A stretch of DNA of 64,000 nucleotides from Halorubrum trapanicum (GTDB taxonomy: Archaea > Halobacteriota > Halobacteria > Halobacteriales > Haloferacaceae), in the NCBI RefSeq assembly GCF_002355655.1, contig NZ_AP017569.1, forward strand, positions 2,728,001 through 2,792,000. The letters are read 5' to 3'. Each line of letters begins with the position of its first letter. The first letter of the stretch is position 1. Made by a program: the position numbers and the translations under genes. The notes below the pieces were generated by a model, which was not told where the DNA came from, ran no database searches, and saw only the letters and a list, made by a program, of their open reading frames with translations. Below, piece by piece: positions 1-64,000 of this stretch.

Positions 1-778
1 ACTGCGAGACGCCGAGGTCGAGAACGACGGTCTCGAAGATCGGCTGGAGAAAGACGAACACGAGGTACGTGACCGCGGCGTACAGGACGTAGTAGTACAA
101 CAGCAGCGACCGGAGCCGACGGCGCGAGAGGACCTCTCTCACGATGCTGACCGTCCGGCGGAGGCTCAGGTCCTCCGAGTCGGTGCGCTTGTACGCCTCG
201 GGCTCGTCGAGCGTGAGCAGCACCGCGACGCCGAGGCCTGTCACGCCCGCCGCGACGAACCACGGGTACGAGAGGTCGATACTACCGAGGTATCCGCCGA
301 GGATCGCCGCGACGGCGCCGACGGCCAGCGCCGCCGACTCGCCGCGACCCCGAACGCCGGCGAACTCGTCCTCGGAGAGGTCGTCGGTGAGCGTGTCGTA
401 GAGCCACGCGTCCTCGCTTCCGGAGCGGAAGTTGTACCCCAGCGACCAGCAGACGTAGAGGACGGCCAGCTGGAGGAACGAACTCGACAGACCGATACCG
501 AGGAGCGTCAGGGAAATGAGCGCGGTCCCGATGAGGAGGCTGTTTCGACGCCCGACGCGGTCGCCCACGTAGCCGGTCGGGATCTCGCCGAACAGCGTCG
601 TCAGGTTGTACAGCGCCTCCAGAACGGCGATCTGCGTGAAGGAGAGATCCTGCGCCAGAAAGAAGAGGTACATGATCGGCCGGTAGAACTCGACCGCCTT
701 CGTCGCCTTGTAGGCGTAGTACTTCAGGATCGGTCCGGAGAGCGACTCCCGAAGGCCACCGCCCGTGCTACCGGCCAT
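1..778 (-). CDS. MFS transporter, N-terminal part (runs off the left edge)
   Basis: The minus-strand frame opens with ATG at 778 and stays open to the edge, giving about 259 residues of a multi-pass membrane protein. After a short polar start comes a hydrophobic segment (LYNLTTLFGEIPTGYVGDRV), which contains the loop 2-3 signature of the major facilitator superfamily (G-x-x-x-D-R-x-G-R-R), then further membrane spans. The C-terminal half lies outside the window. MFS proteins move small solutes across the cytoplasmic membrane using ion gradients; the substrate cannot be told. It is divergent from pyrF, with about 180 nt between the two starts. Family assignment is secure, specificity unknown. 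Confidence 0.85.
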   Translation of the reverse strand, partial: MAGSTGGGLRESLSGPILKYYAYKATKAVEFYRPIMYLFFLAQDLSFTQIAVLEALYNLTTLFGEIPTGYVGDRVGRRNSLLIGTALISLTLLGIGLSSSFLQLAVLYVCWSLGYNFRSGSEDAWLYDTLTDDLSEDEFAGVRGRGESAALAVGAVAAILGGYLGSIDLSYPWFVAAGVTGLGVAVLLTLDEPEAYKRTDSEDLSLRRTVSIVREVLSRRRLRSLLLYYYVLYAAVTYLVFVFLQPIFETVVLDLGVSQ

Positions 779-961
779 GCGTGTGGCGAGAGACGGGAGG
801 CCGACTGGTGTATCCTGTTATTACGGACGACCCCACTCGGCGCATACACCGGCGAATTTGGCCGGTATCTCTCGCTCGACCGGTCGCTTCGCGGGGCGGT
901 CGAGCGGTCGCGGGCGACCGCGGAACACAACGGTTAGTGCGCCCGCCGCCGCAGGGCGCGT

Positions 962-1792
962 ATGGGCTTCTTCGAGACGCTCGCGGACCGGATCGACGCG
1001 GCCGACAGCGTCGTCTCGGTCGGGCTCGACCCCGACCCCAGCCGACTCCCCGAGCACGTGGGCGACGCCGACCTGCCCCGGTGGGCGTTCAACCGACGGA
1101 TCATCGACGCGACCCACGAGCACGCCGCCTGCTACAAGCCGAACGCTGCCTTCTACGAGGACCCCGACGGCTGGCGCGCGCTCCGCGAGACCGCCGCCTA
1201 CGCCGAGGGGAAGGGCGTCCCCGTCCTGCTCGACGCGAAGCGCGGCGACATCGGAAACACGGCGCGGCGGTACGCCGAGGTCCTCGACTGGGTCGACGCG
1301 ATCACGGTGAACCCGTACCTCGGGCGCGACGCGCTCCAGCCGTTCCTCGACCGCGCCGACAAGGGCGTGTTCGCGCTCTGTCGCACCTCGAACCCGGGCG
1401 GCGCCGACCTCCAGGACCTCGAACTCGCCTCGGGCGAACCGCTCTACGAGCGCGTCGCGGCGCTCGCGGACGTGTGGAACGCGAACGACAACGTCGGGCT
1501 CGTCGTCGGCGCCACGACGCCCGAGGAGCTGGAGGCGGTCCGCGAGATCGTCCCCGAGATCCCCTTCCTCGTGCCCGGCGTCGGCGCGCAGGGCGGCGAC
1601 GCCGAGGCCGCGGTCGAACACGGGCTCGCCGGTCGCCCCGACCTCCCGGTCGACGTCGGCCTCGTGAACTCCTCGCGGGGGATCATCTTCGCCGGCGAGG
1701 AGTCGAGCCGGCCCGGCGACGAGGCGACGTACTTCGGCGCCGCGGGCGACGCGGCGAAGCGGCTTAAAAAGCGGCTGAATCGGCACCGGTAG
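962..1792 (+). CDS. pyrF: Orotidine 5'-phosphate decarboxylase
   Basis: Catalyses the last step of UMP synthesis, OMP to UMP plus CO2, in the cytoplasm. The 276-residue product carries the catalytic D-x-K-x-x-D motif in LLDAKRGDIGNT (D91, K93, D96) and phosphate-binding loops near the C-terminus (VPGVGAQGGD, NSSRGIIFA). Its length is typical of the longer form of the enzyme (UMP synthase-type group) rather than the roughly 220-residue short form. A TATA-like CGGTTAGTGC lies about 28 nt before the ATG, so the transcript is probably leaderless. No other pyr gene is adjacent. Confidence 0.95.
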   Translation: MGFFETLADRIDAADSVVSVGLDPDPSRLPEHVGDADLPRWAFNRRIIDATHEHAACYKPNAAFYEDPDGWRALRETAAYAEGKGVPVLLDAKRGDIGNTARRYAEVLDWVDAITVNPYLGRDALQPFLDRADKGVFALCRTSNPGGADLQDLELASGEPLYERVAALADVWNANDNVGLVVGATTPEELEAVREIVPEIPFLVPGVGAQGGDAEAAVEHGLAGRPDLPVDVGLVNSSRGIIFAGEESSRPGDEATYFGAAGDAAKRLKKRLNRHR

Positions 1793-1818
1793 GCCCACAC
1801 ACCCCTCGGCGCCCGCGC

Positions 1819-1959
1819 TTACCCGCGGCCGGCGGCACAGCCGCTACAGGCGCGGGCCGCCTCGTTCCAGTGGTCGTCGCAGACGGCGCGCCCGCAGCGG
1901 TCGCAGGTGCGGGTCGCGATCGCCGCCTCGCAGACCTGACAGAGTCCGGTGAGGCTCAC
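1819..1959 (-). CDS. Small zinc-finger protein, 46 aa
   Basis: A short frame starting GTG at 1959 and ending TAA at 1819. The 46 residues contain four cysteine pairs or partners (CQVC, CDRC, a CDDHW segment and CSGC), a pattern expected for binding one or two zinc ions. Haloarchaea encode many such miniature zinc proteins, usually of unknown function. It is divergent from trmY, with about 50 nt between the starts. The regular Cys spacing and haloarchaeal codon use argue that it is real; the role is unknown. Confidence 0.75.
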   Translation of the reverse strand: MSLTGLCQVCEAAIATRTCDRCGRAVCDDHWNEAARACSGCAAGRG

Positions 1960-2009
1960 GCCGGCGGTAGGGTCGCACGCCTTATGAGGATCGGGGGCGA
2001 GCCCCGGAT

Positions 2010-2624
2010 ATGCGCCAGTTCGTCGTCGTCGGCCGCGACGTGCCCACCGACCCCGACGCGATCTCGCTGTCGGACGTCCCCGGGGCCGGGCGGCTCGACC
2101 TGCTTTGCCGGTGCGTGAGCGCGGGCGTCTTCCTCTCGCACGGCATCCGCGAGTCGGTCCGGGTCCACCTCGTCGTCGCCGACGAGTTCACGGTCACCTT
2201 CGACTCCGACACGCTCCGGCACCTTCACCCCGACGAGCGCAACGTCGCCGCGCGGGTCCGCGACGCACTCGACGCGAAAGCCGACGCGATCGGCCACATG
2301 CCCGCGGACGTTTCGCCCGGGGTCGAGCTCCGTCGGATGGGCCTCGACGCGACGCTCGACCGACTCGTCAGCGAGGACGGTCGCGGCCCCGACGGGACGC
2401 TCGTCCAGCTCCACGAGGAGGGCGACCCGCTCGTCGACGCGGAGCCGCCCGAGAACCCAGTGTTCGTGCTCTCGGATCACCACGACTTCGCCGAATCGGA
2501 GGCCGATGCGATCGCCGACCGGGCCGAGCGACGACTGCGCGTCGGTCCCGAACTGCTCCACGCGGACCACACCGTCACCGTCGTCCACAACTGGCTCGAC
2601 ACGGATGGCTACGCCGAGTACTGA
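2010..2624 (+). CDS. trmY: tRNA (pseudouridine(54)-N1)-methyltransferase
   Basis: A SPOUT-class methyltransferase that converts pseudouridine 54 in the T-loop of archaeal tRNAs to N1-methylpseudouridine using S-adenosylmethionine. The 204-residue protein matches the family in length and in its segments, with MRQFVVVGRD at the N-terminus, GIRESVRVHLVVAD in the middle and the C-terminal knot region PVFVLSDHHDF. A TATA-like CCTTATGAG lies about 27 nt before the ATG, so the mRNA is probably leaderless. The CHY zinc-finger gene follows within 10 nt and is probably co-transcribed. Confidence 0.93.
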   Translation: MRQFVVVGRDVPTDPDAISLSDVPGAGRLDLLCRCVSAGVFLSHGIRESVRVHLVVADEFTVTFDSDTLRHLHPDERNVAARVRDALDAKADAIGHMPADVSPGVELRRMGLDATLDRLVSEDGRGPDGTLVQLHEEGDPLVDAEPPENPVFVLSDHHDFAESEADAIADRAERRLRVGPELLHADHTVTVVHNWLDTDGYAEY

Positions 2625-2634
2625 CCCTCCGGCG

Positions 2635-3048
2635 ATGCCGACCGACCCCTCCGACCGCGAGACGACGACCGCACCCGACACGGACCCCCGATTCGAGGTC
2701 CCCCTGCGCGGAATCGACGTCGATCCCGAGACGCGCTGCGCCCACTGGGACGACCCGGTCGACGTGGTCGCGCTCCGGTTCGGCTGCTGTGAGGCGTTCT
2801 ACCCCTGCGACGCCTGCCACGACGCGGCGACCGACCACGAGGCGGTCCCGTGGCCCCGAGACCGCTTCGACGAGCCGGCGGTGCTGTGCGGCGCCTGCCG
2901 CACGACGCTCACCGGCCGCGCCTACCTCGAGGCCGACGACGCCTGCCCCGCGTGCGGCGCCGCGTTCAACCCCGGCTGCCGGAAGCACCGCGAACGGTAC
3001 TTCGAGATGGAGGGGACAGTCGACGGAGATGGCGACGGCGATTTATAA
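2635..3048 (+). CDS. CHY zinc-finger protein
   Basis: About 137 residues with the CHY-type zinc-finger arrangement: C-A-H-W near residue 38, then paired Cys/His in FGCCEAFYPCDACHD, CGACR, CPACG and a final C-R-K-H. CHY proteins occur in archaea, plants and fungi (Hot13-like) and bind several zinc ions; the archaeal role is not established. Start choice: the ATG at 2635 lies 10 nt after trmY; an in-frame ATG at 2605 would overlap trmY and is the alternative. The stop codon TAA lies inside the TTATAA box that begins repeat element A, and the Asp-Gly-rich last residues resemble the left flank of element E, so the C-terminus may derive from the repeat. Confidence 0.85.
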   Translation: MPTDPSDRETTTAPDTDPRFEVPLRGIDVDPETRCAHWDDPVDVVALRFGCCEAFYPCDACHDAATDHEAVPWPRDRFDEPAVLCGACRTTLTGRAYLEADDACPACGAAFNPGCRKHRERYFEMEGTVDGDGDGDL

Positions 3049-3355
3049 GTGATGACGCGCCAGCGGTGGCGCGTGCCCGTGAGCGGCCGCCATCGGCGGC
3101 CGCGAACGGCACCGTGCGAGGGAGTCAGTCGCCGGAGCGAAGCGACGGCGACTGACGAGGCTGGGGAGGCGTGAGGTGCGGTTGCGGTGCGGGGCGGGAC
3201 TCGAAGGGGCGGTCGCGAGGACGAAGACGCGCGACGTACGGACCGCAGGGAGCGAGTGAAACGAGCGACTGAGGACCGCAACGAGCGCATCGAGTCCTCG
3301 CGACTGGGGCTTCGTGGTACCCGCGTCTGGCGTCGATGAACTGGATATTCTATCG
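3043..3355 (+). repeat. Structured repeat element A (intergenic, + orientation)
   Basis: Fills the gap between the CHY gene and tRNA-Pro. In order: TTATAA at 3043; hairpin P1 at about 3068-3119, where GCGGCCGCC (3083-3091) pairs with GGCGGCCGC (3095-3103) and is followed by facing GA dinucleotides (3081-3082, 3104-3105) and CCGT/ACGG; hairpin P2, an 11-bp stem (3124-3134 with 3146-3156); a G-rich linker (3157-3201); and long-range stem P3 pairing 3202-3220 with 3296-3314. P3 here uses CGAAG/CTTCG where the other copies have CAAAG/CTTTG. The box ACTGGGGCTTCG starts at 3303. The right-hand TTATAA is degenerate. No protein is encoded. Confidence 0.85.
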
Positions 3356-3433
3356 ACACCTCGCCCGTCCGGTACGTCTTGATCGCCCCCCTTTCGGAAG
3401 GATTAAAAGAACGAGCGGCCTTCTGTCGAGTGC

Positions 3434-3506
3434 GGGCCGGTGGGGTAGCTTGGTATCCTTCGGCCTTCGGGTGGCCGTAACCACGATTCAAATTCGTGCC
3501 GGCCCA
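3434..3506 (+). tRNA. tRNA-Pro (anticodon CGG)
   Basis: Acceptor arms GGGCCGG and CCGGCCC pair over 7 bp. The anticodon arm CGGCC-TTCGGGT-GGCCG places CGG in the loop, and the T arm is CACGA-TTCAAAT-TCGTG, with discriminator A at 3506. No intron. An upstream AT-rich GATTAAAAG about 30 nt before may be its promoter. CCA is not encoded. Confidence 0.95.
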
Positions 3507-3574
3507 CTTCCCGCATATACTTTTTCCACCCTTTACTGATAGGTATCCGTGGCCTTGTGCCGTGTCTTCGAGCG

Positions 3575-6500
3575 TCACCACGACACGCGGCGACCGAGGA
3601 CGAACACCACGAGCGCGACCAGAAGGGCGCCGAGGAACGACTCCAAGCCCGCGAGGAACCGAGACAGCGTTCCGACGGGCTGGATGTCGCCGTACCCGAG
3701 AGTGGTGAACGTGACGATGCTGAAGTAGAGGTTTTTCACCATGATGTCCATGCCCTCGGGCGTCGCGAGCTGCGAGAGGCTGTCGAGTCCCTCGGTGGTC
3801 AGCCCCGCCGCGTCTCCCGACGTCCCCTCCGTGAGCGTCGCGTACATGAAGCTCCATCCGACGACCACGACCACCGAAGCGTAGATGACTCGCCACAGTC
3901 GTTCTCCGTAGCCGCAGGACTGGTGCAGCAGATAGTTCCCGAGCCACTTACCCGCCGAGACGAACCGCACACCGAGGTCCTGATCCGGGTCTCGAACGAA
4001 CTGGTAGTTTTTCGCCCGCCTGTACTTCATCTCCTGAACGAAGAACTGCGCGGCCACGTGTCGGTCGCCGACCTGATCCGCGCCGTTTTTGGCCTTCAGG
4101 TAGGTGTTTTCGAGGTCGGCGGCCGTCGTCGTCTCGCGGAACTCCTCGTCGCCGGTCATCTCGTACAGCGTCTCGCTGCTCGGCATCTCCGAGGCATTTT
4201 CGGCGTCGGCGATCTCTTCGATGACTGCCCTGTCCAGTCCGGTCTGTTCTCGGAGCATCTCGACGTGATCGACCTCGTCGAAGAGTTCCCCGTCCAGCTC
4301 GTCGTCGGCCTCGTCCAGTTCGTCTTCGACGGCGAGCGCGTCGATGAGGTCCTGTCTTCCGGGGTTCACGAACTCCGCGTCGTCAACCGTGGTGTGTAGT
4401 TGCCAGTTGGCCTCCGCGAGTTCCTGTTTGTAGTTCCCGAAGTCGAACCCGTCGAAGCTGGTGTTCGCGAACCGGAAGTGCTCGAAGAGGTCCACGTCGC
4501 TCGCCTCTCCGAGGCCATCGGAGAGTTCGACCGCGCCGAGCTCCGCGTTCGCGAGGTCGTAGGCGATGTCGCCGTCGTCCGGGAGCGCGATCGCCCCGTC
4601 GGCGATCGCGCAGTTCCGCATGTCGACGACCGACTCGTCGCCGGTCCGCGTTCCCAGACATGTGAGATCGGCGAACGTCGACCCGAAGAACGCGGCCCCC
4701 GACTCGAAGTACACGCCGTCGAAGTTCGCCACGCCGCCGACCGTGATCATCTCGAAGGAGGCCGGCCCCTCGACGACCGTCTGCGCGAACGACGCGTCTT
4801 CGGCGAACTCCGCGTCGTCGAACGCACACGCGTCCCGCAGTTCGCACATCTGGAAGAGCGCGTCTCGCCCGAACGTCGCGTTGCTGAACGTCGTCGGACC
4901 CCCGACCGACGTGTCGACGACGTTAACGTCGTCCTCGAAGCGGGCGACGTCGCCGTCGAACTCGCCCTCGACGGTCATCGAGAGTGACAGCTGCCCCTCA
5001 AAGCGGCTCGACGAGATGTCCAACCCGCCCTCGATCGTTCCCTCGAAGAACATGACCGTCCCGCCGAACGTGACGGAGGAGAGGTCGCAGTCGTCACCCA
5101 CGTCGAGGTGGACGAAGTCGGCCTGTTCGCCCACGGACGCGGAACTGGCCTCGAGCGCGCCGCCGACCTCGGCCTCCCGCAGCGTCAGCAACTCCTCGAA
5201 CGTGCCGAGCGAGAGCTCCAGATCGCCGTCGATTTCGGCCCCCTGGAACGTCGTCACATCCCCGAAAGAGACCCCACTGAACGCACAGTCTCCGGTGACG
5301 CGCGTCCGCTGGAACGAGAACCGCTTCGCGACCGAGGCCGCGTCGAAGTCGACGCCCCCCGCGGTCAGGTCCTGACAGAGTACGTCCTGCCGGACCTCGG
5401 CGCTCGAAACCGACAGCGTTCCACCGACCCGTGCGTCCGATGCGTGGATCGTCTTCTCGACGGTCAGCTTCGACGCGGCGACGTCGCCGTCGACATCGGC
5501 GTCCGACAGTCTGAGATTCCTGACCCGACCGCCCCGTATTTTGACGTCGTCTTCGGCCTCGATCGCTCCCATCTTGAGGGAGCGATCACAGACCACGTGT
5601 CCGAGGTCAAGTGTCCCCGCGGCATGTGCGTGCTCGAACGACGCCGAGTCGAAGACCGTCCGAGAGAACTCCGCGTGGGCGCCGAACCGCGCTCCCTCGA
5701 AGTCCCCGCGATCTGTGAACGTCGCCCCGGTGAACAGTGCCTCTTCGCGGATGGTCGCGTCGTCGAAGGAGACGCCGTCGAGGAACTCCGACTTCCCGAA
5801 CCACGCGTGTTCCATGGTCGTCCCTTCGAACGACGCCCACGTCTTGAACGTCACCACGTTACAGTTCATCCCGCCGGCGACCCTCCCCCCGTCGAACCAG
5901 AGCGGTTGCCCGAACTCCGCCCGCCGGCAGTTGATCGACCCCTCGACGGTGGCGTACCTGAGATCGATCGGGTAGTTGTCTGGCCCGTCTACGATGTCGA
6001 ACGAGAGGTTCAGATCGCCGAATCGAGCGCCGACGAACTCGTTGGATTCCCGCCCCGACCGTTGAATCGCTTCGAGGAACTCGTCCCGAACGGCCTCGTC
6101 GTCGGTATCTTCGACCGGCGCGTGGAACAGACAGTACTCGCCGCCTTCCCGCGGGCTCCGGTGACAGGTCCAGACGTCGTCGTCCTGCTCCCGCGCGTGT
6201 TCTCCGAGGTCGCGTCCGTACGAACAGCGGTCGTCCGGGCGAGCGGCGGGGTCGACACGCGCGTCTTCGTCCCAGCCCGTCTCGATCGCACCGACCTCGC
6301 CGTCCGTCGCCGGGCCGGAAGCCTCGCGGCCGTCTCCCCCGTCGATATCGAGCGCGGTCTGAACGGTCTCGCGCATCTCCGCGAGGTCGTCGCCGTCGAC
6401 GCCCGAGACGGCGTCGGGATCGATCGAGTCCGTCAACGTGAGGAACTCCCGAAGCATGTCGTCGTCGAACGTGGCCAGCGTCTCCGCCCCGGCCGTCTCC

Positions 6501-7651
6501 ATCACCGCCGCCAGCTCCCGGAGCTTCTCGCCCGCTTCGTCGGCCACCTCGTCGCCTGCCGACGGCTCCGAGTCCGTCGCGCTGGCTCCTTCGGCGTCCT
6601 CGGCGACCGCCTCTATCGCTCCGTGGACGGCGCCCACGCTGCTCGTGTCGACGTCCTCGTCGAAGGTACTCGCGAGCACGTCGCCGATCTCGTCGGGGTA
6701 CGCGTCGGCCAAGCCGTGGAGCGCCTTCTTTGCGTCCGCCCGCGTCTCCTCGCGAGCGTCGGCGAGCAGGTCGACGAGTTCGAACTGCGCCGGCAGCACC
6801 ACGTCGGGGTACTCGGCCACGAGCGCACGACACGCGCCGACTGCGTGGGCACGGACCTCGTCGTTACTGTCGGCGAGCGCATCAGCGAGCACTCCGCTCG
6901 TTTCGGCCACGGCCCCTGGAGTGGCTTCGGACACGGACGCCAGCGCTTCGCTCGCGAGTTCGCGCACGTCCGGGTCCGGATCGTCGAGCCGGTCCGCAAG
7001 CGGCTCGACGGCCTCGACCACCAAGTCCGGTTGCTGGTTGGCGATCCGGTTCAGACACAGCGCGGCGTGGTACCTAACCACGTTGTCCTCGTCGTCCAGC
7101 CGGGAACAAAGCGATTCGCCGCGGGTCGCGACTTCCTCGGGGTACCTCAGTGCGAGGCGGGTGAGCGCCAGCGTCGCTTCGTTCCGCTCGGTCGAATTCT
7201 CTGCGTCAATCCCGGCGGCGGCGTCTTCGACCGCTCTCACGGCTGCGTCTCCAATGTCGTCTGCGGCGTCGGGGCCGAAGTTGTCGAGGGCGGTCCCGCA
7301 CTTCTCGCGGACGTCGCTGTCGCCGTCGGTGAGTCCGCTGACGAGGGGTTCGATCGCGTCTCGACACTCCTCCGAGCGGTCTTCTACGAGCCGGCTGAGC
7401 GCAAGCGCGCTGTTGTGTCTGATCACGCTCTGATCGTCGGTTTCGAGCCGTTCGATCAGTGCCGGAAGGGCGTCCAGAACCGCGTCCGCTCGCGTCTTTG
7501 CCACCCGGCTCAGGACCGTCACCGCGTCGTTTCGAACCGTTGCGTCGTCGTCGTCGAGAAGCGCCACCACCTCCGGAACGTGTTCGACGACCGCGTCCTG
7601 ATCGCTCACGGCCGTCTCCGCCCACTCCGAGAGCGGTGCGTCATCGCGCAT
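3575..7651 (-). CDS. HEAT-repeat / pentapeptide-repeat / two-TM potassium-channel fusion
   Basis: A 1358-residue membrane protein. Residues 1 to about 350 are acidic HEAT-like helical repeats of about 40 residues (for example VVALLDDDDATVRNDAVTVL). Around 470-510 lies a Cys/His cluster (CSYGRD...CHRS...CLFH) that could bind metal. From about 520 to 1000 run pentapeptide-like repeats (A-x-F, C-x-F, A-S-F steps) forming a predicted beta-helix. The C-terminus is a channel module: TM1 about 1253-1273, pore helix, selectivity filter TTLGYGD at 1316-1322 and TM2 about 1330-1354, as in two-TM K+ channels. Inference: a K+ channel with a large cytoplasmic sensing or scaffold region. A TATA box about 26 nt upstream implies a leaderless single-gene transcript. 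Confidence 0.9.
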   Translation of the reverse strand: MRDDAPLSEWAETAVSDQDAVVEHVPEVVALLDDDDATVRNDAVTVLSRVAKTRADAVLDALPALIERLETDDQSVIRHNSALALSRLVEDRSEECRDAIEPLVSGLTDGDSDVREKCGTALDNFGPDAADDIGDAAVRAVEDAAAGIDAENSTERNEATLALTRLALRYPEEVATRGESLCSRLDDEDNVVRYHAALCLNRIANQQPDLVVEAVEPLADRLDDPDPDVRELASEALASVSEATPGAVAETSGVLADALADSNDEVRAHAVGACRALVAEYPDVVLPAQFELVDLLADAREETRADAKKALHGLADAYPDEIGDVLASTFDEDVDTSSVGAVHGAIEAVAEDAEGASATDSEPSAGDEVADEAGEKLRELAAVMETAGAETLATFDDDMLREFLTLTDSIDPDAVSGVDGDDLAEMRETVQTALDIDGGDGREASGPATDGEVGAIETGWDEDARVDPAARPDDRCSYGRDLGEHAREQDDDVWTCHRSPREGGEYCLFHAPVEDTDDEAVRDEFLEAIQRSGRESNEFVGARFGDLNLSFDIVDGPDNYPIDLRYATVEGSINCRRAEFGQPLWFDGGRVAGGMNCNVVTFKTWASFEGTTMEHAWFGKSEFLDGVSFDDATIREEALFTGATFTDRGDFEGARFGAHAEFSRTVFDSASFEHAHAAGTLDLGHVVCDRSLKMGAIEAEDDVKIRGGRVRNLRLSDADVDGDVAASKLTVEKTIHASDARVGGTLSVSSAEVRQDVLCQDLTAGGVDFDAASVAKRFSFQRTRVTGDCAFSGVSFGDVTTFQGAEIDGDLELSLGTFEELLTLREAEVGGALEASSASVGEQADFVHLDVGDDCDLSSVTFGGTVMFFEGTIEGGLDISSSRFEGQLSLSMTVEGEFDGDVARFEDDVNVVDTSVGGPTTFSNATFGRDALFQMCELRDACAFDDAEFAEDASFAQTVVEGPASFEMITVGGVANFDGVYFESGAAFFGSTFADLTCLGTRTGDESVVDMRNCAIADGAIALPDDGDIAYDLANAELGAVELSDGLGEASDVDLFEHFRFANTSFDGFDFGNYKQELAEANWQLHTTVDDAEFVNPGRQDLIDALAVEDELDEADDELDGELFDEVDHVEMLREQTGLDRAVIEEIADAENASEMPSSETLYEMTGDEEFRETTTAADLENTYLKAKNGADQVGDRHVAAQFFVQEMKYRRAKNYQFVRDPDQDLGVRFVSAGKWLGNYLLHQSCGYGERLWRVIYASVVVVVGWSFMYATLTEGTSGDAAGLTTEGLDSLSQLATPEGMDIMVKNLYFSIVTFTTLGYGDIQPVGTLSRFLAGLESFLGALLVALVVFVLGRRVSW

Positions 7652-7673
7652 GTGCCTCCCGTTCAGGGCGAGA

Positions 7674-7680
7674 AATATAA
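7674..7680 (-). promoter_or_regulatory. TATA box of the channel-fusion gene
   Basis: Minus-strand TTATATT lies 26 nt before the ATG at 7651, the usual spacing for a leaderless haloarchaeal transcript. Confidence 0.6.
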
Positions 7681-7838
7681 GCGTGGGTGAGAGCCGGCGA
7701 TCGGCCGAAGGAATCCATTCGAGCGATCGACCAAAACCACCCCGATCGAGCGATCGGCCGAGGCCGTTCGAACCCTGGGCTCGGGGAGGCCGTCTCGTAA
7801 GATCGTCCGCCTGTCGTTTCGACCCCGAACTGAGGCCA

Positions 7839-7845
7839 TTTATTA
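7839..7845 (+). promoter_or_regulatory. TATA box of the DUF429 gene
   Basis: TTTATTA sits about 28 nt before the ATG at 7870. The gap 7652-7838 holds repeated CGATCGAGCGATCGG-type palindromes of unknown role. Confidence 0.55.
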
Positions 7846-7869
7846 CGTTACGCTGCGAACTGAGACGAA

Positions 7870-8637
7870 ATGGAGTCGGAAACAGTCGCGGGCGTCGACT
7901 GGGCGGGCGGCGCGTGGCTCGCGGTCGTGTTCGACGACGAACCGGAGCCCCGCCTCGAACCCGACCTCGAAACGCTGTGGAACGACGGCGTCGACCGGAT
8001 GCTGGTCGACGTGCCGATCGGCCTCCCCGACGACCCGGAGACGCTGGCGAAGCGCGAGGCGGTCGACTCGGCCGCGCGATCGGCCGTCGAGCGTCCGAGC
8101 AGCGTCTTTCCCGTCCCGTCGCGGGCCGCGTGCCGGGCGGCGGTAGCAGGCGCGGACTACGAGACGGTCAACGAGCGGAACAGAGCAGATCTCGACAAGG
8201 GGCTCAGCCGGCAGTCGTACCACATCGCGCCGGCGGTCGGCGAGGTTGACGCGTTCCTCCGCGAGGACGAGGCGGCGCGCGACCGGGTGCTGGAGGCGCA
8301 CCCAGAGGTGTGCTTCCGCGGTCTCACCGGGCGACCCCTAGAACACTCGAAGACGACGGCACCGGGCGTCGGCGAGCGGCTAGACGCGCTTGACGGCCAC
8401 TTCGACGACCCGGAGGAGGCGTTAGGCCGGGTCTGCCGAGAACTCGCGGAGGCGCCGGCCGACGTCGCGGACGCCGCGGACCCGACCGTCGACGACGCGG
8501 TCGACGCGCTCGGGCTGGCAGTCGTCGCATCCCGCCCGGCAGACGAACTCCGAGTCCTGCCGGTGGATGCCAACTACCGCGACAGCGAGGGGATCCCGAT
8601 GCGGATGGCGTACTGGAGCGCGGAGCCGCTGGCGTGA
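7870..8637 (+). CDS. DUF429 domain protein
   Basis: A 255-residue soluble protein. The N-terminus VAGVDWAGGAWLAVVF matches the actin/RNase H-like first strand of DUF429 proteins (G-x-D-x-A...), followed by the family segments DVPIGLPD, a central R-x-S-S-V-F-P-V-P region and HPEVCFRGLTG. DUF429 members are predicted nucleases or nucleotide-binding proteins without a settled reaction. The gene stands alone with its own TATA box. Family call is fairly firm, function open. Confidence 0.8.
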   Translation: MESETVAGVDWAGGAWLAVVFDDEPEPRLEPDLETLWNDGVDRMLVDVPIGLPDDPETLAKREAVDSAARSAVERPSSVFPVPSRAACRAAVAGADYETVNERNRADLDKGLSRQSYHIAPAVGEVDAFLREDEAARDRVLEAHPEVCFRGLTGRPLEHSKTTAPGVGERLDALDGHFDDPEEALGRVCRELAEAPADVADAADPTVDDAVDALGLAVVASRPADELRVLPVDANYRDSEGIPMRMAYWSAEPLA

Positions 8638-8742
8638 GGCGCGGCCGGGATCGGAGCCCGCCGACGTCCCCCGGGGCAGCGAGCGCGATCCGATGCCGAC
8701 GTTGGTAAGGTTCAAGGCCCTCTGTCACCCGCTACGACACGA

Positions 8743-9444
8743 ATGAAACTCTTCTCCTCGCGGGCGGACCGCCGGCGGGGGATCGCGGCCGCGGTCGGCG
8801 TCGCGGTCCTCGCGGTCGGGTTCTACGTCCTCGTGAGCCGCTACGCGGGCTTTGTCACCGACGCCGAGGCCCTCCGGACGTGGCTCGACCAGTTCGGTAT
8901 CTTCGCCCCCATCGTGTTCATCGGGATCCAGGCCCTCCAGGTCGTCGTCGCCCCGATACCGGGACAGGTCGTCGCCCTCGTCGCGGGCTTCCTCTTCGGC
9001 CCGCTATGGGGGACGGTGTACAGCCTCACCGGCGTGCTCATCGGCAGCGCGGTGGCCTTCTCGCTGTCGAAGCGGTACGGTCGCTCCTTCGTCGAGAACG
9101 TCATCCACGAGGACGTGATCGAGCGGTTCGACGGGTTCGTGGACACCGTCGGCGTCCCCGGACTGTTCGCGTTCGTCATCATTCCCGGCCTCCCCGACGA
9201 CGCCATCTGCTTCCTGAGCGGGCTCACCAAGTGGTCGCTGCCCACATTCATGGGCGTCATCGCCGTCGGCCGCCTCCCGGCGTACGTGCTGACGGTGTAC
9301 GCGGGCGGCGAACTGGCGAGCGGGCGGTTCCTCTCCGCGATGGCGCTCGTCGCGCTCGTCGTGGCCGCGTCCGCGGTCGGCTACTACAAGCAGGAGGCGG
9401 TCCGCGACCTCGTCGAGCGCGTCGAGCCGCGGCTGCCGTTCTGA
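8743..9444 (+). CDS. TVP38/TMEM64 (DedA-like) membrane protein
   Basis: A 233-residue integral membrane protein with about six hydrophobic segments. The family core is visible: P-x-P-G-Q-V-V-A-L-V-A-G-F-L-F-G-P-L-W-G followed by SKRYGRSF, and later the second re-entrant region FVIIPGLPDDAICFLSGL. TVP38/TMEM64 and DedA proteins are linked to lipid scrambling or proton-coupled transport in other organisms; the role in haloarchaea is not established. It ends about 25 nt from the convergent GtrA gene. Confidence 0.88.
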   Translation: MKLFSSRADRRRGIAAAVGVAVLAVGFYVLVSRYAGFVTDAEALRTWLDQFGIFAPIVFIGIQALQVVVAPIPGQVVALVAGFLFGPLWGTVYSLTGVLIGSAVAFSLSKRYGRSFVENVIHEDVIERFDGFVDTVGVPGLFAFVIIPGLPDDAICFLSGLTKWSLPTFMGVIAVGRLPAYVLTVYAGGELASGRFLSAMALVALVVAASAVGYYKQEAVRDLVERVEPRLPF

Positions 9445-9468
9445 GCGACTCGAAACGAGCGCAACGGA

Positions 9469-9891
9469 TCAGCTCCACGTCCACTGCGAGTCGAGGACGA
9501 AACGGTACAGCCCGCTGACGAGGATCGCGGGCACGTTCGCGACGAGCGCACCCATCCCGCCCCACTCGACGAGCGCGTAGAGCACGCCGATCTGGATCGG
9601 CCACGCGGTCCCGCGAACCAGGTTCGTCTTGAGCAGTCCGCCGAGGTACTCGGACAGGCCAGTGTTCTGACTCGCCCGAAACGTCCACGCGTTGTTGAGC
9701 ACGTACGAGAGGACGATCGTGATCTCGATTGCGATGGTCGCGGCGAGGAGGTAGTTCAGTCCGGCGACGTTGTCGAACAGCCACAACAAGCCCATCTGTA
9801 TCCCCGCGGTGAACGCGCCAACGATCACGAACCGACGCATTTGAACCGCGAGCGGTCCGCTCACGAGGTTGCGCAACAGGGCGCGGACCAT
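9469..9891 (-). CDS. GtrA-family membrane protein
   Basis: A 140-residue protein with four membrane spans, typical of the GtrA/DPMS family (about 120-150 residues), which helps move polyprenyl-linked sugars across the membrane. The signature R-R-F-x-x-V-G-A-F-x-A-G-x-Q near residue 19 and the second-half helix YVLNNAWTFRAS are clear. Its ATG overlaps the stop codon of the sulfatase gene by one base (TAATG), so the two are translationally coupled. The pairing suggests a joint cell-surface glycan or glycolipid function, which is inference. Confidence 0.88.
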   Translation of the reverse strand: MVRALLRNLVSGPLAVQMRRFVIVGAFTAGIQMGLLWLFDNVAGLNYLLAATIAIEITIVLSYVLNNAWTFRASQNTGLSEYLGGLLKTNLVRGTAWPIQIGVLYALVEWGGMGALVANVPAILVSGLYRFVLDSQWTWS

Positions 9892-11459
9892 TACGTATAC
9901 CCGAGCGCTTCGAGGCGAGCTTCGAGGTCTTCGTCGACCTCCTCCTCGCCGCGCTCGGCCGCGGCCGCTTCGGCCGCGGCGCCGCGCTCGCGGAGCAGCT
10001 CCGCGTGGGCGTCGACGACCGGCGCGAGCCGGTCGATCACCGCCTGCGCCTCCTCGTCGGGGTCGACCGCGAGGTTCTCCCGTTGGGTCGGGTCCGCGGG
10101 GCGGTGGTACAGCTCCCGCTCGCCGGCGTCGACGTTCTCGATGAACGTCCAGTCGTCGTCCCGCGCGCTGACGAACAGGTCGCCGTCGGACAGTGACCGG
10201 GGGATCGGCTGCTGGGTCACCTCCTCGCCGCGGACGGTCACCGAGACGACGGGATCGTCGGGGACGTCCGGACCGTCGGCATCGGCCTCGTCGCTGGTTT
10301 CCGATCGGACGTCGCCACCGTCGCTAGTCGCGGACGGAGCGCCGTCGCCGCCCAGCGCCGGCACGAGCGACTCGCCGTGCCACTCGGGGGCGGGGTCGAC
10401 GCCGAGGAGGTCGGCGACCGTGGGCGGAATGGCGTCGAGCCCGACGTGGCCGTCGACGCGGCCGCCGTCGAGCCCGGGGACGTCGGCCACGAGCGGGACG
10501 TGGATCAGCTCGTCGTACAGCTTCGGGTAGTGGGCGAGGTGGCCGTGCTCTTGGAACTCCTCGCCGTGGTCGCCAGCGAGCAGCACCGCGGTGTCGTCGG
10601 CGACGCCCGCGCCCTCCAGACTGTCGAGCAGGCGGCCGATGCTGGCGTCGACCTGCCGTACCGTCGCCTGATACAGGGTCCGGAGCTCGCGGAGGGTCCG
10701 CTCGCCCACTTCGAGTCCGAGGCTCGTCCGGGCGTGCGCGTGGAGCATCTGGTGGGTGCCGACGATGCCGTCCGACACCTCGCGGATGTACCGGGGCGCG
10801 GGGACGTACGGGGTGTGGGTGTCCATGTAGTGGACCCACAGGAAGAACGGCTCGTCCGTGTCGTCGACGAACCCGGTCGCGGCGTCCTCGACGTCGAACA
10901 TGCGCGAGGCGTCGAGGAACGGGCGGTCGTCGCTCTCGCCGCGGAGCCTCGACCCGAGCCGGCGGATCGGGGAGGACGCGAGCTGGATCCACGCCTCGAC
11001 CGTCGGGTGGGCGGCGAGGTACCGGCTGTAGCGGCTGGAGCCGACGCTCGTGACGAACGGCTCGAACTCGTCGAACCCGTCGGGGTACCCCCAGTGGTCG
11101 GTGAGGAAGCCGTTGGCGGCGTTGAACCCGCCGGTCGCGATCCCGGCGTCGGAGAGCACCTCCGCGAGCGTCACCGACTCGTCGACGCCGATGTCGCCCG
11201 ACCGAGCGAACACGGGCTCCGACGCGAGGATCGACGGGAACGAAAAGGGCGTCCAGTTGCCCGTCGCGAACGCGCGGTCGAACACGGTCCCGCCGTTGGC
11301 GAGGCCGTCGATGACGGGCGAGCGCCGCTCGTCGTCGTACGGGGAGACGGCGTCCGCGCGCAGCGAGTCCACCGTGACGAGAACGACGTTCGAGACGGTC
11401 GCGTCGTCGTTCGACGCGTCCGCGTCCGCGGCTGAAGATGTCGACAAGTCGGATGTCAT
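9891..11459 (-). CDS. Sulfatase / alkaline-phosphatase-superfamily hydrolase
   Basis: A 522-residue enzyme. The N-terminal metal-binding segment NVVLVTVDSLRADAVSPY, the central HYMDTHTPYVPAPRYI and the AGDHGEEFQEHGHLAH segment supply the Asp/His ligands of arylsulfatase-like enzymes. Where classical sulfatases have C/S-x-P-x-R, this protein shows NWTPFSFPSIL, so conversion to formylglycine is doubtful and it may be a phosphodiesterase or phosphotransferase instead. No signal peptide is evident. Coupled to the downstream GtrA gene. A TATATCC about 62 nt upstream could be its promoter with a short leader. Confidence 0.85.
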   Translation of the reverse strand: MTSDLSTSSAADADASNDDATVSNVVLVTVDSLRADAVSPYDDERRSPVIDGLANGGTVFDRAFATGNWTPFSFPSILASEPVFARSGDIGVDESVTLAEVLSDAGIATGGFNAANGFLTDHWGYPDGFDEFEPFVTSVGSSRYSRYLAAHPTVEAWIQLASSPIRRLGSRLRGESDDRPFLDASRMFDVEDAATGFVDDTDEPFFLWVHYMDTHTPYVPAPRYIREVSDGIVGTHQMLHAHARTSLGLEVGERTLRELRTLYQATVRQVDASIGRLLDSLEGAGVADDTAVLLAGDHGEEFQEHGHLAHYPKLYDELIHVPLVADVPGLDGGRVDGHVGLDAIPPTVADLLGVDPAPEWHGESLVPALGGDGAPSATSDGGDVRSETSDEADADGPDVPDDPVVSVTVRGEEVTQQPIPRSLSDGDLFVSARDDDWTFIENVDAGERELYHRPADPTQRENLAVDPDEEAQAVIDRLAPVVDAHAELLRERGAAAEAAAAERGEEEVDEDLEARLEALGYT

Positions 11460-11615
11460 GGGGTACGGTGCGAACCCCCGGAGAACGCGGTCACTGCGGG
11501 CGAACGCCGGGATACGCGGATATACCAGAATCGGGGGGTGCTAGCCGCTTGAGGATTTCGATCCCCCACATCCCGGGCGAGTACCTATTTGTCGGTGCCG
11601 ACGCACGGGATCCGT

Positions 11616-12572
11616 ATGGAGAACGCACCCACCGGCCGGCAGGTCGACGAGGCGACGCTGCCGGGGCCGGTCCCCGACGACGAGATCCCGGAGTCGGTTC
11701 CGGGGCGGTCCCGCGTGATAGCGACGAACGGGGTGCCGCTCCACGTCGTCGAGGCCGGCCCCGAGGACGGGAAGCTCCTGGTCCTGCTCCACGGCTTCCC
11801 GGAGTTCTGGTACGGCTGGCACGAGGCGATCGCGCCGCTCGCGAACGCGGGCTACCGCGTCGTCGTCCCCGACCAGCGGGGCTACAATCTCTCCGCGAAG
11901 CCGTCGGCGGTGCGCGACTACCGGATCGACGAGCTCGCGCTCGACGTGGTCGGGCTGATCGACGCCTACGACCGCGAAACGGCCGCCGTCGCCGGCCACG
12001 ACTGGGGCGCCGCGGTGGCGTGGTGGCTCGCGCTCGCCCACGAGGACCGCGTCTCGGAACTGGTCGCGGTCAACGTCCCGCACCCGACCGTCTTCGAGCG
12101 CGCGCTGCGCACCTCGTGGGACCAGCGGCTCAAGAGCTGGTACATGCTCGCGTTCCAGCTTCCCAAGCTCCCCGAAGCGGTCGCGAGCGCCGGGAACTGG
12201 CGGCTCGCGACGAACGCGCTGCGGGACACGAGCGCGCCCGGAACCTTCACCGACGAGGACCTGCGACGGTACCGCCGGGCGTGGGACCGCGACGGCGCGT
12301 TCGAGGCGATGGTGAACTGGTACCGCGCGATCGTCCGCGACCGTCCCGAACCGCCGACGACGGAGGTCTCGGTCCCGACGCTCGTGATCTGGGGCGGCAA
12401 AGACCGGTTCCTCGCGCGCCGGCTGGCCAACGAGAGCGTCGACCGCTGCGTCGACGGTCGGCTGCTCGCGATCGACGACGCGACCCACTGGGTCGTTCAC
12501 GAACACCCGCACCGCGTCGCCGAGGCGATCGCGGACCACGCCGACCCGCTGCCGCCGGGCGCGCGGGAGTGA
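11616..12572 (+). CDS. Alpha/beta hydrolase, epoxide hydrolase-like
   Basis: A 318-residue soluble enzyme. HGFPEFWYGW forms the oxyanion-hole region, GHDWGAAVAW carries the nucleophile Asp of the epoxide hydrolase/haloalkane dehalogenase group, and the C-terminal THWVVHEHP carries the catalytic His. The lid region (about 130-230) contains Tyr and Trp residues as in epoxide hydrolases. The start is ATG 11616, about 28 nt after a TATA-like ACCTATTTG; an in-frame TTG at 11589 is less likely. Epoxide hydrolase is favoured over dehalogenase because of the H-G-F-P-E-F-W segment. Confidence 0.87.
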   Translation: MENAPTGRQVDEATLPGPVPDDEIPESVPGRSRVIATNGVPLHVVEAGPEDGKLLVLLHGFPEFWYGWHEAIAPLANAGYRVVVPDQRGYNLSAKPSAVRDYRIDELALDVVGLIDAYDRETAAVAGHDWGAAVAWWLALAHEDRVSELVAVNVPHPTVFERALRTSWDQRLKSWYMLAFQLPKLPEAVASAGNWRLATNALRDTSAPGTFTDEDLRRYRRAWDRDGAFEAMVNWYRAIVRDRPEPPTTEVSVPTLVIWGGKDRFLARRLANESVDRCVDGRLLAIDDATHWVVHEHPHRVAEAIADHADPLPPGARE

Positions 12573-12615
12573 GGTCGGGGGGTCGAATACTGTCCCCGAC
12601 GAGCCGCCACAAAGA

Positions 12616-12621
12616 TTATAT
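12616..12621 (+). promoter_or_regulatory. TATA box of the coiled-coil gene
   Basis: TTATAT is 27-29 nt before the ATG at 12645 within a short AT-rich stretch, consistent with a leaderless transcript. Confidence 0.6.
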
Positions 12622-12644
12622 CTGCCCTCGTCCAAAGGACAGAT

Positions 12645-12917
12645 ATGAGCAAACACTTCGAAGACGCGCGGTACTACCTCGGTCGAGCGGCGGAACACGC
12701 CAAGGCGGGCGTAAAAGAGGAGCTAGAACCCGTCGAGGCCCGCGTGAAGGAGCTCGTCGGGCGCGAAGACGAGGAGCCCGAGCCCTCGCGGCTGGACAGG
12801 CTCCAGGCTGACCTGAAGGAACTGGAGGAGCGCGCAGAGGGCGAGGCGCGCGAGGCGGTCGCGTCCGCCCGGGAGCGCGTCGCCGAGTACCGCGGCAAGG
12901 ACACCGCTGCGGAGTAG
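12645..12917 (+). CDS. Small acidic coiled-coil protein (DUF7553-like)
   Basis: 90 residues, almost entirely predicted helix with heptad-like Leu and Ala spacing (LDRLQADLKELEERAEGEAR) and many Glu and Arg. No membrane span or cysteine. Small helical proteins of this kind beginning M-S-K-H-F-E-D-A-R-Y-Y-L are common in haloarchaea and have no assigned function. It has its own TATA box and is convergent with the next gene. Confidence 0.75.
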   Translation: MSKHFEDARYYLGRAAEHAKAGVKEELEPVEARVKELVGREDEEPEPSRLDRLQADLKELEERAEGEAREAVASARERVAEYRGKDTAAE

Positions 12918-12933
12918 TCACGCCGCGAACGCC

Positions 12934-13461
12934 TTATCGGACCGGCGGTCCCGGTGCGGCGGCTTCGTCGCCGCCGATTCGCTTCTCGGCGGGGAGTACC
13001 GCGTACTCGATGCCGGCTTCCTCGAACAGCGACCGCGCCCGTTCGATGCCCTTCTGCGCGTCGACGTCGGTCGCGCGGTAGTGCCGGATCGGGTGGCGGA
13101 TCCACGACGGCTCCCAGTGCGCGTACACGTCGGTCGTCGAGCGGTCCGTTCCGGAGTACAGCGCGAGGTGGAGCTGGTAGTCGCTCGCGAGCGCGCCCTC
13201 GGGGTACCGGACCCAGCTCGCGACGGTCGTCTCCGGCGGCGTCTCGTAGTCGCGGTACTTGAGCGAGGAGACGAGGTTGCGGACGAATCCGAGCCGGTGG
13301 AGCTGCGCCTCGACGATCGGGTACGGTTCGTGAAGCGTGAACGCGTACTGCTCGCGGGGCGTCTCGCGCTCGGCGTAGAGGCCGACGAGCGACAGCGGCG
13401 CGTGGAGGAGGCTCGCGACCTCCTGACGGAGGCGTTCGAGGAAGCGGAGTTCGTGGGTCAC
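12934..13461 (-). CDS. Conserved haloarchaeal protein of unknown function, 175 aa
   Basis: A soluble 175-residue protein that starts at GTG 13459-13461. It has two halves of similar style with many aromatic residues (SLVGLYAERETPREQYAFTL; SDYQLHLALYSGTD) and no cysteine motif or membrane span. Codon use and acidity match its neighbours. I do not recognise a family. It is convergent with the coiled-coil gene and divergent from tRNA-Val; a CTTAAG box at about 13510 may serve either side. Confidence 0.65.
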   Translation of the reverse strand: MTHELRFLERLRQEVASLLHAPLSLVGLYAERETPREQYAFTLHEPYPIVEAQLHRLGFVRNLVSSLKYRDYETPPETTVASWVRYPEGALASDYQLHLALYSGTDRSTTDVYAHWEPSWIRHPIRHYRATDVDAQKGIERARSLFEEAGIEYAVLPAEKRIGGDEAAAPGPPVR

Positions 13462-13544
13462 GGGGGCGATCCGGGCGGGTGCGGCATGAACTATTCGTCG
13501 GAAGGTAACTCTTAAGTCCGGAGGTCGGATACCTCGACACGAGC

Positions 13545-13619
13545 GGGTTGGTGGTCTAGCCAGGTTATGACGGCTCCTTCACACGGAGCAGGTCGGCGGT
13601 TCGAATCCGCCCCAACCCA
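13545..13619 (+). tRNA. tRNA-Val (anticodon CAC)
   Basis: Acceptor GGGTTGG (13545-13551) pairs with CCAACCC (13612-13618), discriminator A. The anticodon loop TTCACAC gives CAC, and the T arm is GGCGG-TTCGAAT-CCGCC. Its last 24 nt are duplicated downstream at 13718-13741. A CTTAAG box about 33 nt upstream may be the promoter. Confidence 0.95.
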
Positions 13620-13717
13620 CTTCTGATTCCTCGCAACGACGAGCGATAGCGAGGAGTCCGTGGAATCGAAGTGGGTAGGCGGATTCGGGCCCAGAGAACG
13701 AGCGAAGCGAAGTCCTC

Positions 13718-13741
13718 GCGGTTCGAATCCGCCCCAACCCA
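13718..13741 (+). repeat. Duplicated 3' end of tRNA-Val: probable attachment-site scar
   Basis: These 24 bases are identical to the 3' end of tRNA-Val (13596-13619): T arm, acceptor 3' strand and discriminator. The rest of the tRNA is absent. Integrases of archaeal viruses and plasmids often recombine at tRNA 3' ends and leave such a direct repeat (attR). Only 98 nt lies between the copies, so the element itself has been lost or reduced to a scar. The 13620-13881 gap holds nothing else I can identify. Confidence 0.75.
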
Positions 13742-13881
13742 TCCGCTTTCCTGGCGGTCGTGAAAGAGCTACTGAGAGGTCGGGGATTCTCATCTGGATC
13801 CTCTCGACGGAACGCAGCGGCGATGTAGGAGAGGCAGCGATCGCCGTCAGACCTTAGCCCGCCGCGCCCCCGTAGCCTGCC

Positions 13882-15372
13882 ATGGTCTCGCACGCCGGGT
13901 TCCACTCGCTTCACGAGGAGACGACCGCGTCGATTCCGGTCCGGGGCGATCTGCCCGCGTGGCTCCGGGGCAGTCTGATCCGGAACGGTCCCGGCGCGTT
14001 CTCGTTCCCGGACGGAAGCGACGTGGACCACTGGTTCGACGGCCTGGCGATGCTGTACCGCTTCACCTTCGATCCGGGGGACCGCGCAGACTCGGTTTCG
14101 GGTGGCGACGGCGACGCGGTCCACTACCGCAACCGCTTCCTCCGGAGCGACGCGTATGACGCGGCGACGAGCGGCGAGTTCGAGGGCGGGTTCGCTACCG
14201 GCGAGACGACCCTGCGCTCGCGGCTGGCGACGTTCCTCGCGGAGCCGTACGACAACGCGAACATCGTCACCGAGCGGATCGGCGACGAGTACGTGGCGCT
14301 GACCGAGTCGCCGCGGGGCGTCGAGGTCGACCCGAACACGCTCGCGACGGTCGGCCACGTCGACCGGGAAGGCGACGCGCCGAGCGGCCAGCTCTCCTGC
14401 GCTCACTTCAAGCGCGACCCGGCGACGGGCGCGCTCGTCACGGTCGACACCGAGTTCGGACGGACGAGCCGATACCACGTTACGGCGTGGACCCGAGACG
14501 GGGAGCGTCGCCACGTCGGCAGCGTCGACACCGACGAGCCGGCGTACATGCACAGCTTCGCGCTCACGCCCCGGTACGTCGTCCTAACGGAGTTCCCCCT
14601 CCGACTCGACCCGCGTCGGTTCCTGAAGCCGGGCCGGCAACCCCCGTTCATCGAACAGTTCGAGTGGGAGCCCGATCGCGGCACGCGGATCGTCGTGCTA
14701 GACCGGACGACGGGCGACGTGGTCGCCGAGCCGACGACCGACCCGTTCTTCGGGTTTCACCACGTCAACGCCTTCGAGCGGGACGGCGGGACCGAGGTGG
14801 TCTTCGATCTCGAAACGATCCCGGACGCGACCGCGATCGACTCGCTGTACCTGGAGAACGTCCGCGCCGGCGAGATGGGCACCATGGCGGGTCGGATCGA
14901 GCGGTTCACCGTCGACCTCGGATCCGCGACCGGTGCGGACAGAGACGGCGGCGGCGACGCGACGGTGGCCCGCGAATCCCTGTTCGACGGCGGCAGCGCG
15001 CTGCCGACCGCGTCGCCCGCACGGTGGTGTCACCCTCATCGCTACGTCTACGCGATGGGGATGGACACCCCGGTCACGGAGTGGGCGCGACGCGTCGTGA
15101 AGGTCGACGCCGAGACGGAGGCGGTCCGGACCTTCGACGACGGCGGCGACTACTTCGGCGAGCCTCTGTTCGTCCCGGCTCCCGACGGCGAGGCCGAGGA
15201 CGACGGCGTCGTCGTGACCGTCGCGCTCGACGTGGACGCCGACCGGTCGCGGCTGCTCGTCCTCGACGGCGAGACGCTCGGGGAGCGCGCGCGGGCGACG
15301 CTGCCGCACGCGCTCCCCTTCGACTTCCACGGTCGGTACTTCCCGGAGCTCCGGGCGGCGTCGGCGGAGTAA
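13882..15372 (+). CDS. Carotenoid oxygenase (RPE65 family)
   Basis: A 496-residue member of the iron(II)-dependent carotenoid cleavage dioxygenases, which fold as a seven-bladed propeller. The four conserved iron-binding His are visible: H175 (CAHFKRD), H224 (YMHSFALT), H293 (GFHHVNAF) and H483 (DFHGRYFP). The N-terminus LRGSLIRNGPGAFSF is the family hallmark. The substrate is probably a carotenoid or apocarotenoid, possibly giving retinal; Halobacteria often use the unrelated Brp/Blh enzymes for retinal, so the product cannot be stated. The photolyase gene follows at 51 nt, a light-related pairing. Confidence 0.9.
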   Translation: MVSHAGFHSLHEETTASIPVRGDLPAWLRGSLIRNGPGAFSFPDGSDVDHWFDGLAMLYRFTFDPGDRADSVSGGDGDAVHYRNRFLRSDAYDAATSGEFEGGFATGETTLRSRLATFLAEPYDNANIVTERIGDEYVALTESPRGVEVDPNTLATVGHVDREGDAPSGQLSCAHFKRDPATGALVTVDTEFGRTSRYHVTAWTRDGERRHVGSVDTDEPAYMHSFALTPRYVVLTEFPLRLDPRRFLKPGRQPPFIEQFEWEPDRGTRIVVLDRTTGDVVAEPTTDPFFGFHHVNAFERDGGTEVVFDLETIPDATAIDSLYLENVRAGEMGTMAGRIERFTVDLGSATGADRDGGGDATVARESLFDGGSALPTASPARWCHPHRYVYAMGMDTPVTEWARRVVKVDAETEAVRTFDDGGDYFGEPLFVPAPDGEAEDDGVVVTVALDVDADRSRLLVLDGETLGERARATLPHALPFDFHGRYFPELRAASAE

Positions 15373-15423
15373 CCCGCGACGGCCGACAGGTCCTTGCGCC
15401 GCGGGGCCGTACCACGGGTTCAC

Positions 15424-17046
15424 ATGACCGCGGGCGACGACGACGCGCTCCCGTCGACCCCCGACGCCGACGCGGTCCGGTCGCTCTCGGCGGCGGACGG
15501 TCGCCCCGACGAGCCCGGAACAGTCGTCTGGCACCGGAACGACCTCCGGATCGCGGACAACCCGGCGCTCGCGGCGGCCGCGGCGGAGTCCGAGCGAGTC
15601 CTCCCGCTGTTCGTCTTCGACCCGAGCTTCTACGACGAGCGCGGCGCGGCCTGCGACGCGCGGATCGAGTTCCTCCACGACTGCCTGCGCGACCTCGACC
15701 GCCAGTACCGCGATGTCGACGGCGCGGGGCTGACGTACGCCCACGGCGACCCCCTCGACGTGCTGGGACGGTTCGTCGACGCCGGCTGGGAGGTCGTCGC
15801 GACCGCGACCCCGACCGGTCGGTACGGCCGGCGGCGGGACGAGCGCGCCCACGAGCGGCTCGGCGTCCGGTTCGTCGCGGGCGACGGACTCGTCCGCGAC
15901 GCGGACCGCCCGCGCGAGAACTGGAGCGAGCGCGTCGAGTCGTGGCTCGCGGATGACCCGTTCGACTGGGACCCCCGATCGGTCGCGGTCGAGCGCGTCG
16001 AGACCGAAATCGACCCCGAGACGGTCGCCGACGCGTACGAAGTCGAGTCGTCGAAGACGCGCGTGCCAACGGGCGGACGCGGCCCGGCCCGCGAGCAACT
16101 CCGCGCGTTCACGGAGCGAATCGCCGACTACCCGGGGTCGATCTCCTCGCCGGTCGACGCCCGCGACGGGACGAGCGGCCTTTCCCCCTACCTGCGGTTC
16201 GGCTGCCTCTCGGTCCGCGAGGTCCACCGCCACGCCGACGAGCGCGCGCCGGACGGCCGCGGGAAGTCGATGTTCGTCTCCCGGCTGTTCTGGAACCGCC
16301 ACTACGCGCAGAAGCTGCTCGACTGGCCGAGGTGGCTCGACCGCGCCGTCAACCCCGTCTACGAGGGGTTCAACCGCGACCGCCACGACCCGGACCTCGT
16401 CGCGGCGTGGAAGCGCGGCGAGACGGGGTTCCCGATGGTCGACGCGAGCATGCGCTGTCTGCGCGAAACGGGGTGGCTCAACTTCCGGATGCGGGCGCTG
16501 TGCGCGAGCCTCTACTTCCACGTCCTCCAGCAGCCGTGGCGGATCGGCGCCGACCACTTCTACCACCACCTGATCGACGGCGACGCCGCGATCAACTACA
16601 CCCAGTGGCAGTCGCAGTGCGGACTGGTCGGCCGCCCCGGACTCCGATTGTACGATCCCCGCAAGCAGGTACGCGACCACGACCCTGACGGGGAGTTCAT
16701 TACGCGGTGGGTCCCCGAACTCGATCCGCTGCCCGCCGCGCACCTCGACGCCCCAGAGAAGGCGCCGCTCGCGGTCCAGCGCGAGGTAGGCGTCGAGATC
16801 GGTGCGGACTACCCGTATCCCGTCGTCGACTACGAGGCGGCCCGGAGCGAGTTCCGCGAGCGCTACGGGGCGGCGTCCCCCGCCGCGGCCGACAAGCTCG
16901 GCGACGAGGAGGTCGCTCGGCGGGCGTCGCTGTCCGGCGGCCTCGGCGCCGCGCGGTCGATCGCGGCCGAGCACGGCGAACCGCCGGGTTCGAGCGCGAG
17001 CGACGCCGACGAGTCGCCCCAAACCGACCTCGACGAGTTCGGGTGA
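15424..17046 (+). CDS. phr: Deoxyribodipyrimidine photolyase / cryptochrome family
   Basis: 540 residues. The N-terminal antenna-binding Rossmann domain begins with VVWHRNDLRIADNPAL, and the C-terminal FAD-binding domain contains ETGFPMVDASMRCLRETGW and the flavin-pocket segment INYTQWQSQCGLVG. The enzyme repairs UV-made pyrimidine dimers in DNA using light. The family's usual N-N-G-G-W-Q-W stretch is replaced by N-Y-T-Q-W-Q-S, so a (6-4) or cryptochrome-like role cannot be excluded. An acidic tail of about 60 residues is extra. Start ATG 15424; the upstream in-frame ATG at 15394 is less likely. Confidence 0.88.
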   Translation: MTAGDDDALPSTPDADAVRSLSAADGRPDEPGTVVWHRNDLRIADNPALAAAAAESERVLPLFVFDPSFYDERGAACDARIEFLHDCLRDLDRQYRDVDGAGLTYAHGDPLDVLGRFVDAGWEVVATATPTGRYGRRRDERAHERLGVRFVAGDGLVRDADRPRENWSERVESWLADDPFDWDPRSVAVERVETEIDPETVADAYEVESSKTRVPTGGRGPAREQLRAFTERIADYPGSISSPVDARDGTSGLSPYLRFGCLSVREVHRHADERAPDGRGKSMFVSRLFWNRHYAQKLLDWPRWLDRAVNPVYEGFNRDRHDPDLVAAWKRGETGFPMVDASMRCLRETGWLNFRMRALCASLYFHVLQQPWRIGADHFYHHLIDGDAAINYTQWQSQCGLVGRPGLRLYDPRKQVRDHDPDGEFITRWVPELDPLPAAHLDAPEKAPLAVQREVGVEIGADYPYPVVDYEAARSEFRERYGAASPAAADKLGDEEVARRASLSGGLGAARSIAAEHGEPPGSSASDADESPQTDLDEFG

Positions 17047-17128
17047 CTCGCCGGCCGCGGATCCCGCTGCGTCGGGGCATCGCCTCCGCGTGGAAAGCTT
17101 CATACGTTCGTGTGCCGTATTGTGTGTT

Positions 17129-17362
17129 ATGAACCAGAACGTCGGTGCGACGGACAAGCGCGTCAGGACCGCGGTCGGCGCCGTCGCCGGCCTCGCCTCG
17201 ATAGCGACCCTCGCGAACGCCGCGCCGCTCCCGGCCCTCGCGGCGCCGGTCTTGGGCGTCGTCGCGATCGCCATGCTCGCGACCGCCGCGACCGGCACCT
17301 GCGGCCTGTACGCCCTGCTCGGCGTCGACACCTGTCCCGCGGACGCCGGCGGGCCGCGCTGA
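17129..17362 (+). CDS. DUF2892 (YgaP C-terminal-like) small membrane protein
   Basis: 77 residues. The N-terminal N-Q-N-V-G-x-x-D-x-x-x-R segment followed by two membrane helices and a Cys-containing end (TGTCGLYALLGVDTCP) is the DUF2892 pattern, as in the membrane part of YgaP-like rhodanese proteins. No rhodanese domain is fused here. A TATA-like CTTCATAC is about 28 nt upstream. Function unknown; it probably sits in the cytoplasmic membrane. Confidence 0.82.
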   Translation: MNQNVGATDKRVRTAVGAVAGLASIATLANAAPLPALAAPVLGVVAIAMLATAATGTCGLYALLGVDTCPADAGGPR

Positions 17363-17539
17363 ACCGCTCTCCGCAACCGGCGAATTGCCGGGATAAGACG
17401 CGTCAGAAGTCTATTTCTCTTCGCTCCGACCGTGCCCTCAAGTGCTCCGAGTGCGTACCGATCGCATGTTCGACAGCGACCCGGATCGACGGGGTATCAG
17501 AACGGACTGCGGTGACGGCTCGCCCGGGGTGAGCGTCGC

Positions 17540-18772
17540 GTGAGCGACGACCCGACCGCCCTCGTGATCGGCGGCGGCGCGACCGGGGCGGGGATCGCTC
17601 GGGACCTCGCACTCCGCGGGGTCGACGCGACGCTGGTCGACCGCGGCGGGCTCGGGAGCGGAACCTCCGGGCGCTCGCACGGACTCCTCCACAGCGGCGC
17701 TCGATACGCCGAGGCCGACGCCGAGGGTGCGCGCGAGTGTATCGAGGAGAACCGGACGCTCCGGGAGATCGCCGGGGGCTGCGTCCGCGAGACCGGGGGG
17801 CTCTTCGTCCGGCTCGCCGGCGACGACCCCGACTACTTCGAGGAGAAGCTCGCGGCCTGCGAGGGCATCGGAATCCCGACCGAGCGCCTCGACGGCGACG
17901 CAGCTCGCGAGGCCGCGCCGGGGCTCACGGACGAGGTCGAGGAGGCGTTCCGGGTCCCGGACGGCGTCGTCTACCCGTCGCGGCTGGTCGCCGCCAACGC
18001 CGCGGACGCCGAGCGTCACGGCGCGTCCGTCCGCCCGCACGCGCCCGTGGAGGACGTGACGGTCCGCGACGGCGAGGTCGCGTCGGTCCGAGTCGGCGGC
18101 GACGTCGACGAGACGCTCTCGCCCGAAGTCGTCGTGAACGCCACCGGCGCGTGGGCGGACTCGATCGCGGAGATGGCGGGCGTCGAAGTCGGGATGGCGC
18201 CGAGCCGCGGCGTGATGGTGTCCGTCGAGTACGACGGGCTCGGCCCGGCGCTGAACCGGTGCCGCGACCCCGACGACGGCGACATCGTCGTGCCCCACGA
18301 CGGCGAGGTCGTGCTGGGGACGACGAGCGTCCCGGTCTCCGACCCCGACGACTACGAGACGGCCGACTGGGAGGTCGAGCGCTCCGTCGAGGAGTGCGCC
18401 GCGATGCTCCCCGCGGTCGCCGACGCGCCGACGGTCCGGACGTGGTGGGGCGTCCGGCCCCTCTACGAGCCCGACGAGGCGGGGCAGGACCGCCGGGGCA
18501 TCTCCCGCGGGTTCACGCTGCTCGACCACGAGCGCGACGGCGCCGCCGGCCTCTACAGCGTCGTGGGCGGGAAGCTGACTACCTACCGCCAGATGGCCGA
18601 GACGACCGTCGACCGCGTCTGCGACCGGCTGGGGGTCGACGCCGCCTGCGAGACCGCGGCCGAACCGCTCGCACACGCCGACGAGCCCGATCGGCTGGAC
18701 GAACTCGTCGTCGAGTACGGCGGGGCGAACCCCACGGACGCCGACGTGGTCGGCGCGCGAACGGGCGACTGA
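17540..18772 (+). CDS. FAD-dependent glycerol-3-phosphate dehydrogenase-like protein
   Basis: 410 residues starting with GTG. The N-terminal dinucleotide-binding motif VIGGGATGAGIARDL is followed by SGTSGRSHGLLHSGARY, the FAD/substrate region typical of GlpA/GlpD, and the C-terminal GGKLTTYRQMAE is the family's GGK-x-T-T-Y block. Such enzymes oxidise sn-glycerol 3-phosphate to dihydroxyacetone phosphate at the membrane. Bacterial-type GlpA is usually about 550 residues and partnered with GlpB and GlpC; neither is adjacent and the C-terminal Fe-S/[2Fe-2S]-type extension is missing, so this may be a paralog with another 2-hydroxyacid substrate. Confidence 0.82.
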   Translation: MSDDPTALVIGGGATGAGIARDLALRGVDATLVDRGGLGSGTSGRSHGLLHSGARYAEADAEGARECIEENRTLREIAGGCVRETGGLFVRLAGDDPDYFEEKLAACEGIGIPTERLDGDAAREAAPGLTDEVEEAFRVPDGVVYPSRLVAANAADAERHGASVRPHAPVEDVTVRDGEVASVRVGGDVDETLSPEVVVNATGAWADSIAEMAGVEVGMAPSRGVMVSVEYDGLGPALNRCRDPDDGDIVVPHDGEVVLGTTSVPVSDPDDYETADWEVERSVEECAAMLPAVADAPTVRTWWGVRPLYEPDEAGQDRRGISRGFTLLDHERDGAAGLYSVVGGKLTTYRQMAETTVDRVCDRLGVDAACETAAEPLAHADEPDRLDELVVEYGGANPTDADVVGARTGD

Positions 18773-18850
18773 CCCGACCGGTCGGCGACTCCGCGGCGGG
18801 GAGCCCGCGCCGGCACGCACACTCAAGTCCCTTCCGGGCGACGGCGTCGT

Positions 18851-20221
18851 ATGGACACCGCGAACTTCCTCTTCGTCTCCGCCGACGCGGCGCTGATCAC
18901 GGACCTGGCGTGGCAGGTCCGGCGCGAGGGCCACGACGTGAAGTACTACATCGAGGCCGAAAGCGACCAAGAAATCGGCGACGGGTTCGTGCCGAAGACG
19001 GACGACTGGCGCGCCGAGGTCGACTGGGCCGACGTGGTGATCTTCGACGACATCTGGGTCTCGGGACCCGACCAGCGGGAGGGTCCCGGAACGAACGAGC
19101 GGGGTGACACCCCGCGAGTCGGCTCCGACGTCGGGACCGGCGCGCTCGCGCAGGAACTCCGCGAGCGGGGGAAGGCCGTCATCGGCGGGACGCCCGACAC
19201 CGACCGGCTCGAAGAGGACCGCGGCTACGCGATGGAGGTCTTAGAGGACCACGGCGTCAACACGGTCGAACACCACGTGTTCCACGAGTTCGACGCGGGC
19301 ATCAAACACGTTCAGGAGAACCCCGCGCCGTACGTGATCAAGCCGCTCGGGGAGGTTCAAAACGTCAAGCGCCTGCTGTACGTCGGCAACGAGGACGACG
19401 GCAGCGACGTGGTCGACGTGCTTCGGGCGTACGAGAAGGCGTGGGGCCACCGGATGAAGGGGTTCCAGCTCCAGCGGAAGGTCGAGGGCGTCGAGGTCGC
19501 GGTCTGCGGCTTCTTCGACGGGAACGAGTTCGTCGACCGGGTGAACTTCAACTTCGAGCACAAGAAGCTGTTCCCGGGAAACATCGGCCCGTCGACCGGC
19601 GAGATGGGGACGTCGATGTTCTGGGCGGGGAAAAACAGGCTGTTCCAAGAGACGTTCGGCAAGATAGAGGGATGGCTCGCCGACGAGGGGTACGTCGGCA
19701 GCATCGACATCAACTGTATCGTCAACGAGACGGGTATCTACCCGCTGGAGTTCACGCCGCGGTTCGGCTACCCGACCATCGCCCTTCAGGAGGAGTCGAT
19801 CGAGTCGTCGACGGCCGAGTTCTTCTACGACCTCGCGCACGGGAACAAGCCCGAGCCCGAGGTCCACGGCGGCTACCAGATCGCCGTCAGGGTCGTCCTG
19901 CCGCCGTTCCCGTTCGACGACGAGCAGACGTACGACGAGAACTCGCGGAACGCCGCGGTCGTCTTCGAGACCGAGGACCGAACGGGGATCCACCTGGAGG
20001 ACACGAAACAGGTCGACGGCCAGTGGCGCGCCGCCGGCGAGAGCGGGATGCCCATCGTCGTCACCGGAAAAGGGGAGACGATGGGTGCCGCGCGCGAGCA
20101 GGCGTACGGCCGCATCGACGACGTGGTGATGCCGAACATGTACTACCGCGACGACATCGGCGAGCGCTGGGTCGACGGCGACGGCGACCGCCTCCAGGCG
20201 TGGGGGTACCTCGGCCCGTGA
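18851..20221 (+). CDS. ATP-grasp enzyme, phosphoribosylamine-glycine ligase-like
   Basis: 456 residues with PurD-like order: an N-terminal pre-ATP-grasp domain (NFLFVSADAALITDLAWQV), the ATP-binding segment YVIKPLGEVQNVKRLL, and the C-terminal catalytic part containing DINCIVNETGIYPLEFTPRF. GARS joins phosphoribosylamine and glycine in purine synthesis. The N-terminal G-x-G motif of true PurD is weak and an unusual insert lies at about 70-95, so it may be a paralog with another amide substrate. No other purine gene is adjacent. Confidence 0.75.
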   Translation: MDTANFLFVSADAALITDLAWQVRREGHDVKYYIEAESDQEIGDGFVPKTDDWRAEVDWADVVIFDDIWVSGPDQREGPGTNERGDTPRVGSDVGTGALAQELRERGKAVIGGTPDTDRLEEDRGYAMEVLEDHGVNTVEHHVFHEFDAGIKHVQENPAPYVIKPLGEVQNVKRLLYVGNEDDGSDVVDVLRAYEKAWGHRMKGFQLQRKVEGVEVAVCGFFDGNEFVDRVNFNFEHKKLFPGNIGPSTGEMGTSMFWAGKNRLFQETFGKIEGWLADEGYVGSIDINCIVNETGIYPLEFTPRFGYPTIALQEESIESSTAEFFYDLAHGNKPEPEVHGGYQIAVRVVLPPFPFDDEQTYDENSRNAAVVFETEDRTGIHLEDTKQVDGQWRAAGESGMPIVVTGKGETMGAAREQAYGRIDDVVMPNMYYRDDIGERWVDGDGDRLQAWGYLGP

Positions 20222-20321
20222 GCCTCGAACGGGGCCGTCCTCGCCGACACCGGTTCCCGTCCCGGCGGCGCCGGACCTCGCCCTCCACGACTTTTTAACG
20301 GTCCGGACCACTACACGGGGT

Positions 20322-20876
20322 ATGCCGAAGTATTCGACGGGCGGCGGCGGCGGCGGCGACGACGGCGACGCGTGCGAGCTCTGCGGTCGCGAGACCACGG
20401 ACCTCCGGAAGGCGACGGTCGCCGGCGCGAAGCTGCTCGTGTGCTCGAACTGCCGGCCCCACGACGACGCCGGCAACGCGCCGAGCGCCGGCGACGGGTC
20501 GCGCGGCGGCAGTTCCGGCGGCAGTTCCGGCGGCGCCGGATCCGGCTCGGAGGCGACGGAGAGCCGGAAGAAGGAGCTCGCGCGGAAGCAGGCGAAGATG
20601 TACGACTCCGCGACCGGCGACTCGAAGCGCTGGGAGGAGGAGGGGACGAGCTACGAGGCGGACCGCCTCCCGTACCTCGTCTCCGGCTACGGCGACGCCG
20701 TCACCGAGGCCCGGCAGGACGCCGGGCTGACCGTCGAGGAGGTCGCCGCCGAGCTTGAGGTCGACGAGGACGATCTGCTCGCGGTCGAGGACGGGCGGGC
20801 CGCGACCGCGAACGTGGGAGGGTCCGTCGTGCGTGCGCTCGAAGAGCGGTTCGGGATCGGTATCGTCGACGAGTGA
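20322..20876 (+). CDS. MBF1-like transcription factor (zinc ribbon plus HTH)
   Basis: 184 residues. An N-terminal zinc ribbon (CELCGR...CSNC, about residues 18-44) is followed by a flexible Gly/Ser linker, a basic stretch and a C-terminal helix-turn-helix (about 125-180; ARQDAGLTVEEVAAELEVDE). This is the archaeal multiprotein-bridging-factor layout: MBF1 links TBP to activators in eukaryotes and associates with ribosomes or transcription factors in archaea. A T-rich CTTTTTAACG about 30 nt upstream may be its TATA box. Confidence 0.85.
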   Translation: MPKYSTGGGGGGDDGDACELCGRETTDLRKATVAGAKLLVCSNCRPHDDAGNAPSAGDGSRGGSSGGSSGGAGSGSEATESRKKELARKQAKMYDSATGDSKRWEEEGTSYEADRLPYLVSGYGDAVTEARQDAGLTVEEVAAELEVDEDDLLAVEDGRAATANVGGSVVRALEERFGIGIVDE

Positions 20877-20916
20877 CCCGCGCCGAGCCGAAAGCGACCC
20901 GCGCCGAGCCGAAACG
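20875..20916 (+). repeat. Two tandem copies of a 21-bp unit
   Basis: The unit GACCCGCGCCGAGCCGAAAGC is repeated once with minor change. It includes the stop codon of the MBF1 gene and lies just before the HD-domain gene. No function visible. Confidence 0.6.
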
Positions 20917-20946
20917 ACCAATCCGGCGCGCGGCGACCGTCCGCCA

Positions 20947-22149
20947 ATGAAGGCGATCAAGGACAGCGTCCACGGCCACGTCCGGCTCGGGGACGTCGCC
21001 GCCGAGCTGGTCGACACGCCGGCGTTCCAGCGGCTGCGACACATCAAACAGCTGTCCACGGTCCGGCTCGTCTACCCCTCCGCGAACCACACCCGATTCG
21101 AACACAGCCTCGGCGTCTACCACCTCGCCGGCCGCGCGGTCGAGGGCCTCGGCGTCGACGCCGACACCGCGGCGCACGTCCGCGCCGCGGCGATGCTCCA
21201 CGACGTCGGCCACGGCCCGTACGGCCACCAGACCGAGGGGATCATCCGGCGCGCGACCGGGCGCGACCACGACGACGTGCGCTGGCTGCTCACCGACGCG
21301 GACCGGGAGGTCTGTCAGGCCCTCGAACGCAACGGGCTCGACCCCGAGCGCGTCGCCGCCCTGATCGACGGCGAGGGGGCCTTGGGGCCGCTCGTCTCGG
21401 GCGAGCTCGACGTCGACCGCATGGACTACCTCGTGCGCGACGCCCACCACACGGGCGTTCCGTACGGCACCGTCGACACCGGCCGGCTCGTCACCGAACT
21501 CCGGCTGATCGGCGGCGACGAGACGGGGAGCGCCGCCGACCTCGCCTTAGACGAGGGGAACGTCGCCACCGCCGAGAGCCTGCTCGTCGCGCGGTCGCTG
21601 ATGAACGCCGTCGTCTACCGACACCACGTCTCCCGCGTCGCGGGCGCGATGTTAGAGCGCGCCTGCGAGCGGTACCTCGACCGCACGGAGACCGACGTCG
21701 AGGCGTTCCGCCGGATGGCCGACCACGACCTCCTCGTCGAACTCCGCGAGCGCGTCCCGGCGCTCGGCGAGCGCATCGAGCGGCGGGACCTCTACAAGCG
21801 CGCCGTCTGGGCCGGGATCGACGAGGTGCCCGCGGGGACGGTCGACGCGGGACGCCCGGAGGAGCGGGCCGCCGAACGCGAGATCGCGGACGCGGTGGGG
21901 ATCGACCGCGACGCGGTCCTCGTGGACATCCCCTCGCGTCCGGCGCTCAAGGAGTCCGGCTCCGCCGTCGTGGTCGACGGCGTCCCGCAGCGGCTGGAGG
22001 ACGCCTCGGAGCTCGTGACGGGGCTCCGGGCCGCGGAGCGCCGCCGCTGGACGCTCGGCGTCTACTGTCCCGCCGAACGCGTCGAGGAGGTCGCGGCCGC
22101 CGCGCGGGAGGTCTTGGGGCTGCGCGCGACGGGGCGACCCTCTGCCTGA
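20947..22149 (+). CDS. HD-domain phosphohydrolase, copy 1
   Basis: 400 residues. The metal-binding HD signature is complete: HTRFEHSLGVYHLA (first His), AAMLHDVGHGP (HD pair) and the later VSGELDVDRMDYLVRDA (Asp). It resembles dGTPase/SAMHD1-like HD proteins, which hydrolyse (d)NTPs or related nucleotides; the substrate is unknown. The start is ATG 20947. The copy at 22760-24040 is a clear paralog sharing LVSGELDVDRMDYLVRDA and DEGNV; the two flank a UspA gene, which points to a tandem duplication. Confidence 0.88.
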   Translation: MKAIKDSVHGHVRLGDVAAELVDTPAFQRLRHIKQLSTVRLVYPSANHTRFEHSLGVYHLAGRAVEGLGVDADTAAHVRAAAMLHDVGHGPYGHQTEGIIRRATGRDHDDVRWLLTDADREVCQALERNGLDPERVAALIDGEGALGPLVSGELDVDRMDYLVRDAHHTGVPYGTVDTGRLVTELRLIGGDETGSAADLALDEGNVATAESLLVARSLMNAVVYRHHVSRVAGAMLERACERYLDRTETDVEAFRRMADHDLLVELRERVPALGERIERRDLYKRAVWAGIDEVPAGTVDAGRPEERAAEREIADAVGIDRDAVLVDIPSRPALKESGSAVVVDGVPQRLEDASELVTGLRAAERRRWTLGVYCPAERVEEVAAAAREVLGLRATGRPSA

Positions 22150-22155
22150 GCGCCG

Positions 22156-22217
22156 CGGTCGGTTTTTCACCAACCGTCGCACGTTGCGGTCGGCTTTTCA
22201 CCGACCGTCGCGCGTCG
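22156..22217. terminator. Tandem 31-bp repeat forming two hairpins between convergent genes
   Basis: Two 31-bp copies. The second folds as CGGTCGG-CTTTTCA-CCGACCG (22187-22207, perfect 7-bp stem); the first (22156-22176) is nearly identical with an interrupted stem. They lie between the converging HD and UspA genes, so a bidirectional terminator is plausible. Confidence 0.45.
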
Positions 22218-22222
22218 CCGCC

Positions 22223-22627
22223 TTACTCTCCGTCCGGCCCCGGAACCGCCAACACCGGGCGGTCCGCGTTCAACACGACCGTCTGCGTGGTGCTGCCGAA
22301 GACGGCCTTCCCCGCCGGGCTCCGCTTGCGACCCGAGACGCAGATGAGGTCGGCGTCGACCTCGTCCGCGGCCGCGATCAGCTCCTCGCCCGGATCGCCG
22401 CTGGCCTCGTAGTGAACGCAGTTCACGCCGGCCTCCTCCAGAATCTCGCGGGCGCGTCGGACGGTCCCGAGCTGGTGGACCGACGCCCCCTCCGGATTGT
22501 CCTGGAAGACGTGACAGAGGTGCGCCGTCACCTCGTTCGGCGCGTCCGGGAGGTCGGCGACGACCTCGGCCTGTGCGACCGCCCGCTTCTCGTCGTCGAG
22601 CCCGATACCGAGTAACACGTCGTACAT
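22223..22627 (-). CDS. Universal stress protein (UspA family)
   Basis: 134 residues beginning YDVLLGIGLDDEKRA, with the usual Usp alpha/beta fold. The nucleotide-binding motif near the C-terminus is G-x-x-G-x-x-x-G-x(7)-G in the form RKRSPAGKAVFGSTTQTVVL. An in-frame ATG at 22654 lies inside the TATA box (plus-strand CATAAAT, 22652-22658), so the true start is ATG 22627, about 28 nt downstream. Usp proteins bind ATP and respond to stress; partners are unknown. It sits between two HD-domain paralogs. Confidence 0.85.
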   Translation of the reverse strand: MYDVLLGIGLDDEKRAVAQAEVVADLPDAPNEVTAHLCHVFQDNPEGASVHQLGTVRRAREILEEAGVNCVHYEASGDPGEELIAAADEVDADLICVSGRKRSPAGKAVFGSTTQTVVLNADRPVLAVPGPDGE

Positions 22628-22651
22628 ACCCGGCGCTTCGGCGAGCCGGAA

Positions 22652-22658
22652 CATAAAT
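22652..22658 (-). promoter_or_regulatory. TATA box deciding the UspA start
   Basis: Minus-strand ATTTATG overlaps an upstream in-frame ATG and is correctly spaced (about 28 nt) from the ATG at 22627. Confidence 0.6.
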
Positions 22659-22759
22659 CACCCCGCGAATTCGCGGTCGGCGGAACCGGGTCGCGGCGGA
22701 GTCGACCCGCCGCGGTCGACACTCCCAGCCTTTTATCCCGTGCCGCCGAAGGCGGACGC

Positions 22760-24040
22760 ATGCTCACGGTCAAGGACACCGTCCACGACCACATCGAGAT
22801 CGACGGTGTCGCCGCGGACCTCGTCGACACGCCCGCCCTCCAGCGGCTGCGCCACGTCAAACAGCTCGGCACGGTCCAGCTCGTCTACCCATCCGCGAAC
22901 CACACCCGGTTCGAACACAGCCTCGGCGTCTACCACCTCGCGAACCGCGCGCTCGACCACCTCGGGATCGAGGGGAAACGCGCCGACCGCATCGAGGCCG
23001 CGGCGATGCTCCACGACGTCGGCCACGGCCCGTTCAGCCACAACCTCGAGTCGCTCACACACCGCCGGACAGGGAAGTACCACGACGACGTCGACGAGCT
23101 GCTCGCGACCGGCGCGGTCGGCGAGGTGTTGCGCGACCACGACCTCGACCCGGACCGGATCGCCGAGATCGTCGCCGGCGAGGGCCCGTACGCCGGCCTC
23201 GTCTCGGGCGAGCTCGACGTCGACCGCATGGACTACCTCGTGCGCGACGCCTACCACACCGGCGTCCCGTACGGCACCATCGACACCGAGCGGTTCGTCC
23301 GCGAGCTGACGTTCGTCGAGCGCGGTGCGGGCGCGGACGCCGACGGACCGGACGGCTGGAGCGGACCCGATCGCGACGGTCCGGAGCTCGTCTTGGACGA
23401 GGGGAACGTCCAGACCGCGGAGAGCCTCCTGCTCGCCCGCGCGCTGATGAACCCCGTCGTGTACACCCACCACGTCGCGCGCATCTCGAAGGCGATGCTG
23501 CGCCGGGCCGCGAGCGAACTCCTCGACGCGACCGCGACGACGGCGGCCGAGCTGCGCCGGATGGACGACCACGACTTCCTCGCCGCGATCCGCGACTGCC
23601 GGGCGACCGCCGAGCTCTCCCGTCGCTACGACGAGCGCGACCTCTACAAGCTGGCGGTGTGGGCCGAGTACGACGACGTCCCCGACCGCGTCCACGAGGC
23701 GGACCACGCGGCCGAGACCGCCCTCGAACGCGAGATCGCCGCGGCGGCCGGTGTCGCCCGCGACCACGTGATCCTCGACGTGCCGCCCGAGCCGACGATG
23801 CGCGAGTCGACCGCGCGCGTCACCGTCAACGGCGAGATCCGGCGGCTCGAACGCCAGTCGCCGCTCGTCTCCGCGCTCCGAACGGCCCAGCGCAACCAGT
23901 GGCGCCTCGGCGTGTACGCCCCCGAACCGGCGACCGACCGCGTCGGCCGCGCGGCCGCGGACGTGCTCGGCCTCGACCCCGACGGGCTCGTGACCGAGGT
24001 GCGCGGGGCGATGCCGACGACGCTCGACGAGTTCGAGTAG
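22760..24040 (+). CDS. HD-domain phosphohydrolase, copy 2
   Basis: 426 residues, paralogous to the gene at 20947 across its length. HTRFEHSLGVYHLANRA, AAMLHDVGHGPFSH and VSGELDVDRMDYLVRDAY supply the HD metal ligands. It differs from copy 1 by an acidic Gly-rich insert at about 190-210 and a longer C-terminus. TTTTATC at 22731-22737, about 27 nt before the ATG, is its probable TATA box. A nucleotide phosphohydrolase role is inferred from the family; the substrate is unknown. Confidence 0.88.
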   Translation: MLTVKDTVHDHIEIDGVAADLVDTPALQRLRHVKQLGTVQLVYPSANHTRFEHSLGVYHLANRALDHLGIEGKRADRIEAAAMLHDVGHGPFSHNLESLTHRRTGKYHDDVDELLATGAVGEVLRDHDLDPDRIAEIVAGEGPYAGLVSGELDVDRMDYLVRDAYHTGVPYGTIDTERFVRELTFVERGAGADADGPDGWSGPDRDGPELVLDEGNVQTAESLLLARALMNPVVYTHHVARISKAMLRRAASELLDATATTAAELRRMDDHDFLAAIRDCRATAELSRRYDERDLYKLAVWAEYDDVPDRVHEADHAAETALEREIAAAAGVARDHVILDVPPEPTMRESTARVTVNGEIRRLERQSPLVSALRTAQRNQWRLGVYAPEPATDRVGRAAADVLGLDPDGLVTEVRGAMPTTLDEFE

Positions 24041-24106
24041 CCGGCGGCGCCGCGCCCGGCGGGGCCGTTCCCGTGAGGTTTTAAGCTCGGCCGGCGAGCC
24101 TCCGGT

Positions 24107-25171
24107 ATGCATCTGGAGGGGACCGTCTTGGTCGGTCCCGACTTCGATCCGGTCGAGGGCCGGGTCGTCGTCGCGGACGGCGAGATCGTCCGGATCGAGC
24201 GGGAATCCGTCGAGAGCGACGACGTGATCCTCCCGGCGTTCGTCAACGCCCACACGCACATCGGCGACTCGATCGCCAAGGAGGCGGGCGAGGGGCTCTC
24301 GCTCGACGAGCTCGTCGCGCCGCCGGACGGGCTGAAACACCGCCTCCTCCGGGCGGCGGACCACGAGGAGAAGGTGGCCGCGATGGCGCGCACCCTGCGG
24401 TACATGGAGTCGACCGGCACGGGCACGTTCCTCGAGTTCCGGGAGGGCGGCGTCGACGGCGTCGCCGCGCTCCGCGACGCGCTCGCGGGCGAGGGGGTCG
24501 AGTTCGGCGAGCGCGCGATCGAGTCGGTCGTCTTCGGCCGCGACGATCCCGACGTGCTCTCGGTCGCGGACGGGTACGGCGCCTCCGGCGCCCGCGACGC
24601 CGATTTCGACGCGGTCAGGACGGAGACGCGCGAGGCCGGCAAGCTGTTCGGGATCCACGCGGGCGAGCGCGACGCCGACGACATCAACCCGGCGATGGAC
24701 TTGGACCCCGACTTCCTCGTCCACATGGTCCACGCCGAGGAGATCCACCTCGAACGGCTCGCCGACCGGGAGACGCCGGTCGTCGTCTGCCCCCGTTCGA
24801 ACCTCGTGACGAACGTCGGGGTGCCGCCGATCCGCGAGCTGGCCGAACGAACGACGGTCGCGCTCGGCACCGACAACGTGATGACCGATTCGCCGTCGAT
24901 GTTCCGAGAGATGGAGTTCGCGGCGAAGCTCTCCGATCTCCCCGCTCGGGAGATACTTCGGATGGCGACGGTCAACGGCGCCGAGATCGCCGGGCTGAAC
25001 CGCGGCGCGATCGAGCCCGGCGCGGACGCGGACCTGCTCGTCCTCGACGGCGACTCCGACAACCTCGCCGGCGCGCGCGACCTCGTCCGCGCGGTCGTCA
25101 GGCGCGCCGGCCACGCCGACGTCTCGCGCGTCGTGATCGGCGGTGACCCCGTCGTCCCGCGCGACGACTGA
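24107..25171 (+). CDS. Amidohydrolase-superfamily protein
   Basis: 354 residues. The N-terminal metal motif is FVNAHTHIGD (H-x-H), followed by a central HAGE and HMVHAEE, and the final metal Asp in VALGTDNVMTDSP. The C-terminal GAIEPGADADLLVLD is the composite beta-sandwich signature. The layout resembles cytosine/adenosine deaminase-type enzymes (SsnA, chlorohydrolase-like, 5'-deoxyadenosine deaminase group). The substrate cannot be named. A TATA-like GTTTTAAGC is about 26 nt upstream. Confidence 0.83.
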   Translation: MHLEGTVLVGPDFDPVEGRVVVADGEIVRIERESVESDDVILPAFVNAHTHIGDSIAKEAGEGLSLDELVAPPDGLKHRLLRAADHEEKVAAMARTLRYMESTGTGTFLEFREGGVDGVAALRDALAGEGVEFGERAIESVVFGRDDPDVLSVADGYGASGARDADFDAVRTETREAGKLFGIHAGERDADDINPAMDLDPDFLVHMVHAEEIHLERLADRETPVVVCPRSNLVTNVGVPPIRELAERTTVALGTDNVMTDSPSMFREMEFAAKLSDLPAREILRMATVNGAEIAGLNRGAIEPGADADLLVLDGDSDNLAGARDLVRAVVRRAGHADVSRVVIGGDPVVPRDD

Positions 25172-25279
25172 GCCGCCGCCGTCGCGGTCGCGACCGGACC
25201 GATCGCAGTCGACGCCGACGTTTCGACGACCCCGCCCCGGAGAGAAACGGTTTAGTCGCTGGCTCCGGCCCGATCGGGT

Positions 25280-25921
25280 ATGCACGCCATCACTCGATCC
25301 GGGTGGATCGAGGTCATCTCCGGGTCGATGTTCTCGGGCAAGACGGAGGAGCTGCTCCGTCGGCTCCGGCGGTCCGAGATCGCCGGGCAGTCGGTCGCCG
25401 TCTACACGCCCGCGGTCGACGACCGCTACGGCGAGGCGACGATCGGGAGCCACACGGGCCGCCAGTGGGAGGCCACCGTCGTCGACAACGAGGGCGACGG
25501 CCCGCTCGACGTCCTCGACGACGACCCGGCCGAGGTCGTCGCGTTCGACGAGGCGAACTTCTTCTCGGACGCGCTCATCGAGGTCTGTAACGCCCTCGCG
25601 GACCGCGGCAGCCGCGTGATCGTCTCGGGGACGGACCAGACGTTCCGCGGCGAACCGTTCGATCCGCTTCCGCAGCTCATGGCGACGGCCGAGTACGTCG
25701 ACAAGCTCCAGGCCATCTGCTCGGTCTGCGGCGAGCCCGCCTCCCGGAACCAGCGGCTCATCGAGGGCGAGCCCGCCCACGCCGACGACCCGACGATCCT
25801 CGTCGGCGCCGAGGAGTCCTACGAGGCCCGGTGTCGCGACTGTCACGTCCTGTTGACCGGCGACCGCCCCGACGAGGAGCGACCGTTCGAGAGCGCCGAG
25901 GCCGACTCCGCGAACGACTGA
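25280..25921 (+). CDS. tdk: Thymidine kinase
   Basis: 213 residues of the type II (TK1-like) family, which phosphorylates thymidine to dTMP for salvage. The P-loop is GSMFSGKT (15-22), the Walker B-like segment is VAFDEANFF, and the zinc lasso uses CSVCG and CRDCH. A TATA-like GGTTTAGTC lies about 28 nt upstream. The end is 2 nt from the convergent response regulator gene. Confidence 0.94.
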   Translation: MHAITRSGWIEVISGSMFSGKTEELLRRLRRSEIAGQSVAVYTPAVDDRYGEATIGSHTGRQWEATVVDNEGDGPLDVLDDDPAEVVAFDEANFFSDALIEVCNALADRGSRVIVSGTDQTFRGEPFDPLPQLMATAEYVDKLQAICSVCGEPASRNQRLIEGEPAHADDPTILVGAEESYEARCRDCHVLLTGDRPDEERPFESAEADSAND

Positions 25922-25922
25922 G

Positions 25923-27113
25923 TCAGTCGGTTCGCTCGGACGGTCGCGCCCGCCGGTAGGCCCACAGGTGGCCGTCGCCGTCGGGCAGGTCGATCGGCCG
26001 ATAGGTCAAAATCAGCGTGTCCCCGTCCGCGAGCGCGAGCCGCTCGCCGTCGATCGGGCGCCGGTTCTCGACGATCCGCTCGATCCGCTCGACGAACGCC
26101 TCGGGGTCGGCGAACTTCTCGCTCAGTTCGACGGCGAGTTCTCGGCAGTCGCGGCCGGCGGCGGTCTCCGGGTCGCCGTCCACGTCGAACTGGTCGTACA
26201 GCCACTCGTTCACCCGGATCACCCGTCGGTCGGCGTCCTCGACGAGCATTCCCACCGGGAGCGCGTCGAGCGCGGTCGACAGCACGGCGTTCGACCGTTC
26301 GATCTCGCGTTTGCGCGCCTCCGCCTCGGTGACGTCCTCGAACTGCGAGAACACGCCGATCACCGCCCCGTCGGCGTCGGTCACCACCTGGTTGTGCCAC
26401 GCGCAGCGGATCCGCTCGCCGTCGCTGCGGACGTTCTCGTTGACGCTCTGGTAGCCGCCCTTATCGGAGAGCAGGTCGCGTTCGAGCGCCGCCACGTGTC
26501 GCTGCTCCGACTCGGGGACGAACGGGGCCCACGTCCCGCCGAGCAGTTCCGACTCGTCGTAGCCGAGGATCTCCTCCGCGGCGGGGTTCACTCGGACGAT
26601 GCGGAACGCGTCGTCGTACTCGATCGTCCCGAGCGGCGACTGGTCGATGAACCGCGAGAGCCGCTCCTCGCTCTCGGCCAGCGCGACCCGGGACCGGTGC
26701 TGGTCGACCGCGTTTCGCACCCGGTTGGCCAAAACCTCGTACTGGTCGTCGCCGCCGCGCTTCTGAATGTAGTCCGTCGCGCCGGCCGAGATGGCCTCGC
26801 TCGCGATCTCCTCGCTCCCCTTCCCCGTGAACAGCACGAACGGAATCTCGATCCCCCTGTCACGGACCCGCTGGAGGAGCGTCAGTCCGTCCGTCCCGGG
26901 CATGTCGTAGTCGGAGACGACGCAGTCGATCGGCGCCGTGGCCAGCGTCTCGATCGCGTCGTCGACGTCGGTTTCGGACCTGACCTCAAACGCCTCGTCG
27001 ATCCGTTCGAGGTAGGTCGCGGTCAGATCGAGGTAGGCCGAGTCGTCGTCGACGTGGAGGACGCGAACCGTCGACGCGTCCGTCGCCCCGGGGTCCACGT
27101 GAGGGCCCGACAT
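25923..27113 (-). CDS. Response regulator with two PAS domains
   Basis: 396 residues. The N-terminal receiver domain (16-140) has acidic pocket residues in HVDDD, the phosphoacceptor D68 in SDYDMPG and the conserved Thr/Lys in LFTGKGS and DYIQKRG. Two PAS domains follow (about 145-265, SPLGTIEYDDAFRIVRVNPA, and about 270-390, ALPVGMLVEDADRRVIRVNE). No histidine kinase, HTH or GGDEF output is present, so it likely signals through protein contact. No partner kinase gene is adjacent. Confidence 0.88.
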   Translation of the reverse strand: MSGPHVDPGATDASTVRVLHVDDDSAYLDLTATYLERIDEAFEVRSETDVDDAIETLATAPIDCVVSDYDMPGTDGLTLLQRVRDRGIEIPFVLFTGKGSEEIASEAISAGATDYIQKRGGDDQYEVLANRVRNAVDQHRSRVALAESEERLSRFIDQSPLGTIEYDDAFRIVRVNPAAEEILGYDESELLGGTWAPFVPESEQRHVAALERDLLSDKGGYQSVNENVRSDGERIRCAWHNQVVTDADGAVIGVFSQFEDVTEAEARKREIERSNAVLSTALDALPVGMLVEDADRRVIRVNEWLYDQFDVDGDPETAAGRDCRELAVELSEKFADPEAFVERIERIVENRRPIDGERLALADGDTLILTYRPIDLPDGDGHLWAYRRARPSERTD

Positions 27114-27214
27114 GCCAATCCGTACCGGGACCCGTCGGATATACGTTCGGGTGAGTCGGGTCGACGCCGCGGGCAGGGTATCGGCTCACGCCGCGTCTGC
27201 GCCGGGGTGTCGGC

Positions 27215-27502
27215 TCACGCTCCGTCTGCGTCGGCCGTCGCGTCGCGGTCGCGCCCGTCGGCGGTCGCCTCGTCGCCCGCCGCGGCGTCGTCGTCCGCGG
27301 TCGCGAGGCGGAACAGCCCCACGAGCGCGGCGGCCGCGACCAGCGCCCCCTCGGCCTTCGCGGCCGCGTACGTCCACTCGCGCGGCTCCGCCTCGCCGGC
27401 GTTCCGGTAGAGCGCGCGCGTCCAGAGCGCGACGGCGCGCCGCGGCGCGACGGCTTCGAGCAGTCCCCCGATTCCGGCCACTAACAGCAGTAGCGCTTTC
27501 AT
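27215..27502 (-). CDS. Small membrane protein, 95 aa
   Basis: Starts ATG at 27502 with KALLLLVAGIGGLLEAVAP, a hydrophobic first helix, then a second hydrophobic stretch (EGALVAAAALVGLFRLA) and an Asp/Ala-rich tail with an imperfect D-A-T-A-D repeat. Two membrane spans are predicted. Similar small two-TM proteins occur in haloarchaea; function unknown. Spacing to the next gene upstream is about 70 nt. Confidence 0.65.
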   Translation of the reverse strand: MKALLLLVAGIGGLLEAVAPRRAVALWTRALYRNAGEAEPREWTYAAAKAEGALVAAAALVGLFRLATADDDAAAGDEATADGRDRDATADADGA

Positions 27503-27570
27503 ACGACCCCTTCGACGGCGACCCTCAAAAGCGGACCGGGGCGGGCCCCCACGGCCGGGGGCCGGGCCGC

Positions 27571-28212
27571 TCACCCGCCGGTCACTTGCTCGGCGTCGTC
27601 GAGGTAGCGCCGACAGGTCGCGGCCGCCCACTCGCGGACCGCCGGATCGTCCGTCCACAGCAGCGCGGCGACCCCGTCCCCGCCGATCCGCCCGACGACC
27701 GCGCGGTCGTCCGCGAGGGCCACCGCGACGGGCGACGCGCCCCCGTGGCGGTACGCGTCGACGCCGCGGTCGGCGAGCGCGCGCCGGACGACCGCCCCCG
27801 TCGCTCCGGCGAGGCGGTCGCTCGCGGACCCGGTGAACACGACGCGGACCGCTCGCGGGGCGTTCGACCCGGATACAGCGTCGCTCTCCCCGTCATCCTC
27901 GTCGTCTCCGGCCGCAGCGTCGCCTCCGGCCGCAGCGTCGCTCCCCGCGGCCGCCAGCGCCTCGTTCAGTCGCCCGGCGAGGTCGGCGTCGAACCGCGGG
28001 ACGACGGCGACGACGCTGTCGGCCTCGCCGACGAGTTCCGCGAGCCGTCCCGCGGGAGTCAAGGCGTCGGTGCCGGCCGCGTCTTCAGCATCCGACTCGT
28101 CTCCGCGCTCGATGCGTTCGATCCGCCCGTCGAGGCTCGCCGGGTCCGCGTCGACCGCACGCGCCACGAGCGACCGGAGGACCGCCGCGGGCGACGCGTC
28201 GTCGTCGCTCAC
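27571..28212 (-). CDS. Probable regulator-like protein (TbsP/DUF5821-like)
   Basis: 213 residues from GTG at 28212, which overlaps the stop of the methyltransferase gene by 4 nt (GTGA) and so decides the start. An N-terminal helical segment, an acidic low-complexity middle with repeated G-D-A-A-A-G, and a C-terminal domain (GVAALLWTDDPAVREWAAAT) that resembles the effector domain found behind haloarchaeal TrmB/TbsP-type regulators. No clear HTH is visible. Assignment to that group is inference with moderate doubt; coupling to the methyltransferase is seen directly. Confidence 0.55.
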   Translation of the reverse strand: MSDDDASPAAVLRSLVARAVDADPASLDGRIERIERGDESDAEDAAGTDALTPAGRLAELVGEADSVVAVVPRFDADLAGRLNEALAAAGSDAAAGGDAAAGDDEDDGESDAVSGSNAPRAVRVVFTGSASDRLAGATGAVVRRALADRGVDAYRHGGASPVAVALADDRAVVGRIGGDGVAALLWTDDPAVREWAAATCRRYLDDAEQVTGG

Positions 28213-28880
28213 GCGTTTCGCTCGTTCGCGGCTTTTGAGTCGCCCTCGTCCCCCGGCCACCGGTCCGGTGCCTCCGGGCGTTCCGGGTACGACTGCCGGC
28301 CCCCGGTCGACTTCTGCGCGAGCAGCCGCGCGGTGGCGCGTCGCCGGTCGCCGGGGCGCTCCGCCGTCGTCTCGTCGTAGTAGCGCACGCTCAGCCCGAG
28401 CCCGGCGCGGAGCAGCTCGTTCGCCGCGAACCGGTAGCGGTCGTCGCTCGGCCCCGACGGGGACGGCTCCGCGGACCGGAGATGGCCCTCCACGAAGAGG
28501 TACCCGCCGGGCCTGAGCGACTCGACGAGGTCCGCGAACCGGTCGAGGGTGTGGAAGTAGCTCATCGCCACGAGGTCGTACGTCTCGGTCGGGAACCCGT
28601 ACGTCGAGACGTCGCCCCGAATCGTCTCGATCCGGTCGCCGATCCCGCGTTCCGCGGCGCGCTCGCGGACGATCCGGAGCCCCTCCGCCGACGCGTCGAG
28701 CGCGTCGACGTCGTAGTCGCGGTCCGCGAGGAAGACCGCGTTGCGGCCGGTGCCGGCCGCGACGTCGAGCGCGCGGCCGCCCGGCAGCGACGGCTCGTAG
28801 GCGCGTAACACGGGGGACGGCTCCGGCGCGCGCGGGTACTCGCCCGACGCGAACCGCTCGTCCCAGTCGGTGTCGGTCAC
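28209..28880 (-). CDS. SAM-dependent methyltransferase (class I)
   Basis: 223 residues. Motif I ALDVAAGTGRNAVFLA binds S-adenosylmethionine, followed by VDALDASAEGL (acidic loop), DLVAMSYFHTLDRF (motif II) and LRPGGYLFVEG. The order resembles TehB/small-molecule methyltransferases. The acceptor is unknown. It overlaps the next gene by 4 nt and so is probably co-translated with it. An acidic, Glu/Asp-rich C-terminal tail is extra. Confidence 0.85.
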   Translation of the reverse strand: MTDTDWDERFASGEYPRAPEPSPVLRAYEPSLPGGRALDVAAGTGRNAVFLADRDYDVDALDASAEGLRIVRERAAERGIGDRIETIRGDVSTYGFPTETYDLVAMSYFHTLDRFADLVESLRPGGYLFVEGHLRSAEPSPSGPSDDRYRFAANELLRAGLGLSVRYYDETTAERPGDRRRATARLLAQKSTGGRQSYPERPEAPDRWPGDEGDSKAANERNA

Positions 28881-28939
28881 GGTCGCCCTTCGACGCGCCG
28901 GGGCGTAAACCTCAGGGGCGAACCGCTCGGAGTGGGGGT

Positions 28940-29476
28940 ATGGAAGACGCGACGGACCCGGCGGAGCGGCTGAACGCGCTCCTCGGCGACGGCGACGAGA
29001 CGCTCGCGACGGCGGAGTCGCTCACGGGCGGCCTCGTCGGGTCGCGGGTGACGGACGTGCCGGGCGCGAGCGCTTACTTCGACCGCGGGTTCGTGACGTA
29101 CACGTACGCCGCCAAGCGGGAGCTGCTCGGCGTCTCCCGCGAGTCGCTCGACGCCCACGGCGCCGTGAGCGGGCCCGTCGTCCGCGAGATGGCGGCGGGG
29201 GCCCGCGACCGGGCGGACGCGGACTGGGCGGTCGCGACGACCGGGATCGCGGGGCCGACCGGCGGCACCGACGAGAAGCCGGTCGGACTGGTGTACTTCG
29301 GCGTCGCGCACGCCGCGCCGTGGGGCACCGAGGAGTCGTTCGTCAGGACCGAGCGAGCCGTCCTCGACGGCGACCGCGACGCGGTGAAGCGGGGCGCGGC
29401 CGAGCGCGCGCTCGACGCGCTCGTCCGGACGATCGAGGACGTCGACAGTGAGAGCGTCGAGGACGCGGACGGGTGA
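28940..29476 (+). CDS. CinA-family nicotinamide-nucleotide amidohydrolase
   Basis: 178 residues matching the C-terminal CinA/PncC domain, which deamidates NMN to nicotinate mononucleotide and salvages the pyridine ring. LATAESLTGGLVGSRVTDVPGAS near the N-terminus is the family hallmark, and VATTGIAGPTGGTDEKPVGL is the second block. No molybdopterin-binding N-terminal domain is fused. It is divergent from the methyltransferase gene and close to a UspA gene. Confidence 0.9.
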   Translation: MEDATDPAERLNALLGDGDETLATAESLTGGLVGSRVTDVPGASAYFDRGFVTYTYAAKRELLGVSRESLDAHGAVSGPVVREMAAGARDRADADWAVATTGIAGPTGGTDEKPVGLVYFGVAHAAPWGTEESFVRTERAVLDGDRDAVKRGAAERALDALVRTIEDVDSESVEDADG

Positions 29477-29519
29477 ACGCGGGGTCGGCCGAGGCGCCCG
29501 GCCCACACCACCACGTGCG

Positions 29520-29525
29520 TTTATC
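29520..29525 (+). promoter_or_regulatory. TATA box of the UspA gene at 29549
   Basis: TTTATC lies about 27 nt before the ATG, giving a leaderless transcript and supporting that start over an upstream in-frame codon. Confidence 0.55.
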
Positions 29526-29548
29526 AGGTGACGGCGCGTACTGCCGGT

Positions 29549-29968
29549 ATGATCGAGCGCGTACTCGTGGCGATGGACGGCTCAGACCTCTCCGAGCGCG
29601 CGCTCCGGTACGCGCTCGACGGGCACCCCGACGCCGAGATCACCGTGTTGAACGTCGTCGGCGGCGCGTCGCCGATGATGGGGCAGGCCGCGGGGATCGC
29701 CCTGTCGGACGACGGGGAGGGCGGGATCCGCGAGGCCGCCGAGCCGGTGTTCGAGCGGGCCCGCGAGATCGCCGCCGAGCACGACGCGGCGATCGAGACG
29801 ATCGTGGAGGCGGGGCAGCCCGCCCGCCAGATTATCGACCACGCCGAGGAGTTCGACGTCGTCGTGTTAGGCACCCACAGCGGCTCGCTCGCGGACCGGC
29901 TCCTCGTCGGCAACGTGGCCAAGACGGTGTTCCAGCGCTCGCCGGTGCCGGTGACGGTCGTGCGGTGA
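29549..29968 (+). CDS. Universal stress protein (UspA family)
   Basis: 139 residues. The start ERVLVAMDGSDLSERALRY gives the first strand and Asp of the ATP site, and GTHSGSLADRLLVGNVAK near the C-terminus is the G-x2-G-x9-G(S/T) nucleotide-binding motif. It stands alone with its own TATA box and is the second of three UspA genes in the window (22223, 29549, 36703). Role inferred as stress-linked ATP-binding protein. Confidence 0.9.
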   Translation: MIERVLVAMDGSDLSERALRYALDGHPDAEITVLNVVGGASPMMGQAAGIALSDDGEGGIREAAEPVFERAREIAAEHDAAIETIVEAGQPARQIIDHAEEFDVVVLGTHSGSLADRLLVGNVAKTVFQRSPVPVTVVR

Positions 29969-30005
29969 GTCGGGCTCCCCCGCGGGGGCGCGGCCGCTCC
30001 GGTCG

Positions 30006-30209
30006 CTATTCGATGTAGGCGTTTCCGACGACGGCGACGACGAGCGCGGCGATCACGATCCACGTGAGCGGTTCGACCGCGAGGAGCCGGAGCGGCCGCG
30101 CGACCGATTCGTCGAAGCCGAAGAGCGCGCCGCCGGCGAACCCGACCGCCAGCACGAGCGCGCCGACGATTCCGGCGACGCCGAGCAGCGCGCGGTCCGA
30201 CGCGTCCAT
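30006..30209 (-). CDS. Small two-TM membrane protein, 67 aa
   Basis: Two hydrophobic helices (LGVAGIVGALVLAVGFAGGA and PLTWIVIAALVVAVVGNAYI) separated by a short polar loop, with a short N-terminal D-A-S-D-R cap. No charged motif. Convergent with the UspA gene. I do not recognise a family. Confidence 0.65.
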   Translation of the reverse strand: MDASDRALLGVAGIVGALVLAVGFAGGALFGFDESVARPLRLLAVEPLTWIVIAALVVAVVGNAYIE

Positions 30210-30239
30210 ACCCGACGTGGGCGTCGGGGCTACTTAAGA

Positions 30240-30920
30240 AATGTCCGGCGGGCGGTCGCGGAGCGAGACCTACTTGGAACGCTTCGCGACGGTCGTACCA
30301 TCACATCACTCGGAGCCGAAGAAGCAGGGTACGGCAGGAGGTCGACTACGAGAACGCGCGAAGGTGTACGGCAACCTTCGCGAACTCGTCGATGATCTGC
30401 GTGAGGGAGACTACCTGTCGTCCAGACGGAGACGTGGTGTCTCTGCGAGCGTTGATATTGAAGCACGGAGAGCGCCAACTGGTGGGAGCGGGGATGACCT
30501 ACGCCCACCCCGAACCGAGGTTCATACGTGATGACAATCAAGCGGGGATAGCGGTCGTGTCAAAGCGGTCGCAAGTCGCCGATGAGCGGCGGTCTGTGTG
30601 GATGAAATACCACGCAAAAGGGTATAATATGAATGGGATTTCGCTCCCTGATTGGAGCAGGCTTACTCGCCGTTACAGCGGCGAGGCACCGTCGCTCTGA
30701 TGGTCATCGGGGATAGGCACATTACTGCCACGTCCCGTGGTGCGTGTGACACCAGAGGTACTATGATACAAAACAGTTACTACTACCACTACTATTAGGT
30801 GTCACGCCGAGATCCCGATCTGTGGCTCTCTACCGCGGATTCTAGATAATTATCCAACGATCGGCAGGGCACATAACCTCACTGGGTGCCGGTCAGCTGT
30901 GGGATCATTTAGAAACTTGA
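30240..30920. other. Gene-poor, lower-GC remnant beside tRNA-Thr
   Basis: About 680 nt with no convincing gene. Base composition is more AT-rich than the neighbours from about 30560 on. Short frames on both strands look random. A perfect 8-bp inverted repeat GTGACACC (30746-30753) / GGTGTCAC (30798-30805) brackets an AT-rich stretch. It lies against the 3' end of tRNA-Thr, a usual insertion side for mobile DNA, so a decayed insertion is possible; no second copy of the tRNA end is seen. Confidence 0.5.
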
Positions 30921-30923
30921 TAG

Positions 30924-30997
30924 AGCCAGGGCAGGGATTTGAACCCCGGAAGTCTCGATTACAAGTCGAGTGCATGAACCACCCATGCTCCCCTGGC
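30924..30997 (-). tRNA. tRNA-Thr (anticodon TGT)
   Basis: On the minus strand GCCAGGG pairs with CCCTGGC, the anticodon arm CTCGA-CTTGTAA-TCGAG gives TGT, and the T arm contains TTCAAAT. Discriminator T (plus-strand A at 30924). No intron; CCA not encoded. Confidence 0.95.
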
Positions 30998-31058
30998 GCG
31001 TGCGGCCGTACTCGGTCCTCCTATGTGTGCGTGTCGCTTTCCGCGAACCCGGCCGGCG

Positions 31059-31646
31059 TCAGTCGCTTTCGACCGCGGATTCGGTGCCCCCGTCGCGCCC
31101 GTCCTCGTCCTTCGAGGCCGCCGCAGCGTCGTCCTCGTCGTTCAGCGACTTCGTCAGCTCGACGCGGTGGAGGTCGTAGCCGCGGTCCGCGTAAAACTCT
31201 CGGGCGCGGTCGTTGTCGGCGAGCGCCTCCAGCGCAACGCGGTCGGCGCCCGCCTCGTCGAGCGCGCGCTCGGCCGCGTCGAGCAGCGCCGCGCCGATCC
31301 CTTCCCCGCGCCACTCCGGGGCCACGAACAGGTTGCTGACGGTGCCGCGGGCGGCGTCGCGCTCGTAGTCGCCGCGTTCGAGCGAGAAGCCGACGAAGCC
31401 GACCGGCTGGGGGTCGCGGTCCCCATCCCGGTCCGGTTCCGATGCGGGTTCCGGCTCGCGGGCGACGAGCAGCTCGCCCGTCACGACCGACTGCGCGACC
31501 CACTCGCGGGCCGTCGCGCGGTTCGCCTCGGCGCGGAGCGTGGCGCCGTGTTCGCGCTGACCGGCCGCGAGCGCCACCCACATGTCGATGACGGCGTCAA
31601 CGTCGTCGGCGGTCGCCGGCTCGATCAGCGCGTCCGTCTCGCCCAT
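31059..31646 (-). CDS. GNAT-family acetyltransferase
   Basis: 195 residues. The acetyl-CoA-binding motif A is present as VAPEWRGEGIGAALLDAAER, after VSNLF of the preceding strand, with LEALADNDRAREFYADRGY as the C-terminal motif B. An acidic tail (about 165-195) has no counterpart in the fold. Substrate unknown. The gene lies next to tRNA-Thr; its start is near 31646. Confidence 0.85.
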   Translation of the reverse strand: MGETDALIEPATADDVDAVIDMWVALAAGQREHGATLRAEANRATAREWVAQSVVTGELLVAREPEPASEPDRDGDRDPQPVGFVGFSLERGDYERDAARGTVSNLFVAPEWRGEGIGAALLDAAERALDEAGADRVALEALADNDRAREFYADRGYDLHRVELTKSLNDEDDAAAASKDEDGRDGGTESAVESD

Positions 31647-31712
31647 GCGGAGGGCTTCGGCTCGGGGCCTGTTGAGGCTGCCGGCCGGCGAATCGCTCGC
31701 TTCGAGGCCGAC

Positions 31713-32444
31713 TCAGATCTCTCGGCAATTCGGGCAGACGGCCTGCCCGTTGGCGGTGACGAGGTCCGGCACGAGCGCGCCGCAGTTCTCGCAGACGCCC
31801 TGCGTCGAGGCGCCGCTCGGCGCGCCCGCGGGCGAGTCGGCGCCGCCGTCGGTGCCGGCGGGCTCGTCCCGCGTCGCGGCCGCCGTGCGCTCCGCCGCCT
31901 CCGGGTCCATCGTCGCCTCGGCGCCCCGCTCCGCGTCGGAGTCCGCGGCGGCCGCCGTCGACAACACCGTCCCGTCCGATCGGGGGTCGGCGGCCGCGCT
32001 CTCGTCGCCGAACCCCTCGGCGCCGGCGCCCGTCCGCGGCGCGCCCGCGGCGAGGGCGTCGCCGTCCGTGACCACGCCGACCGCCTCGCCGTCGTCGACG
32101 GCGACGACGCGGTCCGCCCCCTCCGCGACGAGGCGCTCCTCGACCGCCGCCAGCGAGTCGTCCGGCGACACCGCCGGCAGCGGCGGGCCCATCACGTCGC
32201 CGACGGTGCGGTCTTCGGGGGACGCCGCCGCCTTCGATTCGTCGCCGACGCCGGTCGCGGAGAGCAGCGCGTCGAGCGCGTCGCGGGACTCCAGCCGTCC
32301 GACCGGCTCGCCGCCGCGCACGACGACCAGGCAGTTCGTCTCCTCGTCGACCAGCAGCGCGGCCGCTTCCGGGAGCGAGTCCGACTCGCTGACGCCGAGG
32401 AACTCGCGGTGCATCACGTCGCGGACCGTGGTGTCTGTTCGCAT
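31713..32444 (-). CDS. CBS-domain pair with C-terminal zinc ribbon
   Basis: 243 residues. Two CBS motifs (TVRDVMHREFLGVSESDSL and TVGDVMGPPLPAVSPDDSL) form one Bateman module that usually binds adenine nucleotides. A low-complexity acidic linker follows, then a zinc ribbon CENCG...CPNCREI. The domain pairing suggests a regulator or ligand-sensing adaptor; no partner is shown. A TATA box (minus CCTTTTAGCC, about 32468-32476) is about 27 nt upstream. Confidence 0.88.
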   Translation of the reverse strand: MRTDTTVRDVMHREFLGVSESDSLPEAAALLVDEETNCLVVVRGGEPVGRLESRDALDALLSATGVGDESKAAASPEDRTVGDVMGPPLPAVSPDDSLAAVEERLVAEGADRVVAVDDGEAVGVVTDGDALAAGAPRTGAGAEGFGDESAAADPRSDGTVLSTAAAADSDAERGAEATMDPEAAERTAAATRDEPAGTDGGADSPAGAPSGASTQGVCENCGALVPDLVTANGQAVCPNCREI

Positions 32445-32621
32445 ACTTCCCGAATTTGCTCCGATCGGCTAAAAGGTGCCCCCGACACCGTTATATCGGC
32501 ACCGACCGTAGCCATGCGATCGGGTACCACACTCGGTGACGCGGGCCGCCCGCGACGCTTGCGCGGATCGGCCGCGACGACGAAAGGGAGCGTTCAAGCC
32601 CGCGGCCGTTCGAACGCCGAT

Positions 32622-33320
32622 ATGGTCATTCCCTCGTTCGTGATCGGGATCGCGGGGGGGACGGGCGCCGGGAAGACGACGGTCTCCCGGCTCGTCACCC
32701 GCGATCTCGGCGACAGCGTCACCCGGATCCCGCTGGACAACTACTACGAGGACCTCTCGCACCTCGACTTCGAGGAGCGCCAGGAGGTCAACTACGACCA
32801 CCCCTCCGCGTTCGAGTGGGAACTCCTCCGGGAGCACCTGGAGGCCCTCTTGGAGGGGCAGTCCGTCGAGATGCCCCAGTACGACTTCGAGATCCACAAC
32901 CGGAAAGACGAGCGCGTCACCGTCGAGCCGACCGACGTGATCGTGTTGGAGGGCATCCTCGCGCTGTACGACGAGGAGATAAACGCCATGATGGACCTCC
33001 GGCTGTTCGTCGAGACGGACGCCGACGTGCGTATTCTCCGGCGAATTCGGCGGGACGTGATCGAGCGCGGCCGCGACCTCGAAGGCGTCATCGACCAGTA
33101 CCTTTCGACGGTGAAGCCGATGCACGAGCAGTTCATCGAGCCGTCGAAGAAGCACGCCGACGTGATCATCCCGGAGGGCGCCAACAGCGTCGCGGTGAAC
33201 CTCTTGGAGGAGAAGCTCCGCGCCGAGGTCGAGGGGGACGCAGTCCGGAGCTGGGAGCGCGGCAGCCTCGAACAGGAGCTCGGCGAGAAGCGCTCGCTCG
33301 ACGTCGACGGCGACGATTAA
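32622..33320 (+). CDS. udk: Uridine kinase
   Basis: 232 residues of the P-loop uridine/cytidine kinase family, which makes UMP/CMP from nucleosides in salvage. P-loop GGTGAGKT (12-19), the substrate region PLDNYYEDLSHLDFEER, the Walker B-like DVIVLEGILALYDEEI and the lid RRIRRDVIERGRDLEGV are all in place. An acidic C-terminal tail ends the protein. Start ATG 32622 is chosen because the conserved fold begins four residues later. Confidence 0.93.
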   Translation: MVIPSFVIGIAGGTGAGKTTVSRLVTRDLGDSVTRIPLDNYYEDLSHLDFEERQEVNYDHPSAFEWELLREHLEALLEGQSVEMPQYDFEIHNRKDERVTVEPTDVIVLEGILALYDEEINAMMDLRLFVETDADVRILRRIRRDVIERGRDLEGVIDQYLSTVKPMHEQFIEPSKKHADVIIPEGANSVAVNLLEEKLRAEVEGDAVRSWERGSLEQELGEKRSLDVDGDD

Positions 33321-33360
33321 TCGCGGTGAGCCGTCGCGGTCGGCGGAACAGATGTGAGAT

Positions 33361-33404
33361 CGACGAGGAGAGATTCCGAAGTCCCGACCGCTCGCTTATA
33401 AATA
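33361..33404 (-). repeat. Solo tail fragment of the structured repeat family
   Basis: On the minus strand this reads TTTATAAGCGAGCGGTCGGG followed by ACTTCGGAA and a degraded GTCGAT, matching the third tail unit of element C almost base for base. No hairpin region is attached. It shows that the tail can exist alone. Confidence 0.7.
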
Positions 33405-33428
33405 GCTGGCATTGCTGAAATTGACCAG

Positions 33429-33806
33429 CTATCTCGAATTTTGGACGACGTGAACGAGTGCGCCGGTGACGGCGGCGGCGATGAAGCAGCCGACTCCGTA
33501 TATAAGTGCGATCGAGAAGAACGGTCCCAACCCCTGTACCAGTAGCTCCGGACTCCCGGCGTCGATCGCGGCGCGGACGCCGCTACCGAATCCGAAAACG
33601 GTCGCGAACACGACGGCAGCGAGTACGCCGGCCTTCGAGCTCTCGATCACCGATCCCGCGAGATCGGTGCTTCTCCCGCCAATGGTTCCGCCCGCCACCG
33701 CGCCCCCGAGCGCCCACCCGTCCGGGCCGATGAGTACCCCTGCGATGATACCGACTGCCGAGCCGACGAGTACGCCCGCGACGACGGTTCTGGTGAAAAA
33801 TCGCAT
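33429..33806 (-). CDS. DUF5518-like four-TM membrane protein
   Basis: 125 residues with about four hydrophobic segments. VVAGVLVGSAVGIIAGVLI and GVLAAVVFATVFGFGSGV carry Gly-rich packing, and the amphipathic C-terminal helix ends in VHVVQNSR. Such proteins are common in haloarchaea and of unknown role. A TATA-like run (minus TTTAAAAA, about 33824-33831) is about 22 nt upstream. Repeat element B lies upstream. Confidence 0.7.
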   Translation of the reverse strand: MRFFTRTVVAGVLVGSAVGIIAGVLIGPDGWALGGAVAGGTIGGRSTDLAGSVIESSKAGVLAAVVFATVFGFGSGVRAAIDAGSPELLVQGLGPFFSIALIYGVGCFIAAAVTGALVHVVQNSR

Positions 33807-33932
33807 ACTGCGATATCTACTTGTTTTTTAAAGGTATGGGGTTGATCCCGTGACAGAATCGGAGAAGTGTACTAAGTAAGGTGTGTGGTGTTTCTTCTGT
33901 ACTGACCGGAATCGAATCGAAGCGTCTCTCGT

Positions 33933-34287
33933 TTATAAGTAACCGACTGTGGATCGACGACGACCACCGCCAAAGCCCCAGTCGCGAGGGCGGCGCACGC
34001 TCGCTGCGGTCCTCAGTCGTTCGCTCCGCTCACTCCTTGCGGTCCTTACTTCGCCTGCGCCGCCCTCGCGACCGCCCCTTTGAGTCCCACCCCGCACCGC
34101 ACAGCCCCGCACCTCACGCCTCCCCAGCCTCGCGCCTCGCTCGGGGCTCCCTTCAGTCGCCCCCTCGCTCGCCGCGTCCCTCGCGCGTGCTCCTCGCGGC
34201 CGCCTCCGGCGGCCACTCGGAGGCACGCGCCGCCGCACCGCTGATCATTTATAAGCAGCTGTCGCAGCCGCTCACGGGTATTTAAAT
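33933..34287 (-). repeat. Structured repeat element B (intergenic, - orientation)
   Basis: Minus-strand order: ATTTAAAT (34280-34287), 25 nt, TTATAA (34249-34254), P1 at 34183-34230 with outer stem GCGCGTGC/GCACGCGC, P2, G-rich linker, then P3 with an 18-bp arm (33979-33996 pairing with 34057-34074, one G-U), the conserved box ACTGGGGCTTTGG, and TTATAA at 33933-33938. It lies directly downstream of the XPB-like helicase gene and fills the gap 33807-34309. Confidence 0.85.
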
Positions 34288-34309
34288 ATCGCATCTCGAC
34301 AGATCGCGC

Positions 34310-35692
34310 TCACCGCCGCCGGCTCGCCACGCGCTCCTCGGCGGTCTCGGCGCTGACGAGCTCGTAGAGGGTCGCCCGACCGCCGTCCTCCTTCGGGCGG
34401 AGCACGCGGCCGAGCCGCTGGGTGAACTCGCGCTCACTGCCCGACCCGGAGAGGAGGACCGCGACGTTGGCGTCGGGCACGTCGACCCCCTCGTCGAGGA
34501 CGTTCGCGGCGACGACGCGCCCGTAGGTGCCGTCGCGGAAGCGTTCTAAGATTTCGCGGCGCTCCTTCGCGCCCGTCTCCGCGGTGATCGCGGGGAGGAG
34601 GAAGCGCTCGGAGAGTCGGTAGACGAGGTCGGTGTGGGCCGTGAACACGATCACGCGGTCGTCGCGGTGACGGTCGAGGATCTCCCCGAGCCGCTCGACC
34701 TTGCGGTCGGCGTTCATCATGATCTCGCGGGCGTCCCGCTTCGCGAGGAGGGCCTCGCGGGCGGCGGGATCGTTGCCGGAGCGCTTGACGAGCTCCTGGT
34801 AGTCGCTCCCGCTGGAGAACGTGATCCCCGCGTCGCGAACGTACTCGACGAACGTGCCCTGCTTCTCGTCGTAGCGCTCGCGCTCCTCCTCTGTGAGCTC
34901 CACCTCGATCCGCCGGATGTCGTACGGCGCGAGGTGGTCGCCCGCGAGGTCGTCGACGTCGAGCGCGTAGACGCGCTCGCCCACCAGCTCGGCGACCGCC
35001 TTGTGGGCGCCGTCCGGGCGCTCGAAGGTGGCGGTGAGGCCGAGCCGCGCGGGCGCCGCGAGCAGGCGCGCGGCGTCGCGGTACCCCTCGCCGCCGAGGT
35101 GGTGGACCTCGTCGAAGACGACGAACTCGAAGGCGTCGCCCACGCCGTCGGCCTTCAGGTACGCGGAGTCGTACGTCGACACCGTGATCGCCTCGCGGCG
35201 CTGCTCGCCGCCGCCGAACCGGCCGATCGGGAGGTCGAACTCGCGCTCCAACTCGCGCTGCCACTGGTCGAGCAGGTCCACCGTGGGGACGACGACGAGC
35301 GTCGGCACGCCCAGCTCGACCATCGCGCGGATCGCGATCACGGTCTTGCCGGCGCCGGTCGGGAGCTCGATCACCCCGCGCTCGCCGGCGTCGCGCCACG
35401 CGTCGAGCGCCTCGCGCTGGTACTCGCGGAGGTCGTAGTCGGTGGCGAGCGCGTCCGGCAGCCCCGCCTCGCTCGCGGCGCGGTCGCTCGCGTCGAGGAC
35501 CCGGTCGTCGACCGAGACGCCGGCCACCCGGAGCGCCCGGCGCAGTTCGGCGTAGCGGTGCGCCGGCGCGCGACCGGTCCCGGTCCGGGGGTCCGTCTCG
35601 ACGCCCGGCAGCGGCGGCAGCGCGTCCGGGCCGAGGTCCGGGTCGGCGTCGACGCGGATCGTGCCGTCCTCGTAGGTGAGCCGGACGTCCAT
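34310..35692 (-). CDS. XPB/Rad25-like SF2 helicase, copy 1
   Basis: 460 residues. Q-motif-like LREYQREAL, Walker A PTGAGKT (111-117), DEVH box (194-197), motif III ATFERPDG and the C-terminal motif VLLSGSGSEREFTQRLGRVL are ordered as in XPB-type DNA helicases. N-terminal residues 1-80 form an extra domain that fits the damage-recognition region. XPB opens DNA for repair and transcription. The nuclease partner Bax1, often adjacent in other archaea, is not present here; repeat element B follows instead. Confidence 0.88.
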   Translation of the reverse strand: MDVRLTYEDGTIRVDADPDLGPDALPPLPGVETDPRTGTGRAPAHRYAELRRALRVAGVSVDDRVLDASDRAASEAGLPDALATDYDLREYQREALDAWRDAGERGVIELPTGAGKTVIAIRAMVELGVPTLVVVPTVDLLDQWQRELEREFDLPIGRFGGGEQRREAITVSTYDSAYLKADGVGDAFEFVVFDEVHHLGGEGYRDAARLLAAPARLGLTATFERPDGAHKAVAELVGERVYALDVDDLAGDHLAPYDIRRIEVELTEEERERYDEKQGTFVEYVRDAGITFSSGSDYQELVKRSGNDPAAREALLAKRDAREIMMNADRKVERLGEILDRHRDDRVIVFTAHTDLVYRLSERFLLPAITAETGAKERREILERFRDGTYGRVVAANVLDEGVDVPDANVAVLLSGSGSEREFTQRLGRVLRPKEDGGRATLYELVSAETAEERVASRRR

Positions 35693-35741
35693 CGCCCGGA
35701 GTTGCCGACCGACTTACAAAGGCCCACCGCCTCGCCCCGGT

Positions 35742-36689
35742 ATGCGCGCGGACGAACTCGACCCGGACCTCGCGGCGGCGGTCGCCGAGATCGAGTCGCT
35801 GGGCCTGCCCGCGTGGAGCGACCTCTCCGCCGACGCCGCCCGACGCTTAGAGGACGAGCTGTTCTCCGGGCCGCCGGAGCCGCCCGTGGGCGACGCCCGC
35901 GATTTCGCGTTCGACGGGCCTCACGGCGAGGTGCCGGTCCGGGTGTATCGGCCCGAAGGCGCCGTTGAAGATTCGGCAGAATCCCGCGCACTCGTCCACT
36001 TCCACGGCGGCGGGTGGACGCTCGGCACGCTGGACTCCGTCGACGGGATCTGCCGCGAACTCGCGGTCCGCGCCGACGCGGTCGTCGTCTCCGTCGACTA
36101 CCGGCTCGCCCCGGAACACCCGTTCCCCGTCGCGGTCGACGAGGCGGCCGCCGCACTCGCGTGGGTTGCGGAGACGGCCGACTCCCTCGGCGTCGACTCC
36201 GACCGGGTCGGCGTCTCGGGGACGAGCGCCGGCGGCGCGCTCGCGGTCGCGGCGTCGCTCCGGGCTCGGGATCTCGGCGATGTCCCGACTCCCGCCGGCC
36301 AGTTCCTGCTCTATCCGATCGCCGGCTACGACTTCGAGACGGACTCCTACCGCGAGAACGCCGACGGGCCGCTCCTGACGCGCGAGGACATGAAGTGGTT
36401 CTACGAGCGGTACCTCCGGAGCCCGGTCGACGCCGCGAACCCCTACGCGGTGCCGCTCCGGGCGGACCACCTCGGCGACCTGCCGCCCGCGACGGTCGTC
36501 ACCGCCGGGTTCGACCCCCTGCGCGACGACGGCGTCGCGCTCGCGGAGCGGTTCGAGCGGGAGGGGACCTCGGTCGAGGGCCGCCACTACCCGGCGATGG
36601 CGCACGGGTTCTGTAGCCTCGCGGATCGGGTGGACGCCGCGGAGGCGGCGCTGGAGGCGGTCGCGAGGGACGCGCGGAGCTATCTGTGA
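35742..36689 (+). CDS. Alpha/beta hydrolase, hormone-sensitive-lipase family
   Basis: 315 residues. The oxyanion motif HFHGGGWTLG (H-G-G-G), the nucleophile in GVSGTSAGGALA (G-x-S-x-G), the acid in GFDPLRDDG and the His in AMAHGF give the full family pattern. Members hydrolyse short to medium carboxyl esters; the natural substrate is unknown. The start is ATG 35742, about 30 nt after TATA-like GACTTACAAA. Divergent from the XPB-like gene. Confidence 0.9.
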   Translation: MRADELDPDLAAAVAEIESLGLPAWSDLSADAARRLEDELFSGPPEPPVGDARDFAFDGPHGEVPVRVYRPEGAVEDSAESRALVHFHGGGWTLGTLDSVDGICRELAVRADAVVVSVDYRLAPEHPFPVAVDEAAAALAWVAETADSLGVDSDRVGVSGTSAGGALAVAASLRARDLGDVPTPAGQFLLYPIAGYDFETDSYRENADGPLLTREDMKWFYERYLRSPVDAANPYAVPLRADHLGDLPPATVVTAGFDPLRDDGVALAERFEREGTSVEGRHYPAMAHGFCSLADRVDAAEAALEAVARDARSYL

Positions 36690-36702
36690 CTGTCGCGGGG
36701 AC

Positions 36703-37152
36703 TCAGGCGTCGACGGTCGTCTTCACGATACTCACCGGCGCGGGCGACTGCCGGGAGACGCGCTCGGTGACGGAGCCGAGCATCCGGCGGTAGTCGCCGG
36801 AGCGCGTCTTCGAGCCCATCACCGTGAGGTCGACGTCCTCCTCGTCGGCGTAGCGGAGGATCTCCTCGTGGGGGACGCCGTACCGAAGGGCGGTCGCCGT
36901 CTCCACCCCCGCGTCGCGGGCGCGCTCGGCGACGGCGTCGAGCGCCTCGCGGCCGCTCTCTTCGAGCGTCTCCTCGGCGCCCTCGGCCCCGTCGACGAAC
37001 TCGTCGCCGGAGTAGGCGTTCACCACGTCGCTGTCGACGACGTAGAGGACGTGGAGCGTCGCGTCGTAGCGGTCGGCGGCGTCGATCGCGTGGTCGATCG
37101 CGCGGTCGACGCCGACGCTGCCGTCGGTCGGGAGGAGCACGTTGTCGTACAT
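36703..37152 (-). CDS. Universal stress protein (UspA family)
   Basis: 149 residues starting YDNVLLPTDGSVGVDRAIDH, with the ATP-binding C-terminal motif seen as MGSKTRSGDYRRMLGSVTER. Third UspA gene of the window, with its own TATA box and stop 13 nt from the convergent hydrolase. An acidic residue-rich loop at about 65-75 is the main difference from the other two. Confidence 0.9.
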   Translation of the reverse strand: MYDNVLLPTDGSVGVDRAIDHAIDAADRYDATLHVLYVVDSDVVNAYSGDEFVDGAEGAEETLEESGREALDAVAERARDAGVETATALRYGVPHEEILRYADEEDVDLTVMGSKTRSGDYRRMLGSVTERVSRQSPAPVSIVKTTVDA

Positions 37153-37176
37153 GTGCGGCGGTTCGCCGGGCGACCG

Positions 37177-37182
37177 AATAAA
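37177..37182 (-). promoter_or_regulatory. TATA box of the UspA gene at 37152
   Basis: Minus-strand TTTATT is about 27 nt before the ATG, so the transcript is probably leaderless. Confidence 0.55.
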
Positions 37183-37259
37183 TCGGTCGCCGGTTCTCGG
37201 CCGGTGGCGAGGTGACCGTTTCCCGAACGGTTAACACGCTGTGTGCCCCCCGGATTCCC

Positions 37260-38870
37260 ATGACAGAGGCCGCCGACCGGATCTTCGTGAACGGGGAGGT
37301 ACACACGCTCGCGCACCCGGCCGACGGCGGCGACGCGGTCCGCGAGGCCGTCGCCGTGCGGGACGGCGAGATCGTCCGGACCGGGCGGACCCACGACGTG
37401 GAGCTGCTCGCGGGCGTCGACACCGACGTGGTCGACCTCGACGGGCGAGTACTCTTACCGGGGTTCGTCGACGCGCACACCCACCTGACCACCGTCGGGC
37501 GCTACCTCGTCCACGCGGACCTCTCGGCGGCGGCCTCCCTAGACGAGGCCGTCGACCTGCTCTCGGAGCGCGCAGCGGAAGTGGAATCCGAGTCGAGCGG
37601 CGGCGGGGCACCGGACGGCGGCGGGGAGGCGGAGGACTGGGTGCTCGGCTACGGCTACGACGAGTCGACGTGGGACGAGTCGCGCTACCTGACCCGCGCG
37701 GACCTCGACCGCGTCTCGACCGAGCGCCCGGTCGCGGCGTTCCGCGAGGACATGCACGTCGCGGCGGTCAACGGCGTCGCGCTCGACCGGTTCGCCGACG
37801 ACCTGGCGGCCGCCCCGGACGACACCGTCCCGACCGGCGGCGACGGCGAGCCGACCGGCGTCCTCCTCGAAGCCGCCATCGACCCGATATACCGGGCGGT
37901 CGAGCCGGACCGCGAGGAGACGCGTGCGGTCGTCGAGGCCGCGCTCGACCACTGCGCCGCCCGCGGGATCACCGGCTTCCACGACATGGTCCGGGACTCG
38001 CACGCGCCGCGGGTCTACCGCGCCCTCGACGCGGCCGGGGAGCTCACCGCCCGCGTCCGGATCAACTACTGGAGCGACCACCTCGACGCTGCGCGGGAGG
38101 TCGGCCTCGCGACGAACGGCGGGAGCGAGTTCGTCGAGACCGGCGCGATCAAGTCGTACACGGACGGGAGCTTCGGCGGCCGGACCGCGCGCCTCTCGGA
38201 ACCGTACGCGGACGCCCCCGACGAGACCGGTCAGTGGGTCGTCGACCCCGACGAGCTGAACGAGACGGTTGCGGAAGCGACCGAGGCGGGCTTCCAGTTC
38301 ACCGCCCACGCCATCGGGGACGAGGCGATCGCGGCCGTGCTCGACGCGTACGAGGACGCCTCGCGGACCGACGCCGGCGAGGCTCGCCACCGGATCGAAC
38401 ACGCCGAGCTGGCCGACGACGAGGCGATCGAGCGGCTCGCGGAGACGGGCGCCGTCGCGAGCGTCCAGCCGAACTTCCTGAAGTGGGCGCGCTCGGACGG
38501 CCTCTACGAGGAACGGCTGGGCGAAGCGCGCACCGCCGAGACGAACCGCTACCGCGAGATGCTCGACGCGGGCGTCGAACTCGCGTTCGGCTCCGACGGG
38601 ATGCCGATGGACCCGCTGTTCGGCGTCCATCAGGCGGTCACCGCTCCAGCCGACCCTCAGCGGCTCACCGTCACCGAGGCGCTGCGCGCGTACACGAGCG
38701 GCGCCGCCTACGCCGGCTTCGACGAGGACCGGCTCGGCACGATCGAGGCGGGGAAGCGCGCCGACCTCGTCGCGCTTGACGCCTCGCCGTGGGAGCGCGA
38801 CGACGCGATCGACGAGATCGACGTCGCGCTGACGGTCGTCGACGGCGCGGTCGTGTTCGACGGCCGGTAG
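37260..38870 (+). CDS. Amidohydrolase, YtcJ-like
   Basis: 536 residues. GFVDAHTHLT gives the H-x-H metal ligands, the central FDMVRD-like FHDMVRDSHAPRVY region and YTDGSFGGRTARLSEPY are family blocks, H-A-I-G-D is a further ligand site, and FGSDGMPMDPLFGV carries the final Asp. YtcJ-like proteins are predicted metal-dependent hydrolases of exocyclic amides or N-linked substrates; substrate unknown. Start ATG 37260, about 27 nt after GGTTAACAC. Confidence 0.85.
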   Translation: MTEAADRIFVNGEVHTLAHPADGGDAVREAVAVRDGEIVRTGRTHDVELLAGVDTDVVDLDGRVLLPGFVDAHTHLTTVGRYLVHADLSAAASLDEAVDLLSERAAEVESESSGGGAPDGGGEAEDWVLGYGYDESTWDESRYLTRADLDRVSTERPVAAFREDMHVAAVNGVALDRFADDLAAAPDDTVPTGGDGEPTGVLLEAAIDPIYRAVEPDREETRAVVEAALDHCAARGITGFHDMVRDSHAPRVYRALDAAGELTARVRINYWSDHLDAAREVGLATNGGSEFVETGAIKSYTDGSFGGRTARLSEPYADAPDETGQWVVDPDELNETVAEATEAGFQFTAHAIGDEAIAAVLDAYEDASRTDAGEARHRIEHAELADDEAIERLAETGAVASVQPNFLKWARSDGLYEERLGEARTAETNRYREMLDAGVELAFGSDGMPMDPLFGVHQAVTAPADPQRLTVTEALRAYTSGAAYAGFDEDRLGTIEAGKRADLVALDASPWERDDAIDEIDVALTVVDGAVVFDGR

Positions 38871-38966
38871 CCGGCGGCGAGGAAGCGCAGCGGCCGTCGA
38901 ACCGGGGAATCCGCAATCGCTGCCAGAAAACAGCAGTTATTAATCGTGTAGTTCCAATTCGACGGC

Positions 38967-39218
38967 ATGGCAGAGATAGCCATCGAGTACGCCGAGGGGA
39001 ACCGCCTCCGCTCGGAGGCTGAGACCGCCCGACGGCTCATCGACGCGTACCTCGGCGACCGCCCCGACGTCGACCGCGTCACGCTGTCGCCCTCCGGCGA
39101 GTCGGTGTTCTGCGTCAGCGTCGAGGGAGACCGAATCTGGTGTACCGACCCCCGCGAGTGGATCGACGCGATGGAGGCGGTGACCGCCGCGCGGCGGCGG
39201 CTCTCCGAGGTCTCGTAG
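38967..39218 (+). CDS. Small conserved protein, 83 aa
   Basis: A soluble alpha/beta-looking protein with one Cys in VFCVSVEGDRIWCTDP and no membrane span. TTATTAATC at 38936-38944 is a good TATA box 27 nt before the ATG. I do not recognise a named family, though codon use and promoter support expression. Confidence 0.65.
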   Translation: MAEIAIEYAEGNRLRSEAETARRLIDAYLGDRPDVDRVTLSPSGESVFCVSVEGDRIWCTDPREWIDAMEAVTAARRRLSEVS

Positions 39219-39244
39219 CGCTCCGTTCGTCGGCCGGTCGGCGT

Positions 39245-40111
39245 TCACTCCGAGCCGTCGGGCCGGTCGCCGTCGGACGCGGTCGCGGTCGCGTCCGCGT
39301 GCGAGTGCGCGAACTCCCGTAGCAGCTTGCCCGCCACCGCCGCCGCCTGCCCGTCGTCACGGTCGTTCACCTCGACGACATCGAACCCGTCGGCGCGGGG
39401 CGCCACCGCGCGCACGAGGTCCCGGACCCCTCGGGGTTCCAGCCCGAACGGCTCCATCGTTCCCGTCCCGGGGGCGTAGGCGGGGTCGAGGGCGTCGATG
39501 TCGATCGAACAGTAGACGGAGTCGTCCCCGAACGCGTCCTCGCTATCGAGCGCGTCGAGCCACTCGCGGGCGTCCTCGGGCGCGACGATTTCCACGTCGG
39601 CGTCGGCCGCGCGGTTCCACTCCGCCTCGGACCCGGTCCGGGCGCCGACGATCACGGCGCGGTCGACGCCGAGGTCGTCGAGGCAGCGGCGCGTGACGCA
39701 GGCGTGGCTCCACGGGTTGCCGTCGTACGCCTCGCGGAGGTCGAGGTGCGCGTCGGCGACGACCAAGATGTCGGGGTCGACGGCGTCGACGCCCGCGTAC
39801 GTGACCGTGTGTTCGCCGCCGAGGAGGAGGGGGACGGCGTCGTCGTAGACGACGCTCCGGAGCTCCGCGGCGAGGTGGTCGAGGTACGCCGGCACGTCGT
39901 CCCACGGGCGCACGTCGCCGTCGTCGTGGACGCCCAGCGCGGAGAATCGGCTGTCGGTGCGGCGGTCGTAGTCGTCGTACGTCTCGGCGAATCGCCGGAC
40001 CCGGTCCGGTCCGAACCGGGTGCCCGGCTGAAAAGTGGTCGTGGCGTCGAGCGGAGCGCCGACGACCACGTAGGAAGCAGCTTCGCGGCCGGTCGTCGCC
40101 CCGGGAAACAT
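39245..40111 (-). CDS. speB: Agmatinase/arginase-family ureohydrolase
   Basis: 288 residues. The two-metal site is complete: GGEHTVTY, VADAHLDLR (D-A-H-x-D) and SIDIDALDPA (S-x-D-x-D-x-x-D-P). Agmatinase hydrolyses agmatine to putrescine and urea. It lies 5 nt downstream of the aIF5A gene in the same direction, and studies in Haloferax volcanii place such an agmatinase in the hypusine pathway acting on the agmatine-modified lysine of aIF5A. The start is ATG 40111. The adjacency supports that role here; the substrate in this organism is inferred. Confidence 0.9.
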   Translation of the reverse strand: MFPGATTGREAASYVVVGAPLDATTTFQPGTRFGPDRVRRFAETYDDYDRRTDSRFSALGVHDDGDVRPWDDVPAYLDHLAAELRSVVYDDAVPLLLGGEHTVTYAGVDAVDPDILVVADAHLDLREAYDGNPWSHACVTRRCLDDLGVDRAVIVGARTGSEAEWNRAADADVEIVAPEDAREWLDALDSEDAFGDDSVYCSIDIDALDPAYAPGTGTMEPFGLEPRGVRDLVRAVAPRADGFDVVEVNDRDDGQAAAVAGKLLREFAHSHADATATASDGDRPDGSE

Positions 40112-40116
40112 GCCGA

Positions 40117-40494
40117 CTACCCGATGATCTTCCGTTGGCCCTCGTAGTCGAGGTACTCGATGTTGTCGTCCGAGGTGAAGTCCTCGCCCTCGGGGATGCG
40201 CATCGTGAACGTGTCGTAGGTGTCTAAGTCCATCACCTGGACCTCGTCGTCGTTGACGTTGACGACCTGTCCCTGCTTGCGCTCGATGATCGGGACCCAC
40301 ACCTTCGCGTCGACCGGCTGCGAGAGCGAGCGCTTCTTGTCGTCGAAGACGCCCTTCCCCTCGACGCGGGCCTTCGCGCTGCCGTGTTTTCCGGGTTTGG
40401 CGGTGCTGTAGTGGTTGATCTTACAGGGCGCGTCGTCCATCATCACGTAGCTGCCCTCCTGGAGTTCGCGAACCTGCTTCTGCTCTCGCGGCAT
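40117..40494 (-). CDS. eif5A: Translation initiation factor aIF5A
   Basis: 125 residues. The hypusine-site loop is [12 protein letters not shown] with the modified lysine at K36, followed by an OB-fold C-terminal half. aIF5A promotes peptide-bond formation at difficult stretches and needs hypusine or its precursor at K36. A TATA box about 27 nt upstream makes it the first gene of the operon with agmatinase. An alternative start three residues earlier (M-T-L-M) is possible but does not match the promoter spacing. Confidence 0.96.
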
Positions 40495-40517
40495 GAGCGT
40501 CAATTCCCGCGGCGCGT

Positions 40518-40524
40518 GTATAAA
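40518..40524 (-). promoter_or_regulatory. TATA box of the aIF5A-agmatinase operon
   Basis: Minus-strand TTTATAC is 27 nt before the aIF5A start at 40494, the strongest promoter match in the window. Confidence 0.65.
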
Positions 40525-40605
40525 CGGTTTGGAACGCCGTCGGACGGGCGTTCGTCGAGTCGGCGACCGCGCCCGTGGTGAGTTCGCCGGACTCGGCCGC
40601 GGCGG

Positions 40606-40893
40606 TCAGGGGTCGAGTTCGTCGACGTACTCCTCCGGCTCCTCGTCGTCGCCGACGTTCCCGTCCGGCGGGACGAGCTGGCCCGTGTACAGGTAGCTGA
40701 CGACGAACATGACGATGAAGCCGACGCCGACCGCGGCGGTCGTCCGCACGACGAACGGGAAGTCGACGACGATATAGAAAAAGCGGTCAGCGATCGCGAT
40801 GGCGACCGCCGCCGTCACCAGTATCTTCTGCTCGTCGGTCGGGTCGCGGACGAACTCGACCACGTCGTCTTTGAGGTCGCCGAACAGGCCCAT
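40606..40893 (-). CDS. Small two-TM membrane protein, 95 aa
   Basis: An N-terminal acidic helix (DLKDDVVEFVRDPTDEQ), two membrane helices (LVTAAVAIAIADRFFYIVV and AAVGVGFIVMFVVSYLYTG) and an acidic tail. Its ATG overlaps the last base of the upstream aminotransferase gene, so it is translationally coupled to it. No family recognised. Confidence 0.7.
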   Translation of the reverse strand: MGLFGDLKDDVVEFVRDPTDEQKILVTAAVAIAIADRFFYIVVDFPFVVRTTAAVGVGFIVMFVVSYLYTGQLVPPDGNVGDDEEPEEYVDELDP

Positions 40894-42062
40894 CAGGCGT
40901 CACCTCCGGTCGCCGCGGCCGAGCCGGACGCCGCCGCGTGGTCCTCGATCACGCGGGTCACGCGGTCGAGCCCGTCTTCCAGCTCCTCGGTCGGGAGGCC
41001 GAACCCGATCCGGAAGCGGTTCGGGAAGCCGAACAGGTTGCCGGGCGCGAGGACGACGCTCGCCTCCTCGACGACCGTCCGGCAGAACGCCTCCGCGTCG
41101 TCGAAGCCCTCGGGGAGAGTGACGAACGCGTTGACGCCGACGGGGTCGAGCCAGTCGAGGTCGTGCTCGTCGACCCAGTCCGCGACCGTCTCGCGGTGGT
41201 CGCTCGCCAGCTCGCGGTTCTCGGCGAGGATGCGGTCCTCGCGCCGGCCTAAGGCCTGCTTCGCCACGTGCTGGCCGAACAGGCTCGGCGAGATGGTCGT
41301 GTAGTCCTTCCACTGCCACGCGCGCTCGACGACCGGTTCCGGCCCGGCGATCCAGCCGAATCGCAGGCCGGCGAGCCCGTACGCCTTCGTGAGGCTGGTG
41401 GTGGAGATACCGTGCGCGCCGTAGCTCGCGACCGGGGGCTGTGGCTCCTCGGCGAGGAGGCGGTACACCTCGTCGCAGAGCAGGTAGGCGTCGCGCTCGA
41501 CCGCGACGTCGTAGACGGCCCGCATCGCGGCCTCGTCGTGGTACTTCCCGGTGGGGTTGTTCGGGTTGTTCACGACGATGACGGCCGTGTCGTCGCGGGC
41601 GGCGTCGGCGATAGCCTCGGGGTCCAGCTCCCACTCCGGCGGCTCCAGCTCGACGCGGGTCACGTCGCCGAACGCGTCCGGGACGGCGTGGAGCGCCTGA
41701 TACGTGGGGGTGACGACGACGGCGTGGGTGCCGGAGCCGACGCCCGCCGCGTCGCCGTCCGAGCCGCCTCCCTCCCCGTCGACGGCGCCCTCGTCGCCCA
41801 GAAGCGAGAGGAACGTCAGGAAGTTCGCCTCTTGGGTGCCGCAGGTGAAGAGGACCTCGTCGGCGGAGCGGTCGTAGCGGTCGCCGACGGACGCCCGGAA
41901 CTCGGGGTCGCCGTTCGTCGGGATGACGTAGCCGAGCTTCCCTGGGTCGAGGTCGAACCGACTCGCATCGAGCGACCGGATGCCGCTCTCGGCCAGCATG
42001 ATGTCGGCCTCGTGTTCGTGCTCCGCGAACCAGCGTTCGAGGCCGAACGGGTCGATGCGCAT
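40893..42062 (-). CDS. PLP-dependent aminotransferase (class I/II)
   Basis: 389 residues of the fold-type I aspartate aminotransferase family. The PLP lysine is in STTSLTKAYGLAGLRFGW, the cofactor-contacting region is VNNPNNPTGKYHDE, and RFRIGFGLPTEEL holds the substrate Arg. The amino donor and acceptor are unknown. It is coupled to a small membrane protein downstream; repeat element C lies upstream with its orientation toward this gene. Confidence 0.9.
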   Translation of the reverse strand: MRIDPFGLERWFAEHEHEADIMLAESGIRSLDASRFDLDPGKLGYVIPTNGDPEFRASVGDRYDRSADEVLFTCGTQEANFLTFLSLLGDEGAVDGEGGGSDGDAAGVGSGTHAVVVTPTYQALHAVPDAFGDVTRVELEPPEWELDPEAIADAARDDTAVIVVNNPNNPTGKYHDEAAMRAVYDVAVERDAYLLCDEVYRLLAEEPQPPVASYGAHGISTTSLTKAYGLAGLRFGWIAGPEPVVERAWQWKDYTTISPSLFGQHVAKQALGRREDRILAENRELASDHRETVADWVDEHDLDWLDPVGVNAFVTLPEGFDDAEAFCRTVVEEASVVLAPGNLFGFPNRFRIGFGLPTEELEDGLDRVTRVIEDHAAASGSAAATGGDA

Positions 42063-42154
42063 ACTCGGTGTCGGGCCGGCGCGAGGTTAGGTGCTGTGGT
42101 TGCCGGTGGCGATCGCGGGGCGGACGGATGCGCTCCGTGGTGGTGTTCCGGCGA

Positions 42155-42578
42155 GTCGACGGGGAACGCTCCCGAAGCCCCAGCCACTCATTTATAAATG
42201 GTTGATCGCGGATCGGCGGTGAACACTTCCAAAGCCCCAGCCGCTCGGTTCTACGCAGTTGCTGGCGGATCGGCGGCAAACACCTCCAAAGCCCCAGCCG
42301 CGAGACCACAGTACGCTCGTTGCGCTCCTCGCTCACTCCGCTCGCTGCGGTGCTTACGTCGCCTACTGTGGTCTCGCGGCTGCCCCTTTGAGTCCCGCCC
42401 CGCACCGCACAGCACCGCACCTCACACCTCCCCAGCCTCGCGGCTCCCTCCGCTTCGCTCCGGTCGCCGCTCCCTCGCGCGTGCTCTTCGCGGCCGCCTC
42501 CGGCGGCCACTCGGAGGCACGCGCCGACCGCATTGTCCTTTATAAGCCATCGTCGCCGCCGGTCGCGGACATTTATAT
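42155..42578 (-). repeat. Structured repeat element C with three tail units
   Basis: Minus-strand order: AT box (about 42571-42578), TTATAA (42540-42545), P1 with outer stem GCGCGTGC/GCACGCGC, P2 (GCGGC/GCCGC), G-rich linker, P3 with a perfect 19-bp arm (42364-42382 pairing with 42295-42313), then three tail copies whose CTGGGGC boxes end exactly 57 nt apart (42298, 42241, 42184 on the plus strand). The last tail carries TTTATAAAT at 42190-42198. It fills 42063-42639. Confidence 0.87.
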
Positions 42579-42639
42579 ACCGGCTCGCGATCGCCGCGGT
42601 CACCGCAACGACTTTCCTCGCCGGTTGTGACCCGAGCAC

Positions 42640-43680
42640 ATGGTTCTCACCCGGCAACGGCTGCTGGCGGTGCTGCTCGTCGCGCTGGCGACGCTCGCGG
42701 CGGCCGTGCTGGCGGAGGTGCTGCGGACGGTCGTGTTCGCGGTCACCGTCGCGTACGTCCTGTTCCCGCTCCGGCAGCGGCTCGTCGGCCGCGGCCTCTC
42801 GCGTCGGATCGCGTGCGCCGCCGCCACCGCGGTGGCGTTCGTCGGCGCGACGCTCCTCGTGGCGCCGCTGCTGTACGCGCTGTACCGGCGCCGCTCGGAG
42901 CTGATCGCGATCCTCGAGGGGATCCCGGACGTGGTCCCGATCAGCGTCGGCGGCTTCGAGACGGTCGTCGAGATCGCGCCGTTCGTCGCGGCAGCCGAGA
43001 CGTGGATCCGCGGGGTCGCGATCGCGGTCGCGGGCGCGGCGCCGGTGCTCGTCTTGGAACTCGTCGTGTTCACGTTCCTCGTGTACGGTATCCTCTATCG
43101 CCCCGGCGCGGTCGGAACGGCCGTCTTCGGCGTCGTCCCGGCCGAGTACCACGACATTCCGACTCGACTCCACAGGCGGACGCGGGAGACGCTGTACTCG
43201 ATCTACGTGCTTCAGGCCGCGACCGCGGCGGGCACGTTCGTCCTCGCGCTCGCGGTGTTCCGGGCGCTGGGGTACGGCTCGCCGGTCCTGTTGGCCGTTA
43301 TCGCGGGCGTCCTCCAGTTCGTCCCCGTCGTCGGCCCGAGCGTCCTCGTCGTCGCGCTCGGCGTCGGCGACTTTCTCGTCGGTGAGACCGCGCGGGCGGT
43401 CGCCGTGCTGGCTATCGGGCTCGTCGTCGTCGCCTTCGTGCCCGACGCGGTGATCCGGACCCGTCTCGCCGGTCGGACCGGGAAGATCGCTCCCGGGCTC
43501 TACTTCGTCGGGTTCGTCGGCGGCATCCTCACGCTCGGCGCCGTCGGCGTCATCGTCGGCCCGCTCGTCGTCTCGCTGCTGCTCGAAGCCATCGACATGC
43601 TCTCGGAAGGCGGCGCGGCGTCGGGGGGCGTCGCGGCGGCGGCCGAGTCAGTCGACGGGAGCGATGACTCGCCGGACTGA
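42640..43680 (+). CDS. AI-2E family transporter
   Basis: 346 residues with about seven hydrophobic segments. The conserved central part QFVPVVGPSVLVVALGV and the C-terminal TLGAVGVIVGPLVVSLLLEA are typical of the AI-2 exporter/PerM family, which in other organisms transports quorum signals or Na+. In haloarchaea the substrate is not known. An acidic C-terminal tail is present. Element C lies upstream, pointing away. Confidence 0.88.
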   Translation: MVLTRQRLLAVLLVALATLAAAVLAEVLRTVVFAVTVAYVLFPLRQRLVGRGLSRRIACAAATAVAFVGATLLVAPLLYALYRRRSELIAILEGIPDVVPISVGGFETVVEIAPFVAAAETWIRGVAIAVAGAAPVLVLELVVFTFLVYGILYRPGAVGTAVFGVVPAEYHDIPTRLHRRTRETLYSIYVLQAATAAGTFVLALAVFRALGYGSPVLLAVIAGVLQFVPVVGPSVLVVALGVGDFLVGETARAVAVLAIGLVVVAFVPDAVIRTRLAGRTGKIAPGLYFVGFVGGILTLGAVGVIVGPLVVSLLLEAIDMLSEGGAASGGVAAAAESVDGSDDSPD

Positions 43681-43756
43681 CCGGCCACTAACCGCCTGAA
43701 TTCACTCTCCGCCGCCGGTACGGCTTTCCCTCCGCCGGCCGTCCCTCCGGTATCTG

Positions 43757-45412
43757 ATGTCCTCGACGGACCCCCCCACCGCTGTCGGCGACGCGCCGAC
43801 GCTCGCGGCGCGACGACTCGACGGCCTCGCCGACCGCGCGGCGCGAGCGCGGCCAGCGGACGACGGCGACGACGGCGACGGCCCGAGCGGCGACCCCGAC
43901 GCGATCGACGTGTTCGCCCCGGCGACCGACGAGCGGATCGGGAGCGTGCCGGCCTGCGGCGCGGACGACGTGGCGGCCGCGGTCGAGCGCGCTCGGGACG
44001 CACAGGCGGCGTGGGCCGAGACGCCCGCGGCGGAGCGCGCGCGGATCGTCGAGCGGTTCGGCGACCTCGTCGCGGACCGCCGGGAGGAGCTGCTCGACGT
44101 CCTCCAGGTCGAGACCGGGAAGTCCCGCCGCACCGCGGTCGAGGAGCTGTTCGACGTGCCGAGCGGCTGCGCGTACGTCGCGGGCGAGGCGCCCGACGCG
44201 CTCGCCGAGGAGCGCCGCCGCGGCGTCGCACCCGGGATCGCGGCCGCGACGGTCACGTACGAGCCGGTCGGCGTCGTCGGCGTGATCTCGCCGTGGAACT
44301 ACCCGCTGACCCTGTCGATGGCCGACGCGATCCCAGCGCTGGCCGCGGGCAACGCGGTCGTCCTCAAGCCGGACGAGAAGACGCCGTACGGGGCCCTGCT
44401 ACTCTCCGAACTGCTGGAGCTCGCCGGCCTCCCCGACGGCCTCTTTCAGGTCGTCACCGGCGAGGGACCGACCGTCGGCCCGCCGCTGATCGACGCGGTC
44501 GACTACGTCGCGTTCACCGGCAGCACGGCGGTCGGGCGGAGCATCGCGGAGCGCGCGGGCCGGAACCTGATCGGCTGCTCGCTGGAGCTCGGCGGCAACA
44601 ACCCGCTCGTCGTGTGCGGGGACGCCGACGTCGACGAGGTCGCCCGCGGCGCGGTCCAGGCCTGCTTCTCGAACACCGGCCAGCTCTGTCTCTCCGCCGA
44701 GCGGATCTACGTCGTCGAGTCCGCGTACGACGCGTTCCTTGACGCGTTCGTCCGCGAGACCGAGGCGCTGACGCTCGGGGTCGGCTACGACTACGACGCC
44801 GACCTCGGCTCGCTCGTCGACGCCGACCAGCTCGCGCGCGTCGAGTCGCACGTCGACGACGCCCGCGAGCGCGGCGCGACCGTCGAGATCGGCGGCCGCG
44901 CCCGGGCCGACGTCGCGCCGTACTGCTACGAGCCGACGATCTTGACCGGCGTCGACCCGGACGCGACGCTCGCCTGTGAGGAGACGTTCGGCCCCGTCGC
45001 CGCGGTGACGCCGGTCCCGGACGCGGCGGCCGCGGTCGACGCGGCCAACGACTCTCCGTACGGCCTCAACGCGAGCGTCTGGACCGCGGACCGCGAGCGG
45101 GGCGCCGAGCTCGCCCGCGAGATCGACTGCGGCACGGTGAACGTCAACGACGCGTTCCTCGCGACGTGGGGCGCAAACGACGCGCCGATGGGCGGGTTCG
45201 GCGACTCCGGGCTCGGGCGCCGACACGGACCGGAGGGGATTCAGCGGTACGCGGAGTCGCGGACGGTCGGCGTCTCGCGGGTCGGCCCGCTGACCTTCCC
45301 CGACCGGATCCCGACCGACTGGTTCGTCGGCGGGGCGTTCGCCGCGATGGGGGTCGGGCGGCGGGTGCGCCGCGGCCTCCGAGCGGTCCGCCGTCGCCTG
45401 TCGCGCCGCTGA
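43757..45412 (+). CDS. Aldehyde dehydrogenase, succinic-semialdehyde-type
   Basis: 551 residues. NAD(P)-binding ISPWNYPLTL, catalytic Glu277 in LELGGNNPLVV and catalytic Cys311 in FSNTGQLCLSAERIY are all in place, as is the E-x-F-G-P-V segment EETFGPVAAV. The closest style is succinate-semialdehyde or acyl-type dehydrogenase. An N-terminal acidic linker (30-50) and a basic C-terminal tail of about 40 residues are extra. It is single-gene and strongly haloarchaeal in composition. Confidence 0.92.
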   Translation: MSSTDPPTAVGDAPTLAARRLDGLADRAARARPADDGDDGDGPSGDPDAIDVFAPATDERIGSVPACGADDVAAAVERARDAQAAWAETPAAERARIVERFGDLVADRREELLDVLQVETGKSRRTAVEELFDVPSGCAYVAGEAPDALAEERRRGVAPGIAAATVTYEPVGVVGVISPWNYPLTLSMADAIPALAAGNAVVLKPDEKTPYGALLLSELLELAGLPDGLFQVVTGEGPTVGPPLIDAVDYVAFTGSTAVGRSIAERAGRNLIGCSLELGGNNPLVVCGDADVDEVARGAVQACFSNTGQLCLSAERIYVVESAYDAFLDAFVRETEALTLGVGYDYDADLGSLVDADQLARVESHVDDARERGATVEIGGRARADVAPYCYEPTILTGVDPDATLACEETFGPVAAVTPVPDAAAAVDAANDSPYGLNASVWTADRERGAELAREIDCGTVNVNDAFLATWGANDAPMGGFGDSGLGRRHGPEGIQRYAESRTVGVSRVGPLTFPDRIPTDWFVGGAFAAMGVGRRVRRGLRAVRRRLSRR

Positions 45413-45456
45413 TCGGGATGGGTCGTCGGGGAAAATATCGAAGTACGGACGGGGAG

Positions 45457-46044
45457 TTACTCGTCGTCGATCAGGTCGCCGAACACGGAGGCTGCGGTGT
45501 CGGGCACGTCGAAGTCGTGGTAGTGCTCGCCCTTCTCGTTCGAGAGGATGTTGAGCGCGGCGGCGGCGCCGTCGCCCGCGGAGATGACCGCCTGCCACTC
45601 CTCGGCGCGGGCCATCGCGCCGGTCGCGTAGACGCCCTCGACGCTGGTCTCCATCGAGACGCCGACGCTGACGGTGTCGTCGTCGTCGAACTCGCAGCCC
45701 AGCTCCTCCGCGAGGTCGCGGTTCGCGCCCGTCGCGAGGACGACGTAGTCGGCGTCGTACTCGCCCTCCTCGGTCGTCACGGCGAAGCCGTCGCCGGCCT
45801 CTTCGACGGCGGTGACCTCCTCGCCTTGGTGGCGGTCGACGCCGAAGTCGTCGACCTGCTGGCGCGCGGTCGCCAGGAACTCGCTGCCGCCGACGGAGCC
45901 CACGCCGAGGTAGTTGAACAGGTGCGCCTTGTGCATCCACGTCCCGTCCGTGTCGAAGAGGACGGTGTCGAGGCCGTTCTTGCTCGCGAACAGTCCCGCG
46001 CTCAGTCCGGCGGGTCCACCGCCGACGATTGCGACGTCTGTCAT
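45457..46044 (-). CDS. FAD-dependent oxidoreductase, thioredoxin-reductase-like, no CxxC
   Basis: 195 residues starting TDVAIVGGGPAGLSAG, the dinucleotide-binding motif, with a second glycine-rich segment YVVLATGANRDL and the FAD-contacting SVEGVYATGAMA. It is about 120 residues shorter than thioredoxin reductase and has no redox-active C-x-x-C, so it cannot work by dithiol exchange; it may be a partial or specialised flavoprotein. The start ATG 46044 is favoured over an upstream in-frame frame. Confidence 0.82.
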   Translation of the reverse strand: MTDVAIVGGGPAGLSAGLFASKNGLDTVLFDTDGTWMHKAHLFNYLGVGSVGGSEFLATARQQVDDFGVDRHQGEEVTAVEEAGDGFAVTTEEGEYDADYVVLATGANRDLAEELGCEFDDDDTVSVGVSMETSVEGVYATGAMARAEEWQAVISAGDGAAAALNILSNEKGEHYHDFDVPDTAASVFGDLIDDE

Positions 46045-46158
46045 AGCCGCGTGTACGCGGCCCGGCTCATAAGGGTTGGCGGAAGCGGGGATCGACGGAA
46101 CCCGGCCGATGCGGCCGCCACCGCCGACGGAGGGCACGGAGCGCGGGCCCGAGCGCGG

Positions 46159-47025
46159 TCACTCGGTGAAGTCGGTGAGCGAACCGGCACCGTCGTCTCC
46201 GGAGTCGTCGTCGCTTTCGGAGCTGTCGCCGCCCCCGTCGACGTCGCCTTCCTCGCGGCCGTTCGCCTCCCCCCACGGGTCGTCGGGGTCGACCGGCTCG
46301 ACGGCCCGGTCGAGTTCGGCGGCGTCGTACTCGACGTCCTCGTCGAGGATCATCGCGAGGCGCTGCCAGCGCGCGCTCCGCTCGTCTTCGCCCTCCGGGC
46401 CGACGCGCGCCCCGTGGGTCTTGAAGAAGCGGGTGCCGCGCCCGCGCTTCGACCCCTCCCCGGTGTGGCCGTCGAAGACGGCGTCGAACGTCTCCTCCGG
46501 TTCGAGGTCCCCGACCGGGAAGTCGTGGGCGGGTTCCTCGCCGCGCTCGCGGGCCTCGGCCCGGACCTCGGCGACGGCGGAGAAGTACGCGTCCGCGTTC
46601 GACGCCTCGCGGGTCGAGCGGGCGCGGGCCGCCGCGAGCGCGGCGTGGACCGCACAGAGGCGGCCCTTCCACGCGTCCGGCTCCCAGCGCTCGGTGGCGA
46701 GCTCCTCGTAGCGCTCGATCAGGAGCGCGATCTCGTCGCCCGCGCGGAGGTCCTCGACGACGTAGAGGTTCAGCCGGTCCCAGAGGTTCCAGGCGTACCC
46801 GGAGCGGGCCAGCTCCCAGGCCGCCCACGCCGCGATCTCTTCGTCGGAGCGCCGGACCGCCTTCTGGAGGAGGCTGGAGACGACGTAGCGGCTGTACCCG
46901 CCGTCGGTCTCGTTGGCCGCCTTCTCCTCGCCGAAGTCGTTCTCGCCCGTCGCGTCCGGCGTCGTCTCGGTTTCGAGGCTCCCGTCCGACCCGAACGTCG
47001 CCTGTCTGTCGTCGCCGTCGGCCAT
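46159..47025 (-). CDS. RarA/MgsA C-terminal-domain-like protein without AAA+
   Basis: 288 residues. The part from about 45 to 210 (SSLLQKAVRRSDEEIAAWAA, then a VVEDLRAGDE segment, an alanine-rich helix with a N-A-D-A-Y-F step and a final GEGSKRGRGTRFF region) matches in order the tetramer-forming C-terminal domain of the replication-fork ATPase RarA/MgsA, but no Walker A or B is present. It may act with a separate AAA+ partner. The tail is Asp/Gly/Ser-rich and acidic. Recognition is by pattern only, so moderate confidence. Confidence 0.55.
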   Translation of the reverse strand: MADGDDRQATFGSDGSLETETTPDATGENDFGEEKAANETDGGYSRYVVSSLLQKAVRRSDEEIAAWAAWELARSGYAWNLWDRLNLYVVEDLRAGDEIALLIERYEELATERWEPDAWKGRLCAVHAALAAARARSTREASNADAYFSAVAEVRAEARERGEEPAHDFPVGDLEPEETFDAVFDGHTGEGSKRGRGTRFFKTHGARVGPEGEDERSARWQRLAMILDEDVEYDAAELDRAVEPVDPDDPWGEANGREEGDVDGGGDSSESDDDSGDDGAGSLTDFTE

Positions 47026-47186
47026 GTCCCCGCTCCCGCCGCGAGCGACTTAACTGCCGCGCGGCGAGGCGGTCCGGTCGCGACGCGAGCGGCGTTCGAG
47101 TCCGGCGATCGGGGGCGCGGTACAGCGGATCACACCGGTTCTGAAAGGGAACCCTTAAGTCGAATCCAGCGGCTATGTTTCGGTAA

Positions 47187-47260
47187 CCGCCCTTAGCTCA
47201 GCTTGGTAGAGCAGTCGACTGTAGATCGACTTGTCCCCCGTTCAATTCGGGGAGGGCGGA
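47187..47260 (+). tRNA. tRNA-Tyr (anticodon GTA)
   Basis: CCGCCCT pairs with AGGGCGG, the anticodon arm GTCGA-CTGTAGA-TCGAC gives GTA, and the T loop is TTCAATT. Discriminator A at 47260. No intron seen; CCTTAAG about 30 nt upstream may be its promoter. The AT-richer island begins just downstream. Confidence 0.95.
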
Positions 47261-47433
47261 TCTAACATTTCCGTCGATTCCGGGTGGAACCCGGAACCGG
47301 CGATTTCCGAGCGTAGAAGACGTGAGCCGTTAGGCCGCGTTTTCAGAAGACGCCCGAAAAAATCGGAGTTCAACAAGCTTCGTAACGCTCCCCGACGCCG
47401 TCGTGCGAATTTCGAAGTGGACGGGGGTAGAAG

Positions 47434-47724
47434 ATGAGTTCCCGTCGCAACAGTGACGAGGAGGATGTACCCGAGGAGCAGTCGGACGGGGACGCGCTGG
47501 CGCCGCACCACTTCTACGTCGGCGTGGCGCTGTCGCTGTTCGGTTTCGCGTCGATCTGGCCGTACTACCCGGCGACGGGTGCGGGCTTCGCGTTCATCGG
47601 TCTGCTGGTCGCGCTCGACGACGTGATCGAGCACATGACTCCGTATTCGACGCCGCTCGATCAGGTGTGGAAGCGTGCCGTGTTCCCAATTATAAGAGAG
47701 TTAGAAAATCACGCTGGACCCTGA
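47434..47724 (+). CDS. Two-TM membrane protein beside tRNA-Tyr, 96 aa
   Basis: An acidic N-terminus, two membrane spans (FYVGVALSLFGFASIWPYY and GAGFAFIGLLVALDDVIEH) and a short end. Its composition is still high-GC, unlike the following genes. A purine-rich GGGGGTAGAAG precedes the ATG. Similar small membrane proteins are common near haloarchaeal tRNAs; function unknown. Confidence 0.7.
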   Translation: MSSRRNSDEEDVPEEQSDGDALAPHHFYVGVALSLFGFASIWPYYPATGAGFAFIGLLVALDDVIEHMTPYSTPLDQVWKRAVFPIIRELENHAGP

Positions 47725-47850
47725 TGTAATTCAAAGTTTTTGAAATCATGACAAGGTTGCTTGGTACATAATCTAATCGGCTCTGTTGAATTTTGACTCA
47801 CTATTATATGGTTACTCACAATACATTCGCGTAGCAATTGCTATCCAAAC

Positions 47851-48366
47851 ATGTCTGAGCAGGATGGTCCTTCTACACCTAGTGAGATAAGAACATACCG
47901 TCGAGCCTTAGAAGACGCCAGAGATACACTTGGAGAGCTTTACCAGTCGATTTCAATACTTGAGCAGAAAGGGTGGAGAGTAGTACGTATTAATTTGATC
48001 ATCACCACAATCGTACTATCCGCATTAACCACTAGTGGAGCACTGGTGAGTATTCGTCTTATACCTTTGACTCTCCTTTTTTTATCAACACTTTTTCTCT
48101 CTGTATCTACTGGTTGGGGTTTTGCGATGCAAAAACGGCGGTCTGCTGAATTAGGGGTGGGATCTGAGATGTTAAATATAGCAGCAGAAGGCTCTCATCA
48201 TGAGCACGATTATCTTAGTAGGGCATTGGATATGTACCTTGAGAGTATTAAAACCGCCAAGCAGAGAAATGGAAGAATGGCTACTTATTTGGATGCTGCC
48301 ATCTACACTAGTATTGTTGGCGTGACACTTATGTTGTCTACACTCATACTAGTATATATAATATGA
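47851..48366 (+). CDS. Low-GC membrane protein, possible SLATT/effector-like
   Basis: 171 residues: an N-terminal helical part, a central membrane hairpin (IITTIVLSALTTSGALVSI, IPLTLLFLSTLFLSVSTGW), a cytoplasmic helical stretch and a C-terminal membrane helix (SIVGVTLMLSTLILVYII). Codon use is clearly more AT-rich than the chromosome, pointing to transfer. It overlaps the next gene by 4 nt (ATGA). The topology recalls small SLATT- or Pycsar-type membrane effectors, but no signature proves it. Confidence 0.65.
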   Translation: MSEQDGPSTPSEIRTYRRALEDARDTLGELYQSISILEQKGWRVVRINLIITTIVLSALTTSGALVSIRLIPLTLLFLSTLFLSVSTGWGFAMQKRRSAELGVGSEMLNIAAEGSHHEHDYLSRALDMYLESIKTAKQRNGRMATYLDAAIYTSIVGVTLMLSTLILVYII

Positions 48367-48554
48367 CTGAATCCGACGAAACAGACGACTCGGAGCCTGA
48401 AACCACAGCGAATCCGTTTGATGATGCAGACACAGAAGAGGTATTCAACATGGAATTCGAGGGACCAGATCTTTCCAGAATCATTCGGAAGGCTTCAGAA
48501 GACGAAGCCGAGGACAAAGGCGAAGACGAGGAGCCCAAAGACAGCGATAACTAA
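48363..48554 (+). CDS. Small acidic protein coupled to the membrane protein, 63 aa
   Basis: Almost all Asp/Glu/Ser/Thr, with one ordered segment (FNMEFEGPDLSRIIRKASED). The 4-nt overlap with the membrane gene shows translational coupling, so they probably work as a pair. No family recognised; AT-rich codon use matches its partner. Confidence 0.6.
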   Translation: MTESDETDDSEPETTANPFDDADTEEVFNMEFEGPDLSRIIRKASEDEAEDKGEDEEPKDSDN

Positions 48555-48560
48555 CAATCT

Positions 48561-48790
48561 CTAAACAAACGCCTGCGTCCGCTCCTCGGTATGCTCGCTA
48601 ACGACCTCGTCGACGCCCTCCCGATCGACCATCGCCGCGTGTAGCGCCTCACCGGTCGTCATCAGCTCGCTCATGTCGTCGGCCTCCTCGATCCCCTCCT
48701 CCCACGCTTCACGTTCACCGGGACGGAAGATCCCACGATCGTCGAGCGCGGCGACCAATTCTCGCAGATCCTCGCGATAGGCGGATTGGA
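48561..48790 (-). pseudogene. C-terminal fragment of an unknown protein
   Basis: The minus frame keeps a plausible acidic helical sequence (LRELVAALDDRGIFRPGERE and MTTGEALHAAMVDREGVDEV) and ends with its own stop. Upstream the frame runs only about ten residues further before losing coherence, with no start. Higher GC than the flanking island genes, so it is likely a relic of another insertion. I do not recognise the family. Confidence 0.45.
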
Positions 48791-48879
48791 GAGACCTGTT
48801 TCACTTTTACTCAGCGCCCATGGCTTATGTCTTTATTTAAACACCCGCTTCGTCCACGTGTGCCGCCAAGTAGGACGCA

Positions 48880-49083
48880 GCAGATGATTGTTGAGCAGCG
48901 CGCGAAGGAACTGGAGGATTCCGGCGGATGCTCCGACCGGAGGCGGAACAGGCGTTCGGCGAAGTAATGGGGATGATGGGCGCCAATGCTGGCGCCGCTG
49001 AGTACCTGGAGCCGGCGTCACCGCGGCGAGGGATGGACCTCTCGCTGTACATCGAGGCCGAACTGGAGCAACAGGCGCTCTAA
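48880..49083 (+). pseudogene. Frameshifted remnant, two overlapping reading frames
   Basis: One frame gives IVEQRAKELEDSGG and then stops in a basic tail; a second frame, ATG 48928 to stop 49083, continues with LRPEAEQAFGEVMGMMGANA and an acidic end MDLSLYIEAELEQQAL. Together they look like one gene broken by a single-base shift. The surrounding bases are higher in GC than the island. Identity unknown. Confidence 0.4.
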
Positions 49084-49186
49084 AGAGAAATTGAAGAATT
49101 ATAGCAAGAAATTGAGCAATTAAAGAACTATCTGATCTCAAGTGAGTGAATAAATAGAGTTTGAATGTGGTGTATGCTGTCCAGTA

Positions 49187-49357
49187 TTATTTTGCGTTGA
49201 CGTAAACCGCGACACCAGCGATTGAAGCCGACAGGAATGCTACGAGGTTCGCTTGTGCCGAAAATCCTGTCGGAGACAGACCACGGAAGTAAATCCATAG
49301 CACGCTGAAGAGGACGAATACCAGACACCCCAGTAGTGCTTCGGCACTAATTGTCAT
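49187..49357 (-). CDS. Small two-TM membrane protein, 56 aa
   Basis: ATG at 49357 preceded by GGTGAT, a fair ribosome-binding site. Two hydrophobic helices (ALLGCLVFVLFSVLWIYF and LVAFLSASIAGVAVYV) joined by RGLSPTGFSAQAN. It belongs to the AT-richer island and is divergent from the winged-helix gene. No family recognised. Confidence 0.55.
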   Translation of the reverse strand: MTISAEALLGCLVFVLFSVLWIYFRGLSPTGFSAQANLVAFLSASIAGVAVYVNAK

Positions 49358-49550
49358 CACTAATCACCTTTCGTCTGCTCATGTTGATGCTGTTGGAATG
49401 CATCAACACCTACAACGGCGTAAGAGCCGTTATAACAGGCTGAAACTCCTTAGTTCGACAAACGAAGAATCCGGTTCTACAATTCGGGAACCTACTTCGA
49501 CGAATGTAGAATGGGAGGAAAGTTTTGACCTCCCGTGCTGTTTTTGCTCT

Positions 49551-50132
49551 ATGGAGAGTGAACAGGATGAATTACCAGATTGGATCTCCTCCAGAATTGA
49601 GGAACCAAATTACAATAAAGACCTGACACAGAAACGAGTTGCTGAGGAGTTTGAATTTGGTGACCGACCGTTCTATAATGTTTCTCAGATGCACGCTGCC
49701 CTCGGAGGATCGGTTAGTGATGACACTGTACGGGCTCGACTAAAAGAACTGAATGAGAGGGACGTACTACAGCTTCAAGAGGTCAACAACGGGAAGATTT
49801 ACTGGCTCGATCGTCCTGAGTCAAGCTGGCCTATTCCACCAGATGTTGAGGTTGAACCGAAGTCGTCTGAGATGACGCTTTCCAAATGGCGAAGTCAGAC
49901 ACATGTCCAAACAGCAGCTGTATCCATACTTGCCGCAATATTAGGGACCGCTGTGACGCTCGTCGGTGTTTTTCAGACTGGTGGCTACTATCAACTCCCA
50001 ATTTCTGGTGGTGAACTCATCACATACGGGCTAAGCGCTGCGCTGATGAGTTATGTGGGACTGTTTGCTTCAGGAGCTATGTGGATATTTACTCAATCAG
50101 AACCCGACGAGACATCATTAGGGATTGAATGA
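49551..50132 (+). CDS. Winged-helix protein with two C-terminal TM segments
   Basis: 193 residues from ATG 49551. An N-terminal region (25-105) looks like a winged HTH (TQKRVAEEFEFGDRPFYNVS, SDDTVRARLKELNERDVLQL), followed by a linker and two membrane helices (VSILAAILGTAVTLVGVF and ITYGLSAALMSYVGLFASGA). A membrane-anchored DNA-binding protein is implied. AT-rich codon use and the position in the tRNA-Tyr island suggest a mobile-element origin. Confidence 0.6.
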   Translation: MESEQDELPDWISSRIEEPNYNKDLTQKRVAEEFEFGDRPFYNVSQMHAALGGSVSDDTVRARLKELNERDVLQLQEVNNGKIYWLDRPESSWPIPPDVEVEPKSSEMTLSKWRSQTHVQTAAVSILAAILGTAVTLVGVFQTGGYYQLPISGGELITYGLSAALMSYVGLFASGAMWIFTQSEPDETSLGIE

Positions 50133-50273
50133 ACTGTAACTCTAGAAGTGGGTCACAACAGAACCGAGAATATTAGGCGCTGAAAAGTAACAGCGAAACC
50201 GCTCGATCGCGGCCGAGCGTGAGGGTAAGGCCGCCACCACCCGACTTTTCACGGCTCCCGGCGACGGGTGGGT

Positions 50274-51068
50274 ATGAGCGTTCGCTGGCGGCCGATCGCC
50301 GTCGTCCTCCTCGTCGTGCTCGCCGGTTGCGCCGGCGCGCCGGTCCCGGACGTCGGCTCCGAATCGCCGCCCGCCGACCTCAATTCCCCGCCCGACAATC
50401 CCGACGGCATCGACCCCAACGACCCGGACGACACCGCCTGGACCGGCACCGTCGTGCGCGTCGTCGACGGCGACACGATGGAGGTCGAGTTCCCGAACGG
50501 CGAGGTCGACACCGTCCGGCTGCTCGGCGTCGACACGCCCGAGACGAGCGCGGAGTCGACCTCGCCCGGCGAGTTCGAGGGGATCCCGGAGACGGACGCC
50601 GGCCGGGCGCACCTCCGGGCGTGGGGCCTTGAGGCGTCGGCGTTCGCGGAGTCGGAGCTCGCCGGCGAGGAAGTCACGGTCGTCACCGGCGGCGACCGTC
50701 GCGGGGGCTACGGGCGCCTCCTCGCGGTGCTGTACGTCGACGGCGAGGACTTCAACGAGCGCCTGCTGACCGAGGGGTACGCGCGGCTGTACGACACCGA
50801 GTTCGCGCTGCGCGACGCGTACGCAGCGGCCGAGGCGGACGCGATGGAGCGCGGGGCGGGGCTCTGGGCGTTCGACGAGTCCGACTACCCCACCGAGCCG
50901 AGCGAGGTCGACGACGAGGACCTCCCGCCGCTCCCCGAGGACGGCGACTACGACTGCGGCGACTTCGACACGCGGGCGGAGGCGAACGCGGTCCTCGACC
51001 GGTCGCCGGGCGACCCGCACGACCTCGACGCCGACGGCGACGGCGAGGCGTGCGAGTCGCTCCCGTGA
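50274..51068 (+). CDS. Lipoprotein nuclease: SNase domain plus Excalibur calcium-binding domain
   Basis: 264 residues. A lipobox (VVLAGCAG, Cys 18 or so) follows a short signal sequence, so the protein is probably exported and lipid-anchored. The SNase fold is shown by VVDGDTMEVEF, RLLGVDTPET and YGRLLAVLYVDG with the catalytic Arg/Asp/Glu positions, and the C-terminus has the Excalibur loop D-L-D-A-D-G-D-G-E-A-C-E. It likely degrades extracellular DNA or RNA. Start is ATG 50274, not the GTG two codons earlier. Confidence 0.88.
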   Translation: MSVRWRPIAVVLLVVLAGCAGAPVPDVGSESPPADLNSPPDNPDGIDPNDPDDTAWTGTVVRVVDGDTMEVEFPNGEVDTVRLLGVDTPETSAESTSPGEFEGIPETDAGRAHLRAWGLEASAFAESELAGEEVTVVTGGDRRGGYGRLLAVLYVDGEDFNERLLTEGYARLYDTEFALRDAYAAAEADAMERGAGLWAFDESDYPTEPSEVDDEDLPPLPEDGDYDCGDFDTRAEANAVLDRSPGDPHDLDADGDGEACESLP

Positions 51069-51077
51069 GACACGACG

Positions 51078-51084
51078 TTTTATG
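51078..51084 (+). promoter_or_regulatory. TATA box of the aldo/keto reductase gene
   Basis: TTTTATG is about 28 nt before the ATG at 51109 and overlaps an earlier in-frame ATG, which is therefore not the start. Confidence 0.6.
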
Positions 51085-51108
51085 CGACGGGCGGGCGCCC
51101 AATCGGTC

Positions 51109-52077
<969 letters not shown>

Positions 52078-52163
52078 GGACTCGGGCCGCCGGGCGCAGA
52101 CCGACGGCCGACGGCCCTGTGCCGCCGTAACACACTTAAGAGCGCGCTCGATACGGTGTCGTA

Positions 52164-52922
52164 GTGGCATCCCGACAGGGCGGGTCGGGGGACGCGGAGC
52201 CCCTCGGGCCCGGATCGACGGAGCGTCGGACCGCTTCCACGACCGCCGCCGCGAGCCGAGAGGACGACGTACGGTCTCGGTCGCCGCCGGAGTCGCCGGC
52301 GCGCCGCCGCGCTCGCGCCGGCCGATCCGACCGGACCGGCCGAAGCCGGGAGTATCGGTCGGTCGATTCGCCGCGCGGCGGGGAGGCCGCCGCCCGGACG
52401 CCGGAGGACCCGCCCGTGCGCGACCCTTCGCTTTACGCGCTCACCGACCACTTCCGCGAGCGGCTCGAACAGCCCGGTCGGTACGTCTCGACGCGCAGCG
52501 TGAGCGACGCGATCCGTGAGGGACAGCTCCGCTGGAACAGCACCGACGGCTGGCGGTTCGCCCTCGTCGAGGGCGGCGTCCGCTTCGTCGTGGTCGTGGG
52601 CGACACGGAGACGAACTCCCCGGTCGTCGTCACCGGCTGGACCGAGGTCGCGGACCGCGAGGCCGCCCTCGAAGCCTCGCGGTGGGACGGCGTCGACGTC
52701 GACACCATCGCCGTGCGCGCCGCCCTGAGCGAGTCGGCGTCGACGCCGATCCCCGACCGGATCCGGCCCCGGACCGTCACCCGCCCGTTCGAGGTCGGCG
52801 AGCACCGCCTCGAGACCGAGCCGGGCGAACCGTTCGTGCGCTGTACCGACTGCGGCTGTCGGTTCCGCTCGAAGGAGGGGATCACCTCGCGGCGGTGTCG
52901 ACAGCGGTCCCCGGGTCGGTAG
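52164..52922 (+). CDS. Haloarchaeal protein with lone CxxC, 252 aa
   Basis: Starts with GTG 28 nt after CTTAAG (52135-52140), so probably leaderless. The first 80 residues are low-complexity Arg/Ser/Pro; the folded part (85-230) has segments such as YVSTRSVSDAIREGQLRWNS and WRFALVEGGVRFVVVVGDTE, and ends with a C-T-D-C-G-C motif that could bind metal with a partner. I do not recognise a named family. Repeat element D begins just after the stop. Confidence 0.65.
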   Translation: MASRQGGSGDAEPLGPGSTERRTASTTAAASREDDVRSRSPPESPARRRARAGRSDRTGRSREYRSVDSPRGGEAAARTPEDPPVRDPSLYALTDHFRERLEQPGRYVSTRSVSDAIREGQLRWNSTDGWRFALVEGGVRFVVVVGDTETNSPVVVTGWTEVADREAALEASRWDGVDVDTIAVRAALSESASTPIPDRIRPRTVTRPFEVGEHRLETEPGEPFVRCTDCGCRFRSKEGITSRRCRQRSPGR

Positions 52923-52932
52923 CCGGCGACGT

Positions 52933-53370
52933 TATTTATTAACGATAGCCGAACGGCGAAGTTGATTCTCAGGAGCCACCTTAGTGCGGTGGCGCGTGCC
53001 TGCGAGCGGCCGCTAGGCCGCGAGCCAGCACGCGCGAGGGAGTCGCTGGCGGCGCCAGCCGCCAGCGACGAGGCTGGGGAGGTGTGAGGCTGCGGTGCGG
53101 GGTGGTCGGGTGGGACTCAAAGGGGCAGTCGCCGGCGGCGAAGCCGCCGGCTGCCCGTGGCGCGTAGCGCCACGCTGCCGCGAGGGCGAAGGCGCGCGAC
53201 GCAAGGACCGCAGGAGTGAGCGAAGCGAACGACGAGGACCGCAGCGAGCGCACCGAGCCCTCGCGGCTGGGGCTTTGGAAGTGTCGTCCGTCGATCTAAT
53301 AGTAGATATTTATCACTGAGCGGCTGGGGCTTTGGAGTGCTCTCCGCGGCGAGAGCGGTTACTTATAAAT
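52933..53370 (+). repeat. Structured repeat element D with two tail units and extra hairpins
   Basis: P1 is 52992-53035 with outer stem GCGCGTGC/GCACGCGC and GA/GA internal loop; P2 is a 12-bp stem (53042-53053 with 53058-53069); the G-rich linker follows; the P3 strand starts CAAAG at 53118. Two extra perfect hairpins sit inside: GCCGGCGGC-gaa-GCCGCCGGC (53131-53151) and CGTGGCGC-gta-GCGCCACG (53156-53174). The arm 53178-53187 pairs with 53257-53266. GCTGGGG boxes at 53266 and 53323 are exactly 57 nt apart; TTATAA at 53363-53368. Nothing further is seen in 53371-53529. Confidence 0.87.
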
Positions 53371-53529
53371 AGTGGCTGAACTACCGGAGCCGGGCCCGCG
53401 AGTTCGGTGACGATACGGCTACTCGGCCCCCTGTCGGACGAGCGAACCCGCGCTGTCCCAGTTATTTATAAATCGTTCAACTCATCGCCGTCTCGGCGGC
53501 GTCGTCGACTCGGTCGGAGTCGGATCCGC

Positions 53530-53673
53530 CTACAACCCGATGATGTCGTCGAGTTCGACGTCGCTCACGCGGCCGCCGCACACCGCGCACTCCGCGACGT
53601 CACGGGGACCGGCCCCGCCTTCCATGTGAAGGTTGCCGCACTCGGTACACACTTCGAATTCAGCGTCAAGCAT
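53530..53673 (-). CDS. Small zinc-ribbon protein, 47 aa
   Basis: Starts ATG 53673 and carries two C-x-x-C knuckles (CTECG, CAVCG) spaced about 20 residues apart, a minimal zinc ribbon, within an acidic protein ending VSDVELDDIIGL. Such 40-60 residue zinc proteins are numerous in haloarchaea; role unknown. Confidence 0.72.
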   Translation of the reverse strand: MLDAEFEVCTECGNLHMEGGAGPRDVAECAVCGGRVSDVELDDIIGL

Positions 53674-53836
53674 GGGGCCGGACGTTTTCGGAATCCGCCG
53701 TATATGTTTTGTGTCGGAGACGGCCGACCGCGCCGGACGGGACCGGCCGTGCCGGGCGGGGCCGACCGTGTCGGACGCGGTCGACGGTCGGCCCGGTGAC
53801 GCTACCCCTTTCCGCCTCGCGGCCGAAGCGGCGACG

Positions 53837-55720
53837 ATGACCGACGACACCGGCGACGACGCCGGAAATGATCATGACGACAACCTCTCCTTAGACCGCT
53901 TCCACGAGGCGCTCGAAGCCGAGGAGCGCCCGGTCGCGACCGCGAGCGAGGTGGCCCGCCGACTCGGAACGACGCAGGCCGCGGCCCGCGACGCCCTCGG
54001 CGCGCTCGTCGACCGCGGCGACGTGGACCGGCTCGACGTCGAGGCCGACCCCGTCGTCTTCTACCCGCGCGACTGGGGCGCGTTAGCGAGCCGCGAGCGC
54101 GTCGTGGTCTTCCCGAAGCGCCGCGAGATCGTCGTCGACCGCCCCACTCAGTACACCCGCGCGCGGCTCTCGCAGTTCGCGAACCTCGTCGACACCACCG
54201 GCACGGAGCCCGGCACGCGCGGCTACCTCTACCGGATCCGGCAGGAGGACGTGTGGGCCGCGCCGTTCGACGACGCCGACGCGGTCGTCGACGCGCTGCG
54301 CTCCGTGCTCCCGCGCCGCTTCGAACACCTCGAAGACTGGGTGCGCGACCAGTGGCGTCGCGCGCACCGCTTCCGGCTGTACACCCACGCCGACGGCTAC
54401 GTGGTCCTCGAGGCCGCCTCGGAGAACCTGATGGGAAACGTCGCGGACCAGCACCTCGACGACGACCACCTCCGCGCGCCCATCTCGGACACCGAGGCGT
54501 GGGTCAACGAGGACGCCGTCGCCGCGGTGAAGCGCGCGCTCTACGACGCGGGCTATCCCGTCGAGGACGACCGCGACCTCGAGACCGGCGATCCGGTCGA
54601 GATCGAACTCACCACCGACCTCCGCGACTACCAGGCGACCTGGGTCGATGAGTTCCTCGACCGCAAGTCGGGCGTGTACGTCGGCCCGCCCGGCTCCGGC
54701 AAGACCGTCGCCGCGATCGCGACGATCGCCGCGGTCGGCGGAGAGACCCTCATCCTCGTGCCCTCGCGCGAACTCGCCGACCAGTGGCGCGAGGAGTTGC
54801 TCGACCACTCCACGGTCGATCCCGCCGACATCGGGCTCTACCACGGCGGGACCAAGGAGATCCGCCCGGTGACGATCGCGACCTACCAGATCGCGGGGAT
54901 GGACCGCCACCGGAGCCTCTTCGACTCCCGCGAGTGGGGGCTGATCTGCTTCGACGAGGCCCACCACGTCAGCGCCCCCGTCTACTCCCGGACCGCCGAG
55001 CTCCAGAGCAAACACCGGCTCGGCCTCTCGGCGACGCCCGTCAGCGAGACCGGCAGCGAGGAGGAGATATACACCCTGATCGGCCAGCCCATCGGCGCCG
55101 ACTGGGACGCGTTGTTCGAGGCCGGCTTCGTCCAGGAGCCCGAGGTCGAGATCCGCTACGTGCCGTGGCGCGACGAGCTGGCGCAGAGCGAGTACGCCGC
55201 CGCGGACGGCCGGGAGCGCAGACGCCTCGCGGCCGAGAACCCCGCGAAGATAGAGGAGATCCGATACCTGCTGGCCGCCCACCGCGACAAGAAGGCGCTC
55301 GTCTTCGTCGAGTACCTCGATCAGGGCGAGGCGATCGCCGACGCGCTCGGCGCCCCGTTCATCAGCGGGGAGACGCCGCACCACGAGCGCGCGGAGCTGT
55401 TCCGGCGGTTCCGCGCGGAGGACGGTGGCACCGCCGACACTGCTGGCACCGACGACGGCCTCGACGTCCTCGTCGTCTCCCGCGTCGGCGACGAGGGGAT
55501 CGACCTCCCGAACGCCGAGCTCGCGGTCGTCGCGAGCGGCCTCGGCGGCTCCCGGCGACAGGGGTCGCAGCGCGCCGGCCGGACGATGCGGCCGACCGGC
55601 TCCGCGCTCGTCTACGTCCTCGCGACCCGGGGCTCCAGCGAGGAGGAGTTCGCGCAGCGGCAGATGCGCCACCTCGGCCGGAAGGGCGTCCGCGTCCGCG
55701 AGACGAATATCGCGGAGTAG
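53837..55720 (+). CDS. XPB/Rad25-like SF2 helicase with N-terminal winged helix
   Basis: 627 residues. An N-terminal HTH (about 30-75, ATASEVARRLGTTQAAARDA) precedes a domain of about 180 residues and then the helicase core: Walker A GPPGSGKT (283-290), LVPSRELADQWREEL (motif Ia), FDEAHHVS (DEAH), LGLSATPVSE (motif III) and the C-terminal VVASGLGGSRRQGSQRAGR. The XPB group opens duplex DNA. It differs from the copy at 34310 by the N-terminal HTH and a longer middle, so the two are separate subfamilies. The start is ATG 53837. Confidence 0.88.
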   Translation: MTDDTGDDAGNDHDDNLSLDRFHEALEAEERPVATASEVARRLGTTQAAARDALGALVDRGDVDRLDVEADPVVFYPRDWGALASRERVVVFPKRREIVVDRPTQYTRARLSQFANLVDTTGTEPGTRGYLYRIRQEDVWAAPFDDADAVVDALRSVLPRRFEHLEDWVRDQWRRAHRFRLYTHADGYVVLEAASENLMGNVADQHLDDDHLRAPISDTEAWVNEDAVAAVKRALYDAGYPVEDDRDLETGDPVEIELTTDLRDYQATWVDEFLDRKSGVYVGPPGSGKTVAAIATIAAVGGETLILVPSRELADQWREELLDHSTVDPADIGLYHGGTKEIRPVTIATYQIAGMDRHRSLFDSREWGLICFDEAHHVSAPVYSRTAELQSKHRLGLSATPVSETGSEEEIYTLIGQPIGADWDALFEAGFVQEPEVEIRYVPWRDELAQSEYAAADGRERRRLAAENPAKIEEIRYLLAAHRDKKALVFVEYLDQGEAIADALGAPFISGETPHHERAELFRRFRAEDGGTADTAGTDDGLDVLVVSRVGDEGIDLPNAELAVVASGLGGSRRQGSQRAGRTMRPTGSALVYVLATRGSSEEEFAQRQMRHLGRKGVRVRETNIAE

Positions 55721-55786
55721 CCCGCGACTCGCTCCCCGCGACCCGACCCCCTCGGCCTCCGGAGCGAGTCGAACCGAATCGGCGGG

Positions 55787-56341
55787 TCAGATCGAGTCCG
55801 CGAGGTGCTCGGCCGCCTCCTCGATCTCCCCCTCGTTCTCGACGAACCGAACGGGTGCGTTCTGGTCCCTCGCGTACTGGAGCGCCGCGGACCGGTTGAG
55901 GTCCTGCTCGAAGTCGATCCGGCGTTCGGTGACCCCGTTGAGGTCGCGGTCGCTCTCTCGTCGCCGTTCGAGGATCGTCGCCGGCTCCGCCTCCACGAGG
56001 ACGAACGCGTCAGGCGAGACGTCTTGGAGCACTTCGACCGGTAACCCCTGGACGTAGCCGGTCCGCGTTTCGACCGCGAGGTGCGTCGAGAGGATCACGT
56101 TCGTCGTCTCCGCCTCCTCGGCGACGAACTCGCCCGCGCGACGCTGGAGGCGACGCGTTTCGGTCTGCGAGAGCGTGCCGAGTCGGGCCCGCTCGGTCGT
56201 GATGCCCATCGCCGCCGCCTGTTCGAGCATCACGTCACCGAAGTTGATCAGCTTGTACCCGTCTCCGAGTCCGCGTCGGACCGCCTGGCAGACGCTGGAG
56301 AGGCCGACGCCGTTGACTCCCGACACGAGCGTGACGGACAT
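55787..56341 (-). CDS. adkA: Archaeal adenylate kinase
   Basis: 184 residues of the archaeal AdkA family, which converts AMP plus ATP to two ADP. The P-loop-like GVNGVGLSS (8-16) lacks the lysine of ordinary P-loops, which is normal for this family. RTGYVQGLPVEVLQ and LERRRESDRDLNG give the nucleotide lid and core. The start overlaps the stop of the DUF5789 gene, so the pair is translationally coupled. Confidence 0.88.
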   Translation of the reverse strand: MSVTLVSGVNGVGLSSVCQAVRRGLGDGYKLINFGDVMLEQAAAMGITTERARLGTLSQTETRRLQRRAGEFVAEEAETTNVILSTHLAVETRTGYVQGLPVEVLQDVSPDAFVLVEAEPATILERRRESDRDLNGVTERRIDFEQDLNRSAALQYARDQNAPVRFVENEGEIEEAAEHLADSI

Positions 56342-56625
56342 CAGAAGCTCACCTCGTTCTCCTCGCCCCCCGGGGTCCCGCCGCGGTCGTCGTAGTACCG
56401 GCGGCCGATGAACTGTGCGCCGACGAGTATCATCAGCGTGTCGTAGAGGGCGTCCGCGGAGTCGAACGTCTCGACGTCCGATCGGTCGATGACCGCCCGG
56501 ATCGTCGTTGACTCTCCGTCCGGCGGCGACAGCTCCGTGTCACCGACCGTCTCAATCACCTCGTCCCGGGGCGCCGGAAACTCCAGCTTCCTCGCGAACA
56601 GGTCGCGCGTTTCTGGTAAGCGCAT
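56341..56625 (-). CDS. DUF5789 family protein
   Basis: 94 residues: M-R-L-P-E-x-R-D at the N-terminus, a central segment ETVGDTELSPPDGESTTIRA and the conserved FDSADALYDTLMILVGAQFI with G-R-R-Y-Y-D-D near the end, all hallmarks of DUF5789. Function unknown. It overlaps adkA by one base. The start chosen is ATG 56625; an in-frame ATG three codons earlier is the alternative. Confidence 0.78.
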   Translation of the reverse strand: MRLPETRDLFARKLEFPAPRDEVIETVGDTELSPPDGESTTIRAVIDRSDVETFDSADALYDTLMILVGAQFIGRRYYDDRGGTPGGEENEVSF

Positions 56626-56784
56626 ACATACCATACGACAGCGCACGCGAGGATAAGTGCACATGTGACTCGGTCGTCACGGTTTCTCCGAGGCGTTCCC
56701 TCCCGGCCCGGGGCGGGTCCGCGCGATCGCTCGCGGACCGTCGGCGGGCGAAGCTTTCAACACCCGCTCCGGCGACTTCGCGAC

Positions 56785-58506
56785 ATGGACGCCGACGAGC
56801 CTTCGCCCGCCGCCGACAGGGACGCCGAGCCCCCGACCGTCGCGGAGGCGGTCGTCGACGCCATGCTCGACCGCGGCGTCGACACCGTCTTCGGCATCCC
56901 CGGAAAGCAGACCCTCCCGCTGAACCGGGCGCTCGCCGACCGCGACGCGCGGTTCGTCGTCGCCCGCCACGAGACCGCCGTCCCCCATCAGGCGTGGGGG
57001 TACGCCGAGACGAGCGCGCCGGGCGCGATGGCCGCCACCTGCGTCGTCCCCGGCCCGGGCGACACGAACGCGATGAACGGGCTGAAGAACGCCCTGAACG
57101 ACTGCGTCCCTCTCCTCCACCTCGCCGTCGAGACGGAGCGCTCAGTGCGCGGCGGCGACGGCATCCACGAGACGCCCCCGGAGACGTACGACACGGTCGT
57201 CAAGGAGAACGTCCTCGTGGACTCGCCCGCGGGCGCGGTCCCCGCGGTCGCCGAGGCGATCCGGACCGCCCGCGAACACCCGCAGGGCCCGGTCCGCGTC
57301 GGGATCCCGAAGGACGTCCTCGCGGGCCGCACGCCCCAGCCGGCGGTGGGCGACCGCGGCCCCTCGCCACCGCCGGCTCCGCCCGCGGAGGCGGTCGCAG
57401 AGGCCGCCGACCTCTTGACCGACGCGACGGCGCCCGTCGTCCTCGCCGGCGGCGGCGTCAGGCGGTCGGGCGCGAGCGACGCGCTCCGGGCGGTCGCCGA
57501 GTCGTTCGACGTGCCCGTCGCGACGACGTACAAGGGGAAGGGGACGCTCCCGGAGTCGCACCCGCTGTCGGCCGGCGTCCTCTGTGGCGGCGCGAGCGCG
57601 GAGCTCCGCGACCTCCTCGCGGGCGCCGACGTCGGCCTCGTCGTCGGCTCCGATCTCGACGCGGTCGCGACCGCCTCGTGGTCCGTCTCGATGCCCGATA
57701 CGCTGGTCCACGTCACGCTCGACGGCGACGACGTGGGGTTCGGCTACGAGACCGACCTCGGCGTCGTCGCCGACGCCGACCGCTTCCTCCGCGCGCTCGA
57801 CGAGGAATTCGCCGACGAGCGCACGCCGCCTCGCGACCGCGACGGCGCCGAGCGCGCCGAGGCGGTCCGCGCGGCCGACCGCGGCCGGTTCGCGGCGCTC
57901 TCCGAGGGCCGCGGTCCCGACGACCCGCTCCGCTCGGTCGAAGTCCTCTCGGCGGTGCGCGACGCGGTCCCCGACGAGGCGGTCGTGACCGCCGACGCGG
58001 GCGGGTTCCGGCTGTGGACGCTCGTCTCGTTCCCCGCGTCCGGGCCGCGCTCGTACGTCAACCCGGGCTCGTGGGCGACGATGGGCACCGGCGTCCCGTC
58101 CGCGATCGGCGCCAAGCTGGCGAACCCGGACCGCGACGTGGTAGCGCTCACCGGCGACGGGGGGCTGATGATGTGCGTTCACGAACTTCACACGCTTGCG
58201 AGCGAGGGGATAGACGTCACCGTCGTCGCGCTCAACAACGACGACTACGCGATCATCAGCGAGGAGGCGTCGCGATCGTACGAGTTCTCCGAGGGCGCCT
58301 ACGGCTGGGCGGAGACCGGGCTCGACCTCGTCGCGGTCGCGTCGGGCATGGGCCTGCCGGCCGAGCGCGTCCGCGAGCGCGACGCCGTCGGCGACGCCGT
58401 CGAGCGCGCTCGGACTCGGGACGGGCCCGCGCTCGTCGAGGTCGTCACCGACCCGAACGAGCCGCAGGCGAGCGAGTGGATGACCGGGGCGCGACCGGGC
58501 GAGTAG
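56785..58506 (+). CDS. Thiamine-pyrophosphate-dependent enzyme (acetolactate synthase/BFD-like)
   Basis: 573 residues of the large-subunit TPP family. Catalytic Glu region FVVARHETAVPHQAWGYAE, the FAD-like middle domain PVVLAGGGVRRSG, and the C-terminal TPP motif in ALTGDGGLMMCVHE...VVALNNDDYAII give the decarboxylase/ligase layout. No other ilv gene is adjacent and there is no regulatory subunit, so acetolactate synthase is only one option; benzoylformate- or phenylpyruvate-type decarboxylases are others. The start is ATG 56785. Confidence 0.87.
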   Translation: MDADEPSPAADRDAEPPTVAEAVVDAMLDRGVDTVFGIPGKQTLPLNRALADRDARFVVARHETAVPHQAWGYAETSAPGAMAATCVVPGPGDTNAMNGLKNALNDCVPLLHLAVETERSVRGGDGIHETPPETYDTVVKENVLVDSPAGAVPAVAEAIRTAREHPQGPVRVGIPKDVLAGRTPQPAVGDRGPSPPPAPPAEAVAEAADLLTDATAPVVLAGGGVRRSGASDALRAVAESFDVPVATTYKGKGTLPESHPLSAGVLCGGASAELRDLLAGADVGLVVGSDLDAVATASWSVSMPDTLVHVTLDGDDVGFGYETDLGVVADADRFLRALDEEFADERTPPRDRDGAERAEAVRAADRGRFAALSEGRGPDDPLRSVEVLSAVRDAVPDEAVVTADAGGFRLWTLVSFPASGPRSYVNPGSWATMGTGVPSAIGAKLANPDRDVVALTGDGGLMMCVHELHTLASEGIDVTVVALNNDDYAIISEEASRSYEFSEGAYGWAETGLDLVAVASGMGLPAERVRERDAVGDAVERARTRDGPALVEVVTDPNEPQASEWMTGARPGE

Positions 58507-58578
58507 CCACTCGGTTTCACGCCGGGCGTTTCCGACATCTGAAGCGATCTATATGGGCGCCGGCTCCCGAGTTGGCGT

Positions 58579-59070
58579 ATGAGAAACCCGTGGGTTCACG
58601 ACGATGTCCCGGACGATCCCGGAAGGGGCTACGACGGTCCCGTCCGCCTGCTGGCGGCGTTCATGTGGGGCTCGCTGGCGCTCCTCGTCGGCGGGTTCGT
58701 CCTGCTCTCCGGAGCGGGCGTCGTCGACCTCGCCGACGGCGGATCCCTCGGCGAGGTCGTGACCGGAGTCGTCGCCGCGCTCGCGGTGGCGTTGGCGCTC
58801 CCCGTCCTCTTGAAGCTGCTCGCGATATCGCGCGCGCTCGCCGCCCTTGCGTTCCTCGTCACGGGCGCGTCCGTCGGTCGGTTCGTGATCGCCCGCGAGC
58901 CCGAGCGGTTCCGGGCGCTCCTCGACGCGCGCGACGGGCTGGCCGAGAACGCGGGCGCGCTCGGTGACCTCTTCGACGTCGTCGACTCGCTGTCACCTGC
59001 GATGACCGACGGCGCGACGGCGGTCGTCGACGGCGCGATCGCCGCCGTCATCGCCTTCCCGGCCGCGTGA
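58579..59070 (+). CDS. Four-TM membrane protein, 163 aa
   Basis: A polar N-terminus (PWVHDDVPDDPGRGYDGP), four hydrophobic segments ending in VVDGAIAAVIAFPAA, with one Arg-rich loop. No signature motif. A TATA-like TATATGG about 28 nt upstream supports expression. Function unknown. Confidence 0.65.
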   Translation: MRNPWVHDDVPDDPGRGYDGPVRLLAAFMWGSLALLVGGFVLLSGAGVVDLADGGSLGEVVTGVVAALAVALALPVLLKLLAISRALAALAFLVTGASVGRFVIAREPERFRALLDARDGLAENAGALGDLFDVVDSLSPAMTDGATAVVDGAIAAVIAFPAA

Positions 59071-59158
59071 TCCGGTCGTGCCGGCGGGTCGAACTGTCGC
59101 TTTCGCGGCGCGCGCGACGGGACGTGAGCCTTAACAACTCTCGTTGTGAATCCCGTCC

Positions 59159-60223
59159 ATGACGCATCCGAACGACGTCGCCGTCGGGATCGTCGGCCTC
59201 GGCGGTATCGGGTCCCACCACGCGACGAAGCTGGTCGAACGCGGCGCGAACCTCGTCGGCGGGATGGACATCGACGCGGACGCCCGCGCGCGGTTCCACG
59301 AGGAGTTCGACCTCCCCGCCTACGAGGAGGAAGCGGCCCTCTACGAGGCGTGCGATGCCGTGCTTATTACCACGCCGAACCGCTTCCACGAGGAGTACGC
59401 GACCACGGCGCTGGAAGCGGGCCTCGACGTGCTCTTGGAGAAGCCGCTGGCGCACACGCTCGAGAGCGCCGAGCGCATCGCCGAGGCCGCCCGCGCCGCC
59501 GAGGGGTTCTGTATGGTCGGGTTCAACAACCGGTTCGCGGAGCCCGTTCGGGTGATCAAACACTACCAAGACGAGGGGCGGTTCGGCGAGACGACCCACG
59601 TCGAGGCGAACTACGTGCGCCGGCGCGGGGTTCCCGGCCGCGGCTCGTGGTTCACGTCGGCGGACGTCGCCGGCGGCGGCTCGCTCATCGACATCGGCGT
59701 CCACGCGATCGACCTAGCCCTCTACTTCCTCGACCATCCCGAGGTCGTCGAGGTCTCCGGCGAGACGCGCTCGGAGTTCGGCGGCCGCGACGACTACGCG
59801 TACGTCCACATGTGGGGCGACGACAACGGTCCGGAGGGGTTCGACGTCGACGACTCCGCGTCGGCGTTCATCCGCGGCGCCGACGGCTCCACGGTGTCGC
59901 TGGAGGTCGCGTGGGCGACGAACCGCCCGGCAACGGACGAGTTCGTCGTTCGCGGCACCGAGGCGGGCGCGACGTTCGACCGCGGCAGCGACGACCTCAC
60001 CATCCACGAGGCTGGCGTCGGCGGGGGCCACCACCTCACGGACGCGACGGTCGAGACGCGCGAGGGCGACGCCCACGCCGCCGAGCAGGCGACCTTCCTC
60101 GAAGCGGTCGCCGCGGGCGAGGCGCCCGCGATCAACACCGTCGAGGAGGGGTTACGCGTCCAGCGCGTCATCGACGCCATCTACCGGTCCTCGGAGACCG
60201 GCGCGGCGGTCCGGCTGGACTGA
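59159..60223 (+). CDS. Gfo/Idh/MocA-family oxidoreductase
   Basis: 354 residues. The NAD(P)-binding Rossmann domain begins VAVGIVGLGGIGSHHATKL, with the family's E-K-P-L-A-H-T in VLLEKPLAHTLESAER, and the C-terminal domain carries SLIDIGVHAIDLALYFL where the catalytic D/H pair sits. Members reduce or oxidise sugars, inositols and related substrates; this one cannot be assigned. The preceding CTTAACAAC about 28 nt upstream is a weak TATA box. Confidence 0.9.
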   Translation: MTHPNDVAVGIVGLGGIGSHHATKLVERGANLVGGMDIDADARARFHEEFDLPAYEEEAALYEACDAVLITTPNRFHEEYATTALEAGLDVLLEKPLAHTLESAERIAEAARAAEGFCMVGFNNRFAEPVRVIKHYQDEGRFGETTHVEANYVRRRGVPGRGSWFTSADVAGGGSLIDIGVHAIDLALYFLDHPEVVEVSGETRSEFGGRDDYAYVHMWGDDNGPEGFDVDDSASAFIRGADGSTVSLEVAWATNRPATDEFVVRGTEAGATFDRGSDDLTIHEAGVGGGHHLTDATVETREGDAHAAEQATFLEAVAAGEAPAINTVEEGLRVQRVIDAIYRSSETGAAVRLD

Positions 60224-60339
60224 GCGGCCCCGTTGAAACCCTCTACAAGAACCATATTCGGCCCCAGTTCCGTTCAATATAGAGGAAGGGATGAGCGATA
60301 GCGGGAGTGGGTATCGCAGATCGGCGGCCGCGAGGTAGT

Positions 60340-60760
60340 ATTTAAATGACCGAGAGCGACGGCGACAACCGCTTATAAATCAGGCTGCGGTCGGCGCGCC
60401 TGCGAGCGGCCGCCATTGGCGGCCGCGAGCCAGCCCGCGAGGGACGCCGCGAACGCCCGCAGGGCGTGAGCGGCGAGGCTGGGGAGGTGTGAGGTGCCGT
60501 GCGGGGCTGTCTGGGGCGGGACTCAAAGGGGCAGTCGCGAGGCGGACGCAGGCGTTCACGAGAGCAGAGCTCTCGTGAGCCAATCAGAACGCGGAGCGTT
60601 CTGATGACGACGTAAGCACCGCAGCGAAGGAGCGCCAGCGACTGAGCGAGGAGCACAGCGAGCGTGCGTCCGCCCCGCGACTGGGGCTTTGGAGGTACTC
60701 ACCGCAGCAGCGTCAGTCACTTATAAATAGCCGACAACAACACTCCAACTCCCCTTATAA
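60340..60760 (+). repeat. Structured repeat element E
   Basis: ATTTAAAT (60340-60347), 25 nt, TTATAA (60373-60378), P1 with GCGGCCGCC (60406-60414) and GGCGGCCGC (60418-60426) and facing GA pairs, P2, G-rich linker, P3 pairing CAGTCGCG (60532-60539) and GGCGGACGCA (60541-60550) with 60665-60683, two extra hairpins CACGAGAGC-aga-GCTCTCGTG (60557-60577) and AGAACGC-gga-GCGTTCT (60586-60602), then ACTGGGGCTTTGG, TTATAA at 60721-60726 and again at 60755-60760. It fills the gap to the DUF418 gene. Confidence 0.87.
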
Positions 60761-60930
60761 ACGGCCTCACTCACGACGTACAACACTCACTCCCGGTATC
60801 GATCGGGAAGCACCGGTCATCGATCGACTGTTACAGGTGAGAATCTGTCAGCGACGACGCCCCGACCGTCGGTGACGCCCGCCGCGATGGGAACCTATTC
60901 GGTGCTGGGGGCCGTTTCCGCGGACAACTC

Positions 60931-62133
60931 GTGACCAGCGATCCCGGCCCCACGCCGCCCTCCGAACGTATCACCAGCCTCGACGCGCTCCGTGGGTTCG
61001 CGCTGCTCGGCATCCTCGTCATCAACATCCGCGTCTTCTCGATGCCGGAGCAGACCCTGCTCAACCCGAACGTCTACGGCGACTTCACCGGGCTCGACTA
61101 CTGGACGTGGTTCGTCGGCCACGTGTTCGCGCAGTCGAAGTTCATCACGATCTTCTCGGCGCTGTTCGGCGCGGGCGTTCTCATGTTCATCGAGAGCAAG
61201 GAGGAGAAGGGGCAAGACGCCGTCCGCCTCCACCTCCGGCGGACCGCGGTGCTGATCGCGATCGGCCTCCTCCACGCCTACCTGCTGTGGTACGGGGATA
61301 TCCTCGTCACGTACGGGCTCACCGGGATCTTCCTGCTGTTCGTCCGCGACCTCGACGCGCGTCGGCTCGCCGGGCTGGCCGGAGTCTTCCTGCTCTTTAT
61401 CCCCGCGGTCGAGCTGTTCGCGGCGATCTCGATCGGCGGCGAGGCGCTCGCCGGCCAGTGGATGCCCGCGGAGGCCGCGATCCGACAGGAGGTGGCCACC
61501 TACCGCGGCGGCTGGCTCGACCAGATGAGCCACCGCGTCGACTCCTCGTTCCAGCGGCAGACGTCCGGCTTCATCGGGTCGAGCTTCTGGCGGGTCGGCG
61601 GCGTCATGCTCCTCGGCATGGCGCTGTACAAGCGGGGCGTGCTGACCGGGGAGCGGTCGACCGCGTTCTACCGTCGGCTCGTCGCGGGCGGCGCCGTCGG
61701 CGTCGGAATCGTCGTCGCCGGCGTCGCGTACATCGAGGCGAACGACTGGAGCGCGGGCGCCGCGCTGTACTGGCGGCAGTTCAACTACGTCGGGAGCCTC
61801 CTCGTCGCCGGCGGCTACGTCGGACTGATCACCCTGTTCGTCCGGTGGCGCGGCGAGGGCGTCATCACCCGCGCGCTCGCCGCGGTCGGCCGGACCGCGT
61901 TCACGAACTACCTGCTCCAGACGGTGATCGCGACGACGATCTTCTACGGGCACGGGCTCGGGCTGTTCGGCTACGTCAGCCGGGTCGAAGCGATGGGGAT
62001 CGTCGTCGCGATCTGGGCGGTCCAGATAGTCCTCTCGGTGCTCTGGCTGCGCTACTTCCGGTTCGGTCCCGTCGAGTGGGTGTGGCGGACGCTCACCTAC
62101 GGGGAGAAGCAGCCACTGCGGTTGAAGAGCTGA
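60931..62133 (+). CDS. DUF418 family membrane protein
   Basis: 400 residues from GTG. DUF418 proteins are multi-pass membrane proteins of unknown role; the N-terminal R-x-x-S-L-D-A-L-R-G-F-A-L-L-G-I-L, the RNA/ligand-like FSALFGAGVLMFIES segment and the C-terminal YLLQTVIATTIFYGHGLG are the family blocks. About ten hydrophobic segments are visible. Repeat element E lies immediately upstream and F downstream. Confidence 0.9.
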   Translation: MTSDPGPTPPSERITSLDALRGFALLGILVINIRVFSMPEQTLLNPNVYGDFTGLDYWTWFVGHVFAQSKFITIFSALFGAGVLMFIESKEEKGQDAVRLHLRRTAVLIAIGLLHAYLLWYGDILVTYGLTGIFLLFVRDLDARRLAGLAGVFLLFIPAVELFAAISIGGEALAGQWMPAEAAIRQEVATYRGGWLDQMSHRVDSSFQRQTSGFIGSSFWRVGGVMLLGMALYKRGVLTGERSTAFYRRLVAGGAVGVGIVVAGVAYIEANDWSAGAALYWRQFNYVGSLLVAGGYVGLITLFVRWRGEGVITRALAAVGRTAFTNYLLQTVIATTIFYGHGLGLFGYVSRVEAMGIVVAIWAVQIVLSVLWLRYFRFGPVEWVWRTLTYGEKQPLRLKS

Positions 62134-62218
62134 GTTCGCGGGCCGCCGACCCGCGTCGCGTTCTCCGAACTGAGACTCGCGTGGACACGTTCAACACCCT
62201 CCCGCCGAACACCCGCGT

Positions 62219-62446
62219 ATGACCGGGTTCGACGTCCACGACCACCGCCACGAGCTGAAACAGCTCCGCGATTCGGGCGCGACGAGCCTCTGGGCGAACC
62301 GCGAGGAGATGGCGTGTCCGGTGTGCGACGACGCCTTCTCAAGGCTGTTCGTCACCCGACAGAGCGGGACGACGTTCCCCGAGAACGACGGCGCGCGGTT
62401 CTGCCTGCTGTGCGACGGCGACGCGGTGTACCTGTTCAGACACTGA
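62219..62446 (+). CDS. Small CxxC protein (haloarchaeal DUF7385-like)
   Basis: 75 residues with a strong start F-D-V-H-D-H-R-H-x-L-K, a central ACPVCDDAFSRLFVTRQS and a second CLLCDGDAVYLFRH. The two C-x-x-C sites can bind zinc. Members of this small haloarchaeal family are often labelled flagella cluster protein, a name based on neighbourhood rather than function. Repeat element F follows. Confidence 0.72.
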   Translation: MTGFDVHDHRHELKQLRDSGATSLWANREEMACPVCDDAFSRLFVTRQSGTTFPENDGARFCLLCDGDAVYLFRH

Positions 62447-62589
62447 GCGCACAGGCGATCGGGTATACCGAGCGTCGGCTCCGTTGAAATCCCTTCTTCA
62501 GAGGTATGTTCGCCTGAAACGGCTGGTCGCTGAAGAGTGCTTCTTGATCGGTTGCGGGAGTACGTCGCTCAGTGTAATGGCGTAGTTGT

Positions 62590-62975
62590 TTATAAAGAGA
62601 AGAGCGGTGTTGCTGTCGGCTGTTTATAAGTGACCGTCGCTACTGCGGTGAGGATCTCCAAAGCCCCAGTCGCGACGGCTCGCGCGCCTTGCTGTCGTTC
62701 GAAAGGCGCGTCGCGCCTTTCGTGATGACGAGACGCCGCCGGCGTCTCGAACCACGCTCCTCAGTCGCTCGTTTCACTCGCTCCTTGCGGTGCTTACTGC
62801 GGCGTGCTTCGCCCTCGCGACTGCCCCTTTGAGTCCCACCCCGCACCGCCCCGCACCTCACGCCTCCCCAGCCTCGTCGACCGCCCTCCGCTTCGCTCCG
62901 GCCGGTCGACTCCCTCGCGGGCGGTTCGCGGTCGCCACAGGCGACCGCTCACCGGCGCGCCACCGCGATAACTGA
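62590..62975 (-). repeat. Structured repeat element F
   Basis: Minus-strand order: degenerate left end with TTAT at about 62968, P1 with GCGGTCGC/GCGACCGC and GA/GA internal loop (about 62923-62953), P2 with a conserved outer stem GTCGACC/GGTCGAC and the CGAAG apex, G-rich linker, P3 with a 9-bp arm (62667-62675 with 62815-62823), two extra perfect hairpins GAAAGGCGC-gtc-GCGCCTTTC (62701-62721) and GAGACGCC-gcc-GGCGTCTC (62730-62748), then the tail and TTATAA at 62624-62629 and 62590-62595. Confidence 0.87.
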
Positions 62976-63078
62976 TCGCTCACTGCTACCTCTGTATTGA
63001 CCGCGAACCCGAGGAAGTTGTCTCAAAACGTAGTAATCGGGACCACTTGTCTCGGTCTAATCATTTCACTGTGAAAAT

Positions 63079-63540
63079 CTAGCAGTACTCTTTGACGACG
63101 AGCACACTAGCAACGCCGATGAGTCCCCCAACGAATAGTCGCATTGCGTGAGGCAGACTATTCTGTATATGACCAAACAACGACCGTTCTACTCCACTAC
63201 CAGACACAAAGAGATTAGTCACCACTACTCCAAGAACTGCGTTTCCGATGGTAAAGACGATCCCTCCGATGAAAAACCCCATGACGACGCTTCCCGGTGT
63301 GTACTCTCTCGTCGTCAGATAATACGCGATTACTGCACAAGCAAGGGGAATCCCGACGGAAAAGACGAACCCTCCGACGGTCATTATCGGTTGTGACCAT
63401 GTCTCTATGTAGGCGGTGCTTGCCGTTGGAGACATCAATTCTTGCGGAACAACAAAAAGCAAGATAGTGGTAAGCAGAAGAAACAGCGCGCCGAATACTC
63501 CGATGCCGGCACCAATTTTGACGGGTTTCTGGTGATACAT
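63079..63540 (-). CDS. Four-TM membrane protein, AT-rich, 153 aa
   Basis: Four hydrophobic segments (FGALFLLLTTILLFVVPQEL; GGFVFSVGIPLACAVIAYYL; VVMGFFIGGIVFTIGNAVLG; LFVGGLIGVASVLVVKEYC) and a final Cys. Codon use is more AT-rich than the chromosome, suggesting transfer. No family recognised. It stands between repeat F and the MATE gene. Confidence 0.62.
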   Translation of the reverse strand: MYHQKPVKIGAGIGVFGALFLLLTTILLFVVPQELMSPTASTAYIETWSQPIMTVGGFVFSVGIPLACAVIAYYLTTREYTPGSVVMGFFIGGIVFTIGNAVLGVVVTNLFVSGSGVERSLFGHIQNSLPHAMRLFVGGLIGVASVLVVKEYC

Positions 63541-63694
63541 ATTTGGGAGTCGGTGCTATTGCGTATTGAACTAACGGCCTAGGTATCTATTGTGATACTA
63601 TGCGAATCTCTAGTACCAGTCTCTAGATCGACTGTATTGAGCGCGATTGGGTCGGAATATCTCACTCGTGACGGATCGCAACTGATCCGGGGCG

Positions 63695-64000
63695 TCAGTC
63701 GTCGCCCAGCGGGTCGACGCCGGGGTCGGGGTCCTCGATGTAGCGCTCGGTCCACGTGCCGCGCGAGAACCACGCCACGCCGACGACGGCACCGAGGACG
63801 TTCCCGAGCGCCATGCCGACCCAGACGCCGGTCTCGCCCCAGCCGGCGACGAACACGAGGTACCCCACGCTCGCGACTCGGCCCACCCAGAGGGTGAGAA
63901 TCGAGATGACCATCGCGGTCTTCGTGTTGCCGGCGCCGCGGAACGCGCCCAAGATCACCTGCGAGACGCCGATGAAGGCGAACTCCACCGACCGGATCCG
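63695..64000 (-). CDS. MATE-family efflux transporter, C-terminal end (cut by the edge)
   Basis: About 101 residues of the C-terminal end on the minus strand: VILGAFRGAGNTKTAMVISI is typical of the second half of MATE transporters, followed by two further helices and a short acidic tail G-V-D-P-L-G-D-D. MATE proteins export drugs or organic cations using a Na+ or H+ gradient; the substrate is unknown. The N-terminal part lies beyond 64000. Confidence 0.8.
   Translation of the reverse strand, partial: RIRSVEFAFIGVSQVILGAFRGAGNTKTAMVISILTLWVGRVASVGYLVFVAGWGETGVWVGMALGNVLGAVVGVAWFSRGTWTERYIEDPDPGVDPLGDD

Follow-up and report, generated by a model that had tools for sequence, protein, structure and literature searches.

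A haloarchaeal gene joining HEAT repeats, a pentapeptide-type beta-helix and a predicted two-transmembrane K+ channel pore in one chain

A predicted potassium channel pore that stands at the very end of a chain of 1358 residues raises the question of what the solenoids preceding it are for, and whether they could control it. The gene in question lies in a 64,000-nucleotide stretch of DNA from Halorubrum trapanicum (contig NZ_AP017569.1), which was analyzed as a whole and is termed the window here. An initial annotation, made from the letters alone, had proposed that HEAT repeats (about 350 residues), pentapeptide-like repeats (about 480 residues) and a K+ channel are joined in one polypeptide, that a TTLGYGD filter lies at its C-terminus and that orthologues should be searched for the same domain order. 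The union in one chain is confirmed by the open reading frame (ORF), by Pfam matches above curated cut-offs and by orthologues; the filter is where it was said to be, the two lengths are about right as judged by Pfam and periodicity, and orthologues of the same build are present in Halorubrum (Table 1). Its one omission was the strand, which is minus.

A conserved gene at a variable tRNA-adjacent spot

Full-length orthologues are found in Halorubrum sodomense (94% identity) and Halorubrum sp. GN11 (83% identity), and in the three Halorubrum species the gene is intact, occupies the same locus in the same gene order and is under purifying selection, with a whole-gene dN/dS of 0.23-0.27 against the orthologues. 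In the same comparisons the pore has a dN/dS of 0.04-0.18 and the HEAT part one of 0.27-0.40, and against the 83% orthologue the pore (0.06) is the most constrained domain while the HEAT part (0.375) is clearly freer, as would be expected if the effector stays constant and the sensor varies. An 860-residue ORF runs opposite on the plus strand; a chance antisense ORF is nevertheless rejected as an account of the minus-strand gene because of the two full-length orthologues and the purifying selection, and both conservation and dN/dS agree with the minus-strand frame. The placement of a TATA-like element upstream of the ATG is consistent with the promoter of a leaderless haloarchaeal transcript, and an Rfam search returned nothing beyond one sub-threshold chance match.

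Table 1. Features of the channel gene and its surroundings in the window
Feature	Coordinates	Strand	Basis or remark
tRNA-Pro(CGG)	3434..3507	+	ARAGORN; borders the variable spot that holds the channel gene
Complete channel gene, 1358 aa, ATG start	3575..7651	-	HEAT, Cys/His, beta-helix, linker, predicted 2TM K+ channel pore
TM2, aa 1328-1356; chain ends two residues on	3584..3670	-	Hydropathy, AF2 helix
K+ selectivity filter TTLGYGD, aa 1316-1322	3686..3706	-	Sequence, alignment
TM1, aa 1252-1272	3836..3898	-	Hydropathy, AF2 helix
C-cap and helical linker, aa 1041-1250	3902..4531	-	E-x-TYL-x-A ... GYG-x-R motif, ten-member alignment
Pentapeptide-type right-handed beta-helix, aa about 536-1040, ~20 coils	4532..6046	-	PF13576, 11/22-residue period, AF2 model
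Cys/His motif C476-C496-C507-H510 (aa 476-510), W-x-C-x10-C-x2-H	6122..6226	-	Zinc-site candidate that precedes the beta-helix
Acidic linker, aa 341-470, 28.5% D+E	6242..6631	-	With HEAT, the fastest-evolving part
HEAT alpha-solenoid, aa 14-320	6692..7612	-	PF02985/PF13646/PF13513, repeats of ~37 residues
TATA-like CTTATATTT	7673..7681	-	Centred 26 nt upstream of the ATG; read from sequence

Homology to sister Halorubrum species stops at 3516, just beyond the tRNA gene, and starts again at 7879. By comparison with these species, the channel gene belongs to the accessory cargo of a variable spot next to the tRNA gene, since they show the spot either empty (a spacer of 0.6-0.76 kb in four of them) or occupied by something else, which is a hybrid histidine kinase (L142, with a near-identical 482-residue ORF in L150) or a chemoreceptor-like protein (MCP; L143). 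An integrase-made att repeat was looked for and rejected, there being no repeat at the far end. Cargo of this kind beside a tRNA gene invites the thought that the channel serves in defence or abortive infection, as an effector set off by its HEAT part as sensor, and that part does weakly resemble OloA (1.8e-8, PADLOC). This reading is considered very improbable, however, as the match covers generic HEAT only, the paralogue of this genome that lacks HEAT has none, the other cargo of the spot is sensory (histidine kinase, MCP) and the genes around it are of ordinary kinds (OMP decarboxylase, RNA methyltransferase, CHY zinc finger, DUF429, VTT and sulfatase genes). A known anti-phage system is likewise rejected: OloA and weaker WGR_XIII matches, both over the HEAT part, are all that was obtained, and there is no defence neighbourhood.

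Domains of the chain

The HEAT part is recognized by Pfam HEAT, HEAT_2 and HEAT_EZ over about residues 14-320 with E-values of 1e-16 to 1e-17, above the curated cut-offs; its hydropathy autocorrelation has a period of 37 residues, which falls among the tandem helical hairpins of ~37-43 residues that mark HEAT repeats, and designed HEAT (alphaRep) chains match it in sequence.

The second solenoid is recognized in eight stretches by Pentapeptide_3 (PF13576; 2.4e-21, above the curated cut-off). Pentapeptide repeat proteins are marked by tandem five-residue repeats of the form A(D/N)LXX; here the main period is 11/22 residues and not 5. An AF2 model spanning residues 466-1358 is confident for the beta-helix alone, with a pLDDT of about 85-94 across most of residues 566-940 that declines to 56-77 by residue 985. 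The right-handed beta-helix that characterizes pentapeptide repeat proteins is found in this model, and in VIA-align it resembles HetL (3du1; Z 18.0, rmsd 2.9 over 219 residues) and QnrB1 (Z 16.3), with the reservation that many other right-handed beta-helices also resemble the model, some of them at higher Z. HetL, QnrB1 and AlbG have the same right-handed beta-helix, but they are soluble, have five-residue repeats and carry no channel. A Foldseek search with the long model gave no match at E below 0.001 because half of the model is of low confidence.

At the other end of the chain, Ion_trans_2 matches residues 1307-1356 with 44.5 bits (cut-off 22.5, E 1.5e-11), the T-x-G-Y-G filter that marks a K+ channel pore lies between two transmembrane helices (hydropathy peaks at 1252-1274 and 1328-1358), and NaK-type chains match in sequence over residues 1297-1346. 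Conduction of K+ by the predicted pore is likely. A second model, of residues 985-1358, was built from nine alignment rows that included rows of other channels; its mean pLDDT is poor (42.6), with TM1, the pore helix and TM2 at about 70. Foldseek matched this pore model to NaK, KcsA, Kir and Kv pores, mostly at a probability near 1.0 but with E-values of only 0.02-0.08, and the TM-score by target against NaK and KcsA was about 0.5-0.7. Because other channels sat in its alignment, the model confirms little beyond the sequence; the minimal NaK and KcsA pores are alike in the fold of this low-confidence pore module, and differ in having no large cytoplasmic solenoid. Between beta-helix and TM1, the linker motif E-x-TYL-x-A ... 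GYG-x-R is kept across ten aligned members whose N-termini differ.

The region between the two solenoids has an AF2 pLDDT of about 27-45 around its Cys/His motif, which is probably a zinc-binding cap, as a candidate assigned from its conserved ligands. The initial annotation had taken the Cys/His cluster to be an oddity of the HEAT fusion. This did not hold, in that the W-x-C-x10-C-x2-H motif, with its C, C, C and H ligands, is found in 29 of the 52 family members surveyed, including the HEAT-less paralogue (L081) in the same genome, and so belongs to the wider family.

A haloarchaeal family and its rare HEAT variant

The nearest known proteins are haloarchaeal 'pentapeptide repeat-containing proteins' with a C-terminal Ion_trans_2 domain, such as L081 (1153 residues, 17 Pentapeptide_3 stretches) and WP_227356951.1 from a Haladaptatus plasmid, which have in common with the present chain the PF13576 beta-helix, the TYLKAK...GYGER linker and a chain that ends with the pore, as well as, in many cases, the Cys/His cap. 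To the long Halorubrum paralogues the channel part is 60-63% identical. They differ in that they have no HEAT part and that some filters read TIGYGN or TIGYGG, or are missing. When the channel part was used as query against 392 genomes of the order, 259 of them gave matches, a figure that takes in generic K+ channels; most relatives have 500-1350 residues and the same build without HEAT, and other members carry a longer beta-helix in its place. Conversely, HEAT and Cys/His as one joined stretch were found in 5 of the 392 genomes, belonging to three families of the order: three Halorubrum, one further genome termed G353 and another termed G130, where the match covers positions 136-580 of 580. 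The suggestion that the HEAT fusion is unusual is hence borne out. Taken at the level of sequence, beta-helix, linker and pore form a widespread haloarchaeal family of which the HEAT form is a rare variant. Apparently the family is otherwise unstudied, as an open-access literature search on it, on pentapeptide with channel and on pentapeptide with HEAT in haloarchaea returned nothing relevant.

The HEAT forms require three changes on the channel tree; a single clade of them, tried as a constraint, is nevertheless compatible with the data (p-AU 0.106, not rejected). The HEAT part may thus have been present in one ancestor and lost later, or have been gained more than once. A HEAT-bearing relative in another family (L092:4635-7910) has an altered filter, FSTLGFGGV; its HEAT part, at 30% identity and 66.6 bits, appears no closer than unrelated haloarchaeal HEAT proteins, which score about 64 bits.

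Orthologues encoded by separate genes had been named at the outset as what would speak against a single polypeptide. Such an arrangement was seen once, in G353, where an ORF for HEAT and beta-helix and an ORF for the channel overlap at ATGA (L090:5155-8792), but it is doubtful that the split is real. In that genome both pentapeptide channel genes (L090 and L091) have a break in one and the same domain, directly ahead of the channel; in the second copy it is a frameshift, and one of the two breaks coincides with a short run of TTTCCC, which makes a sequencing or assembly error likely. On the same grounds the split is rejected as evidence for separate subunits. An error of this kind is judged as likely as a real split.

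Members of a further subfamily (eight loci) keep the linker, TM1 and TM2 and have a re-entrant-like loop of the FSFQSF type with no GYG filter. In addition, in three genomes a TTLGYGD gene stands in tandem with an FITLEYV gene (L087:4380-8306 and 9047-13108; L085:10614-14306 and 5747-9769; L088:4859-8269 and 8343-9527), which gives pairs of one canonical and one degenerate filter. These sequences suggest channels that are heteromeric or do not carry K+, and they may be a greater surprise than the fusion with HEAT. Since a filterless subfamily exists, such a build can be maintained where no K+ is conducted, and it might be argued that the membrane part acts chiefly as an anchor or as a regulatory subunit and that the cytoplasmic solenoids carry the function; that subfamily, which is sizeable, and the tandem paralogues with FITLEYVG in place of the expected TLGYGD would both agree with this. 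For the present gene such a reading is improbable, given its perfect TTLGYGD and a dN/dS that, against the 83% orthologue, is lowest in the pore.

Possible control of the pore from the N-terminus

The best explanation, and one that is probable by a modest measure, is a tetrameric, K+-selective 2TM channel of the haloarchaeal 'pentapeptide channel' family that is regulated from its N-terminus. The domain order, the pore, the beta-helix, the absence of a C-terminal domain, the orthologues and the selection acting on them are supported by sequence and models together. In the presumed tetramer, the solenoids would lie on the cytoplasmic side, zinc would be held by the cap and gating of the K+ flow would fall to the scaffold.

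In 2TM K+ channel subunits both ends are cytoplasmic, and therefore ~1250 residues per subunit would precede TM1 on the inner side of the membrane, with next to nothing beyond TM2. Among the 33 members with a readable filter, 32 have it at a distance of exactly 42 residues from the chain end, which leaves no C-terminal regulatory domain, and no RCK (TrkA) domain was found after TM2 among the Pfam matches. In the well-studied prokaryotic K+ channels of the RCK type, control is exerted by a domain that follows the inner helix and pulls from the C-terminus of that helix; none of the family members checked has such a handle. MthK and GsuK, which are of the RCK type, likewise combine a 2TM pore and a K+ filter with a bulky regulatory part in the cytoplasm, but theirs comes after TM2, whereas here everything precedes TM1 and the chain ends at TM2. 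Because nothing follows TM2, any control must come from the N-terminus via TM1, and the simplest reading, which the initial annotation had also proposed, is that the scaffold would gate the pore. The cytoplasmic part of each subunit would comprise the HEAT solenoid, the Cys/His cap, the ~20-coil beta-helix and the helical linker, whose conserved ...TYLKAKN...GYGER... segment leads into TM1. A partner, ligand or surface might bind the HEAT solenoid, or the rod might be strained, and the linker would pass this on to TM1 such that the pore opens or closes; the HEAT part would then be an exchangeable sensor, in place of which relatives use more beta-helix. A precedent for N-terminal cytoplasmic control of a 2TM K+ channel is offered by MthK, whose N-terminus is described as controlling desensitization (PMC2573919).

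The chief rival of the gating reading is an anchored leak channel, a K+ pore that is not gated by the scaffold and that HEAT part and beta-helix only position at a partner or a site in the cell. HEAT and pentapeptide solenoids are usually protein-binding scaffolds, and most members have the same pore without HEAT, so that the role of the HEAT part could be to anchor or position the channel instead of gating it. An ungated K+ pore would be costly, however, to a cell with molar K+ inside, and many positions of the linker that leads into TM1 are conserved, for which a mere tether has no need; a leak channel is thus regarded as rather unlikely. Small counterparts of the pentapeptide channels exist on IMG/VR contigs (L151-L154), in which a short pentapeptide-like stretch is followed by a 2TM K+ pore; L152-L154, on contigs of predicted viral or proviral origin, also have a similar helical linker. 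These are much smaller, have no HEAT part and no Cys/His cap, and are 27-33% identical.

Beyond the single gene, control from the N-terminus via TM1 might hold for a large haloarchaeal 2TM family throughout, with interchangeable solenoid sensors (HEAT, extended beta-helices) and with heteromers in which subunits of degenerate or absent filter join canonical ones, a broader proposal that is put forward tentatively. If it is true, its gating layout would be the opposite of that in RCK channels. Organisms whose life depends on molar K+ carry this family widely, and yet it has nothing at the position of RCK-type control; if the scaffolds do gate the pore, its members with beta-helix only, with longer beta-helix, with HEAT and beta-helix, and without filter would provide a natural series for tests of how N-terminal force or binding opens a K+ pore.
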